Assembly: GCA_003134685.1 (NCBI GenBank)
Contig: PLCA01000009.1
Span: 124,001 to 188,000 of the forward strand
From: Gemmatimonadota bacterium
GTDB taxonomy: Bacteria > Gemmatimonadota > Gemmatimonadetes > Gemmatimonadales > Gemmatimonadaceae
DNA: 64,000 bases
Direction of reading: 5' to 3'
The notes under the pieces were generated by a model that did no database searches, was not told the origin of the DNA, and saw nothing but the letters and a program-made list of their open reading frames with translations. Positions 1-64,000 of this stretch are shown piece by piece. A program made the position numbers and the translations under genes. Positions within the stretch are counted from its first letter, which is position 1; every line of letters begins with the position of its first letter.

Positions 1-592
1 GGCTGAGGAGGCCCTCGGCGCGTGCGAGGGCGGCCTTCACCACGCGAGAGGTCACGAGCGTTGAGAAGGCGATGGGCTCTGGCGGCTCGATTACATGCTC
101 TGCCAGTGGCCGTTCGAGCCAGACTACATCATGCCACTTGCCGAACTTGTACCCGATGCGGTGATAGACGCCAACCTGCTTAAATCCCATCGACTGATGC
201 AGCTGAACGCTGGCGGGGTTTGGTAGCGTGGCACCCGCGTAAGCGTTCCGATACCCTTGAATGACAAGTATCTCGAACAGTGCGGTGTAAAGCGCTCTGG
301 CAATTCCCCGACGGTGCGCGTCGTATCTGATGTACGCCGAGACGTCGACGGACCACCTGTAGGCCGCGCGCTCCATATGGGTGGTCGCGTAGACATATCC
401 GAGCACCGAGCCTGATGATTCGCAAACGAGCCACGGGTACTGGGGCAGAACGGCGAGGATACGCCGCCTCATTTCTTCGGCGTTGGGCGGCGTCAGCTCA
501 AACGATGTGGAGCCATCGGTCACTGCCGGAGCATAGATGCCAGCTATGGATTCGGCGTCCCGTTCTCCCGCGACTCGAATCAGCGCGGTCAT
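1..592 (-). CDS. GNAT N-acetyltransferase, phosphinothricin acetyltransferase-like (3-prime truncated)
   Basis: The reverse strand is open from an ATG at 592 to the window edge, so the C-terminus is missing. The protein begins MTALIRVAGERDAESIAGIY and carries a GNAT core: an acetyl-CoA loop region around YDAHRRGIARALY followed by GATLPNPASVQLHQSMGFK, the N-P-x-S-x-x-L-H-x-x-x-GF pattern typical of the PAT/bar (phosphinothricin or methionine sulfoximine) acetyltransferases. Such enzymes transfer acetyl from acetyl-CoA to small amino compounds in the cytoplasm. The start codon overlaps the stop of a 12-codon leader that carries the only strong Shine-Dalgarno sequence. About 70 residues follow the last recognisable GNAT element before the edge, more than the family usually has, so an extra C-terminal segment is possible. 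The exact substrate cannot be told. Confidence 0.8.
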   Translation of the reverse strand, partial: MTALIRVAGERDAESIAGIYAPAVTDGSTSFELTPPNAEEMRRRILAVLPQYPWLVCESSGSVLGYVYATTHMERAAYRWSVDVSAYIRYDAHRRGIARALYTALFEILVIQGYRNAYAGATLPNPASVQLHQSMGFKQVGVYHRIGYKFGKWHDVVWLERPLAEHVIEPPEPIAFSTLVTSRVVKAALARAEGLLS

Positions 593-627
593 CGGGGGTC
601 GCTCGCGCCGATGATGCCCATCTTCAT
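589..627 (-). other. Short leader ORF (12 codons) translationally coupled to the GNAT gene
   Basis: A strong ribosome binding site (AAAGGAGGAGC) sits just before an ATG at 627 that opens a 12-residue frame ending in TGA at 591-589. The stop overlaps the GNAT start as ATGA. The GNAT ATG has no Shine-Dalgarno of its own. The simplest reading is a coupled leader; the peptide sequence shows no obvious attenuator motif. Confidence 0.35.
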
Positions 628-729
628 AGCTCCTCCTTTCTTTGCGTATAATTGCTGTGACACCGACGGATCAATTCATCCAGCATCCATGCTGCTGCTA
701 AGCTGGACACAGATAATCGCGGAGGGTAG

Positions 730-1155
730 ATGAGCACGGATTCAAACACCGGGACCTCAGTCGCGCTTTCGCTCGCGCCCATGCTGTCAGTTCGGAACGG
801 TGCGCGGGCAGTTGAGTTCTACAAGACGGCGTTCGGCGCGAACGAGGGCTATCGTGTGGAGGATCCCGGGGGCTCCGTTGTGTCTCGGCTGTCCATTGAC
901 GGTGCGGAGTTTTGGGTGAGTGACGAGTCCCCCGAGCACGGCAACTTCAGTCCGGAGTCCCTGGGCGGTGGTTCTGTCCGGATGATCTTGACTGTGCCGG
1001 ATCCGGATGCAGTGTTCGCTCGGGCACTTGCGGCAGGGGCTCGAGAGATCTCCGCGGTCGAGGAAGCGTATGGGTGGCGTGTGGGTCGCGTGGTAGATCC
1101 ATTCGGTCATCACTGGGAGATCGGACGCCAACTTGCGGATAATTCCGTCACGTAA
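730..1155 (+). CDS. VOC (glyoxalase/bleomycin-resistance) superfamily protein, PhnB-like
   Basis: 141 aa. The start ATG at 730 follows GGAGGG by 3 nt. The chain shows one VOC module of paired beta-alpha-beta-beta-beta units: MLSVRNGARAVEFYKTAFGA (residues ~19-38) and the closing VVDPFGHHWEIG near residue 125, both typical of PhnB-like members. VOC proteins include dioxygenases, isomerases and drug-binding proteins that use a metal or only the fold. The usual HxE metal set cannot be assigned with confidence here, so no substrate is proposed. It stands alone, transcribed away from the GNAT gene and towards uxaC. Confidence 0.85.
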   Translation: MSTDSNTGTSVALSLAPMLSVRNGARAVEFYKTAFGANEGYRVEDPGGSVVSRLSIDGAEFWVSDESPEHGNFSPESLGGGSVRMILTVPDPDAVFARALAAGAREISAVEEAYGWRVGRVVDPFGHHWEIGRQLADNSVT

Positions 1156-1191
1156 CAAAAGTCCCGAGCATCATTTCGCTCTCTCGCTGGA

Positions 1192-2607
1192 TCAGGTTAG
1201 CCGATAAGCCCGCTTGGCGAGATCGTACGCGAGGGCTTTAGCCATCTCGCTCGCGTCGGCCATGTCGACCACGTGACGCGCAACGAGACCGCCGAGATAA
1301 TTCGCGTCCACGCGTCGAGCGAGATCATGGCGAGCTGGGATCGAGCAGAACGCGCGCGTGTCATCCGTAAAGCCGGCCGTATTCCCGATGCCGGCAGTCT
1401 CGGTGGTCTGCCGGCGAAAGCGCGTCAATCCTTCGATCGAATCGTGGAACCACCACGGCGCGCCAAGAAGCATTGCTGGATAGTGACTCGCGAGCGGCGC
1501 AAGCTCGCGGCTGTACGTTGACTCGTCGAGCGTGAACACGATGAGCTGAAAGCGCGCGTCATTCCCATACGCGTTGAGCAGGGGACGCAGGTTGCGCGTG
1601 AATTCGGTCGCCACCGGGATGTCTCCGCCCCGATCCGCTCCAAAGCGCCGATGCACGAGCTCGTTATGATCCCGCAGCGAGCCCGCGTGCAGCTGCATGA
1701 CGAGCCCATCGTCCACCGACAGGCGCGCCATCTCCATGAGGAGATGGGCCTCGAAGCGCGCCTGGTCGTCCTCGGTCGCCGCGCGTTGGCCGGCCTTCGT
1801 GAACAAGCGCTCGGCCTCTGCGTCCTTGAGTCGTTCGGTGCGGGGAATTACGACGGCGTGATCCGTCGCGGACCCGCCCATCGCCTTGAAGTCGGCGCGT
1901 CGCCTCGCCAACGCCCTCACCAGCTCGGCGCAACTTCCGATCGTGCCGCCACCGGCGTGCTCCAGGCGCGCCACCTCCGCCGACCAACCCGGCGCCGCGA
2001 TCCGGAATAGTGCGTCCGGCCGAAATGTCGGAATCACGCGACCGCCGAGCTCGACGTTGCGCAGCGTCTTGTGGTGCTCGAGCGTGTCACTGGCGGCGTC
2101 GGTCGTCGCCAGCACTTCGATGTTGAATCGCTTGAATAGGGCGCGCGGACGGAACTCCGGCGACTGCAATCGCTCCACGATCGCGTCGTACACGAACGGC
2201 GCGGACGCCGAATCAAGCTCGCGTTGAATGCCGAACACCTCGCGCAGCTGGTACTCGAGCCACGCGCGCGACGGTGTCGCGCGAAAGAGTTGCCAGTGGT
2301 CGGCGAATGTCTGCCAGATCTTGCGCGGATCCCGCTCCGCGTGGGGCGGCTTCCCGTCTATTGGTGCGACGCCGAGCGACTCGAGTGGCACGCCGCGGGA
2401 GTAGAGCATCCGGAGGATGTAATGGTCCGGCGTGATGATGAGCGACGCCGGATCCTGGAACGCGTCATTGGACGCGAGGATCGCGGGATCGACGTGCCCG
2501 TGCGGAGAGATGATCGGCAGCGCGCGGGTCTGGTCGTACAAGACGCGCGCATGTTGCCGAACTACTGGGTCGGGATCGAAATAGCGATCCTCGTGGAGCT
2601 CGGTCAC
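1192..2607 (-). CDS. uxaC: Uronate isomerase (glucuronate/galacturonate isomerase)
   Basis: Isomerises D-glucuronate to D-fructuronate and D-galacturonate to D-tagaturonate, the first cytoplasmic step of hexuronate breakdown. The 471-aa chain matches the family length. It has the metal-binding HGH motif near the N-terminus (ISPHGHVDP), then HWQLFRATPSRAWLEY and the C-terminal GAPWWFHDSIEGL and DDTRAF segments that mark UxaC. The frame stays open upstream to 2742, but a GTG at 2607 overlaps the stop of the preceding gene as GTGA, fits the E. coli protein and gives the right length, so it was chosen. It is the last gene of the six-gene hexuronate operon. Family assignment is secure. Confidence 0.93.
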   Translation of the reverse strand: MTELHEDRYFDPDPVVRQHARVLYDQTRALPIISPHGHVDPAILASNDAFQDPASLIITPDHYILRMLYSRGVPLESLGVAPIDGKPPHAERDPRKIWQTFADHWQLFRATPSRAWLEYQLREVFGIQRELDSASAPFVYDAIVERLQSPEFRPRALFKRFNIEVLATTDAASDTLEHHKTLRNVELGGRVIPTFRPDALFRIAAPGWSAEVARLEHAGGGTIGSCAELVRALARRRADFKAMGGSATDHAVVIPRTERLKDAEAERLFTKAGQRAATEDDQARFEAHLLMEMARLSVDDGLVMQLHAGSLRDHNELVHRRFGADRGGDIPVATEFTRNLRPLLNAYGNDARFQLIVFTLDESTYSRELAPLASHYPAMLLGAPWWFHDSIEGLTRFRRQTTETAGIGNTAGFTDDTRAFCSIPARHDLARRVDANYLGGLVARHVVDMADASEMAKALAYDLAKRAYRLT

Positions 2608-3947
2608 ACCACCGGCTTCCACCGCGGGTCGTACTCGCGCGACCAGAGCTTCGCCGCTTCTTCGTCGTGGAGGATGTGTCCGGTCTTCGGATCGGTCGTG
2701 AGCTTGCGACCGAGCTGCTGCGAGATCGTCCCAAGATGGCAAAGTGTTCCGGTCTTCGCTCCATCCTCGATGGGCGCGGAGAGCTTGGTCCCCGTGCGCA
2801 CGGCGCTCGTGAAGTTGTCGATGTGGAGTTGCGTCAGCCAGTCGTCACCGAGCGTATTCAGGGCGTCGCCCTTTGGGGCCGCCTTCACTTCCTTGACGAT
2901 CTTGTTCTTGAGATCGTAGACGACGTAGCCGTCCCGATCGACTACCACGCTGCCGTGGGTGCCGAGGACTGTGGTGCCGCGCGAACGCTCGTAGAGATCC
3001 AGCCCGTTGCAGCTCTGCCCCTGCCAGATGATGCTCTTGCCCCCATCGAACACCCACGTCGCTTCCTGCGTGTCGGGAAACTGCCAGTCGTCAGCGTAGT
3101 GAAAGCGTCCGCCGGTCGAGTTGACGCTCGTCGGATAGTCTACGCCGAGCAGCCAACGCCCTACATCGATCTCGTGTGTTCCATTGTTGCAGATCTCGCC
3201 GGTTCCCCAATTGGTGAACCAGTGCCAGTTGTAGTGGATGACGTTGTCGCGATAGGGAGTGCGCGGAGCGGGGCCCTGCCACAGCTCGTAGTCGAGATTC
3301 GAGGGCACCGGAACGACTTTGCCTTTGCCGATTCCGGTGCGCGTGTTGGCGTACCAGGCGCGCGCGAGATAGGGCGTTCCGATTTGACCGCCACTAATCA
3401 ACTGCTTGACTTCAATGAAGTGCGGACCCGACCGAGCCTGGGTGCCGAGCTGTACGTGCAGCTTGTTGTGCTTGCGCGCGGCGGCGACGATCAGCTCGTC
3501 CTCGCGCGGGTCGTGCCCGCTCGGCTTCTCGACGTACACGTGCTTCCCGGCGTCGAGCGCGAGAATCGTGGCGGGCGCGTGCCAGTGATCCGGCGCGGCG
3601 ATGACGAGCGCGTCGACGTTCTTGTCCTCCAGCACTCGGCGAAAATCGGTCACCGTCTTCGGGGGCGTCGCCTGCAACTTCGATGTTTCCGCCAGCGCTT
3701 TCGCAAGCACCGTCGAGTCGACGTCACAGAGATAGCCGACGGTCGTGTTGGTGCCCCGCGCGAAATCCTGCGCGTGCACCATTCCGCGTCCGTTCAGCCC
3801 CATCACGGCCACCACCATCTTCTCGGCCGGCGATCCGTCAAATGCCAAGAGGGGGCCGACCCCGCGTGACGCGGCGAACGCGCCCAGGCCTGCAACAGAT
3901 GCCTTCTTCAGAAAATCACGGCGGTCCAGCGGTTCTTTAGGTGTCAT
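2604..3947 (-). CDS. Tat-exported Gfo/Idh/MocA family oxidoreductase
   Basis: 447 aa. Starts at ATG 3947 after GGAGATGTC. The N-terminus has a twin-arginine signal (LDRRDFLKKASVAGLGAFAA), so the folded, cofactor-loaded enzyme is probably exported. The Rossmann fold begins at VVAVMGLNGRGMVHAQDF; VEKPSGHDPREDELI is the conserved E-K-P substrate/cofactor loop, and NGTHEIDVGRWLLG matches the H-x-x-D region of this family. Members oxidise sugars or cyclitols with NAD(P). It lies 14 bp after the DUF1080 lipoprotein gene and overlaps uxaC by 4 bp, so it is probably used to process a uronate-containing or 3-keto sugar before or during uptake; that role is inference. Upstream reading frame to 4187 is not coding. 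Confidence 0.9.
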   Translation of the reverse strand: MTPKEPLDRRDFLKKASVAGLGAFAASRGVGPLLAFDGSPAEKMVVAVMGLNGRGMVHAQDFARGTNTTVGYLCDVDSTVLAKALAETSKLQATPPKTVTDFRRVLEDKNVDALVIAAPDHWHAPATILALDAGKHVYVEKPSGHDPREDELIVAAARKHNKLHVQLGTQARSGPHFIEVKQLISGGQIGTPYLARAWYANTRTGIGKGKVVPVPSNLDYELWQGPAPRTPYRDNVIHYNWHWFTNWGTGEICNNGTHEIDVGRWLLGVDYPTSVNSTGGRFHYADDWQFPDTQEATWVFDGGKSIIWQGQSCNGLDLYERSRGTTVLGTHGSVVVDRDGYVVYDLKNKIVKEVKAAPKGDALNTLGDDWLTQLHIDNFTSAVRTGTKLSAPIEDGAKTGTLCHLGTISQQLGRKLTTDPKTGHILHDEEAAKLWSREYDPRWKPVV

Positions 3948-3961
3948 GACATCTCCGAGTG

Positions 3962-4936
3962 CTACCGAGGGCGAATCTTGATATTCCGGAAAAAAACTTC
4001 GTCGACGTGATCCTGCAGAACGATGTGCCCCGCGCGCTTTTCTGCGAAGCCCTTTATGTCCCGATATTTGCTTTTCGCCATGAGCGAGTCCAACAGAGGC
4101 GTGCCGAGCTCGAACTCGACGACTTTGTTTCCATTCAGCCAGTGCTCGCCGTGATTTCCGCGAAACACTATCCTCGACGAATTCCATTGACCCACGGGCG
4201 CCAGTACCTTGTTCGCGTTCGGCGGGATGAGATCGTAGAGCGCGCCGGTGCGGTGTGACGGAACCTTGTTGTCCTCGTGAAGACTGTCGTCGAGCATCTG
4301 GTACTCATACCCAAGGGCGGCGTGGTTGGGTGCATTTGCCATCGAGATCTCTTCGGACACGTTGTATTTCACGCCACTGTTCCCCGCGCGGCTGATCTTC
4401 CAGTCCCATGTGAGCTCGAAATCACGATAGGTGTCACGGGTCATGAGATCACCGCCGGCCGCCGGCTGGCCATCCGGCAGTCGCGGGACCTGGCCGTCCG
4501 CGAGTTTTCTGATCGCGCCGTTCTCGATCTTCCAATGAGCCGTGGGAACGCTATCGTAGCCGAGCCCGCGCCAGCCGTCGAACGTCTTGCCGTCGAAGAG
4601 CAGACGCCATCCCCCGCGCCGCTCGTCATCCGTTAACGTGTTCGGGCAAAACACAATCACTTGGGGCAAGCTCCCCCTCATTGAATCGGGCCGAACCGCC
4701 CCGCTTGAATCGGCCGGCCAGGCTCGACCCACCAAGCCACTGCTGACAACACCATACTGCGCTCCCGGGCATTGAACTCCTGCGAGGTCGGGAGATTTGC
4801 GAGGCGCGCAGGCAGTCAGGACGATAGACAAGATGAATCCCGTTCTGGCGAGCCACGTTGCGGCGACCGGCGTTCTAGATGTCCTCGCAGCGGCGGACAG
4901 CACTCTGGCGGACTGCATTCTATAGTAGGGCGTCAT
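3962..4936 (-). CDS. DUF1080 (3-keto-disaccharide hydrolase domain) lipoprotein
   Basis: 324 aa. Its ATG at 4936 overlaps the transporter stop as ATGA. A hydrophobic stretch ends in the lipobox LTAC (~residues 41-44), so the mature protein is probably lipid-anchored in the envelope. The DUF1080 concanavalin-like domain runs from WRLLFDGKTFDGWRG to the end, with the typical SRAGNSGVKYNV and FRGNHGEHWLNGNKVVEFE stretches. This fold has been tied to hydrolysis or binding of 3-keto-glycosides. Together with the neighbouring Tat-exported oxidoreductase it could form a periplasmic 3-keto-glycoside pair feeding hexuronates to the transporter (inference). A non-homologous ~75-aa region with several cysteines separates the lipobox from the domain. 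Confidence 0.88.
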   Translation of the reverse strand: MTPYYRMQSARVLSAAARTSRTPVAATWLARTGFILSIVLTACAPRKSPDLAGVQCPGAQYGVVSSGLVGRAWPADSSGAVRPDSMRGSLPQVIVFCPNTLTDDERRGGWRLLFDGKTFDGWRGLGYDSVPTAHWKIENGAIRKLADGQVPRLPDGQPAAGGDLMTRDTYRDFELTWDWKISRAGNSGVKYNVSEEISMANAPNHAALGYEYQMLDDSLHEDNKVPSHRTGALYDLIPPNANKVLAPVGQWNSSRIVFRGNHGEHWLNGNKVVEFELGTPLLDSLMAKSKYRDIKGFAEKRAGHIVLQDHVDEVFFRNIKIRPR

Positions 4937-6177
4937 GACTGGTTTGGGAGACGCGCCGGCTCCAGCCCAGGCGCGAGCAGATGTATAATCACCCACGCCG
5001 TCACGTACGCAAGTCCGCACACGACAAAGATGGGCCCATAGTCGCTCCCGTTCGCCTGGAGAACGCGCCCAGTGGCCCGTTGGAACACCACGCCGCCCAT
5101 CGCTCCGGCGAACGCGCCGATGCCTACCACGGAGCCAACGGCCGTTTTGGGAAACATGTCGCTCGCCAGCGTATACACATTCGCCGACCACGCCTGATGG
5201 GCCGCGGCAGCAACGCCGACGATAATCACGGCGGCCCACATGCTCGGAGCGCGCGACACCAGCGCGGTCGGCACGATGAGCAGCGCCATCGCTAGCATCG
5301 TCGTTTTCCGCGCTCGATTCACCGACCAACCGCGTTTGATCAGCGCGCTCGAGATCCAGCCACCGCCGACGGAGCCGACGTCCGCGATGACATACACCAC
5401 GATGATCGGCGCGGCGACCTGCGCGAGCTTCACGCCGTACTTCGCGTCGAGGAATTTCGGCAGCCAATAGAGATAGAACCACCAGATGGGGTCGGCCATC
5501 AGCTTGCCGACGATGAACGCCCACGTCTGCCGATACCCGAAGAGGCTGACCCACGGTACCCTCGCGGCGGCGACCGATGGGTCACCTGCCGCCTCAGGCT
5601 CGCGATACAGCGGGATCCAGAGCAGGAGCCAGAGAAGGCCCAGCGCGCCCGTCGCGACGAACGCCCATTGCCATCCCCACGTTAGCGCAATCCACGGCAC
5701 GAGGAGCGGCGTGAGGATCGCGCCCATGTTGGTGCCCGCGTTGAAAATCCCGGTCGCAAGCGCGCGCTCCTTTTGGGGGAACCACTCGGCGATCGTCTTG
5801 ATCGATCCCGGGAAGATCGCCGACTCGCTAAGCCCAAGCATCGCGCGCGCGAATGAGAAGCCCGCAGACGTCCGGGCGAAAGCGGTGCCGATCGCGGCGA
5901 CGCTCCAAGCAACCACGGCCGCGGCCAACCCTCGACGCACGCCGATCCAGTCGATCGCGCGGCCGGCGACGAGGAAGCCGAACGCGTATGCGAAGCTGAA
6001 CCACGAGACAATGTCGCCGTAGTCGGCCTCGGTCCAATGCAGCTCGCGCTGGAGCGTCGGCGCGAGAATGCCCAGAACCTGACGGTCGACGTAGTTGATC
6101 GTCGTCGCGACGAAGAGCAGCGCGCAGATCGTCCACCTGTAGGACGGCAGGCGTTGCGTGTCAGCCGTGTTCGCCAC
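4933..6177 (-). CDS. MFS transporter, hexuronate (ExuT-like) anion:cation symporter family
   Basis: 414 aa with about 12 predicted transmembrane segments, the normal MFS size. Diagnostic features are NYVDRQVLGILAPTLQ in helix 1, the loop AGRAIDWIGVRRGLA, and LGLSESAIFPGSIKTIAEWF followed by RALATGIFNAGTNMGAI, which are typical of the ACS family that contains ExuT and other sugar-acid porters. Proton-coupled uptake of glucuronate or galacturonate across the inner membrane fits its position between uxuA (9 bp upstream) and the DUF1080 lipoprotein (4-bp overlap). The substrate is inferred from context only. Confidence 0.88.
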   Translation of the reverse strand: MANTADTQRLPSYRWTICALLFVATTINYVDRQVLGILAPTLQRELHWTEADYGDIVSWFSFAYAFGFLVAGRAIDWIGVRRGLAAAVVAWSVAAIGTAFARTSAGFSFARAMLGLSESAIFPGSIKTIAEWFPQKERALATGIFNAGTNMGAILTPLLVPWIALTWGWQWAFVATGALGLLWLLLWIPLYREPEAAGDPSVAAARVPWVSLFGYRQTWAFIVGKLMADPIWWFYLYWLPKFLDAKYGVKLAQVAAPIIVVYVIADVGSVGGGWISSALIKRGWSVNRARKTTMLAMALLIVPTALVSRAPSMWAAVIIVGVAAAAHQAWSANVYTLASDMFPKTAVGSVVGIGAFAGAMGGVVFQRATGRVLQANGSDYGPIFVVCGLAYVTAWVIIHLLAPGLEPARLPNQS

Positions 6178-6186
6178 TAGCTGGAG

Positions 6187-7224
<1,038 letters not shown>

Positions 7225-7318
7225 GCGCGGCCCGTCTTTCTTTGCTTCGCCGCCGGGATCGAGGCGAGGCCCGTCTTTGCTCGGGCCGGCGCCAGGAATC
7301 GCGACGGTACCGTCGTCC

Positions 7319-8332
7319 TCATCGCGAGACCCGCAGGCTCGCCCCCTGCAGGAGCCGCTCTACCTCACCGCGCGTCACCAGACAGAAATCGCCCGGGATG
7401 CTGTGCTTTAGCGCCGAGGTCGCGGTCGCGAACCGGACCGCCTCCTCCCAGCCAAGACTCTCGAGGCGGCTCACGATCAGGCCGGCGCTGAATGCGTCGC
7501 CAGCGCCAATGCGATCCACGACTTCCACCTCATAGCGGGGCGCGCGGTGGATCTTGCCATCTGCCGCGACGATCGCGCTCCAACTGTTCAACAACACCCG
7601 CGGATTCTCGCGCAACGTGATAGCCACCGCGCGAAACTTGAATCGCTTTTCGAGCGCGCGCGCGACGTGCGCGTACGACTCCGCGTCTACGTGCTCGAAC
7701 CTATCCTTCGCTTCGGCGCCGATGCCGAACACCACCAGCGTGTCCTCCTCGGTGGTGATGAGGACGTCCACGTGCTCCATCAGCGGCTCCTGCACCGCGC
7801 GCGCCTTCTCGGCGCTCCACAGCTTGCTCCGGTAGTTCAAATCGTAGCTGACGGTGAGCCCGGCCTTCTTTGCCGCGACCAGAGCCTCGGCAGTGACCTT
7901 GGCGGCCGATTCGCTCAGTGCCGGCGTGATCCCGCTCACGTGGAACCAGCGCGCGCCGCTGAACACGGACGCCCAGTCGATGCTCCCGGGCGTCACCACG
8001 CTCATGGCCGACGCCGCTCGATCGTACAGGACGCTGCTCGCGCGGGGGGCGGCGCCGAGCTCCGCGAAGTAGAGACCCGCGCGGTCGTCGGTGGTCCATT
8101 CGATGTGCGCGTCCACGCCCTGCTCGCGGGCGCGGCCGACGATCATGCGGCCGAGCGCGTTGTCGGGAAGGCGCGACACCCAGCGCGACGCGACCCCAAG
8201 CCGCGCGGCCCCCACGGCAACGTTCAGCTCACCGCCGCCAACGTAGGCGTCGAAGCTGTGGGCCTGCTCGAGCCGCTGAAAAGCCGGCGGCGTAAGCCGC
8301 ACCATCGCTTCGCCAAAGGTGACGAGATCCAT
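7319..8332 (-). CDS. kdgK: 2-keto-3-deoxygluconate kinase (PfkB family)
   Basis: 337 aa. Phosphorylates KDG to KDPG with ATP. PfkB features are the N-terminal VTFGEAMVRLTPP, the substrate-site stretch VGGGELNVAVGAARLG, SYDLNYRSKLW typical of KDG kinases, and the C-terminal anion hole RIGAGDAFSAGLI with the catalytic Asp. The start is ATG 8332; the frame extends two codons to a TTG at 8338, which is less likely. It heads the minus-strand hexuronate operon and is divergent, with only 48 bp between start codons, from the SDR gene at 8381. No KDPG aldolase gene is present in the window. Confidence 0.92.
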   Translation of the reverse strand: MDLVTFGEAMVRLTPPAFQRLEQAHSFDAYVGGGELNVAVGAARLGVASRWVSRLPDNALGRMIVGRAREQGVDAHIEWTTDDRAGLYFAELGAAPRASSVLYDRAASAMSVVTPGSIDWASVFSGARWFHVSGITPALSESAAKVTAEALVAAKKAGLTVSYDLNYRSKLWSAEKARAVQEPLMEHVDVLITTEEDTLVVFGIGAEAKDRFEHVDAESYAHVARALEKRFKFRAVAITLRENPRVLLNSWSAIVAADGKIHRAPRYEVEVVDRIGAGDAFSAGLIVSRLESLGWEEAVRFATATSALKHSIPGDFCLVTRGEVERLLQGASLRVSR

Positions 8333-8380
8333 GCGCAATCTTACGCTCGCCCCAACCCGCTGACCAGATTCTACCCAATC

Positions 8381-9157
8381 ATGTCATTCCCCGGACTCGA
8401 CCTCACAGGGCGCACAGCCGTCGTCATCGGCGCGACTTCGGGCATCGGTAGGGCGATCGCGCTGGGGCTGGCCGACGCCGGCGCGGACGTCGTCCCGACC
8501 GGTCGTCGAGCGAAGCTGGTCCGGGAAGCAGCCCAGGCCGTCAAAGCCCGGGGACGCCGCTCGCTCGCGATAACCACTGACGTGTCGGACTCGGATTCCC
8601 TCAAGGCGCTCGCCGCCGACGCCATCGCAAAGTTCGGCAAGGTGGACATCCTGGTGAACGCGGCGGGCCGCACGGTGCGGCGGCCGACGCTCGAGGTCTC
8701 GGACGCCGAGTGGGAAGAGATCATGGACACGAACCTCACCGGGATGCTGCGCGCCTGCCGTGCCTTCGGGCGTCACATGATCGAGCAGCGCTACGGCCGC
8801 ATTATAAACATCGGCTCCCTGACATCTGTCGTCGCGCTTTACGAAGTCGCCGCGTACGGGGCCAGCAAGGCGGGCGTGGCCGCGCTCACCAAATCTCTCG
8901 CGGTCGAATGGGCGCCGCACGGCGTGTGCGTCAACGCGATCCTGCCGGGTGTCTTCCGAACGGCGCTCAACGAAGGGCTGCTCGACGGCACGGATCGCGG
9001 CCGCGAGCTATTGATGCGCACGCCGATGAAGCGCTTCGGTCAGCCGGAAGAGGTCGCGGGTGCCGCGGTGTTTCTCGCGTCCGAGGCGGCGAGCTTCGTC
9101 ACGGGACACCTGCTGGCGGTAGACGGCGGATTCCTCGCCAGCGGCGTGAATCAATAG
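8381..9157 (+). CDS. SDR-family dehydrogenase, KduD/gluconate-5-dehydrogenase-like
   Basis: 258 aa. Classical short-chain dehydrogenase: NAD(P) motif GATSGIGRA (TGxxxGxG type, ~residues 18-26), NAAG, catalytic Ser in INIGSLTS, and YGASK with the catalytic Tyr and Lys. The C-terminal sequence GHLLAVDGGFLASG is usual for gluconate 5-dehydrogenase or KduD-like enzymes. Its divergent position to the uxaC/uxuA/kdgK operon, which lacks uxuB or uxaB, makes it the best candidate for the missing fructuronate reductase step (fructuronate to mannonate). That role is inference; a 2-deoxy-gluconate or 5-keto-gluconate activity is also possible. The frame extends upstream across kdgK antisense, but that part is not coding. 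Confidence 0.9.
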   Translation: MSFPGLDLTGRTAVVIGATSGIGRAIALGLADAGADVVPTGRRAKLVREAAQAVKARGRRSLAITTDVSDSDSLKALAADAIAKFGKVDILVNAAGRTVRRPTLEVSDAEWEEIMDTNLTGMLRACRAFGRHMIEQRYGRIINIGSLTSVVALYEVAAYGASKAGVAALTKSLAVEWAPHGVCVNAILPGVFRTALNEGLLDGTDRGRELLMRTPMKRFGQPEEVAGAAVFLASEAASFVTGHLLAVDGGFLASGVNQ

Positions 9158-9211
9158 CGACGCGCTCGTCTTCAATACTTCGCACACGCCAAACAAGGCC
9201 GGAGAATCCTG

Positions 9212-9571
9212 ATGCCCAATGCGAACGGCAAGATCTGCTACGTCGAGATACCGGCTTCCAATATCCAGGAGTCCGCTGATTTCTACGCCAAAGTGTTCGG
9301 CTGGCAGGTCAAGAAGCGCGGCGACGGCAGCACCGCGTTCGATGACCCGACCGGCGGAGTAAGCGGCACATGGGTGCTCGGCCGACCGCTGGCGGTCGAG
9401 TCGGGGCTGTTCATGTACATCATGGTCGCCAACATGGAAGCCACCGTCGACGCAATTAGTTCGGCGGGAGGCGAAGTCGTGCAATGGCTATCCCCAGAGA
9501 CGCCCGAGATTGCGCGGTTTCGGGATCCCGCCGGCAACGTCATCGGGCTCTATCACCAACCGGGCCTCTGA
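9212..9571 (+). CDS. VOC family protein
   Basis: 119 aa single VOC module. It opens KICYVEIPASNIQESADFYA and closes with PEIARFRDPAGNVIGLYHQ, the usual paired beta-alpha-beta-beta-beta pattern of small VOC proteins sometimes annotated as glyoxalases. It begins 54 bp after the SDR gene on the same strand and could be co-transcribed with it. No metal set or substrate can be assigned from sequence alone. Confidence 0.85.
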   Translation: MPNANGKICYVEIPASNIQESADFYAKVFGWQVKKRGDGSTAFDDPTGGVSGTWVLGRPLAVESGLFMYIMVANMEATVDAISSAGGEVVQWLSPETPEIARFRDPAGNVIGLYHQPGL

Positions 9572-9819
9572 GCGCCGCAGTATTCGGCAACGTATGAGCG
9601 GCCTTGCAAGCCGCGTTAGTCGCCGCGAGCTACCTGAGGCTTGGCGGCAGCGAAAAGGAGCCCCCGTGTGGGGGATTCCCCTGCGAAATTCAGGATGTTC
9701 CTTACGGGCCCCGCAGAGCAAACAGGGTATCATCCTTCAGTATTCGAACAACCACAATTCGATCAATTAAACCTGCCGCTACGGCACATTCGATTGATCG
9801 ATTCCTCATTGAGAAACCC

Positions 9820-10233
9820 ATGTCAACCTTGAAAACTTTGATGGCCGTCTCGCTGGCGGGGCTGTTCGTCCTCTCCGCCCACGCCTATGGTCAGACCGCG
9901 ACGTCTTCCGGCCCCCACATGATCGTCGTGAAGCTTGTTGAGACGGGGAAACCCATGCCCTACGCCTTCGAGCCCGCGATGGCTGTTGCGCAACGCGGCG
10001 ATACCCTCCGCTTTGTCGAGGCCGCAGGCGTAATGCACAACGTACACTTCACGAAGCAGGCGCCGGGTTCCAAACTCGGTAGCGCCGCAACAGGGCCATA
10101 CCTCATGACTAAAGGTCAGACGTACGACCTGGTGATCGACGGGCGGTTTACCGAAGGCACCTACGAGTATGTATGCCAACCTCATGAAATGATCGGGATG
10201 AAAGGCACGCTGGTCGTTAAGGGCGGCAAGTAG
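9820..10233 (+). CDS. Exported cupredoxin (plastocyanin-like blue copper protein)
   Basis: 137 aa. A signal peptide covers residues 1 to ~24 (hydrophobic core SLAGLFVLSA, cleavage near AYGQ). The copper site follows the plastocyanin/azurin order: a His in GVMHNVHF (H73 or H76) and the C-terminal loop YVCQPHEMIGM with C119, H122 and M127 (C-x2-H-x4-M). Such proteins carry electrons in the periplasm. The start ATG at 9820 directly precedes the signal peptide; the open frame upstream to 9604 has no coding features. A strong terminator hairpin follows 29 bp after the stop, so the gene is probably monocistronic. Confidence 0.9.
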   Translation: MSTLKTLMAVSLAGLFVLSAHAYGQTATSSGPHMIVVKLVETGKPMPYAFEPAMAVAQRGDTLRFVEAAGVMHNVHFTKQAPGSKLGSAATGPYLMTKGQTYDLVIDGRFTEGTYEYVCQPHEMIGMKGTLVVKGGK

Positions 10234-10262
10234 CGCCGTCGACGTAAGGGTCTCCTTTAATT

Positions 10263-10297
10263 GTCCCGCATTGGCTCATCGCTGATGCGGGACTTTT
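10263..10297 (+). terminator. Rho-independent terminator of the cupredoxin gene
   Basis: A perfect 9-bp stem, GTCCCGCAT (10263-10271) with ATGCGGGAC (10285-10293), a 13-nt loop and a following TTTT. It lies 29 bp after the cupredoxin stop. Confidence 0.8.
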
Positions 10298-10589
10298 ACA
10301 CCCCGTGAGTCGGCTCCCACCCGCCGAGCGGGACGAATCCGTTGCGGATCCAGACGTCGTCGGGGACCGCGGCAACCAGCTCGATTTGTTGAACCAGCCA
10401 CGCGTCGGAAAGCGCAATCAGGCGCGTGTATTCCGGATAGTGCGCGGTCTCGAGGCCGTCTCGAATGATCCTGGCTACGAACGCTACGGGTTCGACGGCC
10501 GGCAGCGCACCTTGAAAGTCGCGGCTTATCAACCGGTGCTCTAGCGGACTGGCTACGGCGATCATCGGAATCCGAAGCGTAATGTTCAA
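10296..10589 (-). CDS. Hypothetical protein, 97 aa, directly downstream of tyrA
   Basis: Not recognised. The frame begins at TTG 10589 and is the same frame as tyrA, open from the codon after the tyrA stop, with coding-like third-position GC. The chain has mixed hydrophobic stretches (VASPLEHRLISRDF, TRLIALSDAWLVQQIELVAAVPDDVW) but no known motif or signal. It might be a small downstream gene, a remnant of a larger protein, or chance open sequence. Low confidence in expression. Confidence 0.3.
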   Translation of the reverse strand: MNITLRIPMIAVASPLEHRLISRDFQGALPAVEPVAFVARIIRDGLETAHYPEYTRLIALSDAWLVQQIELVAAVPDDVWIRNGFVPLGGWEPTHGV

Positions 10590-10619
10590 CGGAGTCCGCC
10601 GATATTGCGGGGAATCGTG

Positions 10620-11738
10620 TCAGCGCGGCTGGACATTCGCGACATAGTCTGCTCCTCTCCGCATCAGTACCGTGAACTCCGCTTCGTCCCCGCGCTGAAC
10701 CGCGGACCTCAGCTGCTGCACCGCTGACATCAGGCCATTCAGGGCCGACGCTCCGTACTCGTTCAGCGACTGAATCTCAAAGTAAAGATGAGGGTTTTCG
10801 CTCGCTACCCGGCGCGCCACCTCGAGCTGCGCGTCAAAGGTCGTGCTTGAGAGCTGTTTCAACCTCTCCGCTTGTTCTCCGCTGTCGGCAAGCGCGGCAA
10901 GAAACGCGATGTTGACCGCGTGCGACAATCCGAGGATGTAAGCCACGGTACGATCGTGCGCATCCAGATCCATCTCCACCTGCACGGCCATCGTCGAAGA
11001 GAACAGATCCCGCGCTCGTCGAGTAGCCTCGGGCACTCCGACATCCACGAAGATGACATGGCGGCCGGAGAGGAGATCGGTATCCGGACCAAACATCGGA
11101 TGGACCGAGGTTACGAGCACCCCCGCCTCGAACAGTTTGGTCAGTCCAGGGCGCAGCGGAGTTTTCAGAGAGCCCACGTCGAACACGACTCCTCTTGGTT
11201 TTCGTGCGGCGAGCTCTTCGAGAATTGCGGCGGACTGCCGGAGCGGAGCAGCGACAATAAGGATGTCGTGCTCGAGCGCCGACGTGCGCCAGTCGTTCAG
11301 ATGCGGAAACTCGCCCACCGGGCCGGCCGGATCCGCGATTTCGACCGTGAACCCCTGTGAATGGAGAAATCGGGCGAACCAGCGTCCCATTTTGCCCGCG
11401 CCGCCGATGATCAAGACTTTCCTGCCTTCTCCTTCCGTGCTGGCAAGAACTCTGTCTTGTTCCTGAACCGTGAGTGACGCGCGAATCAGCAGCAGCGCAA
11501 GGCGCTCGGCGAAATTGGGATCGAGATCGAGCCCGGTGGCGACACGCCTCACTCGTCCGATCACCTCTTTTTCCTGCCCGAAGTCACGGGTCGAGCGGCC
11601 TTCTCTGGCTTTGATGCGACCGATCTCGCTCGCGATCGCCTGCCGCTGAGCGACAAGCCCGAGGATGGATTCATCGAGCCGGGCGAGCTCGCTACGGAGT
11701 GTTGAAAGCTCGGGGAATGGAGGCTGCGGTGGGCTCAA
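10620..11738 (-). CDS. tyrA: Bifunctional chorismate mutase / prephenate dehydrogenase
   Basis: 372 aa, matching the E. coli TyrA type. Residues 1 to ~90 form an AroQ chorismate mutase helix bundle ([20 protein letters not shown], then the [21 protein letters not shown] active-site stretch). From ~105 a Rossmann dehydrogenase domain begins with [19 protein letters not shown], followed by [10 protein letters not shown] with the catalytic His region, and [15 protein letters not shown]. The protein converts chorismate to prephenate and then to 4-hydroxyphenylpyruvate for tyrosine synthesis. Start is TTG 11738, the only initiator that keeps the whole mutase domain. It lies 20 bp after the LURP-one-like gene. 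Confidence 0.92.
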
Positions 11739-11758
11739 GTGTGGGTCGCCGGTGGTGA

Positions 11759-12223
11759 CTAGGACGCCGCTGCCGCGTTCTGGCGCTTCCAGATTACAAA
11801 AGCGAGCCAGAACACAAAAACCCGGATTGCCAACGGCCAGTCGCTCGGCAGGTCGATGTTGGAGCGGCGCGTGAATATGCCGAGTGGATAGACACTGCCT
11901 AGCTGCCTCTCGCCATCGAACAATCCGAAGCGCCGGCTCAGAGGTGTGAGCTTGCGCAGCAAAAGCAGTTGATTCGGCAGCTCCACCTCGAACTGGTTCC
12001 GGAACAAGCTCGGCTTCCTCGCGCGCGCGACGACATTGCCGTTGTGCTCGAGCACGAAGTCGCCGCTGAATTGTCCTTCCCGATAGAGCTGGTACGTGCC
12101 TTCGCCGATCTCGAGCACGGCCCTGTCGCGCCAGATGGAAGCCTCGACTTCACCCAGCAAGTTGTCATTCTGCTGGAGTCGAAAGTTGCTGGAGAAGATG
12201 TTAGTCGGGATTGCTTCCAGCAT
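11759..12223 (-). CDS. LURP-one/tubby-fold-like protein, paralogue of the 29.7-kb gene
   Basis: 154 aa. The chain is a run of short beta strands with regular G/N turns ([26 protein letters not shown]) and ends in a hydrophobic helix ([16 protein letters not shown]), which fits LURP-one-related or scramblase-like small beta-barrel proteins with a membrane tail; the fold is inference. It aligns along its whole length with the product at 29721-30185, which is also 154 aa, sharing patterns such as G-T-Y-x-x-Y-R, F-x-V-E-L and I-D-L-P-S-D-W. It is placed between a sugar isomerase-like gene (13 bp) and tyrA (20 bp). Confidence 0.75.
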
Positions 12224-12236
12224 CTGGCCCTCTGGG

Positions 12237-13136
12237 CTAGGCCGCAGTGGTAGGTGCCCCGAGTCCCGCGAGCACGCCCCGCATGTACGCGAACGACTGC
12301 TTCATTCCCGGCATCGGGTCGTCGGCGTCGATCTCGTACTCGAGATTGACGTAGCCGGCATATCGCATTGCGCGGAGCTGGCGGAAGATTTCCACGATGG
12401 GGATCTTCCCCTCGCCGACGATGCACTGGCTCTCCATCACTTTCAGATCGCGCAGATCCTTGACGTGCATGTCGAGGAGGCGCGGTCCGGCATCGACAAC
12501 TGCGCGCACGACGTCCGTGCCCGTGCGCACCGTGTGGCCGACGTCTATGCACAGCCCAATGCGAGGGTCCATCCCCTTTACCACTTTGAGGACATCGTAC
12601 GGCGACGAGAAATCCTTGTCCTCGGGGCCGTGGTTGTGGATTGCGATCTTGATGTTGTATTGCTTCGCGAACTTCTCGACGCGCGGGAGCACGCTTGGGT
12701 GGCAAGTGCTGACCATCACCGGCATCCCCGCCGCTTTGGCGTAGTCGAAGTACTTCCGCACACCGTCGTCGGTGTCAGTCTCGAAGGTGATCAGTCCGCC
12801 GCCGACGATGTGCAGACCCGCCGCATCCACCTCGGCTCGCGCCGCGGCGATTTCCGCCGGCGATGCGTCGTAGGGCAGGTGCACCGACTTGAAGTTGATG
12901 TACGGCGTGCCGAGGGCCTTGGTCATCTCGATGGCCTTCTCGCGCGAGAAGTTCCGGAGCGAATAGCTGGCGACGCCGAGCTTCACGCCGACGTCCTCGG
13001 TCGGTGGAAGCGCGACGGGGGGCCGGCCTGTGGCTAGCGCAGCGCGGACGGCGTCTGGTTTTGTGAAGGCAGCGCCCAGGGCGCCGAGGGCGGCGAATTT
13101 GAGAAAGCCTCGGCGGGGCACGTCGTGCTTGGACAT
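12237..13136 (-). CDS. Tat-exported sugar phosphate isomerase/epimerase-like TIM barrel protein
   Basis: 299 aa. Starts with a twin-arginine signal (VPRRGFLKFAALGALGAAF). The rest is a xylose isomerase-like (AP endonuclease 2) TIM barrel: LGVASYSLRNFSREKAIEM, IAIHNHGPEDKDF, GLCIDVGHTVRTG and YVNLEYEIDADDPM, carrying the metal-binding His, Asp and Glu residues usual in this superfamily. Exported members act on sugars or cyclitols, substrate unknown. It heads a short minus-strand set with the LURP-one-like gene and tyrA, divergent from the DUF5916 gene. Confidence 0.87.
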   Translation of the reverse strand: MSKHDVPRRGFLKFAALGALGAAFTKPDAVRAALATGRPPVALPPTEDVGVKLGVASYSLRNFSREKAIEMTKALGTPYINFKSVHLPYDASPAEIAAARAEVDAAGLHIVGGGLITFETDTDDGVRKYFDYAKAAGMPVMVSTCHPSVLPRVEKFAKQYNIKIAIHNHGPEDKDFSSPYDVLKVVKGMDPRIGLCIDVGHTVRTGTDVVRAVVDAGPRLLDMHVKDLRDLKVMESQCIVGEGKIPIVEIFRQLRAMRYAGYVNLEYEIDADDPMPGMKQSFAYMRGVLAGLGAPTTAA

Positions 13137-13240
13137 CGTTCTCCTCTTGGGGGGTCCTTGCGAAACGCGGGGTGGATACTTACTTCGACCACTTGCCTAA
13201 ACGATGAACCCGGCGCCGCGCGTCCGCTAGCGGCGCTATC

Positions 13241-15595
13241 ATGTTTTGTCCCGCTCCGACACTCGCTATGCTCTCGACCCTGTTCCTGGTAGCGCGCTTC
13301 GCCGTGATCATGCTTGGCACGACCTACATCGGGCGCGAGAATCAGCTGAACGTTCGCATTCCCCGCCTCACGGCCGAAGTGACCGTCGACGGGGTGCTCA
13401 ACGAGCCGGTGTGGCAGCAGGCGGACGTGCTCACCGGATTCTCTGAGTTCTCGCCGCACGATGGCATTCCCGCGGCCGATTCCACGCAAGTGCTCGTCTG
13501 GTATTCGCCGACCGCCATGTACTTCGGCATCCGCGCTTTCGAGCCGCACGGGGCGGTGCACGCGACGCTCGCGGATCGCGACAAAATTGCCTCCGATGAC
13601 AACGTGCAGATCATGCTCGGGACCTTTCACGATCATCGCCAGGCCTATGTCTTCGGGGTGAACCCGCTCGGCGTCCAGATGGACGGCACCATAGTGGAGC
13701 AGGGGCAGGTCCTCACCGGTGCGTGGACGCCCACGCTCTCCGGACGGGTCGCGCCTGATCTGAGTCAGGACTTCGTGTTCACGTCAAAGGGGCGATTGAC
13801 CGACTACGGCTACGAGGTCGAGATCCGGATCCCGCTCAAAAGTCTCAAGTACCAGTCTGGTGACGAGCAGAGCTGGGATCTCAACATCGTGCGCGAGGTT
13901 CAGCACTCGGGAGCGGAAGATTCCTGGGTGCCCGCCAAGCGCTCGAACACGTCCTTTCTCGCGCAGTCTGGCACGCTCGAAGGGTTGACGGGACTAACGC
14001 GTGGACTCGTGCTCGATGTGAATCCATCGGTTACCGAGAGGGTTAGCGGAGGCCCGGGACCGAATGGGTGGGGATACGATCGCGCGGCGCCGCAACTGGG
14101 AGGGCGAGTCCAATGGGGGATTACCAACACCCTCACGCTCAACGGGGCTGTGAATCCCGATTTCGCGGAGGTGGAGTCCGACGCTGGGCAATTCGTAATC
14201 GATCCCCGCCAGGCGCTTTTCTTCCCGGAGAAACGGCCATTCTTCCTCGAGGGACTGGACCAGTTCAATACGCCGCACAACCTCATTTACACGCGACGGA
14301 TAGTCAAGCCGGATGCAGCCGTCAAGCTGACGGGCAAAGTCGCCGGCACGAGCATCGGTGTGCTCTCGGGCGCTGATGACCGAAGCCTGTCGCCGTCCGG
14401 GCGCGACAGAGCGATCTACAACATCATCCGCGCGCAGCGAGACATCGGCGGGCAGTCGCGAATCGGCGTCGCGTACACGGATCGCGTCCTCGGTGCCGAT
14501 TACAATCGCGTTGCCGATGTGGATGGCCGGGTTGTGTTCGGAGACGTTTACAGCACTTCGTTTCAGGCTGCGGGCAGCTTCGACAAGACGGGTGGAGTTG
14601 TGCGCAATGCGCCGCTCTGGGAAGGCGTGTTCGCGCGCAACGGCAAGCAGTTCGGCTTGCGCTATGTGTTGACCGGAATCAGCGAAGATTTCCGCGCGGG
14701 GAGTGGCTTCATCTCGCGGCCGGGAATCGTACACGCGGGTGTCGATCACCATTTGACCTGGTTCGGGGAACGTGGGTCGAAGGTCGAGTCGCTTACGGGC
14801 GACATCCTGCTCGACGACCAGTGGCAGTATTCGCATTTCATCCATCGCGGTGACGCGCAGGACAAGAAGTTTCACGTCAGTGGGAATGCAGGTCTGCGGG
14901 GCGGATGGAATATTGGGCTGGGCTTTTTCTTGGAGACATTCGGCTTCGACCGGGGCCTGTACTCCAACTATCGGATTCTTTCGCCGGCGGGCGACACGTT
15001 GCCATTCGTGGGCAGGCCGCGCATCACCAATCACGATTACGTGTTCACGCTGGTGACACCGCAGTGGTCGATCTTTAGTGGGAACCTCCTATATGTCGGT
15101 GGCCAGGATGAAAATTTCTTCGAGTGGGCGCAAGCGAATATAGATCTCGTACAGCTCGGGCTGAGCGTGAGGCCGAGTGACAGGGCGCGCATTGACGGAA
15201 CCCTGGCGTACCAGGACTACTGGCGGCGCAGCGATCACAGCCTGGTCGGGCGAAACGTAATTCCTCGCGTGAAGCTCGAGTATCAGCTCACGCGCGCGAT
15301 CTTCATGCGGCTCGTCGGAGAATACGATCTGAGTGAGAACGACGATCTGCGCGACGAGACGCGGACGAACTATCCGCTCATTATTGGAGGTCGGCTCGCG
15401 ACGGCATCGCGCGCGCGATCACTGCATGGCGATTATCTGTTCTCCTACCAGCCTACGCCGGGAACGGTGCTGTTTCTCGGATACGGCAGCCAGGCGGACG
15501 GCGTTCCCGACGAGACGCAACGGTTCAACTGGCAGCCGCTCACGCGCACGTCGGATTATTTCTTTGTGAAGTACTCTTACTTGCTGCGGATGTAG
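13241..15595 (+). CDS. DUF5916 outer-membrane protein with N-terminal CBM9-like domain
   Basis: 784 aa. A hydrophobic N-terminus (MLSTLFLVARFAVIMLG) serves as signal. Residues ~45-210 resemble a family 9 carbohydrate-binding (DOMON-like) domain (EVTVDGVLNEPVWQQADVL, then VWYSPTAMYFGIRAFEPHG). The remainder is a DUF5916 beta barrel, recognised by GAVNPDFAEVESDAGQF and LFFPEKRPFFLEGLDQF and by alternating aromatic strands to a C-terminal Y-S-Y-L-L-R-M. These proteins are common in Gemmatimonadota and Bacteroidota envelopes; the transported or bound ligand is unknown. The first ATG (13241) is kept; ATG 13268 would also leave a signal peptide. Confidence 0.88.
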   Translation: MFCPAPTLAMLSTLFLVARFAVIMLGTTYIGRENQLNVRIPRLTAEVTVDGVLNEPVWQQADVLTGFSEFSPHDGIPAADSTQVLVWYSPTAMYFGIRAFEPHGAVHATLADRDKIASDDNVQIMLGTFHDHRQAYVFGVNPLGVQMDGTIVEQGQVLTGAWTPTLSGRVAPDLSQDFVFTSKGRLTDYGYEVEIRIPLKSLKYQSGDEQSWDLNIVREVQHSGAEDSWVPAKRSNTSFLAQSGTLEGLTGLTRGLVLDVNPSVTERVSGGPGPNGWGYDRAAPQLGGRVQWGITNTLTLNGAVNPDFAEVESDAGQFVIDPRQALFFPEKRPFFLEGLDQFNTPHNLIYTRRIVKPDAAVKLTGKVAGTSIGVLSGADDRSLSPSGRDRAIYNIIRAQRDIGGQSRIGVAYTDRVLGADYNRVADVDGRVVFGDVYSTSFQAAGSFDKTGGVVRNAPLWEGVFARNGKQFGLRYVLTGISEDFRAGSGFISRPGIVHAGVDHHLTWFGERGSKVESLTGDILLDDQWQYSHFIHRGDAQDKKFHVSGNAGLRGGWNIGLGFFLETFGFDRGLYSNYRILSPAGDTLPFVGRPRITNHDYVFTLVTPQWSIFSGNLLYVGGQDENFFEWAQANIDLVQLGLSVRPSDRARIDGTLAYQDYWRRSDHSLVGRNVIPRVKLEYQLTRAIFMRLVGEYDLSENDDLRDETRTNYPLIIGGRLATASRARSLHGDYLFSYQPTPGTVLFLGYGSQADGVPDETQRFNWQPLTRTSDYFFVKYSYLLRM

Positions 15596-15642
15596 CTGCG
15601 TGACACGCTCAAGGTGATCTATCTCTCGGGCTATGCGCGCTT

Positions 15643-16227
15643 TTACCCGCGGAGCGCCGGAATCGCCAACAGAATTGCGGCAACGAGCCCCAGCCCCATC
15701 GATCCGAACCAGACGAATCGCGAACCCGTGAGTGCAGCGATCGCACCCAGCGCGATAGCTATCTGGAGCAGCGCGACTGCGGGCGCATAGATCTGGTGCT
15801 GAGAGAGAAGAACTTCGGCCTCATGCGACTTCTCATCTCTTTGGTGCTCGAGCTCGGTTGCCTTCCGACTGATGGAGTCCTGCTGGGCGAGGTAGCGCGC
15901 TGATTCCGCCGCCAAGCGCGGCGGCGCGGATTTCCCAGCCGCTTCCCAGCTATTTATCGCACTCGCTGTGACGGCCCCTTTTATCCCCTTCGCCTGGTAG
16001 TACGCCCACTGATCCGATGCCTGCGCTTGCAGGCGTGTCGCATCGGTCTTCAAGACGAGAGCTTCGTTCACCGTTGCTCCCGCCTTGAGAGAGGCTATCG
16101 CCGCGAGCGCGGCGAGCAACGCCGTTGTCAGAGAGATCCAGCGCAGGAACGATCCTCCGCGCTTTTCCCGCTGCTCGTCGATCCTTTCTCGGAGCGCGTC
16201 GGTGTCGATTTCGGTTTCTTCGGGCAT
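15643..16227 (-). CDS. DUF4337-like membrane protein
   Basis: 194 aa. Short acidic/basic N-terminus, a first transmembrane helix (RWISLTTALLAALAAIASLKAG), a charged coiled-coil middle that starts DQWAYYQAKGIKG and continues ISRKATELEHQRDEKSHEAE, then two closing transmembrane helices. The DQWAYYQAK-type motif and the 1+2 helix layout are those of DUF4337. Function unknown; inner membrane location expected. ATG 16227 was chosen because the frame upstream lacks hydrophobic or conserved content. Confidence 0.8.
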   Translation of the reverse strand: MPEETEIDTDALRERIDEQREKRGGSFLRWISLTTALLAALAAIASLKAGATVNEALVLKTDATRLQAQASDQWAYYQAKGIKGAVTASAINSWEAAGKSAPPRLAAESARYLAQQDSISRKATELEHQRDEKSHEAEVLLSQHQIYAPAVALLQIAIALGAIAALTGSRFVWFGSMGLGLVAAILLAIPALRG

Positions 16228-16418
16228 GGTGAATAACCTAACCCGATCCACCGCCGAGGACACCTGTCCACGGACCACATCCCAATACCGATGTGGGGAT
16301 TGTGCGAGCACAATCCCACTCAGCCGGTTTCGCGGGGGCGGGAGGTAGGTCGAAGATGTATGCAGTCAGGAGTGCGGTCAAGAAACCTGGCTGCCTCTCC
16401 CGCCGTACGGTTGAGCCA

Positions 16419-17612
16419 ATGAAGACAATCGCAACATTCCTCGCGTTCATCATCGCCGGCTGCTCGGGCCTGGAGGCGAGTCGACTGCCGGCGCCGGTCG
16501 TCGTTCCATTCGAGCTCCGGGGTGACTGCGCGCTTGTACGCGTCGAAGTGAACGGACATCCCACACTGCTCATACTCGATACGGGATCGGGTGCGCTCGT
16601 GCTCGATAGCGCATTCGCGCGATTGGCGGAAGTAGAGTGGTCGCGGTTCATGCACGGCACAGCGGTGGGGAGCGGCAATACAAGCGTAAGGATCGGAAAC
16701 GCGCGGAGTGTTCGGGTGGGAACAGCAGCGCTGTCGAATGTCCGGGTGGCATCGGTGGACATCCACGATGTCCAGGCAAGGGTGGGATACGACGTCCAGG
16801 GGGCATTAGGATACGAGCTGTTCGAGAGCTATGTCGTGGCGATCGACTATCAAGCGAAAACAATCACTCTCCACGAGCCCGCGGAATTTCAGTATACGGG
16901 CTCCGGCGTTGTAGTCCCGCTCACCTTTGAGCACCGCTTGCCGGTGATCAACGCGTCGATCGTCACGCGCACGAGGGGGACGATCCCCGCCAATCTTCAC
17001 CTGGACTTGGGCTCGACAGCCTATGCGCTTCGTCTATCCAACGGGTTCGTCACCAGGAACGGCATCGCGCACGACACGACTACGATGGCCGGTATATTTG
17101 GGACGGGCGTCGGCGGAACTCTGGAAGGACAGCTCCTCCGAATTCCACAGCTGAGAATCGGAAAGCTGGAAATCAATCGGCCCAGCACCGCGCTCTCGAG
17201 TGCGACGGATGGAGCATTCGGAATGAATGCAGCGGCCGACGGGACGATCGGTGTGCCAGTGGTGCGCAGGTCGAGATTGATCATCGATTACCCGCATTCG
17301 AGAGCGATCCTGGAGCCCCAGAAAAACTTCTCGCTTCCTGACTCTATCGACGCCAGTGGTCTCACGTTGCGGCGCGAAATTGGAGCGGAAGCTCCGATCG
17401 AGGTGGCGTACGTGGCCAAGGGCAGCGCCGGCGATACGGCCGGGATTCAGCCTGGAGACGAGCTCCTGAGCATCGATGGCGCGAATGTCGGGAGCCCGAA
17501 CCCACAGCCCGCGCGGGATCTGTTGCGCGCCGCAGGGAAAACGAGACAGCTCGTGCTTCGCCGCGGTACCGACACGCTGAGTGTAAGCCTGCATCTCAGG
17601 ATGATCATTTAG
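16419..17612 (+). CDS. Retropepsin-like aspartyl protease lipoprotein with C-terminal PDZ domain
   Basis: 397 aa. Lipoprotein signal MKTIATFLAFIIAGC with lipobox IAGC. Residues ~30-155 hold an aspartyl protease-like domain with the active-site motif LILDTGSGALVLD and the flap/closing ALGYELFESYVVAIDY. A second related lobe has HLDLGSTAYALRL, where the expected D-T-G reads D-L-G, so this half may be inactive. Residues ~310-397 form a PDZ domain (KGSAGDTAGIQPGDELLSID). It is probably an envelope protease or peptide-binding protein. Start is the ATG that opens the lipoprotein signal. A bidirectional terminator follows at 17652. A related protease without PDZ is at 30253. Confidence 0.87.
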   Translation: MKTIATFLAFIIAGCSGLEASRLPAPVVVPFELRGDCALVRVEVNGHPTLLILDTGSGALVLDSAFARLAEVEWSRFMHGTAVGSGNTSVRIGNARSVRVGTAALSNVRVASVDIHDVQARVGYDVQGALGYELFESYVVAIDYQAKTITLHEPAEFQYTGSGVVVPLTFEHRLPVINASIVTRTRGTIPANLHLDLGSTAYALRLSNGFVTRNGIAHDTTTMAGIFGTGVGGTLEGQLLRIPQLRIGKLEINRPSTALSSATDGAFGMNAAADGTIGVPVVRRSRLIIDYPHSRAILEPQKNFSLPDSIDASGLTLRREIGAEAPIEVAYVAKGSAGDTAGIQPGDELLSIDGANVGSPNPQPARDLLRAAGKTRQLVLRRGTDTLSVSLHLRMII

Positions 17613-17651
17613 CCCATCCCGCGCTCAAGGCGACGTGATCGTAGCAAAACA

Positions 17652-17681
17652 AAAGAGCCCGGCAAATATGCCGGGCTCTTT
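17652..17681 (+). terminator. Bidirectional rho-independent terminator
   Basis: A perfect 13-bp stem, AAAGAGCCCGGCA (17652-17664) with TGCCGGGCTCTTT (17669-17681), and a 4-nt loop. It has A-runs before and T after, so it works in either direction. It closes the protease gene at 17612. Confidence 0.88.
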
Positions 17682-17802
17682 CTACGATGCGTGTTGCAAT
17701 CTCGCCTGCGCTGGTACATGGTTGTGGCAGTCTCGCGATGGAGTATGCACCCACCCCCCTTTGACGCGCGCGCACGTCGAGGTGGAACGACGCGGTGAAT
17801 TT

Positions 17803-18240
17803 ATGACGTTGGGTAGTCAGCTCGTCTTGCTGTTCGTTCTCCCGATTCCGATTGCGTGCATCACGTGGACCGTGACGCACGAGGATCTGTTTCGCGAGCC
17901 TCGCGACTGGTTCGCCGCGAAAAGCAGATCGGCCCGGAGCCTATACTCGCGCAAATTCTTCTACGTGTTCACGTGCGAGTATTGCTTCAGCCACTATGTC
18001 ACCGCCTTCTTCCTCTTTATCACTCGTTACACGCTCGTGTTCGATGACTGGCGAGGCTATCTCATCGCGGGCTTCTCGCTCGTCTGGATCGCCAACGTCT
18101 ACATGAGCTTCTTTGGCAGATTGCGCCTGGAGATTCAGGAAGATCGGTTGGCAGTCGACGCAGGAGAAGAACGCGCTGAAGTCACGGACGCGCAGAACGA
18201 TCCTGGAAAGCCGCGTGGCCGCCCGCCGAAAAAGTCGTGA
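17803..18240 (+). CDS. Small integral membrane protein
   Basis: 145 aa. The N-terminal helix SQLVLLFVLPIPIACITWTV is followed by a region with CEYC (FTCEYCFSHYVTAFFL) that could bind metal or form a disulfide, then two more hydrophobic segments, and a charged C-terminus ending in GRPRG-like basic residues (KPRGRPPKKS). ATG 17803 was chosen because it opens the first membrane helix; upstream frame overlaps the terminator. The stop overlaps the GTG of the carboxylesterase gene as GTGA, so both are probably one transcript. No family recognised beyond similarity to DUF-type proteins with a C-x-x-C membrane edge. Confidence 0.72.
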   Translation: MTLGSQLVLLFVLPIPIACITWTVTHEDLFREPRDWFAAKSRSARSLYSRKFFYVFTCEYCFSHYVTAFFLFITRYTLVFDDWRGYLIAGFSLVWIANVYMSFFGRLRLEIQEDRLAVDAGEERAEVTDAQNDPGKPRGRPPKKS

Positions 18241-19802
18241 AGCTTGCATCACGCCGTATGGCGTCGAGCCTCATGGCCGCGGTGGCGTTTGGCGGGCTTG
18301 CAACGACACCATCATCCTCAATTCCTGTGCGAACCGTTAGCGGCTTGGTAGAGGGTGTACGAGAGAACGCGGCTGTTGTCTTCAAGGGCATTCCGTTCGC
18401 GACGCCACCAGTAGGTGAACTCAGGTGGCGGCCCCCACAGGCTCCGCTTCCGTGGGCCGGAGTGAAGAAGGCCGACCGATTCTCGCCCGTCTGCATGCAA
18501 ACAGGATCCTATCCACCCGACGCACCGGCGGAGACTGTAAGTGAAGACTGTCTCTACCTCAACATCTGGGTCCCCGTTGCCGCGCAAAAAGAGAAGTTGC
18601 CAGTCATGGTTTGGATCTATGGCGGCGGCCTGGAAAATGGCTCGGCGTCGACGCCGCTCTATGCCGGCGACAGGCTGGTGCAGAAAGGTGTGATCCTCGT
18701 AACGGCAAACTATAGGCTGGGCGTGTTTGGCTTTCTTGCGCACCCTGATCTCACGAGCGAGTCCGAGCATCACAGCTCTGGAAACTATGGCTTGCTCGAT
18801 CAAATCGCCGCCTTGAGCTGGGTTCAACACAACATAGCTGCGTTCGGAGGTGATCCGCACCGAGTCACGGTTTTTGGCCAATCCTCTGGCTCGATATCGA
18901 TTAGCGCGCTCGCAACATCGCCGCTGGCCAAGGGCCTGTTTCAACGGGCGATAGGCGAGAGCGGCGGCCTGTTTGAACCGATCAATCTCGCTCCCGGGTT
19001 CAAGCTTCCAGGGGCAGAGCAAGATGGCAAAGCGTTCGCCTCGAGAGCCGGCGCCACGACACTGGCGGAGCTGCGCCAACGACCAGCGACCGAACTGATG
19101 AAGACGCCTTTCGGTGCGCATCTGATCGTCGATGGGTTCGCACTTACTCAGTCGCCTTACGACGCGTATCGGAAAGGCGAGCAAAACAATGTTGCCCTTC
19201 TGCTCGGCTCAAATCAAGACGAGGGCCAAGCGTTCATCGCGGGTCGGACGATCACCGTTGAGAACTTCACGCAAGAACTCGAGCGCGATTTCCCTGATGT
19301 TCTGGTGCGGTCGATCGGTCCCCAGCCGGGCACCACTGACCTGCAGGCGCGGGCCTCTGCCGCCGCTTTCGAACGAGACATGAGGTTTCGCTGGGATATG
19401 TGGACATGGGTCCGTCTTGGTACGAATGCGGGACGGAGTAAGGTCTTCTTCTACGAGTTCTCGCGCGCGCCACCCTATCGCGCCGGCGACAAATTCTTTG
19501 GCTGGGGTGCGAGTCACGGCACGGAGATGCAATACGTCTTCGATCACCTCGATCAAACGCCGCTCCCCTGGACGATTCAAGATCGCAGGCTCGCATCCGA
19601 CATGTGCGCGTACTGGACGAACTTTGCAAAATTTGGCGATCCCAACGGCCCTGGACTCCCGTTTTGGCCGGAAGTCACATCGTCGAGCCAACAGGTCATG
19701 CAGTTGGGGAACGACATCAAGCCGGAGGCGCTCCAAAATGACGACGCTCTGAACCGGATTGATCGCGTCTATGACGGCGCTCGAGGGGCCCCACCGCGCT
19801 GA
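18237..19802 (+). CDS. Type B carboxylesterase (alpha/beta hydrolase)
   Basis: 521 aa. GTG start overlaps the upstream stop by 4 bp. A hydrophobic N-terminus with signal features (SSLMAAVAFGGLATTP) suggests export. Carboxylesterase B signatures are visible: EDCLYLNIWVP (~103-113), oxyanion hole WIYGGGLENGS, and the nucleophile elbow VTVFGQSSGSIS with Ser216, where the family usually reads G-E-S-A-G. SNQDEGQAF and the His region WGASHGTEMQYVF complete the triad. It hydrolyses carboxylic esters; natural substrate unknown. Confidence 0.92.
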   Translation: MKLASRRMASSLMAAVAFGGLATTPSSSIPVRTVSGLVEGVRENAAVVFKGIPFATPPVGELRWRPPQAPLPWAGVKKADRFSPVCMQTGSYPPDAPAETVSEDCLYLNIWVPVAAQKEKLPVMVWIYGGGLENGSASTPLYAGDRLVQKGVILVTANYRLGVFGFLAHPDLTSESEHHSSGNYGLLDQIAALSWVQHNIAAFGGDPHRVTVFGQSSGSISISALATSPLAKGLFQRAIGESGGLFEPINLAPGFKLPGAEQDGKAFASRAGATTLAELRQRPATELMKTPFGAHLIVDGFALTQSPYDAYRKGEQNNVALLLGSNQDEGQAFIAGRTITVENFTQELERDFPDVLVRSIGPQPGTTDLQARASAAAFERDMRFRWDMWTWVRLGTNAGRSKVFFYEFSRAPPYRAGDKFFGWGASHGTEMQYVFDHLDQTPLPWTIQDRRLASDMCAYWTNFAKFGDPNGPGLPFWPEVTSSSQQVMQLGNDIKPEALQNDDALNRIDRVYDGARGAPPR

Positions 19803-19859
19803 GTCAGCGCTCGATGCGGCCTTTGAGCCGCCGCAATCTCAGGAGCTCAGCGCCCATGA

Positions 19860-22037
19860 TCAGAAATTCCGCCCGAGGCCGCCCACCAATCGCCATGGTG
19901 CCTGGTGATCGATCGGCCGGGCCATGCCGAGGTGCAGCGATCCCGAAAACAGTGTCACTCCCAATCCGAGTGTTGCGCGAAAACCGCCTGTGGGGACTGA
20001 CACAGGGGTCGCGCTCCATCCCGCCCCCAGCTCCGTAACAGCGACCCGGGAGGCGTTTGACAGGAGCTCGGTCCATCCCCCTTGCAGGCGTGCCGCCAAT
20101 CCAGGGCCCAATCCGGGAATGAACAAGCTCCGCCAGAAGCGGCGTGGAGATCTCCAAATGGGAAATGAATAAGACGCATCGCTGCGCAGGAGTGCCGCTC
20201 GATCGCCGGCAAATTGTTTGTACGCGTAACCTGGAAGCACTCCACTTCCACCCATCTCAAAGAGCTGTTGCGGGGGGATGACTGCTCCCCACACTGCGCC
20301 GCCCTCCGCGTCGAGGGACAATGCGATCGGTCCCCAATATTTTCTTCCGAACAGCGACAGCTGCGCGCGCTGCCAGTCGAGTCCTCCACGACCGATCTCG
20401 TAATGGGTCGCAGCGCCAATTCCTGGATCCATCGATTGCCCAGTGACATCCGGGTGCAACTCGGTGTCGATTACTCCGAGCGCATAAGTGCCCTCGGTGA
20501 CTCCGCGGTTCGGACGAAAAGATCCGCCGAGGATTATCCCATGAGTCAGTCGTGCACGCTCGGCGCGATCGTCCCCTGCGCCGAACTGGGCCATCACGAG
20601 CCCACGATCGACTGAGCCGAGCACGCGCGTCACCGATGCCAGCGCCACACGCCGGTCGACGTAGTCGAAGTCGTCCGTCGAGCCGACCATCGCCGCCACT
20701 CCACCACTCGTTGGGCCGAGCGGCCGGATGAAGTCGTTGGTAGTCGCCAGTGTTCGTTCTGCCTGCGCACCCACCGTCCATGGATCGCGACGCAGCGTGA
20801 CGTGCGCGCCTCCCCGAAACGTTTCCTCGGTCCACGCCCGACCCACAATCGCACCCGCGCTCAAACCAGGAACGACGTTTCTCATGCGAAGGTTCAATTC
20901 AACGCCGGTGTAGAGTCCTTCGACGCGATCGTAGCGAACGACGTTGTCCGTCTTTTCCGGAAAGAGATCGACCCGCACTCCGCCGGTCTTCTTCCAGATG
21001 TCAGGCGCGACGTCGTCGAAGTCATCCGCTGTGACATTCGTGGTGGCGTCGCCAAGCGATTGCGTCCAGCCGTGATAATGGCTCACGCTATCGGATGGCG
21101 CCCATGTAGTGTGGTGCGGAATGCCGGTGGCCGCCTCGGTAGCTGCAACAGAATCGGCTGAAGTATCGACCATGTGATCACTGAAGCGGGAGACGACGCG
21201 CGTGACGGCTCGGCTGTCGCCCAGCAGTGCGAAAGAACTCTGGAGCTCGGTGCGCTGGAATGCGGGGAGCCAATAGCGCCCCTCGATTTCCGCGTTGACG
21301 AACTCGCAATACGCGACAGCGACGAAGCCCGGCATTCGGGTGGCGAGGCCCGACATTCGGGTAATCAGCGAACCTCCTCCTTTCGGCTTTCCGAGGACGA
21401 CGAACTGCCCGCGCATCCGCACGATCTGCGCACGATCCACGTCGAGATCGATCTCCCCGTCGAACGCGGCGAAACGCGTCGAGTCTCGCAGGTGGGGCGT
21501 CACATGGACGCGCACTATGGGAATCGTTCGCGTGAGCGAATGCATCACGACCACAGTGTCGCCGCCGGAATACCGATAGAACTGCTCTCGGTCGGCCGCG
21601 AACGGATGAACCGCAACGATGGTGTCGGATTGTGGCTTCCGGCGCAGCCGCCGCGAGCTGTCCAACTGGACGCCGAGCGTCAATCGCTCGCCATATAGCG
21701 ACGGCTCGGTCCAGCCACCGACGAAGCTCATCATCGATACCAGTGATCCCATCGACTGAGTTCGATACCCGAGCACGTGCATGTCGTAGCTGCCTCCCCG
21801 CGTCCAATGCACCGCCGAGGCAAGCTGCTCGATGTGCGCCGTGCGTTCGCGCCCGAGCGAATCGCGAAGAAGAACGGAAAATTCGGTTTCGACGTGTGCC
21901 CGGTACCCGCCGAATTCCGGGGGCGGAGCGTGGTTCGCGCTCGTCGCGCGGGTGACGAGATCGCGCAACGCAGCGGAGGAGTAGATCGGCTGGGCCACGC
22001 TCGTGAGCTGCGCAAGCACTAACAGGGACTGGATCAC
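19860..22037 (-). CDS. Predicted outer-membrane beta-barrel protein
   Basis: 725 aa. N-terminal signal (IQSLLVLAQLTSVAQP). Residues ~25-300 are a soluble beta-rich domain resembling outer-membrane lipoprotein-sorting folds (DGEIDLDVDRAQIVRMRGQF). Residues ~370-725 alternate polar and aromatic residues in strands (GVELNLRMRNVVPGLSAG) and include GSGVLPGYAYKQFAGDRAAL, the G-x-R/Y-x-x-x-A-G-D-R-A pattern found in surface-antigen (BamA/DUF5686-like) barrels; the chain ends in Phe. It probably sits in the outer membrane. Function unknown. Convergent with the carboxylesterase gene, 57 bp apart. Confidence 0.8.
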   Translation of the reverse strand: MIQSLLVLAQLTSVAQPIYSSAALRDLVTRATSANHAPPPEFGGYRAHVETEFSVLLRDSLGRERTAHIEQLASAVHWTRGGSYDMHVLGYRTQSMGSLVSMMSFVGGWTEPSLYGERLTLGVQLDSSRRLRRKPQSDTIVAVHPFAADREQFYRYSGGDTVVVMHSLTRTIPIVRVHVTPHLRDSTRFAAFDGEIDLDVDRAQIVRMRGQFVVLGKPKGGGSLITRMSGLATRMPGFVAVAYCEFVNAEIEGRYWLPAFQRTELQSSFALLGDSRAVTRVVSRFSDHMVDTSADSVAATEAATGIPHHTTWAPSDSVSHYHGWTQSLGDATTNVTADDFDDVAPDIWKKTGGVRVDLFPEKTDNVVRYDRVEGLYTGVELNLRMRNVVPGLSAGAIVGRAWTEETFRGGAHVTLRRDPWTVGAQAERTLATTNDFIRPLGPTSGGVAAMVGSTDDFDYVDRRVALASVTRVLGSVDRGLVMAQFGAGDDRAERARLTHGIILGGSFRPNRGVTEGTYALGVIDTELHPDVTGQSMDPGIGAATHYEIGRGGLDWQRAQLSLFGRKYWGPIALSLDAEGGAVWGAVIPPQQLFEMGGSGVLPGYAYKQFAGDRAALLRSDASYSFPIWRSPRRFWRSLFIPGLGPGLAARLQGGWTELLSNASRVAVTELGAGWSATPVSVPTGGFRATLGLGVTLFSGSLHLGMARPIDHQAPWRLVGGLGRNF

Positions 22038-22118
22038 GGTATGAGTGAGTTAACAGCCGCTACACGCTCAAACCAGTGGCTGCCGCCCAAGGACTCTATC
22101 AACCAACGGGCGGGGCTG

Positions 22119-24023
22119 CTAGCGAGCCGGGGAAAGCTCGAGATCGAGAGTAAACACTGAGCCTTTTCCGACCTCGCTTTCCGCCGTCAGCTTGCCGCCC
22201 ATGGCCTGCGCGAGCGCTTGACTGATCGCGAGCCCCAGCCCTACGCCCTGCTGACTGTCCGGATTTGCGTTTCGATCCAGCTGCACGAAGGGATCGAAAA
22301 TGGACTCGAGCTTGCTGGCCGGAATTCCCCGTCCGGTGTCGGCAACGCTGATTCTCGCCCGCCCATCGCGGGACTCGCAGGAAAGGGTTATCGCGCCGCC
22401 GGGGTCCGTGAATTTGAGCGCGTTGGTGAGCAGGTTCAGGATCACCTGCTCGATCTTCTCGGAATCGCCGAGCGCCACGCACGTCCCATCGAGCGTTTCG
22501 TAACGGTACGCGATGTTACGCGCCTTCATTTGCGGCTCGACGAGCATGTGCGCTGATTCGAGAATGGTGTTGAGCTGCACGGGCTCGCGTTTGGTGCTCA
22601 CTGATCCGGCGTCGATCTTGGCAAAGTTCAGCACATCGTTGATCAGGCCGAGCAGAAACTTTCCGCTCTTTTTTATGCGCGCGAGATAGTCGCGCTGCGC
22701 ATCGCTCACCGGGCCGCCGAGCCCCATCTCCATGAGATCGGTGTAGCCGTTGACGGCGTTGAGCGGAGTCCTGAGCTCGTGGCTCATCACGGCCAGGAAT
22801 TCCATCTTCGCCTGGTTGGCTTTCTGCGCCTCAGCCTGTGATTGCGCAAGATCGCGGTTCGAGGTCTTGAGCTCTTCGGTTTGCGTCTCGAGGACCTGGA
22901 CTACCTGCTTGAGCTGAGCCGCCCGCATCTCGAGCTCGACGGTCTTTGCCCTGAGCTGCTCGTGCGTTCGCGCATTGTCGATGGCCAGCGCCGCCCTCGT
23001 GCCGAGGTCCATCGCGAACTCCAGATCCCTCTCGTCGTAGTGCCGCCCCGACTCGGCCGTCACGATCGTAAGTGTCCCGAGCTTGGCCTCCCTCGCGATG
23101 AGGGGAACGGTGATGAAGGAAGTGAGTCCAAGAGCCCGGATGATGGATGCCTCGACCGGATCGCGCACACCCGCGTCGATCATCTCGTCGGTGATCTCGC
23201 GAACGAGCACAGGCTGCCCGCTCGCGAGAACGTTCCTCCGGCTCGTCGGCGCGTCGGGATCTTCAGGATATCTCTCTTGAAAGTCTTTTGCGATCGCGAT
23301 CTTCTGAGGATCGGAATGAGCGACCGCCACACGCTTGAACATGCCGTCCTCACCGAGGATGTCGATCGCGCACCAATCGCAGAGTCTCGGCACCACGAAC
23401 TGAGCGAGCTGCGCCAGGCGCGACTCGTAGTCCTCGGACTGATACAATCCAAGCGTCGCCTGGCCGAGGAATTCGACGCGCCGACTCGCCTCCTCCGCTG
23501 CCGCAAGGGTCGTTCGCTCGGCTTCGAGAGCAAGGCGCTCGGTAACGTCCTGTCCGGTGCCGACCATCCGAATCGGGTTGCCATCGCGGTCGTATATCGC
23601 CCGCCCGCGCGCGTGCAGCGTCCGGACCGATCCATCCGACCTGATCAGCCGGTGGTAGTAGTCGAAGGGTTTTCGTGAGAGGAGGGAAGCCTGCACCACC
23701 TGCTGCATCATCTCACGGTCTTCGGGATGAAGCCGCTCGGTGTAGTTCTCGAATGAAGGGATAAACGTCCGCGGGTCTTCGCCGAAATTCCTGAAGGTCT
23801 GAGCTGTCCAGGTGAGGCGGCCGGTGGAGATATCCCACTCCCAGCTCCCGATCAGCGCCAACTCCTGGGACTCGGCGAGGATCTGTTCCGCCCGGGCAAG
23901 CGCCTCCCGCAAGCTCGTTTCCGAAGAAAGAGCATCGTCGGAATTGACAGCCGCGGCATTGGATCCTTCGGGGGTGACGAGCGACAGAGGCAGGAGGTCG
24001 GAGGTGAGAGATTGATGAAGCAA
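22119..24023 (-). CDS. Soluble PAS-GAF hybrid-free sensor histidine kinase
   Basis: 634 aa from TTG 24023, which follows AAGGA by 5 nt. Domain order: PAS with PAC (~55-165; IGSWEWDISTGRL and GTGQDVTERL), GAF (~190-350; ends AALAIDNARTHEQL), a coiled-coil linker (~355-405), HisKA with the phosphorylated His415 in MSHELRTPLNAV, and HATPase_c with N534, DTGRGIP, and GVGLGLAIS. No membrane segment or receiver domain is visible, so it should sense a cytoplasmic signal and phosphorylate a separate regulator that is not in the window. The frame continues upstream into the ABC permease, but that region is not coding. The start is uncertain because no ATG or GTG lies near the PAS domain. Confidence 0.88.
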   Translation of the reverse strand: MLHQSLTSDLLPLSLVTPEGSNAAAVNSDDALSSETSLREALARAEQILAESQELALIGSWEWDISTGRLTWTAQTFRNFGEDPRTFIPSFENYTERLHPEDREMMQQVVQASLLSRKPFDYYHRLIRSDGSVRTLHARGRAIYDRDGNPIRMVGTGQDVTERLALEAERTTLAAAEEASRRVEFLGQATLGLYQSEDYESRLAQLAQFVVPRLCDWCAIDILGEDGMFKRVAVAHSDPQKIAIAKDFQERYPEDPDAPTSRRNVLASGQPVLVREITDEMIDAGVRDPVEASIIRALGLTSFITVPLIAREAKLGTLTIVTAESGRHYDERDLEFAMDLGTRAALAIDNARTHEQLRAKTVELEMRAAQLKQVVQVLETQTEELKTSNRDLAQSQAEAQKANQAKMEFLAVMSHELRTPLNAVNGYTDLMEMGLGGPVSDAQRDYLARIKKSGKFLLGLINDVLNFAKIDAGSVSTKREPVQLNTILESAHMLVEPQMKARNIAYRYETLDGTCVALGDSEKIEQVILNLLTNALKFTDPGGAITLSCESRDGRARISVADTGRGIPASKLESIFDPFVQLDRNANPDSQQGVGLGLAISQALAQAMGGKLTAESEVGKGSVFTLDLELSPAR

Positions 24024-24118
24024 TATCCTTACCGGCGCTTTCCACAAGGGCGTCTCAGGATTGATGGCCGCGCGGTTTCCGCTTTTCTGGGCGGAGTAGC
24101 GCGCGAATCTACGCGACG

Positions 24119-24952
24119 CTACAGGTCCCGCCGATTGAGTAAAACTATCGCGACCCCGAGAATGAACACGAAATAACCACCAGCATACACCACCGCCGTC
24201 ACGCTCGGGATCGACACGTTTGCGAATGGAGAAAACGAGAGCGAACCAGCCAACGGTGTCTGCATCTCGTACGCGGCCCGCCGCCAGAGTGACTCGGTTG
24301 GCATGATCAGGCTTGAGAGTATGCCGAGCGTCACGATCTCCGTGCTCTGCGAGAACCCGCTTACTTGTTCCAGCCATCCACCCATGAACGCGACGCCCTG
24401 AAGCCCGAGCGCGAGGACGCCGCAGGTCAGCGTCGAGAAACGCGTGCCCAACAGAATTGTCACGCTCAGCGCGACGATGCACTCGGCGACGATTAGCAAC
24501 ATTCCATGAAACGGATGCTCGGGCAGAACGCCCGTGACGGCGAAAGCGACCGCGACCGTACTCCAGAACGTGATGGCGACGTATACCGTGACCATCGCGG
24601 CGAATCCGAGGAACTTACCGGTGAGGATTTGCCACCGCGCAATCGGCTTAGTCGCAATAGCGTGAATCGTCCCTGAGCTGATCTCGCCGGCCAGCGTGTC
24701 GATCGAAGTGAGAATCGTCATCACGACCGCGAGGAGGTCGCAGGTGTATAGGCCGACCATCAGCATGCCGCTCTCCACCTGATACCGCACGAACGGCGAC
24801 ATCGGACGTCCCTCGAATTCCGCGACCTGGAAGCGTAGAGCAACGGCGAAAATTGCGAGCAACAGCACCGCGGCCAGCAGCGCGGTCCACAGGATTTTGC
24901 GCCGCGCCGCCTCGCGCAGCGTGACACCGGCAAGGATCCATAGCCCCCTCAT
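24119..24952 (-). CDS. ABC-2 type transporter permease
   Basis: 277 aa with six hydrophobic segments. It starts MRGLWILAGVTLREAARRKI, a typical amphipathic N-terminal helix of ABC-2 (NosY-like) permeases, and contains SIDTLAGEISSGTIHAIATK, the conserved gating loop of this family. It overlaps the ATPase gene by 4 bp and should form a homodimeric or heterodimeric exporter with it. Substrate unknown. The histidine kinase gene follows on the same strand. Confidence 0.9.
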   Translation of the reverse strand: MRGLWILAGVTLREAARRKILWTALLAAVLLLAIFAVALRFQVAEFEGRPMSPFVRYQVESGMLMVGLYTCDLLAVVMTILTSIDTLAGEISSGTIHAIATKPIARWQILTGKFLGFAAMVTVYVAITFWSTVAVAFAVTGVLPEHPFHGMLLIVAECIVALSVTILLGTRFSTLTCGVLALGLQGVAFMGGWLEQVSGFSQSTEIVTLGILSSLIMPTESLWRRAAYEMQTPLAGSLSFSPFANVSIPSVTAVVYAGGYFVFILGVAIVLLNRRDL

Positions 24953-25875
24953 AGTCCGCGATCCTCTCCGACTAGCCTCACGAACAAATCCTCCAGCGCA
25001 AGCGGCTCCGGCGTGACACGATAGACATCAGCGCCTGATGCAACGATGAGACGTACGATTTCAGGCAGCACATCCTGCGACGACACGCCAAAGGTCAGCT
25101 GTTCGCCCTCGTATCGAGGCGCGCGCACAAGCCCCGCAAGTTGAGAAAGCACCGCCGGCGACAACTTGCCGACCTGCGCGGTGACGTGAAATCCTTCCGG
25201 TGAAGAGGTCCTCAGATCCCGATCAGCGATGACCTCGCCGTCCTTGATGAATGCGACGCGGTCACACGTGATTTCCACTTCGCTCAGTAGATGCGAATTG
25301 AGAAACACCGTCGCTCCACGATCGCGTTGTGCGCGGATGACGTCGCGCACCATGCGGCGCCCCATCGGGTCGAGCCCTGATGTCGGCTCGTCGAGGAAGA
25401 CAATCTGCGGCTCGTGAATCAGCGCTTGCCCCAGGCCGAGACGCTGCAACATGCCCTTGGAGAAGCCGCGCAGTCGCCGGTCGGCGTGCTGCACGATGCC
25501 AACGAGCTCGAGCACCTCCGGAACCCGGGTACGCAGCCGGTCGGCAGACATCCCGCACAGTCGCCCGTGCAAATGCAGCAACTCGGCGGCGGTGAGCCAG
25601 TCGTAAAACCGAAAGTCCTCCGGGAGAAAGCCAATTTGCCGGCGCGCATCGACGTCACCAGCCGGTAACCCCAGTACCTCCGCGTGTCCGCCCGTTGGTC
25701 TTACCAGGCCGAGGAGCATCTTGATCGACGTGCTCTTGCCCGCGCCGTTTGGCCCGAGAAAGCCGAAGATCTCACCGCGATTCACCGTCAACGACAGATC
25801 GCTAACCGCGACGCGCGATCCAAACACCTTGCGCAGGTTCCGCGTCTCGATGGCGCACGAAGTTGATTTGGTCAG
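24949..25875 (-). CDS. ABC transporter ATP-binding protein
   Basis: ABC ATPase partner of the downstream permease. Walker A GPNGAGKS, Q-loop FLPEDFRFYDWLT, signature GFSKGMLQRLGLGQAL (F-S-K-G-M variant), Walker B IVFLDEPTSGLDP and switch His in LNSHLLSEV are all present. Conserved beta-strand sequence IETRNLRKVFGSR lies upstream of the first standard start (GTG 25827), so translation should begin earlier. The only candidate before an in-frame stop is a CTG at 25875, 6 nt after GGAGAG, giving 308 aa. The GTG start would remove the first beta strand. It is the head of the two-gene exporter. Confidence 0.88.
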   Translation of the reverse strand: MTKSTSCAIETRNLRKVFGSRVAVSDLSLTVNRGEIFGFLGPNGAGKSTSIKMLLGLVRPTGGHAEVLGLPAGDVDARRQIGFLPEDFRFYDWLTAAELLHLHGRLCGMSADRLRTRVPEVLELVGIVQHADRRLRGFSKGMLQRLGLGQALIHEPQIVFLDEPTSGLDPMGRRMVRDVIRAQRDRGATVFLNSHLLSEVEITCDRVAFIKDGEVIADRDLRTSSPEGFHVTAQVGKLSPAVLSQLAGLVRAPRYEGEQLTFGVSSQDVLPEIVRLIVASGADVYRVTPEPLALEDLFVRLVGEDRGL

Positions 25876-25899
25876 TGGAACTCTCCGTGAGTCACTGCA

Positions 25900-26811
25900 T
25901 CACCTGGCCGAGCTCGCGAGGGGAACGGCGTCCCCCGAGCTTCCATAGCCAGCAAGCGTGAACACGGTTCCGCCGCTCGCCCACATCAGCTGGTACGTCG
26001 GACCGCGTCGCCCACCCGTGGTGATGAGCATGCCCGGTTGTCCATTGATCTGCACAGCGTCGTAAGACCGGATAGCCCTGGGCAACGACATGGACAACGT
26101 CGATTTCAAATCGAAGACATGCTGAAAGTCGCGCGTCTGATTCGGACTCATGCCGGACAGCTCGAGCGCGATCGTCGCCAGCTCCCCAATGTCCAACCCT
26201 GGCGGAACCACAGCGGACGTCGCGGGCGTTTGCGTGAACAACACGCAATTGGCATTGTCAGTCGAGGGCGGCGGCGGTCCATTGATCTGGTTCTGAATTG
26301 TGTTGGCGACAGGTGCGGGACAATTTCCGTACTGCACGCGAATCGCTCGAGCTGTTTGCGTCCCCAGGACCCTGCCGTCCACGCTGCCCGGGACCTGCGC
26401 GTCGCGTCGCCCCGCTTCCGCAAGGATCGTCAGGAGCTGCGCGCGATTCACCTTGGCATTCATGGAGTGCGCTCCGATCACAGTGATCGACGGCGCGTCA
26501 CTCCGCGCGCGCAGGAGTCGCGCGGTGAAGCCAGCCAACCGAGTCGCGGAGTCTGCGCTCGAAACTGGCTTGTCCGCCTCGTTGAGTGCCACGCTTGTGG
26601 TTTCGCCGACCATGCTGCCGATCAGCGCCTGGATCTGCTGGCCCGCGCTCGTCGCCGATGGGGCGGAAACTCCCGGCGTTACGGCCTTGGGCTTGGCGAT
26701 CCTGAGCGAGGCGATGAAGCGTGGTCCGAACAGGGTGGTGAACGCTGAAACAACGAGGAGCACGAAGAGGACAAGGATGCCGATGCGGTTACGGTCTTCC
26801 CCTATTTGCAT
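25900..26811 (-). CDS. Membrane-anchored hypothetical protein in the EXO-like cluster
   Basis: 303 aa. One N-terminal transmembrane segment (IGILVLFVLLVVSAFTTLF) and a large Ala/Ser/Gly-rich extracytoplasmic part. It includes a short stretch NAKVNRAQLLTILAEAGRRD and a pair of cysteines in VQYGNCPAPVAN and NANCVLF. No family recognised. ATG 26811 overlaps the end of the EXORDIUM-like gene by 10 bp; an earlier ATG at 26832 is possible but has no better ribosome site. It is probably co-expressed with the gene upstream and may work with it at the cell surface. Confidence 0.75.
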   Translation of the reverse strand: MQIGEDRNRIGILVLFVLLVVSAFTTLFGPRFIASLRIAKPKAVTPGVSAPSATSAGQQIQALIGSMVGETTSVALNEADKPVSSADSATRLAGFTARLLRARSDAPSITVIGAHSMNAKVNRAQLLTILAEAGRRDAQVPGSVDGRVLGTQTARAIRVQYGNCPAPVANTIQNQINGPPPPSTDNANCVLFTQTPATSAVVPPGLDIGELATIALELSGMSPNQTRDFQHVFDLKSTLSMSLPRAIRSYDAVQINGQPGMLITTGGRRGPTYQLMWASGGTVFTLAGYGSSGDAVPLASSAR

Positions 26812-27587
26812 TGATTGTTCTTGTTTGACCATTCCAACTGAACGGTGTATTCGCCCACCTGGCGCGTTTGCCAGGCACAGATATCTCCGATTTCACCGTT
26901 TGCGTCGTCGTACCAACCCGCCCCGGGAATCGGGTCAGTAACTGCCTCACAAAGCTCATGAGAGCTCGTCGAGGTCAAAGCTTGGAATGTCGATAAAGAT
27001 CCCAGGCAGCCGTTGCAGTTGGGATAGGGCATGGCGGCGTAAAAAAGTTTGCCGTCGATTTGGTCGTGGTAGCCGCAGAAGGCCTGACAGGACTTTGATC
27101 CACCAAGAACGAGGCTTACTCCCGGCGGCAAATAGACGAAGTACAGCAGGTTCGAATTTGGAGGCGGGAGAGCGGATCCGGGATTCGTCAACTCGACAAG
27201 TTTGGATCGGATCCATTCGTCGGTGACGCTGGCTGCTGGCTCGACATCAGATAGGATTGTCGTCCCTATGAATCGGCCCGAAGCAATGTGGTAAGAGCCA
27301 GTACTATACTCTGACAAGCCGCCTATCAAATCGCTTGCGAGAATGGTACCGAAAAACCTGTTGATGTCACTAGCCACCTTGCCGGGAGCCGGCGCGGCCC
27401 AAGCGCTCCCCAGATACACAGTATAGACCTCGACCTGAGCGAGAAGCGGCCCTCCTCTGTATGTGAGTCGAGGAGGAGCAACCGGAGCAACGCCTTTGAC
27501 GTGTACGAAGAGTTGCGCCGGAGCTGCGATGGGAACGATTCGAATCGCATCGCGTCCTCGAGGGGAGACTGTCTTTTCCGGCGTCAT
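26802..27587 (-). CDS. EXORDIUM/PHI-1-like secreted-type protein with HELCE motif
   Basis: 261 aa. The C-terminal half has SSHELCEAVTDPIPGAGWYDDANGEIGDIC in two conserved blocks: an H-E-x-x-E-A-x-T-D/N-P motif and the following W-Y-D and G-E-I-x-D-x-C elements, as found in bacterial and plant EXORDIUM (Phi_1) proteins and predicted zinc-dependent hydrolases. The central GCLGSLSTFQALTS and six cysteines (C-G-Y, C-N-G-C, H-E-L-C, D-I-C, N-Q-C) suggest disulfides outside the cytoplasm. No clear signal peptide is seen at MTPEKTVSPRGRD, so the export route or start is uncertain. Biochemical function unproven. Confidence 0.75.
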   Translation of the reverse strand: MTPEKTVSPRGRDAIRIVPIAAPAQLFVHVKGVAPVAPPRLTYRGGPLLAQVEVYTVYLGSAWAAPAPGKVASDINRFFGTILASDLIGGLSEYSTGSYHIASGRFIGTTILSDVEPAASVTDEWIRSKLVELTNPGSALPPPNSNLLYFVYLPPGVSLVLGGSKSCQAFCGYHDQIDGKLFYAAMPYPNCNGCLGSLSTFQALTSTSSHELCEAVTDPIPGAGWYDDANGEIGDICAWQTRQVGEYTVQLEWSNKNNQCK

Positions 27588-27611
27588 AGCGGGCGCGGCA
27601 GGACCACGCTC

Positions 27612-27971
27612 CTAGTTGATCTGCACGTAACTCGCGTAGTAGTTGTTGTTGCCGTTGTTCTGAATCGTTACCGAAACGTTGTCGTTCTGTCGAATCGAGT
27701 TGGCGGGATAAGCCTGGCCGCGATATACAACCTGCGTCCTGTTGTCGTACTGGACCCAGTAACTCTGACCGCTCGAATTATCCTGGATGTTGATCCGCTG
27801 ATTGTTTGGATCGACACTGCGCACGACCCCGTTGATCTGTCCCGACTGTGGCTGTTGTTGGTTGCCGCCGCCGAGGCCACCGAGGATGTTGCTCAAGGAA
27901 CCGCAGGCGCTAGCCGTGAGAAGCGCCCCGGTCAAGGTGAGAATTCGCACGACTCGTTGAACGCTTCCCAT
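27612..27971 (-). CDS. Small lipoprotein with OB-like beta domain
   Basis: 119 aa. Lipoprotein signal RILTLTGALLTASAC with lipobox SAC after a basic start. A Gly/Gln-rich linker (GGLGGGNQQQPQ) is followed by a compact beta domain (QINGVVRSVDPNNQRINIQD, then NDNVSVTIQNNG) resembling small OB-fold or DUF5666-type proteins. It lies 24 bp upstream of the EXORDIUM-like gene on the same strand, so the three genes 27971-25900 are likely one operon. Confidence 0.8.
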   Translation of the reverse strand: MGSVQRVVRILTLTGALLTASACGSLSNILGGLGGGNQQQPQSGQINGVVRSVDPNNQRINIQDNSSGQSYWVQYDNRTQVVYRGQAYPANSIRQNDNVSVTIQNNGNNNYYASYVQIN

Positions 27972-28171
27972 GTGTTGCTCCGGATAATGTCCGACCGTTC
28001 CAATAGCAATGACGGTGCCTGTGGATGCGACGGTACCTGTGAGCGGCGAACCTTGCGCGGGGATTACAAGATCAGAGGACGTAAGGGCGATCCATTGGCC
28101 GAGCTCGGCATTAACTCTTCACGCTCCTCTGGCAGAGCTTCGGCGTCGAGCATCGCACGAGGCAGTATAGG

Positions 28172-29047
28172 TTGCATCGCGCCGTCTGCGTGGCGCGGCG
28201 TAAGTTAAGTCATGTCCATCTTCATCTACGCCTTTCGCGCCATGTTTCTCGCCGTCGTTGGAACGGCGTTCCTTGGGTCGCGCTGATCCCCAAATCCTTC
28301 GAACAGCGTTTCCGTAGCCTCGAGCTAGCCGTCACAACATCTCTGGACGCGGCTGCGACTGGCCGTGCTCTGACGCGGGCGGCCATGTCGGACCCGGAGT
28401 GGGGGACGGACGCAATCAAACTGATGCACATAGAGGTTCCGGGCGGGGACGCCTGGTTGAGTTACAAATGGCATGTGTGGTGGACATTGCCTGCACACTG
28501 GCGTGACGATCTGACGTTGGTCGACGGGGAGACTGCCGTAGCCATCGTCCGGCCCGACGTCGCGATGTCCTACGTGTCGATGCAGCGAACGCTGTACACG
28601 AGCGAACGGCTTGACGCGGCCGACAAGCGCCCACGCGTGTCACCGCCCAAGGGGACGCATCTACCTACACTCGACGAGCGGTTACTGGAATTTCCGCTCA
28701 TTCGCCCTCGGCTGCCGGCTTCAGATTGGCAGCTCGCGTCGATCGGTCAGGAGCTATATCTGGGACGCGCGGCTCGACGCGTGCGGGCGACGCGGCGAGC
28801 GAACTCGGTTCGCAGTGATGATCCGCGGTTGTCGGGCTTTTGGATGGGGGTAGACGATTACGAGTGCATCATCGACGACGAGCTGCAGATTCTCCTGAGC
28901 GTGACTGCAATCGTCGACAGCGTATCTGCTGCTACCATTTCAGTCGAGCGTGTGATTGTGGACGAGCCGATCCCTGCCAGCACGTTCGACTTTTCTCCAC
29001 CGGCCGGCACACGCATCGCGCAGGTCAGCGAGGGGAAAAAACATTAG
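28172..29047 (+). CDS. Hypothetical protein, possibly LolA/RseB-like fold; start uncertain
   Basis: The reliable part runs from about 28385 (MSDPEWGTDAIKLMHIEV) to 29047. It is beta-rich and closes with VIVDEPIPASTFDFSPPAGT, a pattern often seen at the end of LolA/RseB-like lipoprotein-binding domains. The frame opens at TTG 28172 but lacks a credible signal peptide. A separate short frame at 28212-28286 encodes a signal-like peptide (FIYAFRAMFLAVVGTAFLG) that would be joined by a one-base shift. This may be a real frameshift or a sequencing error. No family can be named with confidence. Confidence 0.6.
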   Translation: MHRAVCVARRKLSHVHLHLRLSRHVSRRRWNGVPWVALIPKSFEQRFRSLELAVTTSLDAAATGRALTRAAMSDPEWGTDAIKLMHIEVPGGDAWLSYKWHVWWTLPAHWRDDLTLVDGETAVAIVRPDVAMSYVSMQRTLYTSERLDAADKRPRVSPPKGTHLPTLDERLLEFPLIRPRLPASDWQLASIGQELYLGRAARRVRATRRANSVRSDDPRLSGFWMGVDDYECIIDDELQILLSVTAIVDSVSAATISVERVIVDEPIPASTFDFSPPAGTRIAQVSEGKKH

Positions 29048-29064
29048 CGGGCAGCCGAAGGGCT

Positions 29065-29559
29065 CTAATGCGACGACGCGTGATCGTAGCTGATCACCCT
29101 CGACATGCGCCACTGACCATTCTGCCGGCGCCAGAGCGTGACAAACTTCGCGACACCGCTAGCTCCTTCCTCGCAGGTCCGGTACTTCCTGGAGTCGCAG
29201 AATCGATGGAGCCCGGTCGCGACCGCGCCATAACCCTTGAGCGGATAGACCTCGAGAGTCCCCGGTAGGGGATCGCGGTGCACTTTCCCGCATATGTTCT
29301 TCTGCAGATCACTCATCAGCTTGGGTAGATGTGACAGTCCAGTCTGGTCGTGATAGAACTCGACATCGGTAGTAAAGTACGCCCTCATCTTCGACAGCTC
29401 GCAGTTGTTGTAGGCGTCAAAGAAAGCGCTGTCCGAAGCGGCAATCTGTCGGAACAGCGTATCCTCGGCCGCACCAGCTCGGTTCGCCTGAGCGCCGGCG
29501 CTGGAGGAGAAGAGAGCGAGCGCGGCGAGAGCGACAAGCTTCGCATGTATTCGTTTCAT
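29065..29559 (-). CDS. Exported NTF2-like (DUF4440/SnoaL-type) protein
   Basis: 164 aa. Signal peptide HAKLVALAALALFSSSAGAQ, then an NTF2-like cone-shaped fold: ASDSAFFDAYNNCELSKM, the region YFTTDVEFYHDQTGL, and closing WRRQNGQWRMSRVISYDH. Proteins of this kind bind small ligands or act as isomerases/hydrolases; function unknown. The paired cysteines in the middle (NICGK, RFCDS, RTCEE) are compatible with periplasmic disulfides. Confidence 0.85.
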   Translation of the reverse strand: MKRIHAKLVALAALALFSSSAGAQANRAGAAEDTLFRQIAASDSAFFDAYNNCELSKMRAYFTTDVEFYHDQTGLSHLPKLMSDLQKNICGKVHRDPLPGTLEVYPLKGYGAVATGLHRFCDSRKYRTCEEGASGVAKFVTLWRRQNGQWRMSRVISYDHASSH

Positions 29560-29720
29560 CGGGATCCTTGCAGGAGTTGAGATGATGCCTGCAGCAGTTA
29601 CGGCGGAATGGAGCCGACGGTTTCGTCCACCTCGGCGGTCCGGTGCGGCTCGAGAAAATCTCAGCTGCTAACGGCCCACTCGCGACGCATGTGAGGTACC
29701 GGGTGCTTAAGGCGTGAGCG

Positions 29721-30185
29721 CTATGAAATCTGGATTAACCAATCTGGTTGGCGCCTCCACATCAGCGAACAAAGCCAAAATAGAAAAGCGCGGTCGAGCA
29801 CAGTCCAATCGGACGGAAGATCTATCTTTGCGCGACCTGTGAGCCACGCCGGGCTTATCGTTCCGACCCGCCTGCCGCCCTCGAACGCCGCGAAGCGACG
29901 CATCAAGATCGACGGCCTTCGCAGCTTGACACTCCGTTTGAAGAGCTCGACGTCGAGATTCGACCGCCACCACTTCGGCCTCGTGGCTCGCGCAAGGATT
30001 TGTCCCTTCTGCTCGATCACATAATCGCCGCCGATAACCTGGTCGCGGTAAAAGGTGTACGTTCCGTCGTTGAGCTCGAGCTGCGCCGCCTCGCGCCACA
30101 GGGATCGGTCCATTTCGCCGACGACCTTGCCGTTTTCACGGAACTGGAAATTCCACGAGAACAACATGCGAACCGCTACGAGCAA
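29721..30185 (-). CDS. LURP-one-like protein, intact member of a locally duplicated family
   Basis: 154 aa from TTG 30185. The start is supported by comparison: AGGGGG, GGAGGGAGG and GAGGAGG precede the same TTG-CTC codons here, at 40.6 kb and at 42.6 kb. The product aligns end to end with the 11.8-kb paralogue (G-T-Y-x-x-Y-R, D-Y-V-I-E-Q-K-G, D-V-E-L, I-D-L-P-S-D-W) and ends in a hydrophobic helix with Trp/Arg (LFWLCSLMWRRQPDW). Predicted small beta-barrel fold (inference). The start codon is 67 bp from the divergent protease gene. The ORF extends upstream to 30506 but that region is antisense to the protease gene. Confidence 0.8.
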   Translation of the reverse strand: MLVAVRMLFSWNFQFRENGKVVGEMDRSLWREAAQLELNDGTYTFYRDQVIGGDYVIEQKGQILARATRPKWWRSNLDVELFKRSVKLRRPSILMRRFAAFEGGRRVGTISPAWLTGRAKIDLPSDWTVLDRAFLFWLCSLMWRRQPDWLIQIS

Positions 30186-30252
30186 GTCGCCCCCTGTCGC
30201 GAAAGTAAACCGGAATTTACCAAGGCATCGTTGCAGTGTCTTAGATTCAGGC

Positions 30253-31152
30253 GTGAAACTCCTTTCAGCATTCTCTGCCTTCACGCTGCTCGCGATCCAC
30301 TCAGCGTCCGCGCAGCTACCTCGCCAGAGCGGGGCGGAAAATGCCAGTGCTCTAGTGGCCACAATTCCCTTTGCCGCGGACGCGGGAACTTCCATCCTCC
30401 TCTCGGTGTCGCTGAATCGCGGCAGCCCAGAATGGTGGGCGCTTGATTCGGGTGCCAGCGATTGCATCGTTGACCGATCGGTCGCGGCAAAGGCGCGGCT
30501 CGTCACGCGCGGTGGCCGTGGGCTGACGGGTACCGGGAAGGGGAAGGTTCATCTCGACTCGATCAGGAGCCCGATTTCTCTGGAGCTGGCAGGCAAGTCC
30601 TTGCCGACGTGCGCGCATTTCGGCGCGCTCGATCTCCGTGGAGTCGCAGGAAACGGTGCTCGCGCCATCTCCGGCATTCTGGGCTATGAGTTCTTTTCGC
30701 GCTACATAGTCCGGATCGATTTCGCCAAGCACAAGCTTACGCTATACGATCCAGCGAAGTACCGCTACATGGGAAACGGTGACACGCTCCAGCTCCGCTT
30801 CGATGGCAAACTTCCGCGGGTCGACGTGCGCATCCGCACGGCGCGTCGGCCCGAAGTCATACGACACCTGATTGTCGACACCGGATCGGAGGACGCCGTC
30901 GATGACAGCACCGTGCGTCGCTCGCCCAATGGACCGGCAATCACGATTTCCACGACTGGGCTCGGCGCTTCGTACCAGGCCGCGATAGGAACGCTCGACA
31001 CAGTGCGGATCGGGCGTTCTGTCTTCATTGGACTGCCAGGAGTCGCCTCCGACATCGGTATCGTTGGAAATGCGATCTGGAGCCGTTTCGTTTGCGTGTT
31101 TGACTACGCGCACAAGAGGTTGATCATCGAGGCCGGGGCAGAAAAACGCTAA
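30253..31152 (+). CDS. Exported two-lobed retropepsin-like aspartyl protease
   Basis: 299 aa. GTG start leads into the signal peptide KLLSAFSAFTLLAIHSASA. Two D-S/T-G motifs are visible: WWALDSGASDCIVD (~residue 60) and HLIVDTGSEDAVDD (~residue 210), each followed by hydrophobic strands, plus GILGYEFFSRYIVRIDF. Having both motifs in one chain suggests a single-chain, pepsin-like arrangement of two related domains. It is related to the protein at 16419 but has no PDZ domain and no lipobox. It shares a 67-bp divergent intergenic region with the LURP-one-like gene. Confidence 0.85.
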   Translation: MKLLSAFSAFTLLAIHSASAQLPRQSGAENASALVATIPFAADAGTSILLSVSLNRGSPEWWALDSGASDCIVDRSVAAKARLVTRGGRGLTGTGKGKVHLDSIRSPISLELAGKSLPTCAHFGALDLRGVAGNGARAISGILGYEFFSRYIVRIDFAKHKLTLYDPAKYRYMGNGDTLQLRFDGKLPRVDVRIRTARRPEVIRHLIVDTGSEDAVDDSTVRRSPNGPAITISTTGLGASYQAAIGTLDTVRIGRSVFIGLPGVASDIGIVGNAIWSRFVCVFDYAHKRLIIEAGAEKR

Positions 31153-31592
31153 CGCCAGCGAAGGGCCTCACCTTTTGTTTCGGGTTTGGTGTCAAGTGTA
31201 AACCAACTCACCGGATGCCCCGCTGCATTTGTCGATTCCGTTCTTACTCATCACCGGAACGGCGATCTCTTTCAACATCGTCGGCTCGGTCACGACGCCG
31301 CGCACCTCGGTAGCTCGGCCCGGACCGCTATCAAGGCGTTTGGCATGCGCGACTCCTTGCCCCGCTCATAACGGTTGAAGCACTGCACGAAGTGCTACTG
31401 ATTCAATGGCGCGGCATCTCGCCGGTGGCTCGGTTCTGGGACCAAAACTGGCGAGGAAAGAAACCTGCATGGCGTCGCGAGCACGGACTGGATGATACGA
31501 GAAAGTATGACGCAGCCCATCGGATTTGGAGCGGCTAGCGCAGCTCGGAGCATTCCTATTGCGCTGCATGCGGTGGCTCGTATGAGGCAGCG
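31153..31592. other. Gene-free stretch at the left edge of the island
   Basis: 440 bp with only short open frames lacking coding features. No hairpin terminator, tRNA or repeat was seen. It separates the protease gene from the first island gene. Confidence 0.5.
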
Positions 31593-32057
31593 CTAACCCG
31601 ATGTGCTTTCGGTTTTGTCCGGACGCGTTTCTCGTTCCAGTCTTTGGAGCATCGCTGCGACGTTAATAGGCTGAAGTAGAAATGCGCCAAATCGGCTTTT
31701 CTGCGTAGCTGTGACTACTGCGTCCCGAGCAAACGGCATTAGGATGACCGCACCCTGCTTGTCAAGAAACTCTGCCATGGGCATTGCAGCCGCGCCCTCC
31801 ACTGCTCGAAAATGCCCTTCAACTGATGCGACAATTTCACGAAATGCGACGGAAGGTTTATGGGGAGTAATTGTAACTCGTATCCGTGCGCGCCCGTCTA
31901 GACCATCCGCAGATACGGAGGTTTCGAATTCGATGTTAATGTCGGTGGTTGGTCGTTTTGCGCGGCCGGTCTCTTCTGGATTGTCTAGGAAGAGCAGTTC
32001 GCGAATATGAACACTAAGCAACGCGACGCCGGAGAGTAACTCTTCTGTTATTTGCAT
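31593..32057 (-). CDS. SecB-like chaperone
   Basis: 154 aa. Aligns along the SecB fold: an early strand LLSVHIRELLFLDNP, the pairs DINIEFETSVSADGLDGRAR and RIRVTITPHKPSVAFREIVA, SVEGHFRAVEG, then LMPFARDAVVTATQKSRFGAF and LLQPINVAAML, which matches SecB FPYARE...F-P...L-x-P-[IV]-N. Such proteins hold unfolded polypeptides; dedicated SecB-like chaperones also stabilise antitoxins in toxin-antitoxin-chaperone systems. Here the gene overlaps the upstream gene by 10 bp (shared ATGCAAATAA), so they are translated together. A housekeeping SecB is less likely in this context, because it is in a defence island. Confidence 0.82.
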   Translation of the reverse strand: MQITEELLSGVALLSVHIRELLFLDNPEETGRAKRPTTDINIEFETSVSADGLDGRARIRVTITPHKPSVAFREIVASVEGHFRAVEGAAAMPMAEFLDKQGAVILMPFARDAVVTATQKSRFGAFLLQPINVAAMLQRLERETRPDKTESTSG

Positions 32058-32854
32058 CCAGCCGCCATTGCAAGACGGCTGTATTCTCCAGTCGTCGCAC
32101 CTGAGACGCTCGCTAGCAATCGCCGCGTAACCAGCTCAGGCGGAAATATGGGCGCCTCGAAATCGGGATCGACAAGCTCGTCCCACTCCTCGAAGTAAAT
32201 GGGATCGGCTAGCTTGGGATGCGGATGTATGGTACCGACGATGTCGTACATTTCTGCCACATCTGCGAGCGAGAAAACGCTGACGCTTGCGTCAGGGTTT
32301 TCAAAACGATGCGACATTCCGTGATACTGCACGAGTAAACTCTGTATCTCGAGGCCTACGTACAAGTCGTCGAACCACTCTCTTTGCAAAGGGGGAAGCT
32401 TCTTTCCCTCTGCCTTTGCTCTTGCTCGTTGCCCCACGGGCGCCCACGCGTTCCGATAGATCTGGCGAAACCGAGCAACGGATCTACGTTGCCACCATCT
32501 CACACTCTTACCTAGGCGATTCAAATCCCTGGGCGATCGGTCCGCCAGGTAATCGTCGTATGCGGCAACTACCGCCAGCCCGTCTTGAGCGGAGAGAGTA
32601 AGACTTGGTGGATCGAGGTCCTCTTCAAGTGCCGGACCGAACGCCCAAAGGGCAGCAAGCCAAGGATCCGCGTGCGCCGCAACCTGCACGCGGAGATCTT
32701 CAGGGGTGGGTTTGAATCCACGCTCGCGGCTCGAGATAAGCGGAACGACGACGAACCCTTTAGTCGAGTCGTGAAGCTCAAAGGGTGTGCTAACGATGAG
32801 GACAGTTATCCCGTGTCCCCGAACGTTAGCGGTAGACCCTAGCTTAAACGCCAT
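32048..32854 (-). CDS. Hypothetical protein with possible N-terminal MazF/CcdB-like fold, partner of the SecB-like chaperone
   Basis: 268 aa from ATG 32854 (ATG 32875 is equally free of a ribosome site). The first ~60 residues (KLGSTANVRGHGITVLIVST and STKGFVVVPLISSRERGF) follow the strand pattern and V-V-P-L-x-S core seen in MazF/CcdB/PemK toxins. The rest is helical and acidic with W-R-x-x-x-x-A-W-A-P-V-like aromatic stretches (ARFRQIYRNAWAPVGQRARA) and no known motif. It could be a toxin, an antitoxin fusion, or a client of the chaperone. Family assignment is a hypothesis; the pairing by 10-bp overlap is seen directly. Confidence 0.6.
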   Translation of the reverse strand: MAFKLGSTANVRGHGITVLIVSTPFELHDSTKGFVVVPLISSRERGFKPTPEDLRVQVAAHADPWLAALWAFGPALEEDLDPPSLTLSAQDGLAVVAAYDDYLADRSPRDLNRLGKSVRWWQRRSVARFRQIYRNAWAPVGQRARAKAEGKKLPPLQREWFDDLYVGLEIQSLLVQYHGMSHRFENPDASVSVFSLADVAEMYDIVGTIHPHPKLADPIYFEEWDELVDPDFEAPIFPPELVTRRLLASVSGATTGEYSRLAMAAGCK

Positions 32855-32972
32855 ATGGGCACGGTCACGGATCATAAGGTGGCATCAAGCTAAGCGAAGT
32901 CCGAACATTCTTCTGGGCTTAGACACGCCCAAACGCTGGTTCGTAACAGAAGGATCAATATCTCTGCCACAA

Positions 32973-33410
32973 TCAACTTTGGTCAGAGGTAGGTACTGGT
33001 ACACCAGGCGAGTTCTCCTTGAGCCACCCAATGGTTTCCTTCGAAAGCCTTGCCGCCCGTACCTTAAAGGCCCTAGGGGGTGACGCACTGCGTAGAAACA
33101 GCCAAAAATTGGTCCTACGATCAAGGGGGCGTGAGCTTCTCAGCCCCAGATCCAGATTGTGAGGATGCGAGGGGTCGACAGTCAAATCAGGCGGCGCGCC
33201 ACCGGAGGCCCTCGTTCGTTTGCGCGAAGACCCAACCGTTGCATGAATCTCGTCAAGAGGACCTTTAGGGCCCGTCATAATGAGAGCCGGATGCTCGTCA
33301 ACCGTCTCGTTGTCGTGGTCCGTTCCCGTTAGATCGTCGTCTGCCCACCAAATGTCGCCGCGGTCTGGTCGCGGCCTTTTCGCGATTTTTAAGAGTGAGA
33401 GCAGATTCAG
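32973..33410 (-). CDS. MazF/PemK-like open frame without a standard start codon
   Basis: The conserved part reads RPDRGDIWWADDLTGT, then EHPALIMTGPKG, and RRTNFWLFLRSASPPRAFK with a closing RLSKETIGWLKEN. These correspond to the R-G-x-[IV]-W-W and H-P-A-L-[IV] strands of MazF/PemK-type toxins. The frame is open from a TGA to 32973, yet no ATG, GTG or TTG precedes the conserved region; a CTG at 33410 after GGGAGAG is the best initiator (145 aa). An internal ATG at 33278 would cut the fold in half. It may be a real gene with a CTG start or a decayed one. Confidence 0.4.
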   Translation of the reverse strand: MNLLSLLKIAKRPRPDRGDIWWADDDLTGTDHDNETVDEHPALIMTGPKGPLDEIHATVGSSRKRTRASGGAPPDLTVDPSHPHNLDLGLRSSRPLDRRTNFWLFLRSASPPRAFKVRAARLSKETIGWLKENSPGVPVPTSDQS

Positions 33411-33746
33411 GGCGAACTCTCCCGAGCAATAAAGCGATCACCTTGCGCGAGCGAGTTATCGCAAAATCGCGCTACCATATCACTCTGCTGCCAGACCGGG
33501 GCAACTGACCCAGCGGTAAGGCACGTCCCCGAATACTCCCATTTCTCAACAGGTCTACAGCAAAAAGTCAGTAGTTTGGGCGCGGTTGAAAAGGGCGATT
33601 TCCTATCAATATAGGTCGTTTTCGTATCACCCGCGCCGGCGTCGGCATCTACTGATTTGTGGCATTAGCGCTCGAATACACGAAATTGCCGCCCCAAATT
33701 AACCGTCCCGCTGGTCGCGGATCTATCCAATTGTCCGAGAATAGGC
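33411..33746. other. Gene-free stretch upstream of hsdR region
   Basis: 336 bp with AT-richer content than its surroundings. No coding frame with recognisable features, no tRNA and no terminator was seen. A weak palindrome (CCTATCAATATAGG) is present near 33612 but is not interpretable. Confidence 0.4.
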
Positions 33747-36700
33747 TCATGCGGCCACAGCCGTTGCGTGCACCGCCGCCAGTACTCCTACTAGCTCATC
33801 GACCTGTCCCGAACTGAAGAGCCCATCTGGGCCGCGCGGGGTGAGGTCAGTGAACGGTGATTCATAGAGAAGCGTTGCCGCCATCACACCGTGCGCAGTG
33901 AGATGGTTCACGATCAAGTTCACGAACTCGATCTGGTTCCCGGCGAGAACCTTTCCGGTTAGAAACCCTCCCATCGCCGCCTTCGCCGCCTCGCGGTCAA
34001 GGCCAACCAGAGAACGCACGAAAAGTCCTAGCCCGTGGGATTCGACCGCGGCCCGCCGAATATCCTCTGCGGCGCCGACGCCATTCTCCGCGAGCATTTG
34101 CTCAAGCTCTGATAGATCAGTTGCCGTCAGCGGTTTGTTCATTCGTAGTTTGCGGATTGCGACGTGATCGAGGTGCGCGCGAAGGAAGGCCTGCGCCTTC
34201 GCCCGAAACTTTGCGTAGTCTGCCCCCTCGCCGATGCCGGGAAGCGCGACCGCGCTTTCCCCACCAATCTCATCCTCGAAGTCCGTGTATATGGGCTTGC
34301 GTTTCTGTTTATCAATCAGCTTGATCAGATCTCGCAGACGCCGGCGCATGCCTTCGAGCATCGGTACTGTCACGTCCTGCCACCACTCGTCGGTCTGCAC
34401 GTCCTGGATGAGTGCCATCTGATCGCGCACCATCGGTATCGCGGATTTTTCCTCCAGCAGACCGGCTAGCTCCTTGACCTGTTCGCGGAGCCGCACGAAA
34501 CCCGGCTCGGAACGCATCATCGCGAGCTGCAGGCTCAACACAAGCAAATCGAAGCGTTTGGCTTCCTCCCCCTCCGGGTCGAGCTCCGACGGCAGACCCG
34601 CTACTTCGTGTGAGAGCTCCGACAGCGTGTCAGGCGTCAGTACCGTCCAAGCCTCGGGTTTTGCAAACTTCTCGACGATACGACGCTTCGGCCGAACGAC
34701 GAAGTTGTCGACGTTCATGGCCGCGGTCTCCCTGTGCAGAACCTCGGCGACTGCATGGCGCACTTCGGGTTCGGAAGCCGGGTCGCCGTAAGTGGTCGCG
34801 GGCGCCTTGACTACGCCGCCTTCCGCCGCGTTGCGCTGGTCTAATTCGCCGATCAACTCCAACCGCGCGTTGAACAGGCGCTTGCCGAGCGAGGCGCCCA
34901 GCGCCCCTTCGGTGGCTTCAGGATTCTCACCGAAATACTCGAGGTTTTGGCAGTAGTCAAAGATATAGAAGAACTTCTTATCGTCCCCAGGACCGAACAG
35001 ATCCGGCCGGAGACGCGTGCCACGTCCTACCATCTGCCAGAACTTTGTCTTCGAGCGCACCAGCTTGAAGAACACGAGGTTCACGACCTCAGGGATGTCG
35101 ATGCCGGTGTCGAGCATGTCGACCGAGAGTGCGATGTGCGGCGCCTTGTCCTTCGCCGAAAAGCTCTCGATCAGATTCTGGGCGTATTCAGTCTTGAAAG
35201 TGATCACGCGCGCGAACTCGCCCTTATAGTGTGGGTAATTCGCGTTGAAACGCTCGGCGATGAAATCAGCGTGAGCCTGGTTTTTTGCGAAAAGAATCGT
35301 TTTGCCGAGGCGGTCACCACCCGCGACTGTGATGCCGTGCGTCATCAGGTGCGCCAGCACCTTGTCTACTGTGTCCTTATTAAAGAGCCATTTGTTGACG
35401 GCCGCGGCGTCAACACGATCCGGAACGTTTCCCTCATCATCCCATTCCAGCGCATCCCACTGATCCTTGTCGTCTTCAGATAGATCTTCGTATTTGATCC
35501 CTTCGCGCTGGAACTTGAGGGGCACTGACACGGCCTTTGGCGGCACGAGGAAGCCGTCTCGCACCGCCTCTTCAAGCGAGTACGCGTCGGTCGGCACGCC
35601 ATTCTCCAGATCGAACAGACTGTAAGTGTTGCGATCCACCTCGTCCTTCGGCGTAGCCGTGAGTCCGACCAGAAGGGAATCGAAGTAGTCGAAGATCGCA
35701 CGGTATTTCTGAAAGACCGAGCGATGCGCCTCGTCGATTATGACAAGATCGAAATGGCCCACACCGAATCGCCGCTGGCCGTCTTTCGTGTCGTCGATTA
35801 GCCCCATCATCGTCGGATACGTCGAGATGAAGACACGCCCATCGGCTTCCTTGTCGGTCACCAGGTTCACCGGCGACGCATCCGGAAGAAATGCCTTGAA
35901 GGCGTTGACGGCCTGCTTAACCAGCGCCACGCGGTCGGTAAGGAACAACACGCGCTTGGCCCAGTTGCAGCGCGTCAACAGGTCAGCCAGCGCGATCACC
36001 GTGCGGGTTTTGCCGGCGCCGGTGGCCATCACCATTAGAGCTTTGCGGTCATGGTCGCGCTCGAAGCTCTCCGCTATGCGCCGGATGCCACGCGTCTGGT
36101 AGTAGCGTTCGACTATAGCAGGGTTGATCTCTGCCGCCGTCAACGACTTTCGGATGCTGAGCCGCTGGATTGCAAGCTCCAGCTCGGCCTTCTTATAGAA
36201 GCCCTGAACTGCGCGCGGCGGGTAGTTTGTGTCATCCCAGAACCAGTGCTCGTATCCGTTGGAGTAGAAGATGAGAGGGCGCTGACCAAACTGCCGCTCC
36301 AGACAGTCGGCGTAGAGTTTGGCTTGCTGCTGCCCAACACGCGAGTCGCGTCGAGTGCGCTTGGCTTCGACGAGCCCCAGTGGCTTGCCGTCATCGCCCC
36401 ACAGCACATAATCGACGAAGCCCTTGCCCTTGTTGTTGGGCATTCCGCTGACTTCGAACTCGCGGGCGCGTGCCTGGTCGAGTGGCCATCCAGCTTCCTT
36501 GAGAAGCAAATCGATGAAGTAGTCGCGGGTCTCAGCTTCGGAGTAATCGTGCGTGTCCGGTTGCACAGCTGCGGCTCGCTTCGCTTCCGCCACCTCAGCG
36601 CGCAGCCGCTTCAGCTCCTCATCAAGCGTGGTCTTGTCAGCCAGCAGAGAAGCAAGTTTCTCGTCACGATCGTGCAACGCGGCCTCGAGCTGCAGCAACT

Positions 36701-37157
36701 GCTCGGCGGTTTGCTTGGGGCCGCCTGCGGCTTGGGGCAGCAGAGCTTCATCGAACGACAGCCCTGGCGCCGGCCGTGTCACGCGGCCGTAGGTGTACGC
36801 GAGCCAGTACGTCACATGGAAAAGCTCGCGCACCGCAACCAATCCATCGTCTACTGGAATCGCGCGGTGTCCGTGGACTGCGCGGTTACCTAGGGTGTTG
36901 ATCACACGAGCCTTACTGAAAACCGCCTCGCCCGCGGTCGCTTTGAAGCTCGGTTCGTGGATCAGTGCCGAGAGATTGTCCTGATAGGGCAACTGAAGGG
37001 CGGCGTCGTGCTTATAGGCCCAGGCGATGGCTAGTTCGAGTGCTCGGCGGGCGTAGAAGCACGCTGTACGGGGGTCCGCGAGCACGGCACCTTCTGCTGC
37101 TGCGGTGGCGTCGAACAGCGCCAGCCATTCGCTCTTAAGGAAGCTGAACTGGCTCAT
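33747..37157 (-). CDS. hsdR: Type I restriction endonuclease subunit R with N-terminal DUF4145
   Basis: 1136 aa from ATG 37157 (MSQFSFLKSEWLALF). Domains: DUF4145 (~1-125, with RAVHGH), coiled coil (~150-200), HsdR N-terminal PD-(D/E)xK nuclease (FVDYVLWG with D249, LGLVEAKR with E264 and K266), and the SF2 motor with Walker A ATGAGKT (378-384), DEAH (475-478), motif III LTATP and motif VI GRGTR. The C-terminal ~330 residues are the helical HsdR C domain. It cleaves DNA after translocation when both strands lack HsdM methylation. Upstream frame to 37412 is not coding. It follows hsdS by 205 bp. Confidence 0.94.
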   Translation of the reverse strand: MSQFSFLKSEWLALFDATAAAEGAVLADPRTACFYARRALELAIAWAYKHDAALQLPYQDNLSALIHEPSFKATAGEAVFSKARVINTLGNRAVHGHRAIPVDDGLVAVRELFHVTYWLAYTYGRVTRPAPGLSFDEALLPQAAGGPKQTAEQLLQLEAALHDRDEKLASLLADKTTLDEELKRLRAEVAEAKRAAAVQPDTHDYSEAETRDYFIDLLLKEAGWPLDQARAREFEVSGMPNNKGKGFVDYVLWGDDGKPLGLVEAKRTRRDSRVGQQQAKLYADCLERQFGQRPLIFYSNGYEHWFWDDTNYPPRAVQGFYKKAELELAIQRLSIRKSLTAAEINPAIVERYYQTRGIRRIAESFERDHDRKALMVMATGAGKTRTVIALADLLTRCNWAKRVLFLTDRVALVKQAVNAFKAFLPDASPVNLVTDKEADGRVFISTYPTMMGLIDDTKDGQRRFGVGHFDLVIIDEAHRSVFQKYRAIFDYFDSLLVGLTATPKDEVDRNTYSLFDLENGVPTDAYSLEEAVRDGFLVPPKAVSVPLKFQREGIKYEDLSEDDKDQWDALEWDDEGNVPDRVDAAAVNKWLFNKDTVDKVLAHLMTHGITVAGGDRLGKTILFAKNQAHADFIAERFNANYPHYKGEFARVITFKTEYAQNLIESFSAKDKAPHIALSVDMLDTGIDIPEVVNLVFFKLVRSKTKFWQMVGRGTRLRPDLFGPGDDKKFFYIFDYCQNLEYFGENPEATEGALGASLGKRLFNARLELIGELDQRNAAEGGVVKAPATTYGDPASEPEVRHAVAEVLHRETAAMNVDNFVVRPKRRIVEKFAKPEAWTVLTPDTLSELSHEVAGLPSELDPEGEEAKRFDLLVLSLQLAMMRSEPGFVRLREQVKELAGLLEEKSAIPMVRDQMALIQDVQTDEWWQDVTVPMLEGMRRRLRDLIKLIDKQKRKPIYTDFEDEIGGESAVALPGIGEGADYAKFRAKAQAFLRAHLDHVAIRKLRMNKPLTATDLSELEQMLAENGVGAAEDIRRAAVESHGLGLFVRSLVGLDREAAKAAMGGFLTGKVLAGNQIEFVNLIVNHLTAHGVMAATLLYESPFTDLTPRGPDGLFSSGQVDELVGVLAAVHATAVAA

Positions 37158-37362
37158 CACAACTGTGTCGAGTCTCCGAATCGCGCAGTCGTTAGCGTGG
37201 CGAAGATAAGCAGCAGCCGCTGATGCAAAGCTTCCGGCACTTTCACAGATATAGCTCGGACGGTGAATCGAAACGCCAGCCGCAAGGGGCGCCAGCGAAT
37301 CGTTCCGCAGAGTGCGGTATAATCCTGCACGGGCTTTGTGTCGAAGCAGCAGGGCGATGAGT

Positions 37363-38547
37363 TCACAGTTCGCCGCGAAAGGCGCGATGTTGGAGGCAGG
37401 CAAAAAGCGCATCCATTTCGATGATGGCGGCGAGCTGGCGATCTTTTAGACGACGAATCTCGTCGACTTGCACCGCAAACCTTCTCTGGAGATCAAGAGA
37501 CGGCAATGGAATTTGAATCTCGCGAACCATAGTAAGATTGAGGTTCTTTTGGCGCACTCCTCGTTGTTGGCGGCGAAAATGTTCACGACCCACCACAATT
37601 GCGAAGTAGACATAGATGGACTCCGCGACTTGGTTGTCTATTCGTGCGAAGGCGACTGCTTGATTGCACGAGCAATCGACGCCTGCGATGCCAGCCTTTA
37701 GAGCCGCACTGTCGTACATGCCTAGCATCAAAGAGCCGAGGGGCACAGGCTTGGCCGACGTTTCGAGAAGTGCGCTAGCGGTAACGCGCTCCTTGCTCTG
37801 AAACAAGTACATCTGATCAAGTTCGCCGGAGGAGAACCAAGGGACCGTCCCGCCGAAATATTCTGTCCTCTCCCGCGGTGGCGTCCCACCACTCTGCCAG
37901 TCTCCAAGATCGCTTAGCGCAATTGTCGGCAAGGCCTTCGTATTTTCTGCGGGGTGGCCGAACATATTCAGGAAGATGGATTGGGTAAGGACATCAAGTT
38001 GGCCCAGCGCGGCACGACGTTTGGCACGCAGCGCGTCCGCTTTATCTAAAACCTCCGCGATCCGCTGCTGCTGGGAGAGGGGTGGGAGTGGGATTCTGAT
38101 CTTGCCCAGATTCCCGCGGGAGATTCTGGAGCGAGTAGTTCCAGTCGCGTAGCGAGCAATCTGATTTCGGCTGGCTGGCCCGTTCAAACAGTGCATCAAC
38201 CATCGCAAATCGTGTTTCTTGGCGTCCGGACGAATTATGCAAACGTCCACCACGGTCACCGAGGGTTTCGAGTCGCCAGGGAAGATGCATGCGCGTCCAA
38301 GCGGATCGGGCATCCGCGCCACCAGCACGTCACCGGGCTCTAGGAATGTGCATCGGAGTGCGCGTGCCCTGTCGCTGGTCAGAAATCGATCCGACTTGTC
38401 GACGTATTCACCGTCCCCCACATCCGCTAACTGGACTAGACGGACATCTCCGTCGGGGTCTTGGTCCTTCGACTCGACCCAGTCGCCATCTACGAACACT
38501 TCGGCGGACGCCAAAGCATCTTGGAGTGTGACTATCGGCCAGTTCAC
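37363..38547 (-). CDS. hsdS: Type I restriction-modification specificity subunit S
   Basis: 394 aa. Two target recognition domains are each followed by a conserved helical spacer: IRIPLPPLSQQQRIAEVLDK near residue 155-175 and IQIPLPSLDLQRRFAVQVDE near 345-365, the normal duplicated HsdS layout. The subunit sets the bipartite DNA target for both methylation and restriction. Its ATG overlaps the hsdM stop (ATGA). The two TRDs differ from each other, so the target has two unlike halves; the sequence cannot be read out here. Confidence 0.93.
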   Translation of the reverse strand: MNWPIVTLQDALASAEVFVDGDWVESKDQDPDGDVRLVQLADVGDGEYVDKSDRFLTSDRARALRCTFLEPGDVLVARMPDPLGRACIFPGDSKPSVTVVDVCIIRPDAKKHDLRWLMHCLNGPASRNQIARYATGTTRSRISRGNLGKIRIPLPPLSQQQRIAEVLDKADALRAKRRAALGQLDVLTQSIFLNMFGHPAENTKALPTIALSDLGDWQSGGTPPRERTEYFGGTVPWFSSGELDQMYLFQSKERVTASALLETSAKPVPLGSLMLGMYDSAALKAGIAGVDCSCNQAVAFARIDNQVAESIYVYFAIVVGREHFRRQQRGVRQKNLNLTMVREIQIPLPSLDLQRRFAVQVDEIRRLKDRQLAAIIEMDALFACLQHRAFRGEL

Positions 38548-40082
38548 TCCAGCATCCTCTCCAACTCCTTCATGCCTCGCTCAATCTCCTCTTCCAGTTT
38601 CGCGAGGTCGGCAAGGATCTGCTTGGGCGCACGAAATTCAATCTCTTCGCGCGTCATCTCTTTGTAACGGTTAAGGGAGAGGTCATAGCCCTGGGCGGCG
38701 ATGTCGGTCTTGATCACGCAAAAGCTTTGCGCGGTGCGCGGGCGTTCTCTCTCAGTACCGTTGCGCTCGGCCCAACGTGCCAGCACGTCGGGGAGGTTGT
38801 TTTTTTCGTGCTCCTGGGCACCGAGTGCGGCGCGCGGAATGGCTCCGAGCTTTTCGTCCGGAAGCTGTGCCGTGCGTTTGTCATCGAGGCTCCACCCGTC
38901 CGCCTCGACGTCGTAGAACCAAACCTGATCGGTGCCACCGGAATTGGTCTTGGTGAAGAGCAGTATCGCCGTAGACACACCCGCATAGGGCTTGAACACG
39001 CCGCCGGGCAACTTGACCACGGCATCCAGCTTCTGGTCTTCGACCAGCATTCGGCGCAGCTCCTTGTGCGCATTGGTGGAGCCGAACAGCACGCCGTCGG
39101 GCACGATAACCGCGGCGCGGCCACCCGGCTTCAGAAGGCGCAAGAACAGCGCGAGAAAGAGCAATTCGGTCTTCTTCGTCTTGACGATTTGCAGAAGGTC
39201 CTTCGCGGTGTTCTCGTAGTCCAGGCTGCCGGCGAAGGGTGGATTGGCCAGCACTAGCGTGTACTTCTCCTCTTCGCCTGCGTGATCTTGGGCGAGCGAG
39301 TCGCGGTAACGGATATCCGGGTTCTCAACACCGTGCAGGAGCATGTTCATGCTGCCGATGCGCAACATGGTATTATCGAAGTCGAACCCGTGGAACAACC
39401 CGCCGTGGAAGTGTTCGCGCAGCTTCGCGTCGTGCAGGATGTTGGGGTGCCGCTCGCGCAGCACCTCGCCCGCCGCGACGAGGAAGCCAGCTGTGCCGCA
39501 GGCCGGATCGCAGATGATGTCGGTGGGCTGCGGCCTGGTCATCTCCACCATCAGCCGGATGATGTGACGTGGTGTGCGAAATTGGCCGTTCTGCCCAGCG
39601 CTGGCGATCTTGCCGAGCATGTACTCGTACAGGTCGCCCTTGGTGTCGCGATCCTCCATCGGCACGGCGTCGAGCAGGTCCACAACCTTGGCCAGCAGAG
39701 CCGGCGAGGGAATAGTGAAGCGCGCATCCTTCATGTGGTGCGCGTAAGTGGAGTCGTCGCCGCCGAGCGTGCGCAGGTACGGGAAGACGTGCTCGGCCAC
39801 GACCGTGAACATCTCGGCTGGCGCCAGATGCTTGAAGCGAGACCACCGCAGGTCATCGTAAGGGCGTCCTTTGGCATCCGCGCCCTCCGGGAATACGCGC
39901 CGCTCCATCGGACGCTTCAGGCGGGCCGACTTATTCTCCTCTAGCGTGTGCAGGTCGTCCAGGCGGCGAAGGAAGAGCAGATAGGTAATCTGTTCGATGA
40001 CCTCCAGCGGATTGGAGATTCCGCCGGTCCAGAAAGCGTTCCAGATCTGGTCGATCTGGCTTTTGATGGCACCGGTGATCAT
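38544..40082 (-). CDS. hsdM: Type I DNA methyltransferase subunit M
   Basis: 512 aa. The N-terminal helical domain (SQIDQIWNAFWTGGISNPLE, LLFLRRLDDLHTLEE) precedes the N6-adenine methyltransferase domain with SAM motif DPACGTAGF (192-200) and catalytic NPPF (280-283). The C-terminal helical part ends KQILADLAKLEEEIERGMKE. Methylates adenine within the HsdS target. First gene of hsdM-hsdS-hsdR, all on the minus strand; the operon begins right after the pseudogene at 40167-40628, with no visible promoter assigned. Confidence 0.95.
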   Translation of the reverse strand: MITGAIKSQIDQIWNAFWTGGISNPLEVIEQITYLLFLRRLDDLHTLEENKSARLKRPMERRVFPEGADAKGRPYDDLRWSRFKHLAPAEMFTVVAEHVFPYLRTLGGDDSTYAHHMKDARFTIPSPALLAKVVDLLDAVPMEDRDTKGDLYEYMLGKIASAGQNGQFRTPRHIIRLMVEMTRPQPTDIICDPACGTAGFLVAAGEVLRERHPNILHDAKLREHFHGGLFHGFDFDNTMLRIGSMNMLLHGVENPDIRYRDSLAQDHAGEEEKYTLVLANPPFAGSLDYENTAKDLLQIVKTKKTELLFLALFLRLLKPGGRAAVIVPDGVLFGSTNAHKELRRMLVEDQKLDAVVKLPGGVFKPYAGVSTAILLFTKTNSGGTDQVWFYDVEADGWSLDDKRTAQLPDEKLGAIPRAALGAQEHEKNNLPDVLARWAERNGTERERPRTAQSFCVIKTDIAAQGYDLSLNRYKEMTREEIEFRAPKQILADLAKLEEEIERGMKELERMLE

Positions 40083-40166
40083 GTCAGGATACTTCGATTC
40101 CGTTCGAATGAAGTCAAATGGAGTTTTCAGCCCATTGGAAAGGTGCCATGTATGGGCCTCAGGGCA

Positions 40167-40628
40167 CTAGGTAATCTGGATCAGCCAATTTGGTTGCCGC
40201 CTCCACATCAGCGAGCAAGCCAAAAACGAAAAGCGCGGTCGAGCACCGTCCAGTCTGGCGGAAGGTCGATCTTTGCGCGACCTGTGAGCCATCCCAGGTC
40301 GATGATTCCGACTCGCCTGCCTCCCTCGAACACCGCGAAGCTGCGCCTGAAGATGTTCGCACTTCGCAGCTTGACTCTTCGTTTGAAGAGCTCGACGTCG
40401 AGATTCGACCGCCACCACTTCGGCTTCGTGGCTCGCGCAAGGATTTGTCTCTTGCACTCGATCACGTAGTTGCCGCCGATAACCTGGTCGTTAAAAGCTG
40501 TAGCGTCCGTCGGCGAGATCAAGCTTCGCCGTCTCATGCCATAGAGATCTCTCCATTTCCCCGACGACCTTGCCGCTATCAAGGAACTGGAAATTCCACG
40601 AGAACAACGTGCGAACTGCGATGAGCAA
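40167..40628 (-). pseudogene. Frameshifted copy of the LURP-one-like gene
   Basis: Nucleotide sequence closely matches the intact gene at 29721-30185 from the shared GGAGG and TTG start (40628) to the shared stop region (40169-40167). Relative to the intact gene it has a 2-bp loss after RYSF that creates TAA in the first frame, and a further 1-bp loss near the C-terminus (LACSL region), so the product is split over three frames. The segment WWRSNLDVELFKR is identical in both. It is a decayed paralogue next to hsdM. Confidence 0.85.
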
Positions 40629-40718
40629 GCAGCCTCCCTCCAAGAAGTAGACCCCCGCTGCTTAGTTCTACTTCTTCGTCCGCGCGGCCCGTGGTCGCTT
40701 TCGCAAAGCGTCTGTGCT

Positions 40719-41192
40719 CTAGTTATCTCGTGCGTCTTGGCTAAAGGCCCAGACTACAACTGCACCCAAGCCAAGCCACGTCAATCCATCTCGCTTCTGT
40801 TTTTGCGTAGCTCTAACGAAAACGTTTCGCTGGAGCCACTTCAGCCCGCTCGCCGGGTTTTTGTAAAGCGGGAGGTACTTTGTACCGCGCAGGAATCCAG
40901 TCGGCGAGGCGGACTTATGAAGGACGATGGGTATGATCGGCTTTCTCTTTCCCTTGGCTATCCCAATTTCCTGTGGGACCCAATCAGAGGCCGATGCGTG
41001 GTGACTCCACAGAAGTATAAAGACGTCGCAACGGTCAATCGCATCGACAATCGCCTGATCGAGGTCCGACCCGGGGTCAATGGATGAATCTGCAAGAAAT
41101 ACTTTGCATCCGGGGCGCTCCAGGATTCCTCTCACTTCTGTCGCTCGACTCAAATCACGTGTCGAATAACTAATGAATACTTCAAATGCCAT
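40719..41192 (-). CDS. TIR domain protein with C-terminal hydrophobic segment
   Basis: 157 aa. TIR domain at residues 1 to ~115: FEVFISYSTRDLSRATEV (box 1), VFLADSSIDPGSDLDQAI (BB loop), CDVFILLWSHHASASDWV and the catalytic-type glutamate E75 in VPQEIGIAKGK, the position used for NAD hydrolysis in prokaryotic TIR enzymes. A C-terminal stretch (LTWLGLGAVVVWAFS) could insert in the membrane. TIR proteins in defence islands often act as effectors that deplete NAD. No sensor gene (STING, CBASS synthase, Argonaute, Thoeris ThsA) is next to it, so its trigger is unknown. Confidence 0.88.
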   Translation of the reverse strand: MAFEVFISYSTRDLSRATEVRGILERPGCKVFLADSSIDPGSDLDQAIVDAIDRCDVFILLWSHHASASDWVPQEIGIAKGKRKPIIPIVLHKSASPTGFLRGTKYLPLYKNPASGLKWLQRNVFVRATQKQKRDGLTWLGLGAVVVWAFSQDARDN

Positions 41193-41308
41193 AAATGTTC
41201 ACGAATCATGGGTGTTTTGGCTGCATACATCGGCGCACATGCGTGCGCGAGGCAACTCAGCCTCTTCGAATTTGTATGAATCGCGGCGCCGCCTGATTTC
41301 GCAACGCC

Positions 41309-41522
41309 CGTCTACGTCGGCCTCGGTCATCAAAATGATCTTGTGATACCGAGCGTTCTCGAGGTTGAAGTCGTCCTTGATCCCCGTACCGATCGCGGTG
41401 ATGGTCGTCCGGATCGCCTCATTGCCGAGGATCTTGTCGATGCGAGCTCTCTCAACGTTCAGAATCTTCCCACGTAAAGGCAGAATCGCCTGGAAACGCG
41501 CGATTGCGCCCCTGCTTCCCCG
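41309..41522 (-). pseudogene. Internal fragment of gyrB
   Basis: Matches intact gyrB at about 47214-47410 (the segment containing [18 protein letters not shown] and the [10 protein letters not shown] Toprim motif) with about 22 mismatches over the first 186 aligned bases, then one extra base. At the Toprim motif the fragment encodes T-E-A-D-V-D-G, replacing the first Asp with Glu. Similarity ends abruptly on both sides. It is not translatable as a gyrase domain. Confidence 0.85.
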
Positions 41523-41671
41523 TCATTTTGCTCAGACACAATCGACTGAAGGGATGAAAAGCGGTGGCTCGCGATGCGATAGGGAGCGCGCTCTAGGCTG
41601 ATCATCCCCAGGCCGTAGGCGGACGGAGTCGGTCGGCGGCCATTTAGTGCGACGGCCTAACGACTGGTGAA

Positions 41672-42088
41672 TTATTTTCCCGCACACACCGTCTTGATGC
41701 GAGTGCTGTCGGCGGGAACGAAGATGGCAAGCGACTTACCTTTGCGTTGCGTGCCTGTACCGAACACGGCTCCCATAACTTTTGCCCCTGCACCCGGCTC
41801 ATCGATGTTGCCCATAATGATGCCAGTCGCACCCACCTCCGCGGCCTTCTGTCGCATAGACTTCATCATTCCACTTTCGCTGGTCCACCCGGAACTTCCC
41901 GACGAATTGAGCAAGGCAATTTCCGTGTAGGGGGAACCGACATTCGAGGGTGCGGTGTAGAGCTTCACCGCGTCGGGGCACGTTCTCGCGAGGTGAATGG
42001 AACTATCCATTAGCGCAGCGTTCGTCTTTGTGCAGCCCCAAAGAGCTAGTGCGCCTATGAGGGTGAGTACTCCACTGTTAAATCGCAT
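41672..42088 (-). CDS. Small hypothetical lipoprotein
   Basis: 138 aa. Lipoprotein signal RFNSGVLTLIGALALWGC with lipobox LWGC. The mature part has SVLLN-like strands (AVKLYTAPSNVGSPYTEIAL, EVGATGIIMGNIDEPG) and a second Cys near the end (IKTVCAGK). The pattern resembles small surface lipoproteins with a YbjQ/heavy-metal-binding-like core, but no family is certain. No clear ribosome binding site precedes ATG 42088. Confidence 0.7.
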   Translation of the reverse strand: MRFNSGVLTLIGALALWGCTKTNAALMDSSIHLARTCPDAVKLYTAPSNVGSPYTEIALLNSSGSSGWTSESGMMKSMRQKAAEVGATGIIMGNIDEPGAGAKVMGAVFGTGTQRKGKSLAIFVPADSTRIKTVCAGK

Positions 42089-42884
42089 ACGAAAAGGGGG
42101 GTTAAGGTGACGAAGCTGCGGTTAGCGAGTGAGAATGACAATCGTAGGCCGTCCCTGTTCCGGGAGCAATGATCAATTTCACAAAATGCAGGAATTCATC
42201 TTCACGGTGATATGAAACCGACATCTCGCATCTTTTGGCAATGTGTCCCGACCGCGAAAAGAGGCCAGGTCAACAGACTGGGTGGTGCATATGGATTGGA
42301 AAAGCGCCTCCAGCTTCGGTCCGCCTAGAGCGAGTCCCACCGTGCCAGCTGCACCTTTCTTTACTTCCCCACTCGGTGTTACGCTGCCGGGTCCGGTTGC
42401 GGTGCCGGCAACAGTTGCATTGTTCGAACAGAGAGCTTCGGTTTGAGGGTTTGCGGTCTAACATGGCTTGGCGGAGGATGATGCTCCCAAGCTCCTTGTC
42501 GGGCCGCAGCGCTGGGTCGCTGGAGCGGATCGCACCTCAACACACCTCACGCCCATGGAAATTCCACGAGAACAACATGCGAACTGCTGCGAGCAAACCG
42601 CCTCCTCTCGCGAAAGGAAACCGGGATACCAGGGCATCGTTGCTTCTCTGGACTGGCGATTCACAGACCGGCTGGTAAAGAGTGCCGTGCGGTCAAGTCA
42701 TCAAGCGCGAACCCGGACCGCAGGCCAGCACGTATCCGACTGATACGAAGGATGGAGCTGGTAGGAACCAGCATTGAAAGTGCGTAGTCTTCGCCTATGA
42801 TGAAGACGCTGACTTTAGTGCGCTGATCATCGCGAACTACAGCCATCGGTCAGTCTAGGACCAGCCACCTCGCCTGAATATTAC
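42089..42884. other. Gene-free stretch with a LURP-family 5-prime fragment
   Basis: About 800 bp without a recognised gene. The part 42554-42645 is a remnant described separately. An open frame at 42243-42446 (+) has Pro-rich sequence but no support. No terminator, integrase or tRNA was found. The region lies immediately before the two-gene operon and may hold its promoter. Confidence 0.5.
42554..42645 (-). repeat. 5-prime fragment of the LURP-one-like gene and its upstream region
   Basis: Read on the minus strand it carries the ribosome site (GAGGAGGCGG), TTG start and first codons (encoding AAVRMLFSWNF) of the gene at 30185, plus ~50 bp upstream that resemble the 30186-30250 intergenic region (shared GGCATCGTTGC). 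Similarity stops after codon ~12 of the gene. It is the third copy in the window. Confidence 0.75.
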
Positions 42885-43550
42885 GTGCCTATCACTTTCT
42901 CGCGCGAAACCACCGAGTTGATCGGAGTCCTCCGAGAACGAGACTCACGATACGGAACAAAACTCGAGGATATGCTGTTGGGGGCTTTTTACGCGTTCGG
43001 GAACGTTGGGAACCCCGACCGACTACCGCAGGCGGCGCAAAGCATGCGCGAATTGCTAGATCGACTGCCCCTTCAGTACGAAGGGGCTCCGCCCTATGTC
43101 CCAGTGGGCAAGTCTGCAGACCACATGCATGCTATCATCGATCAGTTCGACAAGGCAAAACAGACCTCAACGTGTTTTGACAGGCAAAGATCACAGTGGG
43201 ATGGGACGATCGATGCACCTTTACAAAACCTCTTAGTAACGGTTGACGCGATTGTCGACGAACAAAAAAAAGCAGTCTCAAAGCAAGAACGAAAGAAGAG
43301 GTTCATGCGAGACTTGGACCCGACAGGCGAACCACTTCCCCAAGTCCGGGAAGCATCCGCGTTGAAAAAATGGCGCGATTACGATGACTACTTTCAGAAG
43401 GTCGCCCATCATAATCGGCCGGCGACGCACGACGATTTCGAAGCCAGCATTAATGGTTGCGTGCGGATGCTGCTCGGCCACCTGAAGCCGGCCACTTCGG
43501 CCACGCTAGACGCTCTAGATGAGATAATTAAGAAGGCAGAAAGCAAATGA
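42885..43550 (+). CDS. Unrecognised 221-aa protein, first gene of the two-gene operon
   Basis: 221 aa from GTG 42885. Mainly helical with charged residues; no membrane segment, signal or known catalytic motif. Blocks that may be conserved are FSRETTELIGVLRERDSRYG, DMLLGAFYAFGNVG and the closing WRDYDDYFQKVAHHNRPATHDDF, where W-x-x-Y-x-x-Y-F-x-x-V-A-H-H could be a binding or HEPN-like helix (hypothesis only). A basic stretch (KAVSKQERKKRFMRDL) may touch nucleic acid. Its stop overlaps the start of the 944-aa gene as ATGA, so the two proteins are made together, possibly in equal amounts. Confidence 0.75.
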   Translation: MPITFSRETTELIGVLRERDSRYGTKLEDMLLGAFYAFGNVGNPDRLPQAAQSMRELLDRLPLQYEGAPPYVPVGKSADHMHAIIDQFDKAKQTSTCFDRQRSQWDGTIDAPLQNLLVTVDAIVDEQKKAVSKQERKKRFMRDLDPTGEPLPQVREASALKKWRDYDDYFQKVAHHNRPATHDDFEASINGCVRMLLGHLKPATSATLDALDEIIKKAESK

Positions 43551-46381
43551 TCGACAGGGAATTAGTGCGGAAGGCCCTCGCTTCCATTCAAAGGCGAAGC
43601 GAATACGAGTATTTCTTCTCGAAGCTTTCGTCATCGGAGTGGATCACACCCCTTTACGATGAAGGCCATTTCGATGACCCCCCCGCTGCCATAAGCGAGG
43701 GCGAGTACATCCGGTTTCCGAGTTGGCCGGAGGGCGAATTCCTGGCGCGGATCGCTGCTGATGCGCCGGAGCAAGCGGCCAAGGTGCTTGCGAGCGTGGC
43801 ACCCACCGATAACGCGTTGGTTCATTTGAACCTAGTCGATGTCGCCCTAAAGATTGCACCTTCGCAAGCGGCTCGGTGGGCCAAAGGAGAAGCAAAATGG
43901 ATCGCCGCCCAGCCGTTCTTGCCGCTGCTTCTTCCGGAAAAGCTTGCTGAATTGGCGTCACATCTAGCCAGAAGTGGGGAAACGGAGACCGCCCTCCGGC
44001 TAAGTAAGGCGCTTCTCGAAGTGTTGCCCGATTCAAAACAGCCTGGTTCTGAAGCCCAATACCGGCTACCGCCACAAGCGCGCGCGAAGTTTGATGCGTG
44101 GCAGTACTCGAGGACAGTCGGCGTGGTGCTGCCATCATTGTTGGAGGCTGTCGGCGCGGACGCGTTGAAGCTTTTCGGCGACTTGCTGGACGACGCGCTG
44201 AAACTATCCTCGGTGGAACCATCGCAATCGCCGCGCGACTACTCTTTTATCTGGCGAGATGCGATTGAGTCTAGTGACGACGACACGCGGGATATCCGCG
44301 ATGCGTTGGTAAGTGCGGTTCGGGATGCAGCCACGCGATTGGCGGCCCTCAAGGGCTGCGATTCCGTGCTGGCAGATCTACAGTCTCGATCGTGGAACGT
44401 ATTTCGGCGCATAGCGATTCACGTCATTCGTGTTGCTTGCTCGGAGTCGCCAGAAATTGTGGGGGAAACCATTCTCTCGCGTGATTTATTTGACGATGCG
44501 ACTGTGTACCATGAGTACGCCATGTTGGTGCGGGACAAGTTCAGTTTGCTGACTGACCCACAGCGTGAGTCGTGGCTGGCATGGGTCGAGGAGGGGAAAG
44601 GGCGCGAGGGAATGCGACGGCGCCATTTAGAGGCAACTGGCGAGGAGCTTGACCAGAAGCTCGAAGATCAGTGGAACGAGCAATGGCAAAGGGATCGGCT
44701 TTCACCAGCCCGCGATTCCCTACCTAAACATTGGCGGGATCGTTTCGATGACTTTGTGCGACGATACGGTCCACCAGAGTTTGATTATGCACTTCACCGA
44801 GTAAATGTAGGATGGGGAACGCCGAGTCCCATAGGTCGCGAACAGCTTGCCCACCTTACGCCGACGGAAGTACGGAGCTTCATAGCTGGCTGGAAACCGA
44901 CCGGCAATGGTCCACGAGAACCGTCCGAAGAAGGTCTTGTTGACGCTCTGAGGGCGATGGACGAAGGTTTTTTTGAGAACCAAGCAGCCGAGGCTGAGAA
45001 ATGGGATAAGCTGCCTGCGCCCTATATCGCGGTGCTTTTTTCGGGAGCCGAAAGGGCGGTAAAGGCCGGTCGCCGAATCGCATGGAGCAATCTGCTGGAG
45101 TTGGCTGAGTCGGTGATTGCTGCAGATCGCGGTGAGGCTGAACGGCATTGGGTACGAAAATCAATCGCAGACTTGCTCCTCACGGGGTTTGATAGTGATT
45201 CGTCAAATCCACCGATGGCGGAGAAAGATCGGCTCTGGAAAGTTCTTTCGAGCCTTTCCGCAACAGCGCTCGCAGAAGACAGCGAACGTCCGGTTTCTGA
45301 CGAGGTCGATAGTCTGACTGTAGCGATCAACAGCGCCTCGGGTCGCGTTCTAGAAGCCCTAATTCGTTACGCGGTATGGATAAGAAAGAACACCTTCAAA
45401 CCTGAAAAGAATTGGCTTCTGGTCAGCGAGCTACCGGCCGTTGCCGAGGTTCTCGACAAATGGATACGTCCGGACGCCATATCGCTTATCGATGCACGTG
45501 CCATGTTTGGACTGCAGCTTGGCCCGCTGATGTGGCTCGATCGAGAGTGGGTGATAGAACGAAGGGATCTCCTCTTTCCTACCAACCCGGCATTTGCGCG
45601 CGCATGGGCGGCCACGTGGAACACATTCCTTGCTTACGGAAATCCATTTGGCTCGGCGCTCGACGATTTTCGCGAGGAATATTCGCGATCAGTCGAGCAG
45701 CTGCAGTCTGGGTCTGAACGTAAAGGCCGCAGTGATCCCGATGAGCGTCTTGCTGACCATCTCATGACGTACTTCTGGCAGGGTTTCCTCCGAAGAGAGA
45801 GCAAAGACAGACTCTTAGAAAAATTCTTCGAATTCGGGGACGCAAAACTTCGAGCCCACGCGATCGACTTTATTGGTCGAAGTCTGCATCAATCGGACGA
45901 TGTTCCGCCTGAACCCCTCCGTCTCCTGCGAGAGTTGCTCGAGTGGCGGCTGACAAAGGCGAAACAAGCAAAATCCGGTGCCGGCAAGAAAACGGATACC
46001 GAGGAATTGGTGGCCTTCGGATGGTGGATAGCTTCGGGCCAGTTCGACCCTGAATGGTCACTCAATCGCTTGATTGAGGTGCTTGAACTGGCTGGCCGCT
46101 CCGAGCCGGACCACATGGTAGCTGAACAATTGGCCAAGTGGGCAATCGCTTACCCACGCCAAACTGCTCACGCGCTTCGACTGATGATCGAAGGCATGCA
46201 GGAGATTTACTCGTTGGTCGGATGGAGAGACGAAGCAACGCAAACACTTAAGATCCTATTGGCAAGCCCAGATGAACTGGTAAGGCAAGAAGCGAGAGAC
46301 ATTGTCAACGCGCTGATTGAGCGGCGTTTTGTGGAGTTTAGATCGCTGCTTTCCGGGGGTGAGGGCAAAGCGGCTGATTAG
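43547..46381 (+). CDS. Unrecognised 944-aa helical protein, second gene of the two-gene operon
   Basis: 944 aa, coupled to the 221-aa gene by ATGA. The whole chain reads as alpha-helical repeat-like sequence, rich in Leu, Ala, Trp and charged residues, without Walker, nuclease or protease motifs. The N-terminus ITPLYDEGHFDDPPAAISEG leads into FPSWPEGEFLARIAADAP, and the C-terminal third has RAWAATWNTFLAYGNPFGSA and VAFGWWIASGQFDPEWSLNR. Such helical scaffolds resemble the C-terminal parts of large defence proteins (for example DUF4020-type regions following SIR2), where they sense or bind. The link is by style of sequence only. Cytoplasmic; no enzyme domain is visible in either gene. Confidence 0.8.
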   Translation: MIDRELVRKALASIQRRSEYEYFFSKLSSSEWITPLYDEGHFDDPPAAISEGEYIRFPSWPEGEFLARIAADAPEQAAKVLASVAPTDNALVHLNLVDVALKIAPSQAARWAKGEAKWIAAQPFLPLLLPEKLAELASHLARSGETETALRLSKALLEVLPDSKQPGSEAQYRLPPQARAKFDAWQYSRTVGVVLPSLLEAVGADALKLFGDLLDDALKLSSVEPSQSPRDYSFIWRDAIESSDDDTRDIRDALVSAVRDAATRLAALKGCDSVLADLQSRSWNVFRRIAIHVIRVACSESPEIVGETILSRDLFDDATVYHEYAMLVRDKFSLLTDPQRESWLAWVEEGKGREGMRRRHLEATGEELDQKLEDQWNEQWQRDRLSPARDSLPKHWRDRFDDFVRRYGPPEFDYALHRVNVGWGTPSPIGREQLAHLTPTEVRSFIAGWKPTGNGPREPSEEGLVDALRAMDEGFFENQAAEAEKWDKLPAPYIAVLFSGAERAVKAGRRIAWSNLLELAESVIAADRGEAERHWVRKSIADLLLTGFDSDSSNPPMAEKDRLWKVLSSLSATALAEDSERPVSDEVDSLTVAINSASGRVLEALIRYAVWIRKNTFKPEKNWLLVSELPAVAEVLDKWIRPDAISLIDARAMFGLQLGPLMWLDREWVIERRDLLFPTNPAFARAWAATWNTFLAYGNPFGSALDDFREEYSRSVEQLQSGSERKGRSDPDERLADHLMTYFWQGFLRRESKDRLLEKFFEFGDAKLRAHAIDFIGRSLHQSDDVPPEPLRLLRELLEWRLTKAKQAKSGAGKKTDTEELVAFGWWIASGQFDPEWSLNRLIEVLELAGRSEPDHMVAEQLAKWAIAYPRQTAHALRLMIEGMQEIYSLVGWRDEATQTLKILLASPDELVRQEARDIVNALIERRFVEFRSLLSGGEGKAAD

Positions 46382-46498
46382 AGCAAATCGCGATTGAATC
46401 CACAAGGGAGTCTGCGCAGATGCCTATTAGCCCAATTAGTTGTCAGCACGCTCGTGACACAGGAGCATCGGACAGGGTAGACCTGTACGATTTATCCT

Positions 46499-46595
46499 AG
46501 ATATCCAGATTTCTCACGAACCTCGCGTTCTCTCGCGAACGCCTGCGTCCATGAGCGATCGGAGCGTGTCGCTCAATTCCGCCGCCCCGAGGCCC
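46499..46595 (-). pseudogene. Degenerate gyrB 3-prime-end fragment
   Basis: On the minus strand, 46540-46499 encodes ENARFVRNLDI plus TAG, corresponding to the intact gyrB ending [11 protein letters not shown] plus TGA at 46801. In a second frame just upstream, LSDTLRSLMDAGV parallels gyr[16 protein letters not shown] shift between the two parts breaks the frame. It lies ~300 bp beyond the intact gyrB stop in the same orientation. The rest of the 61-codon open frame up to 46699 is unrelated to gyrB. Confidence 0.65.
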
Positions 46596-46800
46596 GTTTC
46601 CACGGGGTCGGAAATAATCGGAGCAATCGCAACGCCAGGATTCTGATCCCTTGCAGGTTCAGTGGCCGGGGGCGTGTCATCTAGTTGTGGACTATCCATA
46701 GCGTCGCGAGAGGAGGCCTACGTTCGACGAATACGATCAAGCAGTTTGGTCGATGAAAAGCGCGATGGTCTGTCTTGGCCGCGGAGCGATGTGCGAATTG

Positions 46801-48804
<2,004 letters not shown>

Positions 48805-49004
48805 CTAGAGCTTTGCAATTTAACCCTCGGGGAAGGGTAAAGCAACCTCAGCCGTTAATCGGAACCCATTGTGGGACAATGACTTATGAGGCCGAAAGCG
48901 ACCGGGTCGGGCCGTTTTGAGAATAGCCCTCCCGCACGAGAAATGGAGGACGAAATGTGACATGCGGTAGATGCTCGCGGCCGAGCGAAATACGGTCGGG
49001 CTGA

Positions 49005-49328
49005 TCAGCGCATCAGTTGCAGCCGGATCTTCTTGATCCGGGTCCGTCCCCCTTTTTCGTTGAGCGCGCGCAGCAGCTGCGGCTCCATCAGCGACAGCTC
49101 GGTCATCCAGCCGTTGGTCTTCACCGACACGAACAGCGTCCCGTCCTGGGTCACCGAGATCGGCTTCGTCACCGTCGCGATCTGCTTCCCGACGAGCGAC
49201 TCCCATTCCGGAACGACCTGCGCGGCTTCGACGCGCTCCTCGAGCTTCGACTGTTTGAGATACGCGCCGAGCACGTTGCCGAGCGCTTCGGGCTTCCGCT
49301 TCCTGTCCTCGGGGTCGCGCTTTCTCAC
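49005..49328 (-). CDS. dciA: DciA (DUF721) replicative helicase loader
   Basis: 107 aa from GTG 49328. The C-terminal DciA domain has the KH-like core VVPEWESLVGKQIATVTKPI, then GTLFVSVKTNGWMTELSLME and closing RTRIKKIRLQL. DciA helps load the DnaB helicase in bacteria without DnaC. The basic N-terminus (RKRDPEDRKRKP) is short. It is placed upstream of gyrB, as is common. A 260-bp region between them may contain the gyrB promoter. Confidence 0.88.
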   Translation of the reverse strand: MRKRDPEDRKRKPEALGNVLGAYLKQSKLEERVEAAQVVPEWESLVGKQIATVTKPISVTQDGTLFVSVKTNGWMTELSLMEPQLLRALNEKGGRTRIKKIRLQLMR

Positions 49329-49466
49329 GACGTTGTTACGCCCGCGCCCAAAGCGATCTGTCCGGCGACGAATCGTTTCGTCATCTTATGATTGTTTGGT
49401 TGTTGCCTGGACATCAGTAGTTATTTCCTGAAGGCGTCTGGCCACGTTCCCGAAGGAGTGTGCCGA

Positions 49467-49898
49467 ATGAGATCAAGAGTACTTCCGCGGCTTCTCGGAA
49501 TCGTCCTCATTGTATCCAGCTGTGGAGGAACCACGACTGCAGCCAATCTGGTTGACTTGACGGGCGATTGGACCTCACCAACAGGAAGCGTCACGGGTTC
49601 CTTCGATTCAGGCCTTAAGCTTACGCTTGTAGAAGCCACCGGCGGTTCTATTTCGGGAACCTGGTCTGGACAAGGCACTCCATGCACGCCCGTCACGCCC
49701 GGCGCCGTGCCAGACTGTTTTTGGTCGGGTCCGATCACCGGTTCTCATAAGGGCGACATCGTTTCGGTGACACTGCAAACCGGCCGGACTACGTTCAGCG
49801 GCACGGTCGACAACACGAATTCAATCAGTGGCACAGCACAAGCTGTCGATTCCAAAGGAAGCCCGACTGCGCCCACTGCCATCACATTCGTCCGATAA
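49467..49898 (+). CDS. Small lipoprotein, beta-rich
   Basis: 143 aa from ATG 49467, preceded by GAAGGAG. Lipoprotein signal RVLPRLLGIVLIVSSC with lipobox SSC. The mature part is a Gly/Thr-rich beta domain (VDLTGDWTSPTGSVTG, GGSISGTWSGQGTPCTP, TTFSGTVDNTNSISGTA), a layout like small lipocalin or DUF-type ligand-binding lipoproteins. A pair of cysteines (PCTP, DCFW) could form a disulfide. It stands alone on the plus strand, convergent with the next gene by 15 bp. Confidence 0.82.
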   Translation: MRSRVLPRLLGIVLIVSSCGGTTTAANLVDLTGDWTSPTGSVTGSFDSGLKLTLVEATGGSISGTWSGQGTPCTPVTPGAVPDCFWSGPITGSHKGDIVSVTLQTGRTTFSGTVDNTNSISGTAQAVDSKGSPTAPTAITFVR

Positions 49899-49913
49899 GC
49901 TTCCAGGAAACCG

Positions 49914-50357
49914 TCACCGAGCTGTTTGCAGCACGCGCACCAGGATCGAGATCGCAAGCGCCGAGAGCAGCCAATAGCAGATCGTCCGGATCCAGTTGGT
50001 GCGAATGAGCAGACGGACCTTTGCTTCACTGTACCCAGTAAGTGCCATCTCACCCTGAAGTCGGCGCTGCCACAAAGCCGTTGACATGAGTGCGAAGAAA
50101 TTCAGCCAGAACGCCGCGGCACCTTCGAAGATGGTGACGAACGCCGGGCGGAAGAACACCAGCGCGACCGACGTCAGCAGGAGAAGTATCGCCGGCACAA
50201 TCGTCGGCAGCGCCGCCGCGCGATTGTTCGCGCGCATGTACTCGGCGAACCCTTCTTTCGGAACAGCGGGATAGATCCCGTAGTGCTGGAGCTGCAGCGT
50301 CGTCATGTTGCCGGCGTTGTAGATCGCGAGGAAGAGAAAGACAACAAAGAGAGTCAT
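49914..50357 (-). CDS. Four-helix integral membrane protein
   Basis: 147 aa with four hydrophobic segments: MTLFVVFLFLAIYNAGN, PTIVPAILLLLTSVALVFF, the central GAAAFWLNFFALMSTALW, and ICYWLLSALAISILVRVLQ. It resembles small DUF-type inner membrane proteins with a conserved Q-L-Q-H-Y-G-I-Y-P region. Function unknown. Its start overlaps the stop of the NAD(P)-binding protein gene as ATGA, so both belong to one operon. Confidence 0.8.
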   Translation of the reverse strand: MTLFVVFLFLAIYNAGNMTTLQLQHYGIYPAVPKEGFAEYMRANNRAAALPTIVPAILLLLTSVALVFFRPAFVTIFEGAAAFWLNFFALMSTALWQRRLQGEMALTGYSEAKVRLLIRTNWIRTICYWLLSALAISILVRVLQTAR

Positions 50358-50977
50358 CGCCGTGCTCCGCGTACGTGAACGAGCTTTCTCAAGTGTCTGC
50401 GGTTCTCTACCGTGTCGAGCATCACGCGGGCAACCTCCTCTTTGGTGATTTGCATTCCCGCCGAACTCGGCGGGTCGTTCAGTACTGACGTTGATTGACC
50501 GTCTGGCGCCGAGCTTGTCATCCGGGGCGGCCTGAGGACGGTCCAGTCCAGATCGCTCGCCGTGACCAGTTTCTCCATCGCGCGTTGGTCGCTTGAGAAA
50601 TGACGGAGAATAGTACGCGATACGATGCGATTCACCAGGCCGATGTGCGAGTCGAGGAGAGCGGAAGACAGGATGACGAGTCTTCGGACGCCCGCTTTGC
50701 GCATTGCGGCGATCGTGGCGCGGGAGCTGTCCACGAGAACCGTGGTCGCGCCGAGTCCGCGGGTGCCCAACACAGAGAGCACCGCATCGTGACCGGGAAG
50801 AGCGTCGGCAAGCTCCATCTCGCTCATTGGATTGCCGGAGATGTTGAGGACTTTCGCCTTGTCGGCGCCGGCGAAGGGCGAACGCCCGAAGCTCGTGACG
50901 CTATGTCCGTGCGCGATCGCTTGAGCGACCAGGACGCCACCGGTTTTGCCCGTCGCTCCGAGTACGAAGAGTTTCAT
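50354..50977 (-). CDS. NAD(P)H-binding atypical SDR protein
   Basis: 207 aa. N-terminal Rossmann motif FVLGATGKTGGVLVAQAIAH (G-x-x-G-x-x-G) identifies an atypical short-chain dehydrogenase/NmrA-like protein. RLVILSSALLDSH and LDWTVLRPPRMTSSAPDG are the usual strand and W-T-[IV]-[LV]-R-P motif. The Tyr-Lys pair of classical SDRs is absent, so it may be a regulator or a flavin/biliverdin reductase-like enzyme. Overlaps the downstream membrane protein gene by 4 bp. Confidence 0.88.
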   Translation of the reverse strand: MKLFVLGATGKTGGVLVAQAIAHGHSVTSFGRSPFAGADKAKVLNISGNPMSEMELADALPGHDAVLSVLGTRGLGATTVLVDSSRATIAAMRKAGVRRLVILSSALLDSHIGLVNRIVSRTILRHFSSDQRAMEKLVTASDLDWTVLRPPRMTSSAPDGQSTSVLNDPPSSAGMQITKEEVARVMLDTVENRRHLRKLVHVRGARR

Positions 50978-50993
50978 CGGCGGTGGGATCGTA

Positions 50994-51788
50994 TCACTCG
51001 GCCATCACAGGTTCCACGGAATAAGTCGTCGGATCCTGCTTATAGAATCTCTCGAGTTGCGCGTAGAGCGCGCGATGCTTTTTCTTGAGGGCGCGCGGAC
51101 GCTCGAAGAACGCTTCCGTGATCACCGCGAAGAACTCCGCCGGATTCGTTGCGCCGTATTGGTCGAGCAGCGTCGGCAGCCCCGCGTCCGATGCGTTGCG
51201 TAGCGCATTGAACTCGGCGCTCATCACCCGCGCCCAGGCGAGATAGTCGCCGCGCGTCTCGAGCGCCGGCGTGCCGTCTGTGGTCTGATTCTCGAAATCC
51301 AGTTGGTGGGCGAATTCGTGGAGCACGAGATTCTCGCCGTCCGTCGGATCGGTAGCGCCATGGCGAACCGCGTCCCACGCCAGCACGAGCGCGCCGAGGC
51401 GCTTGCCGGTGTGGCCGAGCCGGTCTTCGCCGCCCTCTTCCCAAATGCCGCCACCGATGTAGCGATCCTCGTGCGCGGTGTAGCCCGACGGGTACACGAG
51501 GATGGAAATCAGCTCCGGGTAATAGTCTGTGTCACGATGAAGCAGTAGCAGGCACGCCTGACCCGCGATCGTGACGCGCATCTCCTCGGTGAGATCGAGA
51601 CCGCCGACTCCCTCGAAATGCTTCTCGGCCAGAAATACCTGGGTGTGGCCGAGCAGCTCGGTCTGATCTTCCGCCGAGAGCCGAGAGAAGATCGGGAGAT
51701 TGCGCTCCAGGATCGCGCGCCACTCCGCAGGAATGGGCTGGGCGCGCAGGCGCGCGCGGCGCCGGGATTTGAACAGGTCGAACACCAT
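50994..51788 (-). CDS. mtfA: MtfA-like zinc-dependent aminopeptidase
   Basis: 264 aa, the MtfA size. The metal motif HEFAH (H157, E158, H161) in LVLHEFAHQLDFENQ and further E in NPAEFFAVITEAFFERP are typical. VTIAGQACLLLLHRDTDYYP is the family block before the zinc site. MtfA is a cytosolic peptidase related to anthrax lethal factor and, in enterobacteria, regulated by Mlc binding. Target here unknown. 16 bp separate it from the NAD(P)-binding protein gene on the same strand. Confidence 0.92.
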   Translation of the reverse strand: MVFDLFKSRRRARLRAQPIPAEWRAILERNLPIFSRLSAEDQTELLGHTQVFLAEKHFEGVGGLDLTEEMRVTIAGQACLLLLHRDTDYYPELISILVYPSGYTAHEDRYIGGGIWEEGGEDRLGHTGKRLGALVLAWDAVRHGATDPTDGENLVLHEFAHQLDFENQTTDGTPALETRGDYLAWARVMSAEFNALRNASDAGLPTLLDQYGATNPAEFFAVITEAFFERPRALKKKHRALYAQLERFYKQDPTTYSVEPVMAE

Positions 51789-52254
51789 CGCTGAAGATTA
51801 ACCGTTGCCGTCGGTTCGTGGTGCGGGCTTTCTGACAGTCCATCGCGCGGGGTCGGCGTGGGATATCCTCTTCGGGAGCTCTCGCCTGCCGCTTCGCCGC
51901 CTTGCGGCTCGCTGCACCGCGCCGCCTTGCAGCGGCGCTGGCTGCGGCCGCTCCCTCAGAGGACACCCCGCGCCTCCCGTCGAGATCTGTAAAAGCGCGC
52001 GCCTCGACTGCGGAGTCAGTGCCACTTCGCGTGTGAACTTCAGCTCCCCGCGCGCGCACCGCGGCAGTTGCAAAACCGTTGGGAGGGAGGGTGAGGGTGT
52101 CCTCGTAGGCGCTTTGCAAAGCGAGCGCGAGGAGGAGACCCGCGACTGAGCGGAGCGAAGGAGCGTTGTTAGGGGCTCCGACCAAGCGAGCGTAGCGCCG
52201 AAGAGGACACCCTCACCCGACCGACCGGCACGGATCAAAGACTGCCAAGACACA
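51789..52254. other. Gene-free, repeat-like region
   Basis: 466 bp of GC-rich sequence with repeated motifs such as GAGCGGAGCGAAGGAGCG, TCGGCGCTACGC-type steps and several variants of TATCCTCTTCGG/TGTCCTCTTCGG. Open frames across it have low-complexity products rich in Arg, Ser and Pro and no recognisable domain. It contains the inverted repeat at 52089-52218. Confidence 0.6.
52089..52218. repeat. 16-bp perfect inverted repeat flanking ~98 bp
   Basis: GGGTGAGGGTGTCCTC (52089-52104) and GAGGACACCCTCACCC (52203-52218) are exact inverse complements. After a 3-nt mismatch the arms pair for six more bases (GGCGCT with AGCGCC). Inside is a perfect 14-bp palindrome, CGCTTTGCAAAGCG, near 52109-52122. 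It may be a miniature element or a folded RNA/DNA element; no target duplication is visible. Confidence 0.7.
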
Positions 52255-53238
52255 CTAGGGCGTCGCCCGGCTCGGGCACAACTTCGGCACCAGCTCGCTC
52301 ACGCGCGCGACGTTCGGGTTGTCGGCATCGTGATTCTGGCGCCTCATCGTGGTCACGGCGAGCTGGGAGAGCATCCGGCAATCGAGCGACGGATTCTCCA
52401 GCAGCGCCGCAATGACGTTCCGGTCGGTCGCGGTTCGGGAAATCTGGTCGAGAATTTCTTTCGGGGTCGAGGGATTGCCGGCGAACCAGATATCGAGGCC
52501 GGTGATCGTGGCCGGCCGGTGGTAGAGCTCGAGCAGAACTTTCGGCGGGGTGTGACGGTGCGCGGCCAGGGCCTGGAAAAAATAGTCGGGATACGACTTG
52601 GTTCGGTAAACGCGCTCCAGTGTCTCAGGTCGAGTATTCGGATTGCGGACTGCTTCCAGCGCGATGCCGAGATCGCTGGAATTGGCGAGGGTGTCGAGAA
52701 GGTTCGGGGAAATAGAATCGTCCGGTAGCGCCGCCAGGAGAAAGGCGCGGTCGGTCATGCGAGCGCGAATGCTGCTGTCGAGCCACGCGCTCTCGCGTCC
52801 GGGATTTGCCCTGAGTGCCGCGGTGATCGAGTCGCGGTCGCGCGAGATCTCGGCCTGGAAAGCCTCCTGCGTTTTATCCCTGCCTTTGTTCTTCGATATC
52901 TCCTGCCGCCCGCCGTAGATGTTGAATGAGGCGAGCGCGAGCGCACATGCCAAACCAAGCCACGCCCCGATTCGCCGCGAGGGATCGGTGGAAGTCCCGT
53001 AGCGGCCGAAGACGAGGCCGAGGAATCCACCGAGCGCGCCAAACATTGGAATGACGAGGAAGCCGATGCCGGCGGTGGACGATCTCGACTGGTAGATCGA
53101 CCAGATTCCTGTCACCACCACTGCCGCGCCGAGCAAGAGGCTCAGCAGGATACCGCGCGGCTCCCTCCTTATCAGGAGGATGACCAGCACGAGCAGATAG
53201 GCGATCGGAACGCCGACGAGCGCCAGGAAAAAGATCAA
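52255..53238 (-). CDS. Membrane protein with C-terminal helical-repeat domain
   Basis: 327 aa. The first ~110 residues hold four hydrophobic segments (VGVPIAYLLVLVILLI, GILLSLLLGAAVVVTGIW, IGFLVIPMFGALGGFLGLVF, and GAWLGLACALALASFN). The remainder is a series of short helices with patterns N-P-N/S-T-P-x-E-x-L (VRNPNTRPETLERVY, AGNPSTPKEILDQIS, LLENPSLDCRMLSQLA), as found in leucine-rich repeat variant proteins. It ends in Pro-rich residues. Inner-membrane location with the repeat domain on one side is expected. Function unknown. Confidence 0.8.
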   Translation of the reverse strand: MIFFLALVGVPIAYLLVLVILLIRREPRGILLSLLLGAAVVVTGIWSIYQSRSSTAGIGFLVIPMFGALGGFLGLVFGRYGTSTDPSRRIGAWLGLACALALASFNIYGGRQEISKNKGRDKTQEAFQAEISRDRDSITAALRANPGRESAWLDSSIRARMTDRAFLLAALPDDSISPNLLDTLANSSDLGIALEAVRNPNTRPETLERVYRTKSYPDYFFQALAAHRHTPPKVLLELYHRPATITGLDIWFAGNPSTPKEILDQISRTATDRNVIAALLENPSLDCRMLSQLAVTTMRRQNHDADNPNVARVSELVPKLCPSRATP

Positions 53239-53307
53239 CTTCGGGTCCCGTCACTCCAAATCCAGGGTCCTCTCATGCTCGGGCGGGTCCGTGTGGATCT
53301 CCGCCGA

Positions 53308-53853
53308 TCACGGACGCGATTCCATCTCCGTGGATTTCTGGGCCGGCTTCGTGGTCTGGGCATCCTGCGAGATCCGTATCTGCGGCTCGTGAAGAATGGG
53401 AATGCTCACCGACGCCGCGATGAAACAGAGATCGTGCGCCGTCTCGTGCAGCTCCAGCGCGCGCTTCTCGTCGGAGCCCGGCGCGAGTGTCACCTTGGGT
53501 CGGAGCGTCACGCTCTCGAACTTGCCGCCACCATCGGGACGCAGCAGCAGCGTTCCGCTCGCCTCATCCTCATAGGCGATGACGTTGATCTTGCTCCGCG
53601 CACAGAGCGCCAGATAGCTGAGCAGATGACAGGAGGAGAGCGCCGCTACGAAAAGGTCCTCCGGGTTGTAGACGTTGGCGTCGCCGCGAAAGATCGGGTC
53701 CGCACTCCCGGTAATATCCGGCTTGCCGTCGATCTGAAGACGGTACTTACGGCCGTATCCCGTATAGGTCGACGTGCCATCGCCGAGGTTCCCGTCCCAG
53801 ATGAGATGGGCCTTGTAGTCGTGCGCGTTTTTTCTGCCAGGTGTTGCCGACAT
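53308..53853 (-). CDS. OsmC family protein (peroxiredoxin-like)
   Basis: 181 aa from ATG 53853, which has GGAGG 9 nt upstream. OsmC/Ohr signature blocks: DPIFRGDANVYNPEDLFVAA with conserved N-P-E-D/E, LSSCHLLSYLALCARS with the first reactive Cys, and the second region AHDLCFIAASVSIPI with the resolving Cys. These proteins reduce organic hydroperoxides or act on other thiol substrates in the cytoplasm. Upstream frame to 54000 is unlikely to be translated. It lies downstream of recF on the same strand. Confidence 0.9.
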   Translation of the reverse strand: MSATPGRKNAHDYKAHLIWDGNLGDGTSTYTGYGRKYRLQIDGKPDITGSADPIFRGDANVYNPEDLFVAALSSCHLLSYLALCARSKINVIAYEDEASGTLLLRPDGGGKFESVTLRPKVTLAPGSDEKRALELHETAHDLCFIAASVSIPILHEPQIRISQDAQTTKPAQKSTEMESRP

Positions 53854-54033
53854 GAAAAGCCTCCGCGTTGGAATTCCTACCTTCTTTATAGTAGTGATCA
53901 GTCCGCCGACAAAAGTTGCTCGCGCGCTGCCACATCCGTTAGGAGGCCTTTTGCCTTCACGCCACCTGGTGGCGTCCCGACGTTTGCAGCTAGTCGCCAT
54001 CAGCTTTAGTTCAGCTTCCAGCTCCCTTCTCGT

Positions 54034-55239
54034 TCAGTTCGCAGTTCCTTTCGATATCCCCTTGGGCAGCCACGCATTCACGGCGCCGTCCCTGATCTGT
54101 AGCCTGTCCAAGCGCATGAGCCCCGGCGGAATGTCCGCCTCGCGCGGCACCACCAGAATCGTCTGGCCAAGTCCGCGCTCCTCGAGCATCACAAGAATTT
54201 TGCCGGCGCGACGGATGTCCAGCTCCGCGAACGGATCGTCGAGCAGCAGCATCGGCTCCGCGCCGGAGTGATCGCGCAGTGTCGCTGCCTCGAGCAGCCT
54301 CAGTGCGATCGCGGCCGAGCGTTGTTGCCCCGCCGAGCCGAAGAGGCGGAGGTCACGGCCATCGAGCGTCAGCTCCAGATCGTCGCGGTGCGGGCCGACG
54401 TGCGTCATCCCTCTTCTGAGATCGAGCGCGCGCTTTTCTTCGAATGCGGCGAGGAGAACGTCGTGCCGCGCCTCCGAGTCTGCGAACGGGCTCACATAGC
54501 GTATCCGAGCGTCACCCTTCTCACCCATCCGATGCACCAGCGTCGAAAACTCCGCCGCCGAATCGCGCACCCATTTCGCGCGCGCCTCGATCAAAACCGA
54601 TCCGTGCTCGGCCATGGCGGGCTCCCATACGGCGATCTGCTGCTCGTTGTCGGCCGATCCACGTCGCGCCGCGTTTCGTAGCGCCGCGTTTCGGCGCGCG
54701 AGATTGGCGCGGTACTTCTGGAGCGCCTGGAGATACTTCCTGTCGGTGAGCGCGAGCACCAGGTCGAGGTAGCGCCGTCTCTCGGTCGGCGAGCCACTCA
54801 CCAGCTCCAGATCGCGGGGCGAGAACATCACGGACGGGAGTGCCCCGAGGGCGCTGGCTAGGCGGCGAATCTCATTGCCATCGTGCAGAACTTTCTTGCG
54901 CTTGGTGTTGCGGTCGAATCCGACGGAGAGGTCGCGTCCCTTCGGAGTGTGCGCGTGCGCGGCGATGTGGAATCCTGTCGTGTCGAAGCGCGTGAGGTCC
55001 TGATCGCGGGCGTCGCGGATGGAGCGCAGGATCTGGAGATAGTAGATCGCCTCCAGGAGATTCGACTTTCCGTGGCCGTTGTCTCCGACGACGACGGCGC
55101 CCTCTGGCGGCAGCTCGAGATCAACGCGCTCGAGATTCCGGAAATCGCGAATCGCGATGCTGTCGAGCCTGATGCGATCCCGGGTCCCGTCGTCCGGTGC
55201 CTGACTGGCGGCGGCAGCGGCGGCGGCAATGATGCTCAT
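54034..55239 (-). CDS. recF: DNA replication/repair protein RecF
   Basis: 401 aa. The ATG at 55239 overlaps the enoyl-CoA hydratase stop as ATGA. SMC-like ABC ATPase: Walker A VVVGDNGHGKSNLLEAIYYL, signature region LRLFGSAGQQRSAAIALRLL, and Walker B EPMLLLDDPFAELD. LELVSGSPTERRRYLDLVLA is a RecF-specific block. With RecO and RecR it helps load RecA at gaps. The N-terminal extension is Ala-rich (MSIIAAAAAAASQAPDDG) before the first strand. The usual neighbours dnaA and dnaN are absent from the window. Confidence 0.95.
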   Translation of the reverse strand: MSIIAAAAAAASQAPDDGTRDRIRLDSIAIRDFRNLERVDLELPPEGAVVVGDNGHGKSNLLEAIYYLQILRSIRDARDQDLTRFDTTGFHIAAHAHTPKGRDLSVGFDRNTKRKKVLHDGNEIRRLASALGALPSVMFSPRDLELVSGSPTERRRYLDLVLALTDRKYLQALQKYRANLARRNAALRNAARRGSADNEQQIAVWEPAMAEHGSVLIEARAKWVRDSAAEFSTLVHRMGEKGDARIRYVSPFADSEARHDVLLAAFEEKRALDLRRGMTHVGPHRDDLELTLDGRDLRLFGSAGQQRSAAIALRLLEAATLRDHSGAEPMLLLDDPFAELDIRRAGKILVMLEERGLGQTILVVPREADIPPGLMRLDRLQIRDGAVNAWLPKGISKGTAN

Positions 55240-56015
55240 CTGCCCTTGAACGCGGGCGCGCGCTTCTCCAGGAAGGCGCTCATGCCTTCGCGCATGTCGT
55301 CGGTCGCCGCGAGGAGGCCGAAATGGTTTGCCTCGAGAATCAGACCCTCGTCCAGCGACATCTCGAGTCCGCGCTCGATCGCCTCGATGCAGAGCGCGAT
55401 CGCGAGCGGACCATTCGCGAGAATCGTCTTCATCATTTCTCTTGCGACGTTCATCAACTCTGCTGCCGGCGTTACCTTGTTGACGAGTCCGATCCTGTAG
55501 GCCTCGGCGGCATCGATCGTCTCGCCGGTCATGAGGAGCTGCATCGCGCGCCCCTTGCCGACGAGGCGCGGGAGGCGCTGACTGCCTCCGTACCCGGGCA
55601 GAATGCCGAGCTTGCTCTCGGGCTGTCCGAATTTCGCGACATCGGATGCGATGCGGATGTGGCACGCCATCGCCAGCTCGCACCCACCGCCCAGCGCGAA
55701 GCCGTTGACCGCGGCGATGACGGGCTTGGGACAGGTCTCGATTCTGCGGAACACATCCTGCCCTGCGCGTGCGCGGGCTTTCGCGAGCACTGGCGTCTGG
55801 CTCGATAGCTCCGAGATGTCGGCGCCCGCGACGAACGCGCGTCCGGCGCCCGTGACGATGACTCCGCCGATCGAATCGTCCACGCGGATCTCATCTATTG
55901 CATGGCCGAGCTCGGCGACCGTCGCGTCGTTCAACGCGTTGAGCTTGTCGGGGCGATTGACGGTGAGAGTGGCGACGCGGTCCGCAACTTCCAGCGTCAG
56001 GAATTTGAAGGGCAT
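55236..56015 (-). CDS. Enoyl-CoA hydratase/isomerase family protein
   Basis: 259 aa from ATG 56015 (MPFKFLTLEVADRVATLTVN). Crotonase fold: GAGRAFVAGADISEL with the oxyanion-hole Ala-Gly-Ala-D-I, GFALGGGCELAMACHIRIAS with the second oxyanion Gly and catalytic Glu, and SKLGILPGYGGSQRLPRLVG with the second Glu-region. It hydrates or isomerises enoyl-CoA esters, probably in fatty acid or short-chain acid breakdown. Overlaps recF by 4 bp, an unusual functional pairing. Confidence 0.92.
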   Translation of the reverse strand: MPFKFLTLEVADRVATLTVNRPDKLNALNDATVAELGHAIDEIRVDDSIGGVIVTGAGRAFVAGADISELSSQTPVLAKARARAGQDVFRRIETCPKPVIAAVNGFALGGGCELAMACHIRIASDVAKFGQPESKLGILPGYGGSQRLPRLVGKGRAMQLLMTGETIDAAEAYRIGLVNKVTPAAELMNVAREMMKTILANGPLAIALCIEAIERGLEMSLDEGLILEANHFGLLAATDDMREGMSAFLEKRAPAFKGR

Positions 56016-56109
56016 TTGGGGGTATTTGTTGGTAGATTTGCCGGCATCCGTCGAGCGGCGGCGACCGCTCAAATCTACGCAGAAGCTTCGCCCCTGGGCG
56101 ATGGGATAA

Positions 56110-57129
56110 ATGACGCAGAAGTGGGTCGTCCGCGAAGGCTCGAAGACGAAAGGATTCCGTTACAAGGGGTCGAGCGGGAGCGCGATCAAGAACGCGGCAG
56201 AGCTGGAGCGCTTCAATTCGCTCGGGATTCCGCCGGCGTGGCGCGATGTGCACATCTCGACCAATGCGCGCGCCGCCATTCAGGTGTGGGGGTTCGACGC
56301 GCGCGGGCGGAAGCAGTACAAGTATCATCCGCGCGCGGTGCAGAAGGGCGAGCTGCGGAAATACTATCGAGTGCGGCAGATGGCCCGCGATCTGCCCGCA
56401 TTGCGGGCGAGAATCCAGCGCGATTTCCGCCGCCAGGGTCTGACGAAGGAGGAAGTGTGCGCTGGAATCGTTCGGCTCATCTCACAGGGGTTCTTTCGCG
56501 TCGGCAGCGAGAAGTACCAGAAGGAGAACAACACCTTTGGCATCACTACGATGCGCAAATCCCACGTTCTCGTCCTCGATGACAGCACCGTTGAATTCGA
56601 GTACGTCGGCAAGAGATCGATCACGCAGCGGAACGTCGTTGATGGTAAGGACCTCGTGCGCTTCGTCACGGAGCTCCTCGGGACGCCCGGGCCCAGGCTG
56701 TTCAGGTATCGCGAAGACGGGAAGTGGCAGAGTGTCGATTCACGCGACGTCAACGACTACATCGAGCGGATCGCGCACTTCCCATACACGGCGAAGGATT
56801 TCAGGACTTGGGGCGGAACGCTGCGCGCCGCGACGGTGCTGGCGGACCTCGGAAAGGGGAAAAGCCGGAACGATCGGAAGAAGAATGTCGTCACCGCGGT
56901 CCGCCTCGTCGCGTCCGAGCTCGGCAACACCCCTACTATATGTAGGAAGTCGTACGTGCATCCGGTGGTGGTGATGAAGTACCTGCGGAGCGGGACGACC
57001 ATCTCGTTGCCGGCGCGGGCCAAGGCCGGCGGTTCGAATGGAACGGGTTACGCGCCTGAGGAAGAGGCGCTCATTGCCTTTTTGGACGAATATTTCCCTG
57101 AGCGGAGGAAGGCGATCCGTGACGAATAA
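56110..57129 (+). CDS. Type IB DNA topoisomerase
   Basis: 339 aa, the short bacterial/poxvirus-like form. N-terminal clamp domain (RFNSLGIPPAWRDVHISTNA, DARGRKQYKYHPRAV) is followed by the catalytic domain with RVGSEKYQKENNTFGITT carrying the active Arg, FRTWGGTLRA with a conserved Arg, and the nucleophile Tyr282 in TICRKSYVHPVVV. It relaxes supercoils by a 3-prime-phosphotyrosine intermediate. It is divergent from the enoyl-CoA hydratase gene with 94 bp between starts. Confidence 0.93.
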   Translation: MTQKWVVREGSKTKGFRYKGSSGSAIKNAAELERFNSLGIPPAWRDVHISTNARAAIQVWGFDARGRKQYKYHPRAVQKGELRKYYRVRQMARDLPALRARIQRDFRRQGLTKEEVCAGIVRLISQGFFRVGSEKYQKENNTFGITTMRKSHVLVLDDSTVEFEYVGKRSITQRNVVDGKDLVRFVTELLGTPGPRLFRYREDGKWQSVDSRDVNDYIERIAHFPYTAKDFRTWGGTLRAATVLADLGKGKSRNDRKKNVVTAVRLVASELGNTPTICRKSYVHPVVVMKYLRSGTTISLPARAKAGGSNGTGYAPEEEALIAFLDEYFPERRKAIRDE

Positions 57130-57164
57130 TAGAACTGCAAATTACTCCGAGGATGGAGCGACGA

Positions 57165-58910
57165 ATGAGTGAAGCCCTTCTCTCAGAGGATGGCGCCCCC
57201 GTGACGCCGCTATTCAGCATGTCGACAGCGATGAAGCACGTCCTGGCAATCGACCAGGGCACGACCGGAACTACGGCGCTGGTGATCGCCTCCGATGGCC
57301 GCATCGTCGGGCGCGGGTACCAGGAGATCACGCAGCACTATCCGCAGCCCGGCTGGGTCGAGCACGACGCCGAGGAGATTCTCGAGCGCACGCTCCTGGC
57401 GGCGCGCGCGGCGATCACGGCGAGCGGAGTGAGCCCCGACGTGATCGGCATCACCAATCAGCGGGAGACGATCGTCGTCTGGCACCGCGACACGGGGAAG
57501 CCGCTCGCACGCGCGATCGTGTGGCAAGACCGGCGCACCACCGACCGCTGCGCCGAGCTCAGAAACAAGACGACGTTTATCGCGGAACGCACGGGATTGC
57601 GCCCCGATCCGTATTTCTCCGCCACGAAAATCGAGTGGCTTCTAAAGAAGCCCGAGATCGCCTTCGTCGCAAGAAACGGGAGACTGCTCGCGGGCACGAT
57701 CGACACCTGGCTGATCTGGAAGCTCACCGGCGGCCGCGTTCACGCCACCGATCCCACGAACGCGTCGCGCACTCTGCTCTTCGACATCAATCGACTGAAG
57801 TGGAGCAGGGAGCTGTGCGACATCTTCAAGATCCCGATGGAAGTCCTGCCCGAGGTTCGTCCATCCGCCGGCGACTTCGGCAAGACGGTTACCTCATTCT
57901 TCGGAAAATCCATTCCGATTACCGGGGTCGCCGGCGATCAACAGGCCGCGCTCTTCGGGCAGGGATGCTTCGTCGCGGGGCAGGCGAAGAATACGTATGG
58001 CACGGGCGCGTTTCTGCTGCTCAACACGGGGAGCGAGGCGCCGCGTGCCGGAGACGGACTGCTCGCGACGGTCGCGTGCGATGCCCAGGGCGGCGCCGCG
58101 TATGCACTCGAGGCATCCATCTTCGTCGCCGGCGCCGCGATCCAGTGGCTGCGTGACGGACTCGGCATCCTCCACAACGCGTCGGAGAGCGAGCGACTGG
58201 CGGGCTCGCTCGACTCCAACGATGGCGTCTACTTCGTGCCCGCTCTCGTCGGACTCGGCGCGCCGAACTGGGAGCCGAGGGCGCGCGGGACGATGCTGGG
58301 CCTCACCAGAGGGACGACGCGCGCGCACCTGACCCGCGCTGCGCTCGAGGCGATGGCGTACGGATCGGCGGAGATGCTGGCGGTGATGGCCAAACGGGGC
58401 CGCGTCAAATTCGAATCCATGCGGGTTGACGGCGGAGCCTCGGCCAACAACTGGCTGTTGCAATTCCAGGCGGACATCCTGGGCATTCCCGTCGAGCGGC
58501 CCGACATGGTCGAGACGACGGCGCTGGGCGCCGCGGGTCTCGCTGGAATAGCGGGCGGAGTGTGGAGCGACGCGGCCGAGTTCATCGGCACGAGACAGTT
58601 CACTCGCTTCACGCCGGCGATGCCGAGGGAATCGGCGGATGTGTTGATGGCCGGGTGGCAGCGCGCGGTGAGGGCCGCGCTGGTCTGGGCGCGCGACCCG
58701 GGAAACGCCGGCGCGGTAAAGAAGAAGAAGCGCCCGCGCTCCGCAAAGAAGGCGGCGTCAAAGAAGCGGGCTTCAGCGAAGGGGAAGGCGACTGGAAAAG
58801 CGAAGGCGAAGTCAACGGGGAAGGCCAACGCGAAGTCGACGGGGAGGGCCAACGCGAAGGGGAGGGGGAACGTGAAACGGAAATCGAGCGCGCGAAGCGG
58901 CCGCAAGTGA
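57165..58910 (+). CDS. glpK: Glycerol kinase with Lys/Ala-rich C-terminal tail
   Basis: Phosphorylates glycerol to sn-glycerol-3-phosphate with ATP. FGGY features: HVLAIDQGTTGTTALVI, GITNQRETIVVWHRDTGKPL, VWQDRRTTDRCAEL, GTIDTWLIWKLTGG, GVAGDQQAALFGQGCF, and YFVPALVGLGAPNWEPRARG. The final ~65 residues (KKKKRPRSAKK onward, repeats of K-A-x-S-T-G-K) are a basic, low-complexity tail not found in normal GlpK, resembling histone H1-like tails. ATG 57165 follows GGAG at good spacing; ATG 57219 and 57231, closer to the conserved start, are alternatives. Its stop overlaps the next gene (GTGA). Confidence 0.93.
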   Translation: MSEALLSEDGAPVTPLFSMSTAMKHVLAIDQGTTGTTALVIASDGRIVGRGYQEITQHYPQPGWVEHDAEEILERTLLAARAAITASGVSPDVIGITNQRETIVVWHRDTGKPLARAIVWQDRRTTDRCAELRNKTTFIAERTGLRPDPYFSATKIEWLLKKPEIAFVARNGRLLAGTIDTWLIWKLTGGRVHATDPTNASRTLLFDINRLKWSRELCDIFKIPMEVLPEVRPSAGDFGKTVTSFFGKSIPITGVAGDQQAALFGQGCFVAGQAKNTYGTGAFLLLNTGSEAPRAGDGLLATVACDAQGGAAYALEASIFVAGAAIQWLRDGLGILHNASESERLAGSLDSNDGVYFVPALVGLGAPNWEPRARGTMLGLTRGTTRAHLTRAALEAMAYGSAEMLAVMAKRGRVKFESMRVDGGASANNWLLQFQADILGIPVERPDMVETTALGAAGLAGIAGGVWSDAAEFIGTRQFTRFTPAMPRESADVLMAGWQRAVRAALVWARDPGNAGAVKKKKRPRSAKKAASKKRASAKGKATGKAKAKSTGKANAKSTGRANAKGRGNVKRKSSARSGRK

Positions 58911-59236
58911 ATCACGTTCTGAGCGCGTGCCTCGCCATAAATCTCTTGTACGCCCAGACGGCTGTCGTCCGCGACAGCTGGTTCGGGATCGACAAGATCA
59001 AGCACTTCTTCATGTCGGCGTTCATCGAGAGCGTTTCGTACAGCGCGTTACAGGCTGCGCGCGTGAGCCATCGCTCCGCAATGGCGGGCGCGATCGGAGT
59101 GACTGCGGCTTTTGGCGTCGGCCGAGAGATCCACGATGGGCGGAATCCGAACAACCACTTCAGCGTGAAGGATCTGACGTGGGACGCGCTTGGAGCGGGC
59201 GCGGGCGTGGTTCTGTTGTCGCATACTATAAGGTAG
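58907..59236 (+). CDS. DUF2279/YfiM-like membrane-associated protein
   Basis: 109 aa from GTG 58907, overlapping the glpK stop. Pattern WFGIDKIKHFFMSAFIESVS, then AFGVGREIHDGRNPN and FSVKDLTWDALGAGAGVVLL resembles the D-K-x-x-H-F, G-x-E-x-x-D and S-x-x-D-L-x-x-N/D-x-x-G-A core of DUF2279 and VanZ-like small proteins. The short N-terminal hydrophobic stretch (ACLAINLLYAQTAV) may be a signal. Function unknown. Confidence 0.8.
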   Translation: MNHVLSACLAINLLYAQTAVVRDSWFGIDKIKHFFMSAFIESVSYSALQAARVSHRSAMAGAIGVTAAFGVGREIHDGRNPNNHFSVKDLTWDALGAGAGVVLLSHTIR

Positions 59237-59328
59237 GCCAGTCGGCGAGCCGGCTCGGCAACTGTCAGTCAGCAACCGGACCGAGTGATATCACCAGGCG
59301 CCGGAAAATCAAACATCAGGGGGGTTCC

Positions 59329-59859
59329 GTGCGACGCACCGCTCTCGCTGTCGGCGTTCTGTTTTTGTTCGCAACCGCGTGCAACTTCGACTCGACGAAA
59401 TCGTCTGCCGGCTCCGCCGGCTCTACGATCTCCAGTGACCCGAGCCGGCCGGATCAGGCCGAGGCGCTGATGCAAACCAGTCGCGACTGGGCCAAGGCCG
59501 CGACGACCGGCGATGTCGAGCGGATCCTCTCCTACTGGGCGGACGACGCCATCGTCCTCGAGCCGGACCAGACCGCACACATCGGGAAGGCGGCCATCCA
59601 TCAGATGATCCAGACGAGCATGAAGATTCCGAAGTTCAGCATCACCTGGAGTCCGGAGAGCGCCGTCATCTCCAAGGGTGGAGATATGGGCTATCTGATC
59701 GAGCACAATCGCGTCTCGTTCGCGGATTCCACGGGTAAGGTGCACACGCAGTTCGGAAAGGGTGTGACCATCTGGCGGAAAGACGCGAGCGGTGCGTGGA
59801 AGTGCGTCGTCGATACCTGGAACGGCAGCCTCACGGAAAACGTTTTTCCCGCGGTGTGA
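59329..59859 (+). CDS. NTF2-like (DUF4440) lipoprotein
   Basis: 176 aa from GTG 59329 after AGGGGGG. Lipoprotein signal RRTALAVGVLFLFATAC with lipobox TAC. NTF2-like domain: LMQTSRDWAKAATTGDVERI, LSYWADDAIVLEPDQTAHIG, IEHNRVSFADSTGKVHTQFG, WRKDASGAWKCVVDTWN. Similar folds serve as ligand-binding or ketosteroid isomerase-like proteins. Location in the envelope is expected. It lies just before the ccm cluster but reads as an independent gene. Confidence 0.87.
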   Translation: MRRTALAVGVLFLFATACNFDSTKSSAGSAGSTISSDPSRPDQAEALMQTSRDWAKAATTGDVERILSYWADDAIVLEPDQTAHIGKAAIHQMIQTSMKIPKFSITWSPESAVISKGGDMGYLIEHNRVSFADSTGKVHTQFGKGVTIWRKDASGAWKCVVDTWNGSLTENVFPAV

Positions 59860-59962
59860 GACTTCGCCTTCATCGAGGCGAACTGGAGAACAGTCTCAGC
59901 GCCCGGTCAGAGCACATCGTACTCGCGCAGCGTTCGCCGCGCTGCTCCGTATATTTGATTGC

Positions 59963-60409
59963 GTGAAGCCACGAACGAAATTCCTCATCGGCGGAGCCCT
60001 GGTCATCGGCACGGCCGGCTATCTCGCAGCGAGCGCCATCAAGGACACGGGCGTCTACTACCTGACACCGGGCGAGCTCTCGGCCAAAACCAAAGTTGAC
60101 CCGACGTTCTACGAGACCGGCGTCAAGGTTGGCGCCCGCGTGGTCAACGGCTCGATCGTCCGCGCCCCCGGCGGCATGCAGGTCGCGTTCAAGATGACCG
60201 ACGGCGCCCAGACATACGACGTCGTCTACCGCGGCATCACTCCCGACACCTTCACCGACGGCGTCGATGTCGTCGTCGAAGGACGGCTCGGCCGCGACAA
60301 CACGTTCCGCGCAACCACGCTCCTCGCCAAATGCGCGTCGCGCTACGAGAACGCGCCCGAGAAATACAAAGACACTCCGGGATACAAACGAGCCGGACAG
60401 CGGGCGTAG
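59963..60409 (+). CDS. ccmE: Cytochrome c maturation heme chaperone CcmE, Cys-type
   Basis: 148 aa from GTG 59963. One N-terminal membrane anchor (FLIGGALVIGTAGYLAASAI), then an OB-fold domain with VYYLTPGELSAKTKVD and VGARVVNGSIVRAPGG. The heme-binding position usually written H-x-x-x-Y (LAKHDENY in E. coli) reads LAKCASRY here, so residue 124 is Cys and Y128 follows. This C-x-x-x-Y form is known from archaeal and some deltaproteobacterial systems and binds heme through Cys. It passes heme to CcmF. It is the first ccm gene on this strand. Confidence 0.93.
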   Translation: MKPRTKFLIGGALVIGTAGYLAASAIKDTGVYYLTPGELSAKTKVDPTFYETGVKVGARVVNGSIVRAPGGMQVAFKMTDGAQTYDVVYRGITPDTFTDGVDVVVEGRLGRDNTFRATTLLAKCASRYENAPEKYKDTPGYKRAGQRA

Positions 60410-60453
60410 GTTCGCGGAATGCGCGATCAGGTGATGCCACCACAAACGGAGGA

Positions 60454-61062
60454 ATGTTGGATTTTCTGACGAGACACAGCGCCGTCGGCGCAACGTTCAT
60501 TGGCTTCCTGACGTTGGGCTCGTGCGCGCCGGGGGTTCCCGCCCCGGGTGCCACGCCGACGCCAACAACGAGCAACGCCGCGGGTGGTCACCGATCTATC
60601 CCGCTGATTCTGGCGGCTGATGAGGGCGAGCGCCGTGTGCGTCGTGTACTTGGCGGAGCTCCCCTCATTATAAAGGTTGATCGGCAGACGGCCGGTGCGC
60701 CGGAGTTCGTGATGGCGTATGAGGCATTGCCACCTGGCGTCGCTATACCTCCGCACCGCCATCCTGGAGCCGACGAGATAATCTTCGTGCACAGCGGAAC
60801 CGGTATCGCCGAGCTGGGCGACAAATCGTCTGCGGTAGCGGCTGGAAGCACTATCTACATTCCTCGCCTCACAAGAATCACCGTCCGCAATACCGGAACC
60901 GAGCCGCTTGTGATCGTCGCGATTTTTTCCCAACCCGGGTTTGAAGAACTCTTGCGCGATACGTCAGTGCCCGAGGGTCAGCCGGTGCTGCCGCTCTCAA
61001 GTGCAGAACTCGCCGCGATACGCGCTCGTCATCTCGGTCACGTGATCTACGAGCTCCCATGA
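60454..61062 (+). CDS. Cupin-domain lipoprotein within the ccm cluster
   Basis: 202 aa from ATG 60454, preceded by GGAGG. Signal with lipobox: ATFIGFLTLGSC. A cupin (beta-barrel) follows with the metal motif PPHRHPGADEIIFVHSGTG (H-x-H-x5-E type) and the second element PRLTRITVRNTGTEP. No catalytic assignment is possible. Its stop overlaps the ccmF start (ATGA), so it is co-translated with ccmF. Metal- or heme-related storage, or an unrelated lipoprotein captured by the operon, are both possible. Confidence 0.85.
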   Translation: MLDFLTRHSAVGATFIGFLTLGSCAPGVPAPGATPTPTTSNAAGGHRSIPLILAADEGERRVRRVLGGAPLIIKVDRQTAGAPEFVMAYEALPPGVAIPPHRHPGADEIIFVHSGTGIAELGDKSSAVAAGSTIYIPRLTRITVRNTGTEPLVIVAIFSQPGFEELLRDTSVPEGQPVLPLSSAELAAIRARHLGHVIYELP

Positions 61063-63101
61063 TCCTCGTTGGTGAGCTGTCGCTCTGGGTCGCGCTCCTC
61101 ATGGCTACCTGGGCGGCCACGGTGTCGTTCGCCGGCGGACAGATGCGCCGAGCGGACCTGATCGAGAGCGGCGAGCGCGCGATCTACTCGACGCTGGCGA
61201 TGGTGGTGCTCGCGTCCCTAGGACTCTGGACCGCGCTCCTCACCCACGACTTCTCGATCAGGTACGTGGCGTCGTACACGAGCGCGAATCTCCCCACGAT
61301 CTACACGATCACGGCGTTCTGGGGCGGGCAATCGGGATCGCTGTTGTTCTGGGCGTTGATTCTCTCGATTTATTCGGCAATAGCGCTGTGGACGAATCGC
61401 ACTCGCAATCGCGAGCTGATGCCGTACGTGTCCGGCACGTTGGCGCTGATCTTGGTTTTCTTTCTCGCCACCATCTGCTTGGGCTCCAATCCGTTCGAGC
61501 GCCTCGATTTCATTCCCGTCGACGGCCGCGGGTTGAATCCGCAATTGCAGAATCCCGGCATGGCGATCCATCCGCCCAATCTCTATCTCGGGTACGTCGG
61601 CACGTCGATTCCGTTTGCGTTCGCGATTGCGGCGCTGCTGACGCGGCGGCTCGACGCCGAGTGGCTCGCGGCGGTGAGACGGTGGGCGCTGCTCTCCTGG
61701 TTCTTTAACACCGTCGGAATTGTGCTCGGCATGTGGTGGGCGTACGTCGAGCTCGGGTGGGGCGGATACTGGGCCTGGGATCCCGTCGAGAACGCGTCGC
61801 TGCTGCCGTGGCTGGTCAATACCGCGTTCCTGCATTCGATCATGGTGCAGGAGAAGCGCGGGATGCTGCGCAAATGGAACGTAACGCTCGTCGTGTCGGC
61901 GTTCCTGCTCTCGATCTTCGGGACGTTCATCACGCGGAGCGGCGTGATCTCGAGCGTTCATTCGTTCGCGCAATCGCCGGTAGGGAAGTGGTTCGCGGGG
62001 TTCCTGATTCTCGCGATAGTCGTGACTGCGTATCTCGTCTCGACGCGGCTGCAGGATTTGAGATCGACGGCCGAGCTGGAGAGCATGGTGAGTCGCGAGG
62101 CGGCGTTCCTCTACAACAATCTCGTGCTCGTCGGAATCGCGTTCTCGGTGTTGTGGGGGACGCTCTTCCCGATCATCAGCGAAGCGGTGCGCGGCAACAA
62201 GATCACCGTCGGGCCGCCCTTCTTCAACACGGTCAACATTCCGCTCGGACTTCTGTTGTTGCTGTTGACTGGAATCGGGCCGCTGATCGCGTGGCGCCGC
62301 GCGTCGGTGGCGAACCTGAAGCGGCAATTCCTGATTCCGGTGACATCCGCGGCGACGATCGGAATTCTCTTCTTCGCGCTGGGCGTGCACAACCTCGCGG
62401 CGCTCCTCTCGTTTACCTTCGGCGCGCTCGTGGTCGCGACGATCGTCCAGGAGTTCTACAAGGGCGTGAACGCGAGGCATAACATGTACGGCGAGTCACG
62501 ATTGATCGCGCTGCCGCGGCTGGTCGCCCGAAATCGGCGGCGATACGGCGGGTACATCGTCCACCTCGGTGTGGTCGTGGTGTTCGCGGGATTCGCCGGA
62601 TTGGCGTTCAAGCGCGAGTTCGATCTGACGCTGAACCCCGGCGACACCAAGGCCGTGACCGATGCATGGGGACATCGCTGGACTTTCCTGAGTCAGGGGA
62701 TCTCGCGATACACGATTCTGAATCGCGATGTCACGGCGATCGCGCTCGACGTCACGCGCGACGGGAAGCCGGCCGGCGTCATCACCAGCGAGAAGCGCCA
62801 GCACGTCGATTCGCGCGGTGTCCCGACGTTCGAGCCTTCGACTGAAGTCGGGATAATGGGATCATTCAAGCAGGATGTGTACGTCGTCCTCGCCGGCGTG
62901 CGCGGAGCTGATGGCGCCGAGATTCGGGTGACGTTCAATCCTCTGGTCCGGTGGGTCTGGCTCGGAGGCACGCTCATGGCGCTCGGCGGACTCGTGGTGA
63001 TGTGGCCCGCCGCAGACAGACAGCGCGCGCAGAGCGGGTACGCAGCGGTGCTCAAGCCGCGGCCGATTGGCGAGCATGTGCCGGATCTTGTCGGAGCATG
63101 A
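61059..63101 (+). CDS. ccmF: Cytochrome c maturation heme lyase subunit CcmF
   Basis: 680 aa with many transmembrane segments. The tryptophan-rich WWD motif is GWGGYWAWDPVENASLLPWL, followed by HSIMVQEKRGMLRKWN; the His positions expected for heme coordination occur in TALLTHDF and PGMAIHPPNLY and in GVVVVF region. The C-terminal periplasmic part (GDTKAVTDAWGHRWTFLSQG) is typical. CcmF attaches heme, delivered by CcmE, to apocytochromes. The ATG overlaps the cupin gene stop. A 1-nt gap leads to ccmH. Confidence 0.95.
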   Translation: MILVGELSLWVALLMATWAATVSFAGGQMRRADLIESGERAIYSTLAMVVLASLGLWTALLTHDFSIRYVASYTSANLPTIYTITAFWGGQSGSLLFWALILSIYSAIALWTNRTRNRELMPYVSGTLALILVFFLATICLGSNPFERLDFIPVDGRGLNPQLQNPGMAIHPPNLYLGYVGTSIPFAFAIAALLTRRLDAEWLAAVRRWALLSWFFNTVGIVLGMWWAYVELGWGGYWAWDPVENASLLPWLVNTAFLHSIMVQEKRGMLRKWNVTLVVSAFLLSIFGTFITRSGVISSVHSFAQSPVGKWFAGFLILAIVVTAYLVSTRLQDLRSTAELESMVSREAAFLYNNLVLVGIAFSVLWGTLFPIISEAVRGNKITVGPPFFNTVNIPLGLLLLLLTGIGPLIAWRRASVANLKRQFLIPVTSAATIGILFFALGVHNLAALLSFTFGALVVATIVQEFYKGVNARHNMYGESRLIALPRLVARNRRRYGGYIVHLGVVVVFAGFAGLAFKREFDLTLNPGDTKAVTDAWGHRWTFLSQGISRYTILNRDVTAIALDVTRDGKPAGVITSEKRQHVDSRGVPTFEPSTEVGIMGSFKQDVYVVLAGVRGADGAEIRVTFNPLVRWVWLGGTLMALGGLVVMWPAADRQRAQSGYAAVLKPRPIGEHVPDLVGA

Positions 63102-63102
63102 T

Positions 63103-63693
63103 GTGAGCATCTCTCGCCGCCAGTTCGTTCTTGGGATCCCCGCGCTTCTCGGGGCGGCGGCGTTTCCGCGGAAAATCCGCGCGGCGCAGGTGGCCGTGCA
63201 GACCTTCAACGGCCCGATGGCGGACGCGAACGATGTCTACCGGCCGGTGACGCTCCCAACCAAGCCCGGTGCGCGGGCGTCGATGACCGATGCCCAGCGC
63301 GACGATCTCGAGCACCAGATCCATTGCCAGTGCGGTTGCAACCTCGACGTCTACACCTGCCGCACAACCGATTTCTCGTGCAGCGTCTCGCCCGCGATGC
63401 ACGCCGACGTGATGGGTCTCGTCGCTGGCGGCCACAGCGCGCAGGAGATTCTGAACGCGTTCAGGGCGGCGTACGGCGAGAAAGTTCTGATGGCGCCGCT
63501 GAGAAGCGGATTCAATCTCGTCGGCTACACGATGCCCTTCATCGCGCTCGGCACGGGTGCCGTGATCGTAGCGGCACTTATCAAGCGTTGGAAATCGCGC
63601 GCACCTCCGGTCGCGCCCGTGGATCCGCATCATCTCGACGCCACCGCGGGAGAGCTCGCGGAGCTCGATGCGGCGGTGAGGCGCGACGAATGA
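63103..63693 (+). CDS. ccmH: CcmH-like cytochrome c maturation thiol-reductase protein, Tat-type signal
   Basis: 196 aa from GTG 63103 after GGAG. The N-terminus has a twin-arginine signal (SISRRQFVLGIPALLGAAAF). Residues ~75-150 form the CcmH three-helix fold with a Cys cluster HCQCGCNLDVYTC in place of the usual L-R-C-x-x-C, and MHADVMGLVAGGHSAQEILN typical of CcmH. One transmembrane helix (YTMPFIALGTGAVIVAALI) closes the domain. It reduces apocytochrome CxxCH. ATG 63076 is an alternative start inside ccmF. The stop overlaps the next gene (ATGA). Confidence 0.88.
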   Translation: MSISRRQFVLGIPALLGAAAFPRKIRAAQVAVQTFNGPMADANDVYRPVTLPTKPGARASMTDAQRDDLEHQIHCQCGCNLDVYTCRTTDFSCSVSPAMHADVMGLVAGGHSAQEILNAFRAAYGEKVLMAPLRSGFNLVGYTMPFIALGTGAVIVAALIKRWKSRAPPVAPVDPHHLDATAGELAELDAAVRRDE

Positions 63694-64000
63694 CGGCGCT
63701 CTTCATCGGCACCGCGCTCGCGGTTGCGTCGTTGTGCTTCGTGCTGTATCCGCTCTATCGCGCTGACGTGTCCACGGTACCACGCGCATCGGCAGCCGGG
63801 AGAAATCGTCAGAGCCGAGCGGTTGAAGCCCTGCGCGAGCTGGAGTTCGATCGGGAGACCGGGAAAATCTCCGACTCCGATTACGAGCCGTTGAAAGCGC
63901 GCTACACGTCGCAGGCGCTGGTGGTGATGCGCGCCGGTGGCGCGCCCGTCTGCGAGAATTGCGGGCCGAGGTCCGAGGCGGACGCGGAGTTCTGCTCCAA
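63690..64000 (+). CDS. CcmI-like cytochrome c biogenesis protein with zinc-ribbon segment (3-prime truncated by window end)
   Basis: 103 complete codons before the window ends. An N-terminal membrane segment (LFIGTALAVASLCFVLYPLY) is followed by the CcmI-type motif ALRELEFDRETGKISDSDYE and a run of residues to VVMRAGGAPVCENCGPRSEA, with two C-x-x-C-like pairs (CENC, then FC at the edge) suggesting a zinc ribbon. CcmI proteins present apocytochrome to CcmF/H. It overlaps ccmH by 4 bp. The missing C-terminus prevents full assignment. Confidence 0.75.
   Translation, partial: MTALFIGTALAVASLCFVLYPLYRADVSTVPRASAAGRNRQSRAVEALRELEFDRETGKISDSDYEPLKARYTSQALVVMRAGGAPVCENCGPRSEADAEFCS

Follow-up and report, generated by a model that had tools for sequence, protein, structure and literature searches.

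An undescribed gene pair in a Gemmatimonadota defence island, most likely anti-phage, couples a Dsr1-type helical chain with a putative effector of another family

Two tightly coupled genes, neither of them named by Pfam, lie beside a set of defence genes in the 64,000-nucleotide stretch of Gemmatimonadota DNA analysed here (the window), and the question is what such a pair might do. The first gene, A, occupies positions 42885–43550 of the forward strand and encodes a protein of 221 residues from a GTG start (P0001); the second, B, occupies 43547–46381 of the same strand and encodes 944 residues from an ATG start. The two share the sequence ATGA (43547–43550), which holds the start codon of B and the stop codon TGA of A, as the initial annotation had proposed, and the W-x-x-Y-x-x-Y-F-x-x-V-A-H-H stretch that it had picked out in the first gene corresponds to residues 163–176 of A. 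The defence-island setting was also borne out by family searches, which placed a type I restriction system (HsdR, HsdS and HsdM, 33747–40082, reverse strand) and a stand-alone TIR protein of 157 residues (40719–41192, reverse strand) upstream of the pair. The list of open reading frames shows decayed gene fragments nearby (40159–40624), and a DNA gyrase B-like housekeeping gene, named from its sequence, lies downstream (46801–48744). Homologous pairs recur in Chloroflexota and in further genomes of the window's phylum, mostly intact and with the genes overlapping or nearly so, and the pair is therefore real and conserved rather than a product of chance.

Both proteins had been described as lacking any recognised motif, which holds for Pfam, where neither gave a match above the curated cut-offs, but not for B in PADLOC. 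B gave nothing above cut-off in NCBIfam or PHROGs; its sole PADLOC match was Dsr1 (defence-associated sirtuin 1, PDLC04166), with an E-value of 5.1e-32 and 108.6 bits, and residues 228–780 (44228–45886) aligned to positions 543–1077 of the 1227 in the model. The SIR2 part of this model lies within its first 300 positions. On plasmid pOCN014 of Vibrio coralliilyticus, a SIR2 protein (P0003, SIR2_2 2.2e-18) and its partner (P0004, Dsr1 5.6e-113) are encoded by separate genes that overlap by 8 nt, the former covering model positions 5–301 and the latter 311–1213. B therefore corresponds to the region of Dsr1 that follows SIR2 and is, by sequence comparison, a homologue of its large helical non-SIR2 part, with a bit score (108.6, vs 376.8 for the SIR2-paired Vibrio chain) that makes the match strong but remote. 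SIR2 was absent from A and B in Pfam, PADLOC and NCBIfam searches, the same search detecting it in P0003 and in three fused chains (L053, L054 and L063). An earlier suggestion of DUF4020 was right about the family, since B belongs with the SIR2-DUF4020 (Dsr1) proteins, but the domain itself (PF13212) was not detected in B at E-values up to 1; it was detected in the SIR2-fused L053 and L054, and not in L063. No P-loop NTPase of the STAND/NACHT type (Pfam, PADLOC, NCBIfam) and no DUF4062 domain (Pfam) was found in A or B.

The AlphaFold2 model of B, built from eight sequences (pLDDT 78.2, pTM 0.53), was helical nearly throughout, and a fold search against the PDB returned generic HEAT-like solenoids (CAND1, the PP2A scaffold and karyopherins). 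The best VIA-align Z of 11.9 is at chance level for helical repeats; Avs4 (8dgf) was found at Foldseek rank 21 with a TM of 0.36, and DSR2 was not among the matches listed. These matches of the model suggest an alpha-solenoid and nothing beyond that, and they give no classification. Searched by sequence with the profile of B, the PDB gave no match, and it contains no close sequence relative of DSR1 itself.

The slot before B is filled by different modules in its relatives. A separate A gene, overlapping or adjacent, lies upstream of B in the window genome, in G043, G063, G138, G152 (two copies), G173 and, in decayed form, G309, as well as in a Chloroflexota MAG (L028) and in G467, G506, G504 and G464 of a Chloroflexota-centred panel. 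The genes mostly overlap, by 4 nt in the window and L002 and by 8 nt in L004, L005, L009, L028 and L045. Elsewhere a single chain of ~1,150 residues carries an A-like domain fused to B (L007, L008, L010–L013, L022, L030, L046 and L048), including a chain from candidate division WS1 (L022) and one of 1,090 residues from a Streptomyces plasmid (L030; WP_331721222.1). Further B-type chains are preceded by a fused SIR2 domain (L053, L054, L063 and, by sequence only, L055), a fused TIR domain (L052, TIR_2 5.9e-12), a fused AAA/NACHT NTPase (four haloarchaeal plasmids) or DUF4062 with an NTPase (L062; genome G477 of the Chloroflexota panel), while the Vibrio plasmid has the A–B layout with SIR2 in the place of A. 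TIR domains are known antiphage NADases. SIR2, as in DSR2 (PMC10981675), and DUF4062 (PMC13174449) are antiphage NADases as well, and A, standing in the slot otherwise held by these modules, therefore takes the place of an effector. A is thus probably the killing part of the pair, replacing the NAD-destroying SIR2 half of Dsr1.

The separate A proteins belong to one superfamily with the N-terminal domains of the fused chains (hhalign 97%, E 2e-11), with control comparisons against pieces of B at 0.5% or less. Across an alignment of 21 A-type domains, R55 is invariant (21/21) and E56 is always E or D (21/21); the two residues (43047–43052), located in an N-terminal helix, are candidate active-site residues. 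A histidine precedes the arginine by three residues in 18 of the 21, with glutamine in the window protein, and the stretch from W163 to H175-H176 (43371–43412) contains two further conserved positions, W163 and H175, each present in 20 of 21. These conserved residues could instead be structural. A HEPN-like reading of A, raised by the initial annotation, is disfavoured on sequence grounds: no Pfam HEPN model matched the A-type proteins, and the conserved order is R-E first with a distal H, not the R-x4-6-H motif.

The nearest family is pP_pnuc_1 (PF18165), which matched window A at 3.7e-4 with 20.6 bits, below the gathering cut-off of 26.3. Seven of eight A proteins matched this family (best E 2.1e-4), all below the gathering score, and the matches are in register, window A covering the first half of the model and A of L051 the second. 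Compared with four pP_pnuc_1-type proteins, the A superfamily gave an hhalign value of 93.7% (E 1.9e-7), mainly over the N-terminal half, and both groups have R-E and a distal H in the same motif order. In our reading, A is distantly related to pP_pnuc_1 but falls outside the family by Pfam's rule. The pP_pnuc_1 domains found here differ in context, forming the C-terminus of proteins of 280–390 residues that are not paired with B. The family is described as a 'predicted pPIWI-associating nuclease', where 'nuclease' is its authors' prediction, and the open-licence literature searched contained no experimentally tested pP_pnuc_1 activity. The indication that A may be a nuclease is thus a weak one; nucleic acid would be our first guess for its substrate, from the distant pP_pnuc_1 link only, and we would expect that guess to fail rather more often than succeed.

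The AlphaFold2 model of A, from seven sequences, was all-helical and of low confidence (pLDDT 58.7, pTM 0.28), so no fold or active site can be assigned from it; Foldseek with this model gave no match with an E-value below 5. PDB sequence matches of the A profile were confined to fragments of Hsp70, Dpp9 and similar proteins, which we took as chance. A PHROGs search gave no meaningful match, and no relative of A was found in viral contigs or, by tblastn, in plasmids.

A helical protein in this position could also be an adaptor or oligomerisation module with no enzymatic activity, such that sensing of the phage by B leads A to assemble, and another protein, for example a nearby TIR protein or restriction enzyme, does the damage. 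In other conflict systems, adaptor domains are found at comparable N-terminal sites; the all-helical low-confidence model, the lack of a catalytic family matching A above cut-off and the TIR gene 1.7 kb away in the window are consistent with such a role. However, the same slot in related proteins is occupied by enzymes (SIR2, TIR and DUF4062), the polar R-E, W and H positions are nearly invariant over 21 divergent A members, and most homologous loci have no recurrent third gene. We consider the adaptor reading unlikely, though it is the best placed of the alternatives, and continue with A as the probable effector.

The conserved pairing of the two genes supports a two-gene system. Their distribution is patchy, at 14 of 346 genomes of the phylum (4%). 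An A profile search of the same 346 genomes recovered eight copies in seven genomes, all eight directly 5' of B, and the remaining intact B copies in this panel carry a fused A-like domain, a 125-residue fragment in G006 being left out of the count. As the profile was built from the same pairs, recovery of the known pairs was expected; the informative part of the search is that no unpaired A copy was found among the 346 genomes. A tree built from 32 B-type chains unites every A-bearing form in one clade (support 98/95), in which split and fused forms are intermingled and which spans four bacterial phyla. The chain with TIR groups as sister to the split-SIR2 chain (100/99), an arrangement suggestive of effector exchange. 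The deep order of the tree is unsure because some rows are long-branched or odd in composition. Pairwise distances of A and B are correlated (r 0.84 for 20 pairs, 0.94 for split pairs and 0.92 with close relatives thinned; permutation p ~2e-4), a correlation to which general lineage divergence also contributes.

The coupling of a small gene to a large one, with a mobile-like, patchy spread and relatives on plasmids, would also suit a pair resembling a toxin–antitoxin system, where A is a toxin and B a mere neutraliser, the pair maintaining a genetic element and sensing no phage proteins. B, at ~940 residues, is much bigger than usual antitoxins and is homologous to a known sensor chain; fused A–B chains exist, and homologues of B are joined to NADase and STAND effectors in the way that known sensors are. 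These features make the toxin–antitoxin reading improbable.

Defence genes also adjoin many of the homologous copies elsewhere. Neighbours were hand-sampled by size and position, and what follows is an observation and not a statistic. The L078 copy adjoins a type IIG restriction enzyme and a PD-Lambda-4_A homologue, the L080 copy adjoins HsdR, a YgjP-like protease and a Ser/Thr kinase on the same strand, and the L073 and L076 copies adjoin a PDC-M71A homologue and a GmrSD-type gene, respectively. The L079 copy adjoins a DUF4365-TPR gene, the neighbours of L072 include weak mad8/HerA-type matches, and among the neighbours tested beside L071 no defence family was seen. In L074 and L075 a DNA methylase-HNH gene lies 13–17 bp upstream of A. 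No third gene is common to most homologous loci, the DNA methylase-HNH gene occurring only in these two related Chloroflexota genomes.

HEAT-like solenoids have many roles, and the generic top structural matches of B would equally fit a housekeeping scaffold or chaperone pair with no part in defence. This reading is very improbable given the patchy distribution (4% of the genomes sampled), the defence neighbours and the homology of B to Dsr1. Least likely of all is a drifting remnant of Dsr1 after loss of SIR2, as the fragments near the pair and decayed homologous copies such as L009/L029 in G309 might suggest, because both reading frames are intact, the conservation of A parallels that of B, and full-length intact homologues at ~30% identity need long-term selection.

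The reading that we prefer, and hold to be reasonably probable, is that the two genes encode an abortive-infection system on the Dsr1 plan, in which B senses a phage protein and activates A; the pair is most likely an undescribed anti-phage system. Support comes directly from the coupling of the genes, the homology of B to Dsr1, the equivalence of the slot held by A, the fused forms, the co-evolution of the two proteins and their many defence neighbours. The toxicity of A, the sensing of a phage protein by B, the interaction of A with B and the abortive outcome are what we infer from these. Before infection, A would be kept inactive in a complex with B. A phage protein, for example a structural one like that of the tail tube, would then bind the solenoid of B, by analogy with DSR2, whose C-terminal sensor switches on the N-terminal effector once it has bound monomeric tail tube protein (PMC10981675). 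On binding, B would change shape and release or activate A, which would damage a cellular component and so stop the infection.

The initial annotation had proposed a two-component defence system without a name of its own. Conserved pairing, fusions, slot exchange and defence neighbours support the system as such, but its larger component belongs to a recognised family, as a Dsr1-type sensor, and what is new is effector A and the exchange of effectors. In the open-licence literature searched, we found no description of a non-SIR2 effector with a Dsr1 C-terminus and no mention of DUF4020. It is also possible, at somewhat less than an even chance, that A founds a class of antiphage effector enzymes not recognised before, entirely helical, distantly related to pP_pnuc_1 and with a site of the form R-E...W...H. 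It would then be the first non-NADase effector known to be driven by a Dsr1 sensor, and the sensor family would be one in which SIR2, TIR, DUF4062, STAND and A modules replace one another, whether separate or fused.

Dsr1 has been treated as a single-gene SIR2 NADase system. Our results suggest a wider role for its C-terminal chain, as a general platform for sensing that serves four or more kinds of effector module, including one without known biochemistry, and they make it directly testable whether one sensor drives different modes of killing. The pP_pnuc_1-like families, in turn, gain a hypothesis for their function. Annotation pipelines are predicted to miss such A–B systems, because neither gene is named by Pfam and the PADLOC Dsr1 model without SIR2 is probably not called.

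Compared with known systems, the pair is closest to DSR1, with an effector module preceding the homologous helical C-terminal region in the same order, and with the overlapping-gene layout of the split SIR2 form. It differs in having neither SIR2 nor a detected PF13212, the slot being taken by a helical protein from a different family with a gene of its own. DSR2 likewise combines an N-terminal effector with a helical C-terminal region that senses a phage protein by binding it (PMC10981675, PMC10973363), but its effector is SIR2 and B gave no DSR2 match in any search; the C-terminal regions of DSR1 and DSR2 have little sequence in common (PMC10973363). Swarozyc, in which DUF4062 is an antiphage NADase triggered by the phage portal (PMC13174449), and the Avs/STAND systems share the order of effector, control region and C-terminal sensor, but A and B have no P-loop NTPase or DUF4062 by Pfam. 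B-type solenoids do follow STAND-type NTPases in haloarchaea and in one Chloroflexota genome, in the latter together with DUF4062.

The Dsr1-type C-terminal solenoid, to which B (the 944-aa α-solenoid protein) belongs, was found behind other domains in single chains. At L052 in genome G354 (856–4212, minus strand), a TIR domain is fused directly to the solenoid in a 1,118-aa open frame, which is an exchange of TIR for SIR2. On haloarchaeal plasmids, an AAA/NACHT-type NTPase is joined to the solenoid in proteins of about 1,360–1,500 aa (L031, 3291–7796; L032, 3582–7757; L033, 2579–6670; L035, 2318–6769), with a Pfam match for the NTPase in L031 and L032 and an AAA ATPase annotation in L033; existing annotation describes the four proteins merely as hypothetical or ATP-binding. 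In G477 (L047/L062), DUF4062 (a TIR-like NADase), an NTPase and the solenoid are joined in a single protein of about 1,500 aa.

Dsr1 itself is split into two genes on Vibrio coralliilyticus plasmid pOCN014 (L034, 2843–6584), a SIR2 gene (306 aa) and a C-terminal chain gene (942 aa), with an 8-nt overlap between them and, upstream of the pair, a gene for a SLATT-domain protein.

In two Chloroflexota-panel genomes, a DNA methylase-HNH fusion gene (L074, 6633–8027; L075, 6894–8381) lies 13–17 bp upstream of A, the helical protein encoded directly 5′ of B; it may belong to the system as a third component or be a restriction system of its own. G309 (L009/L029) is a close relative in which the A+B system was lost: its copy is decayed, with A truncated and B split through a large internal deletion. 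A pP_pnuc_1-type protein, of the predicted nuclease family distantly related to A, is encoded in a conjugation region of Dinoroseobacter shibae plasmid pDSHI01 (L069, 5536–6453), adjoining reverse transcriptase and DNA polymerase genes.

Elsewhere in the window, the minus strand encodes a stand-alone 157-aa TIR_2 protein (40719–41192; TIR_2 match, 2.3e-20), whose C-terminal tail is hydrophobic, and a type I restriction-modification operon with its full set of HsdM, HsdS and HsdR (33747–40082). Apparent decayed ORF fragments lie just before this operon, at 40159–40624.
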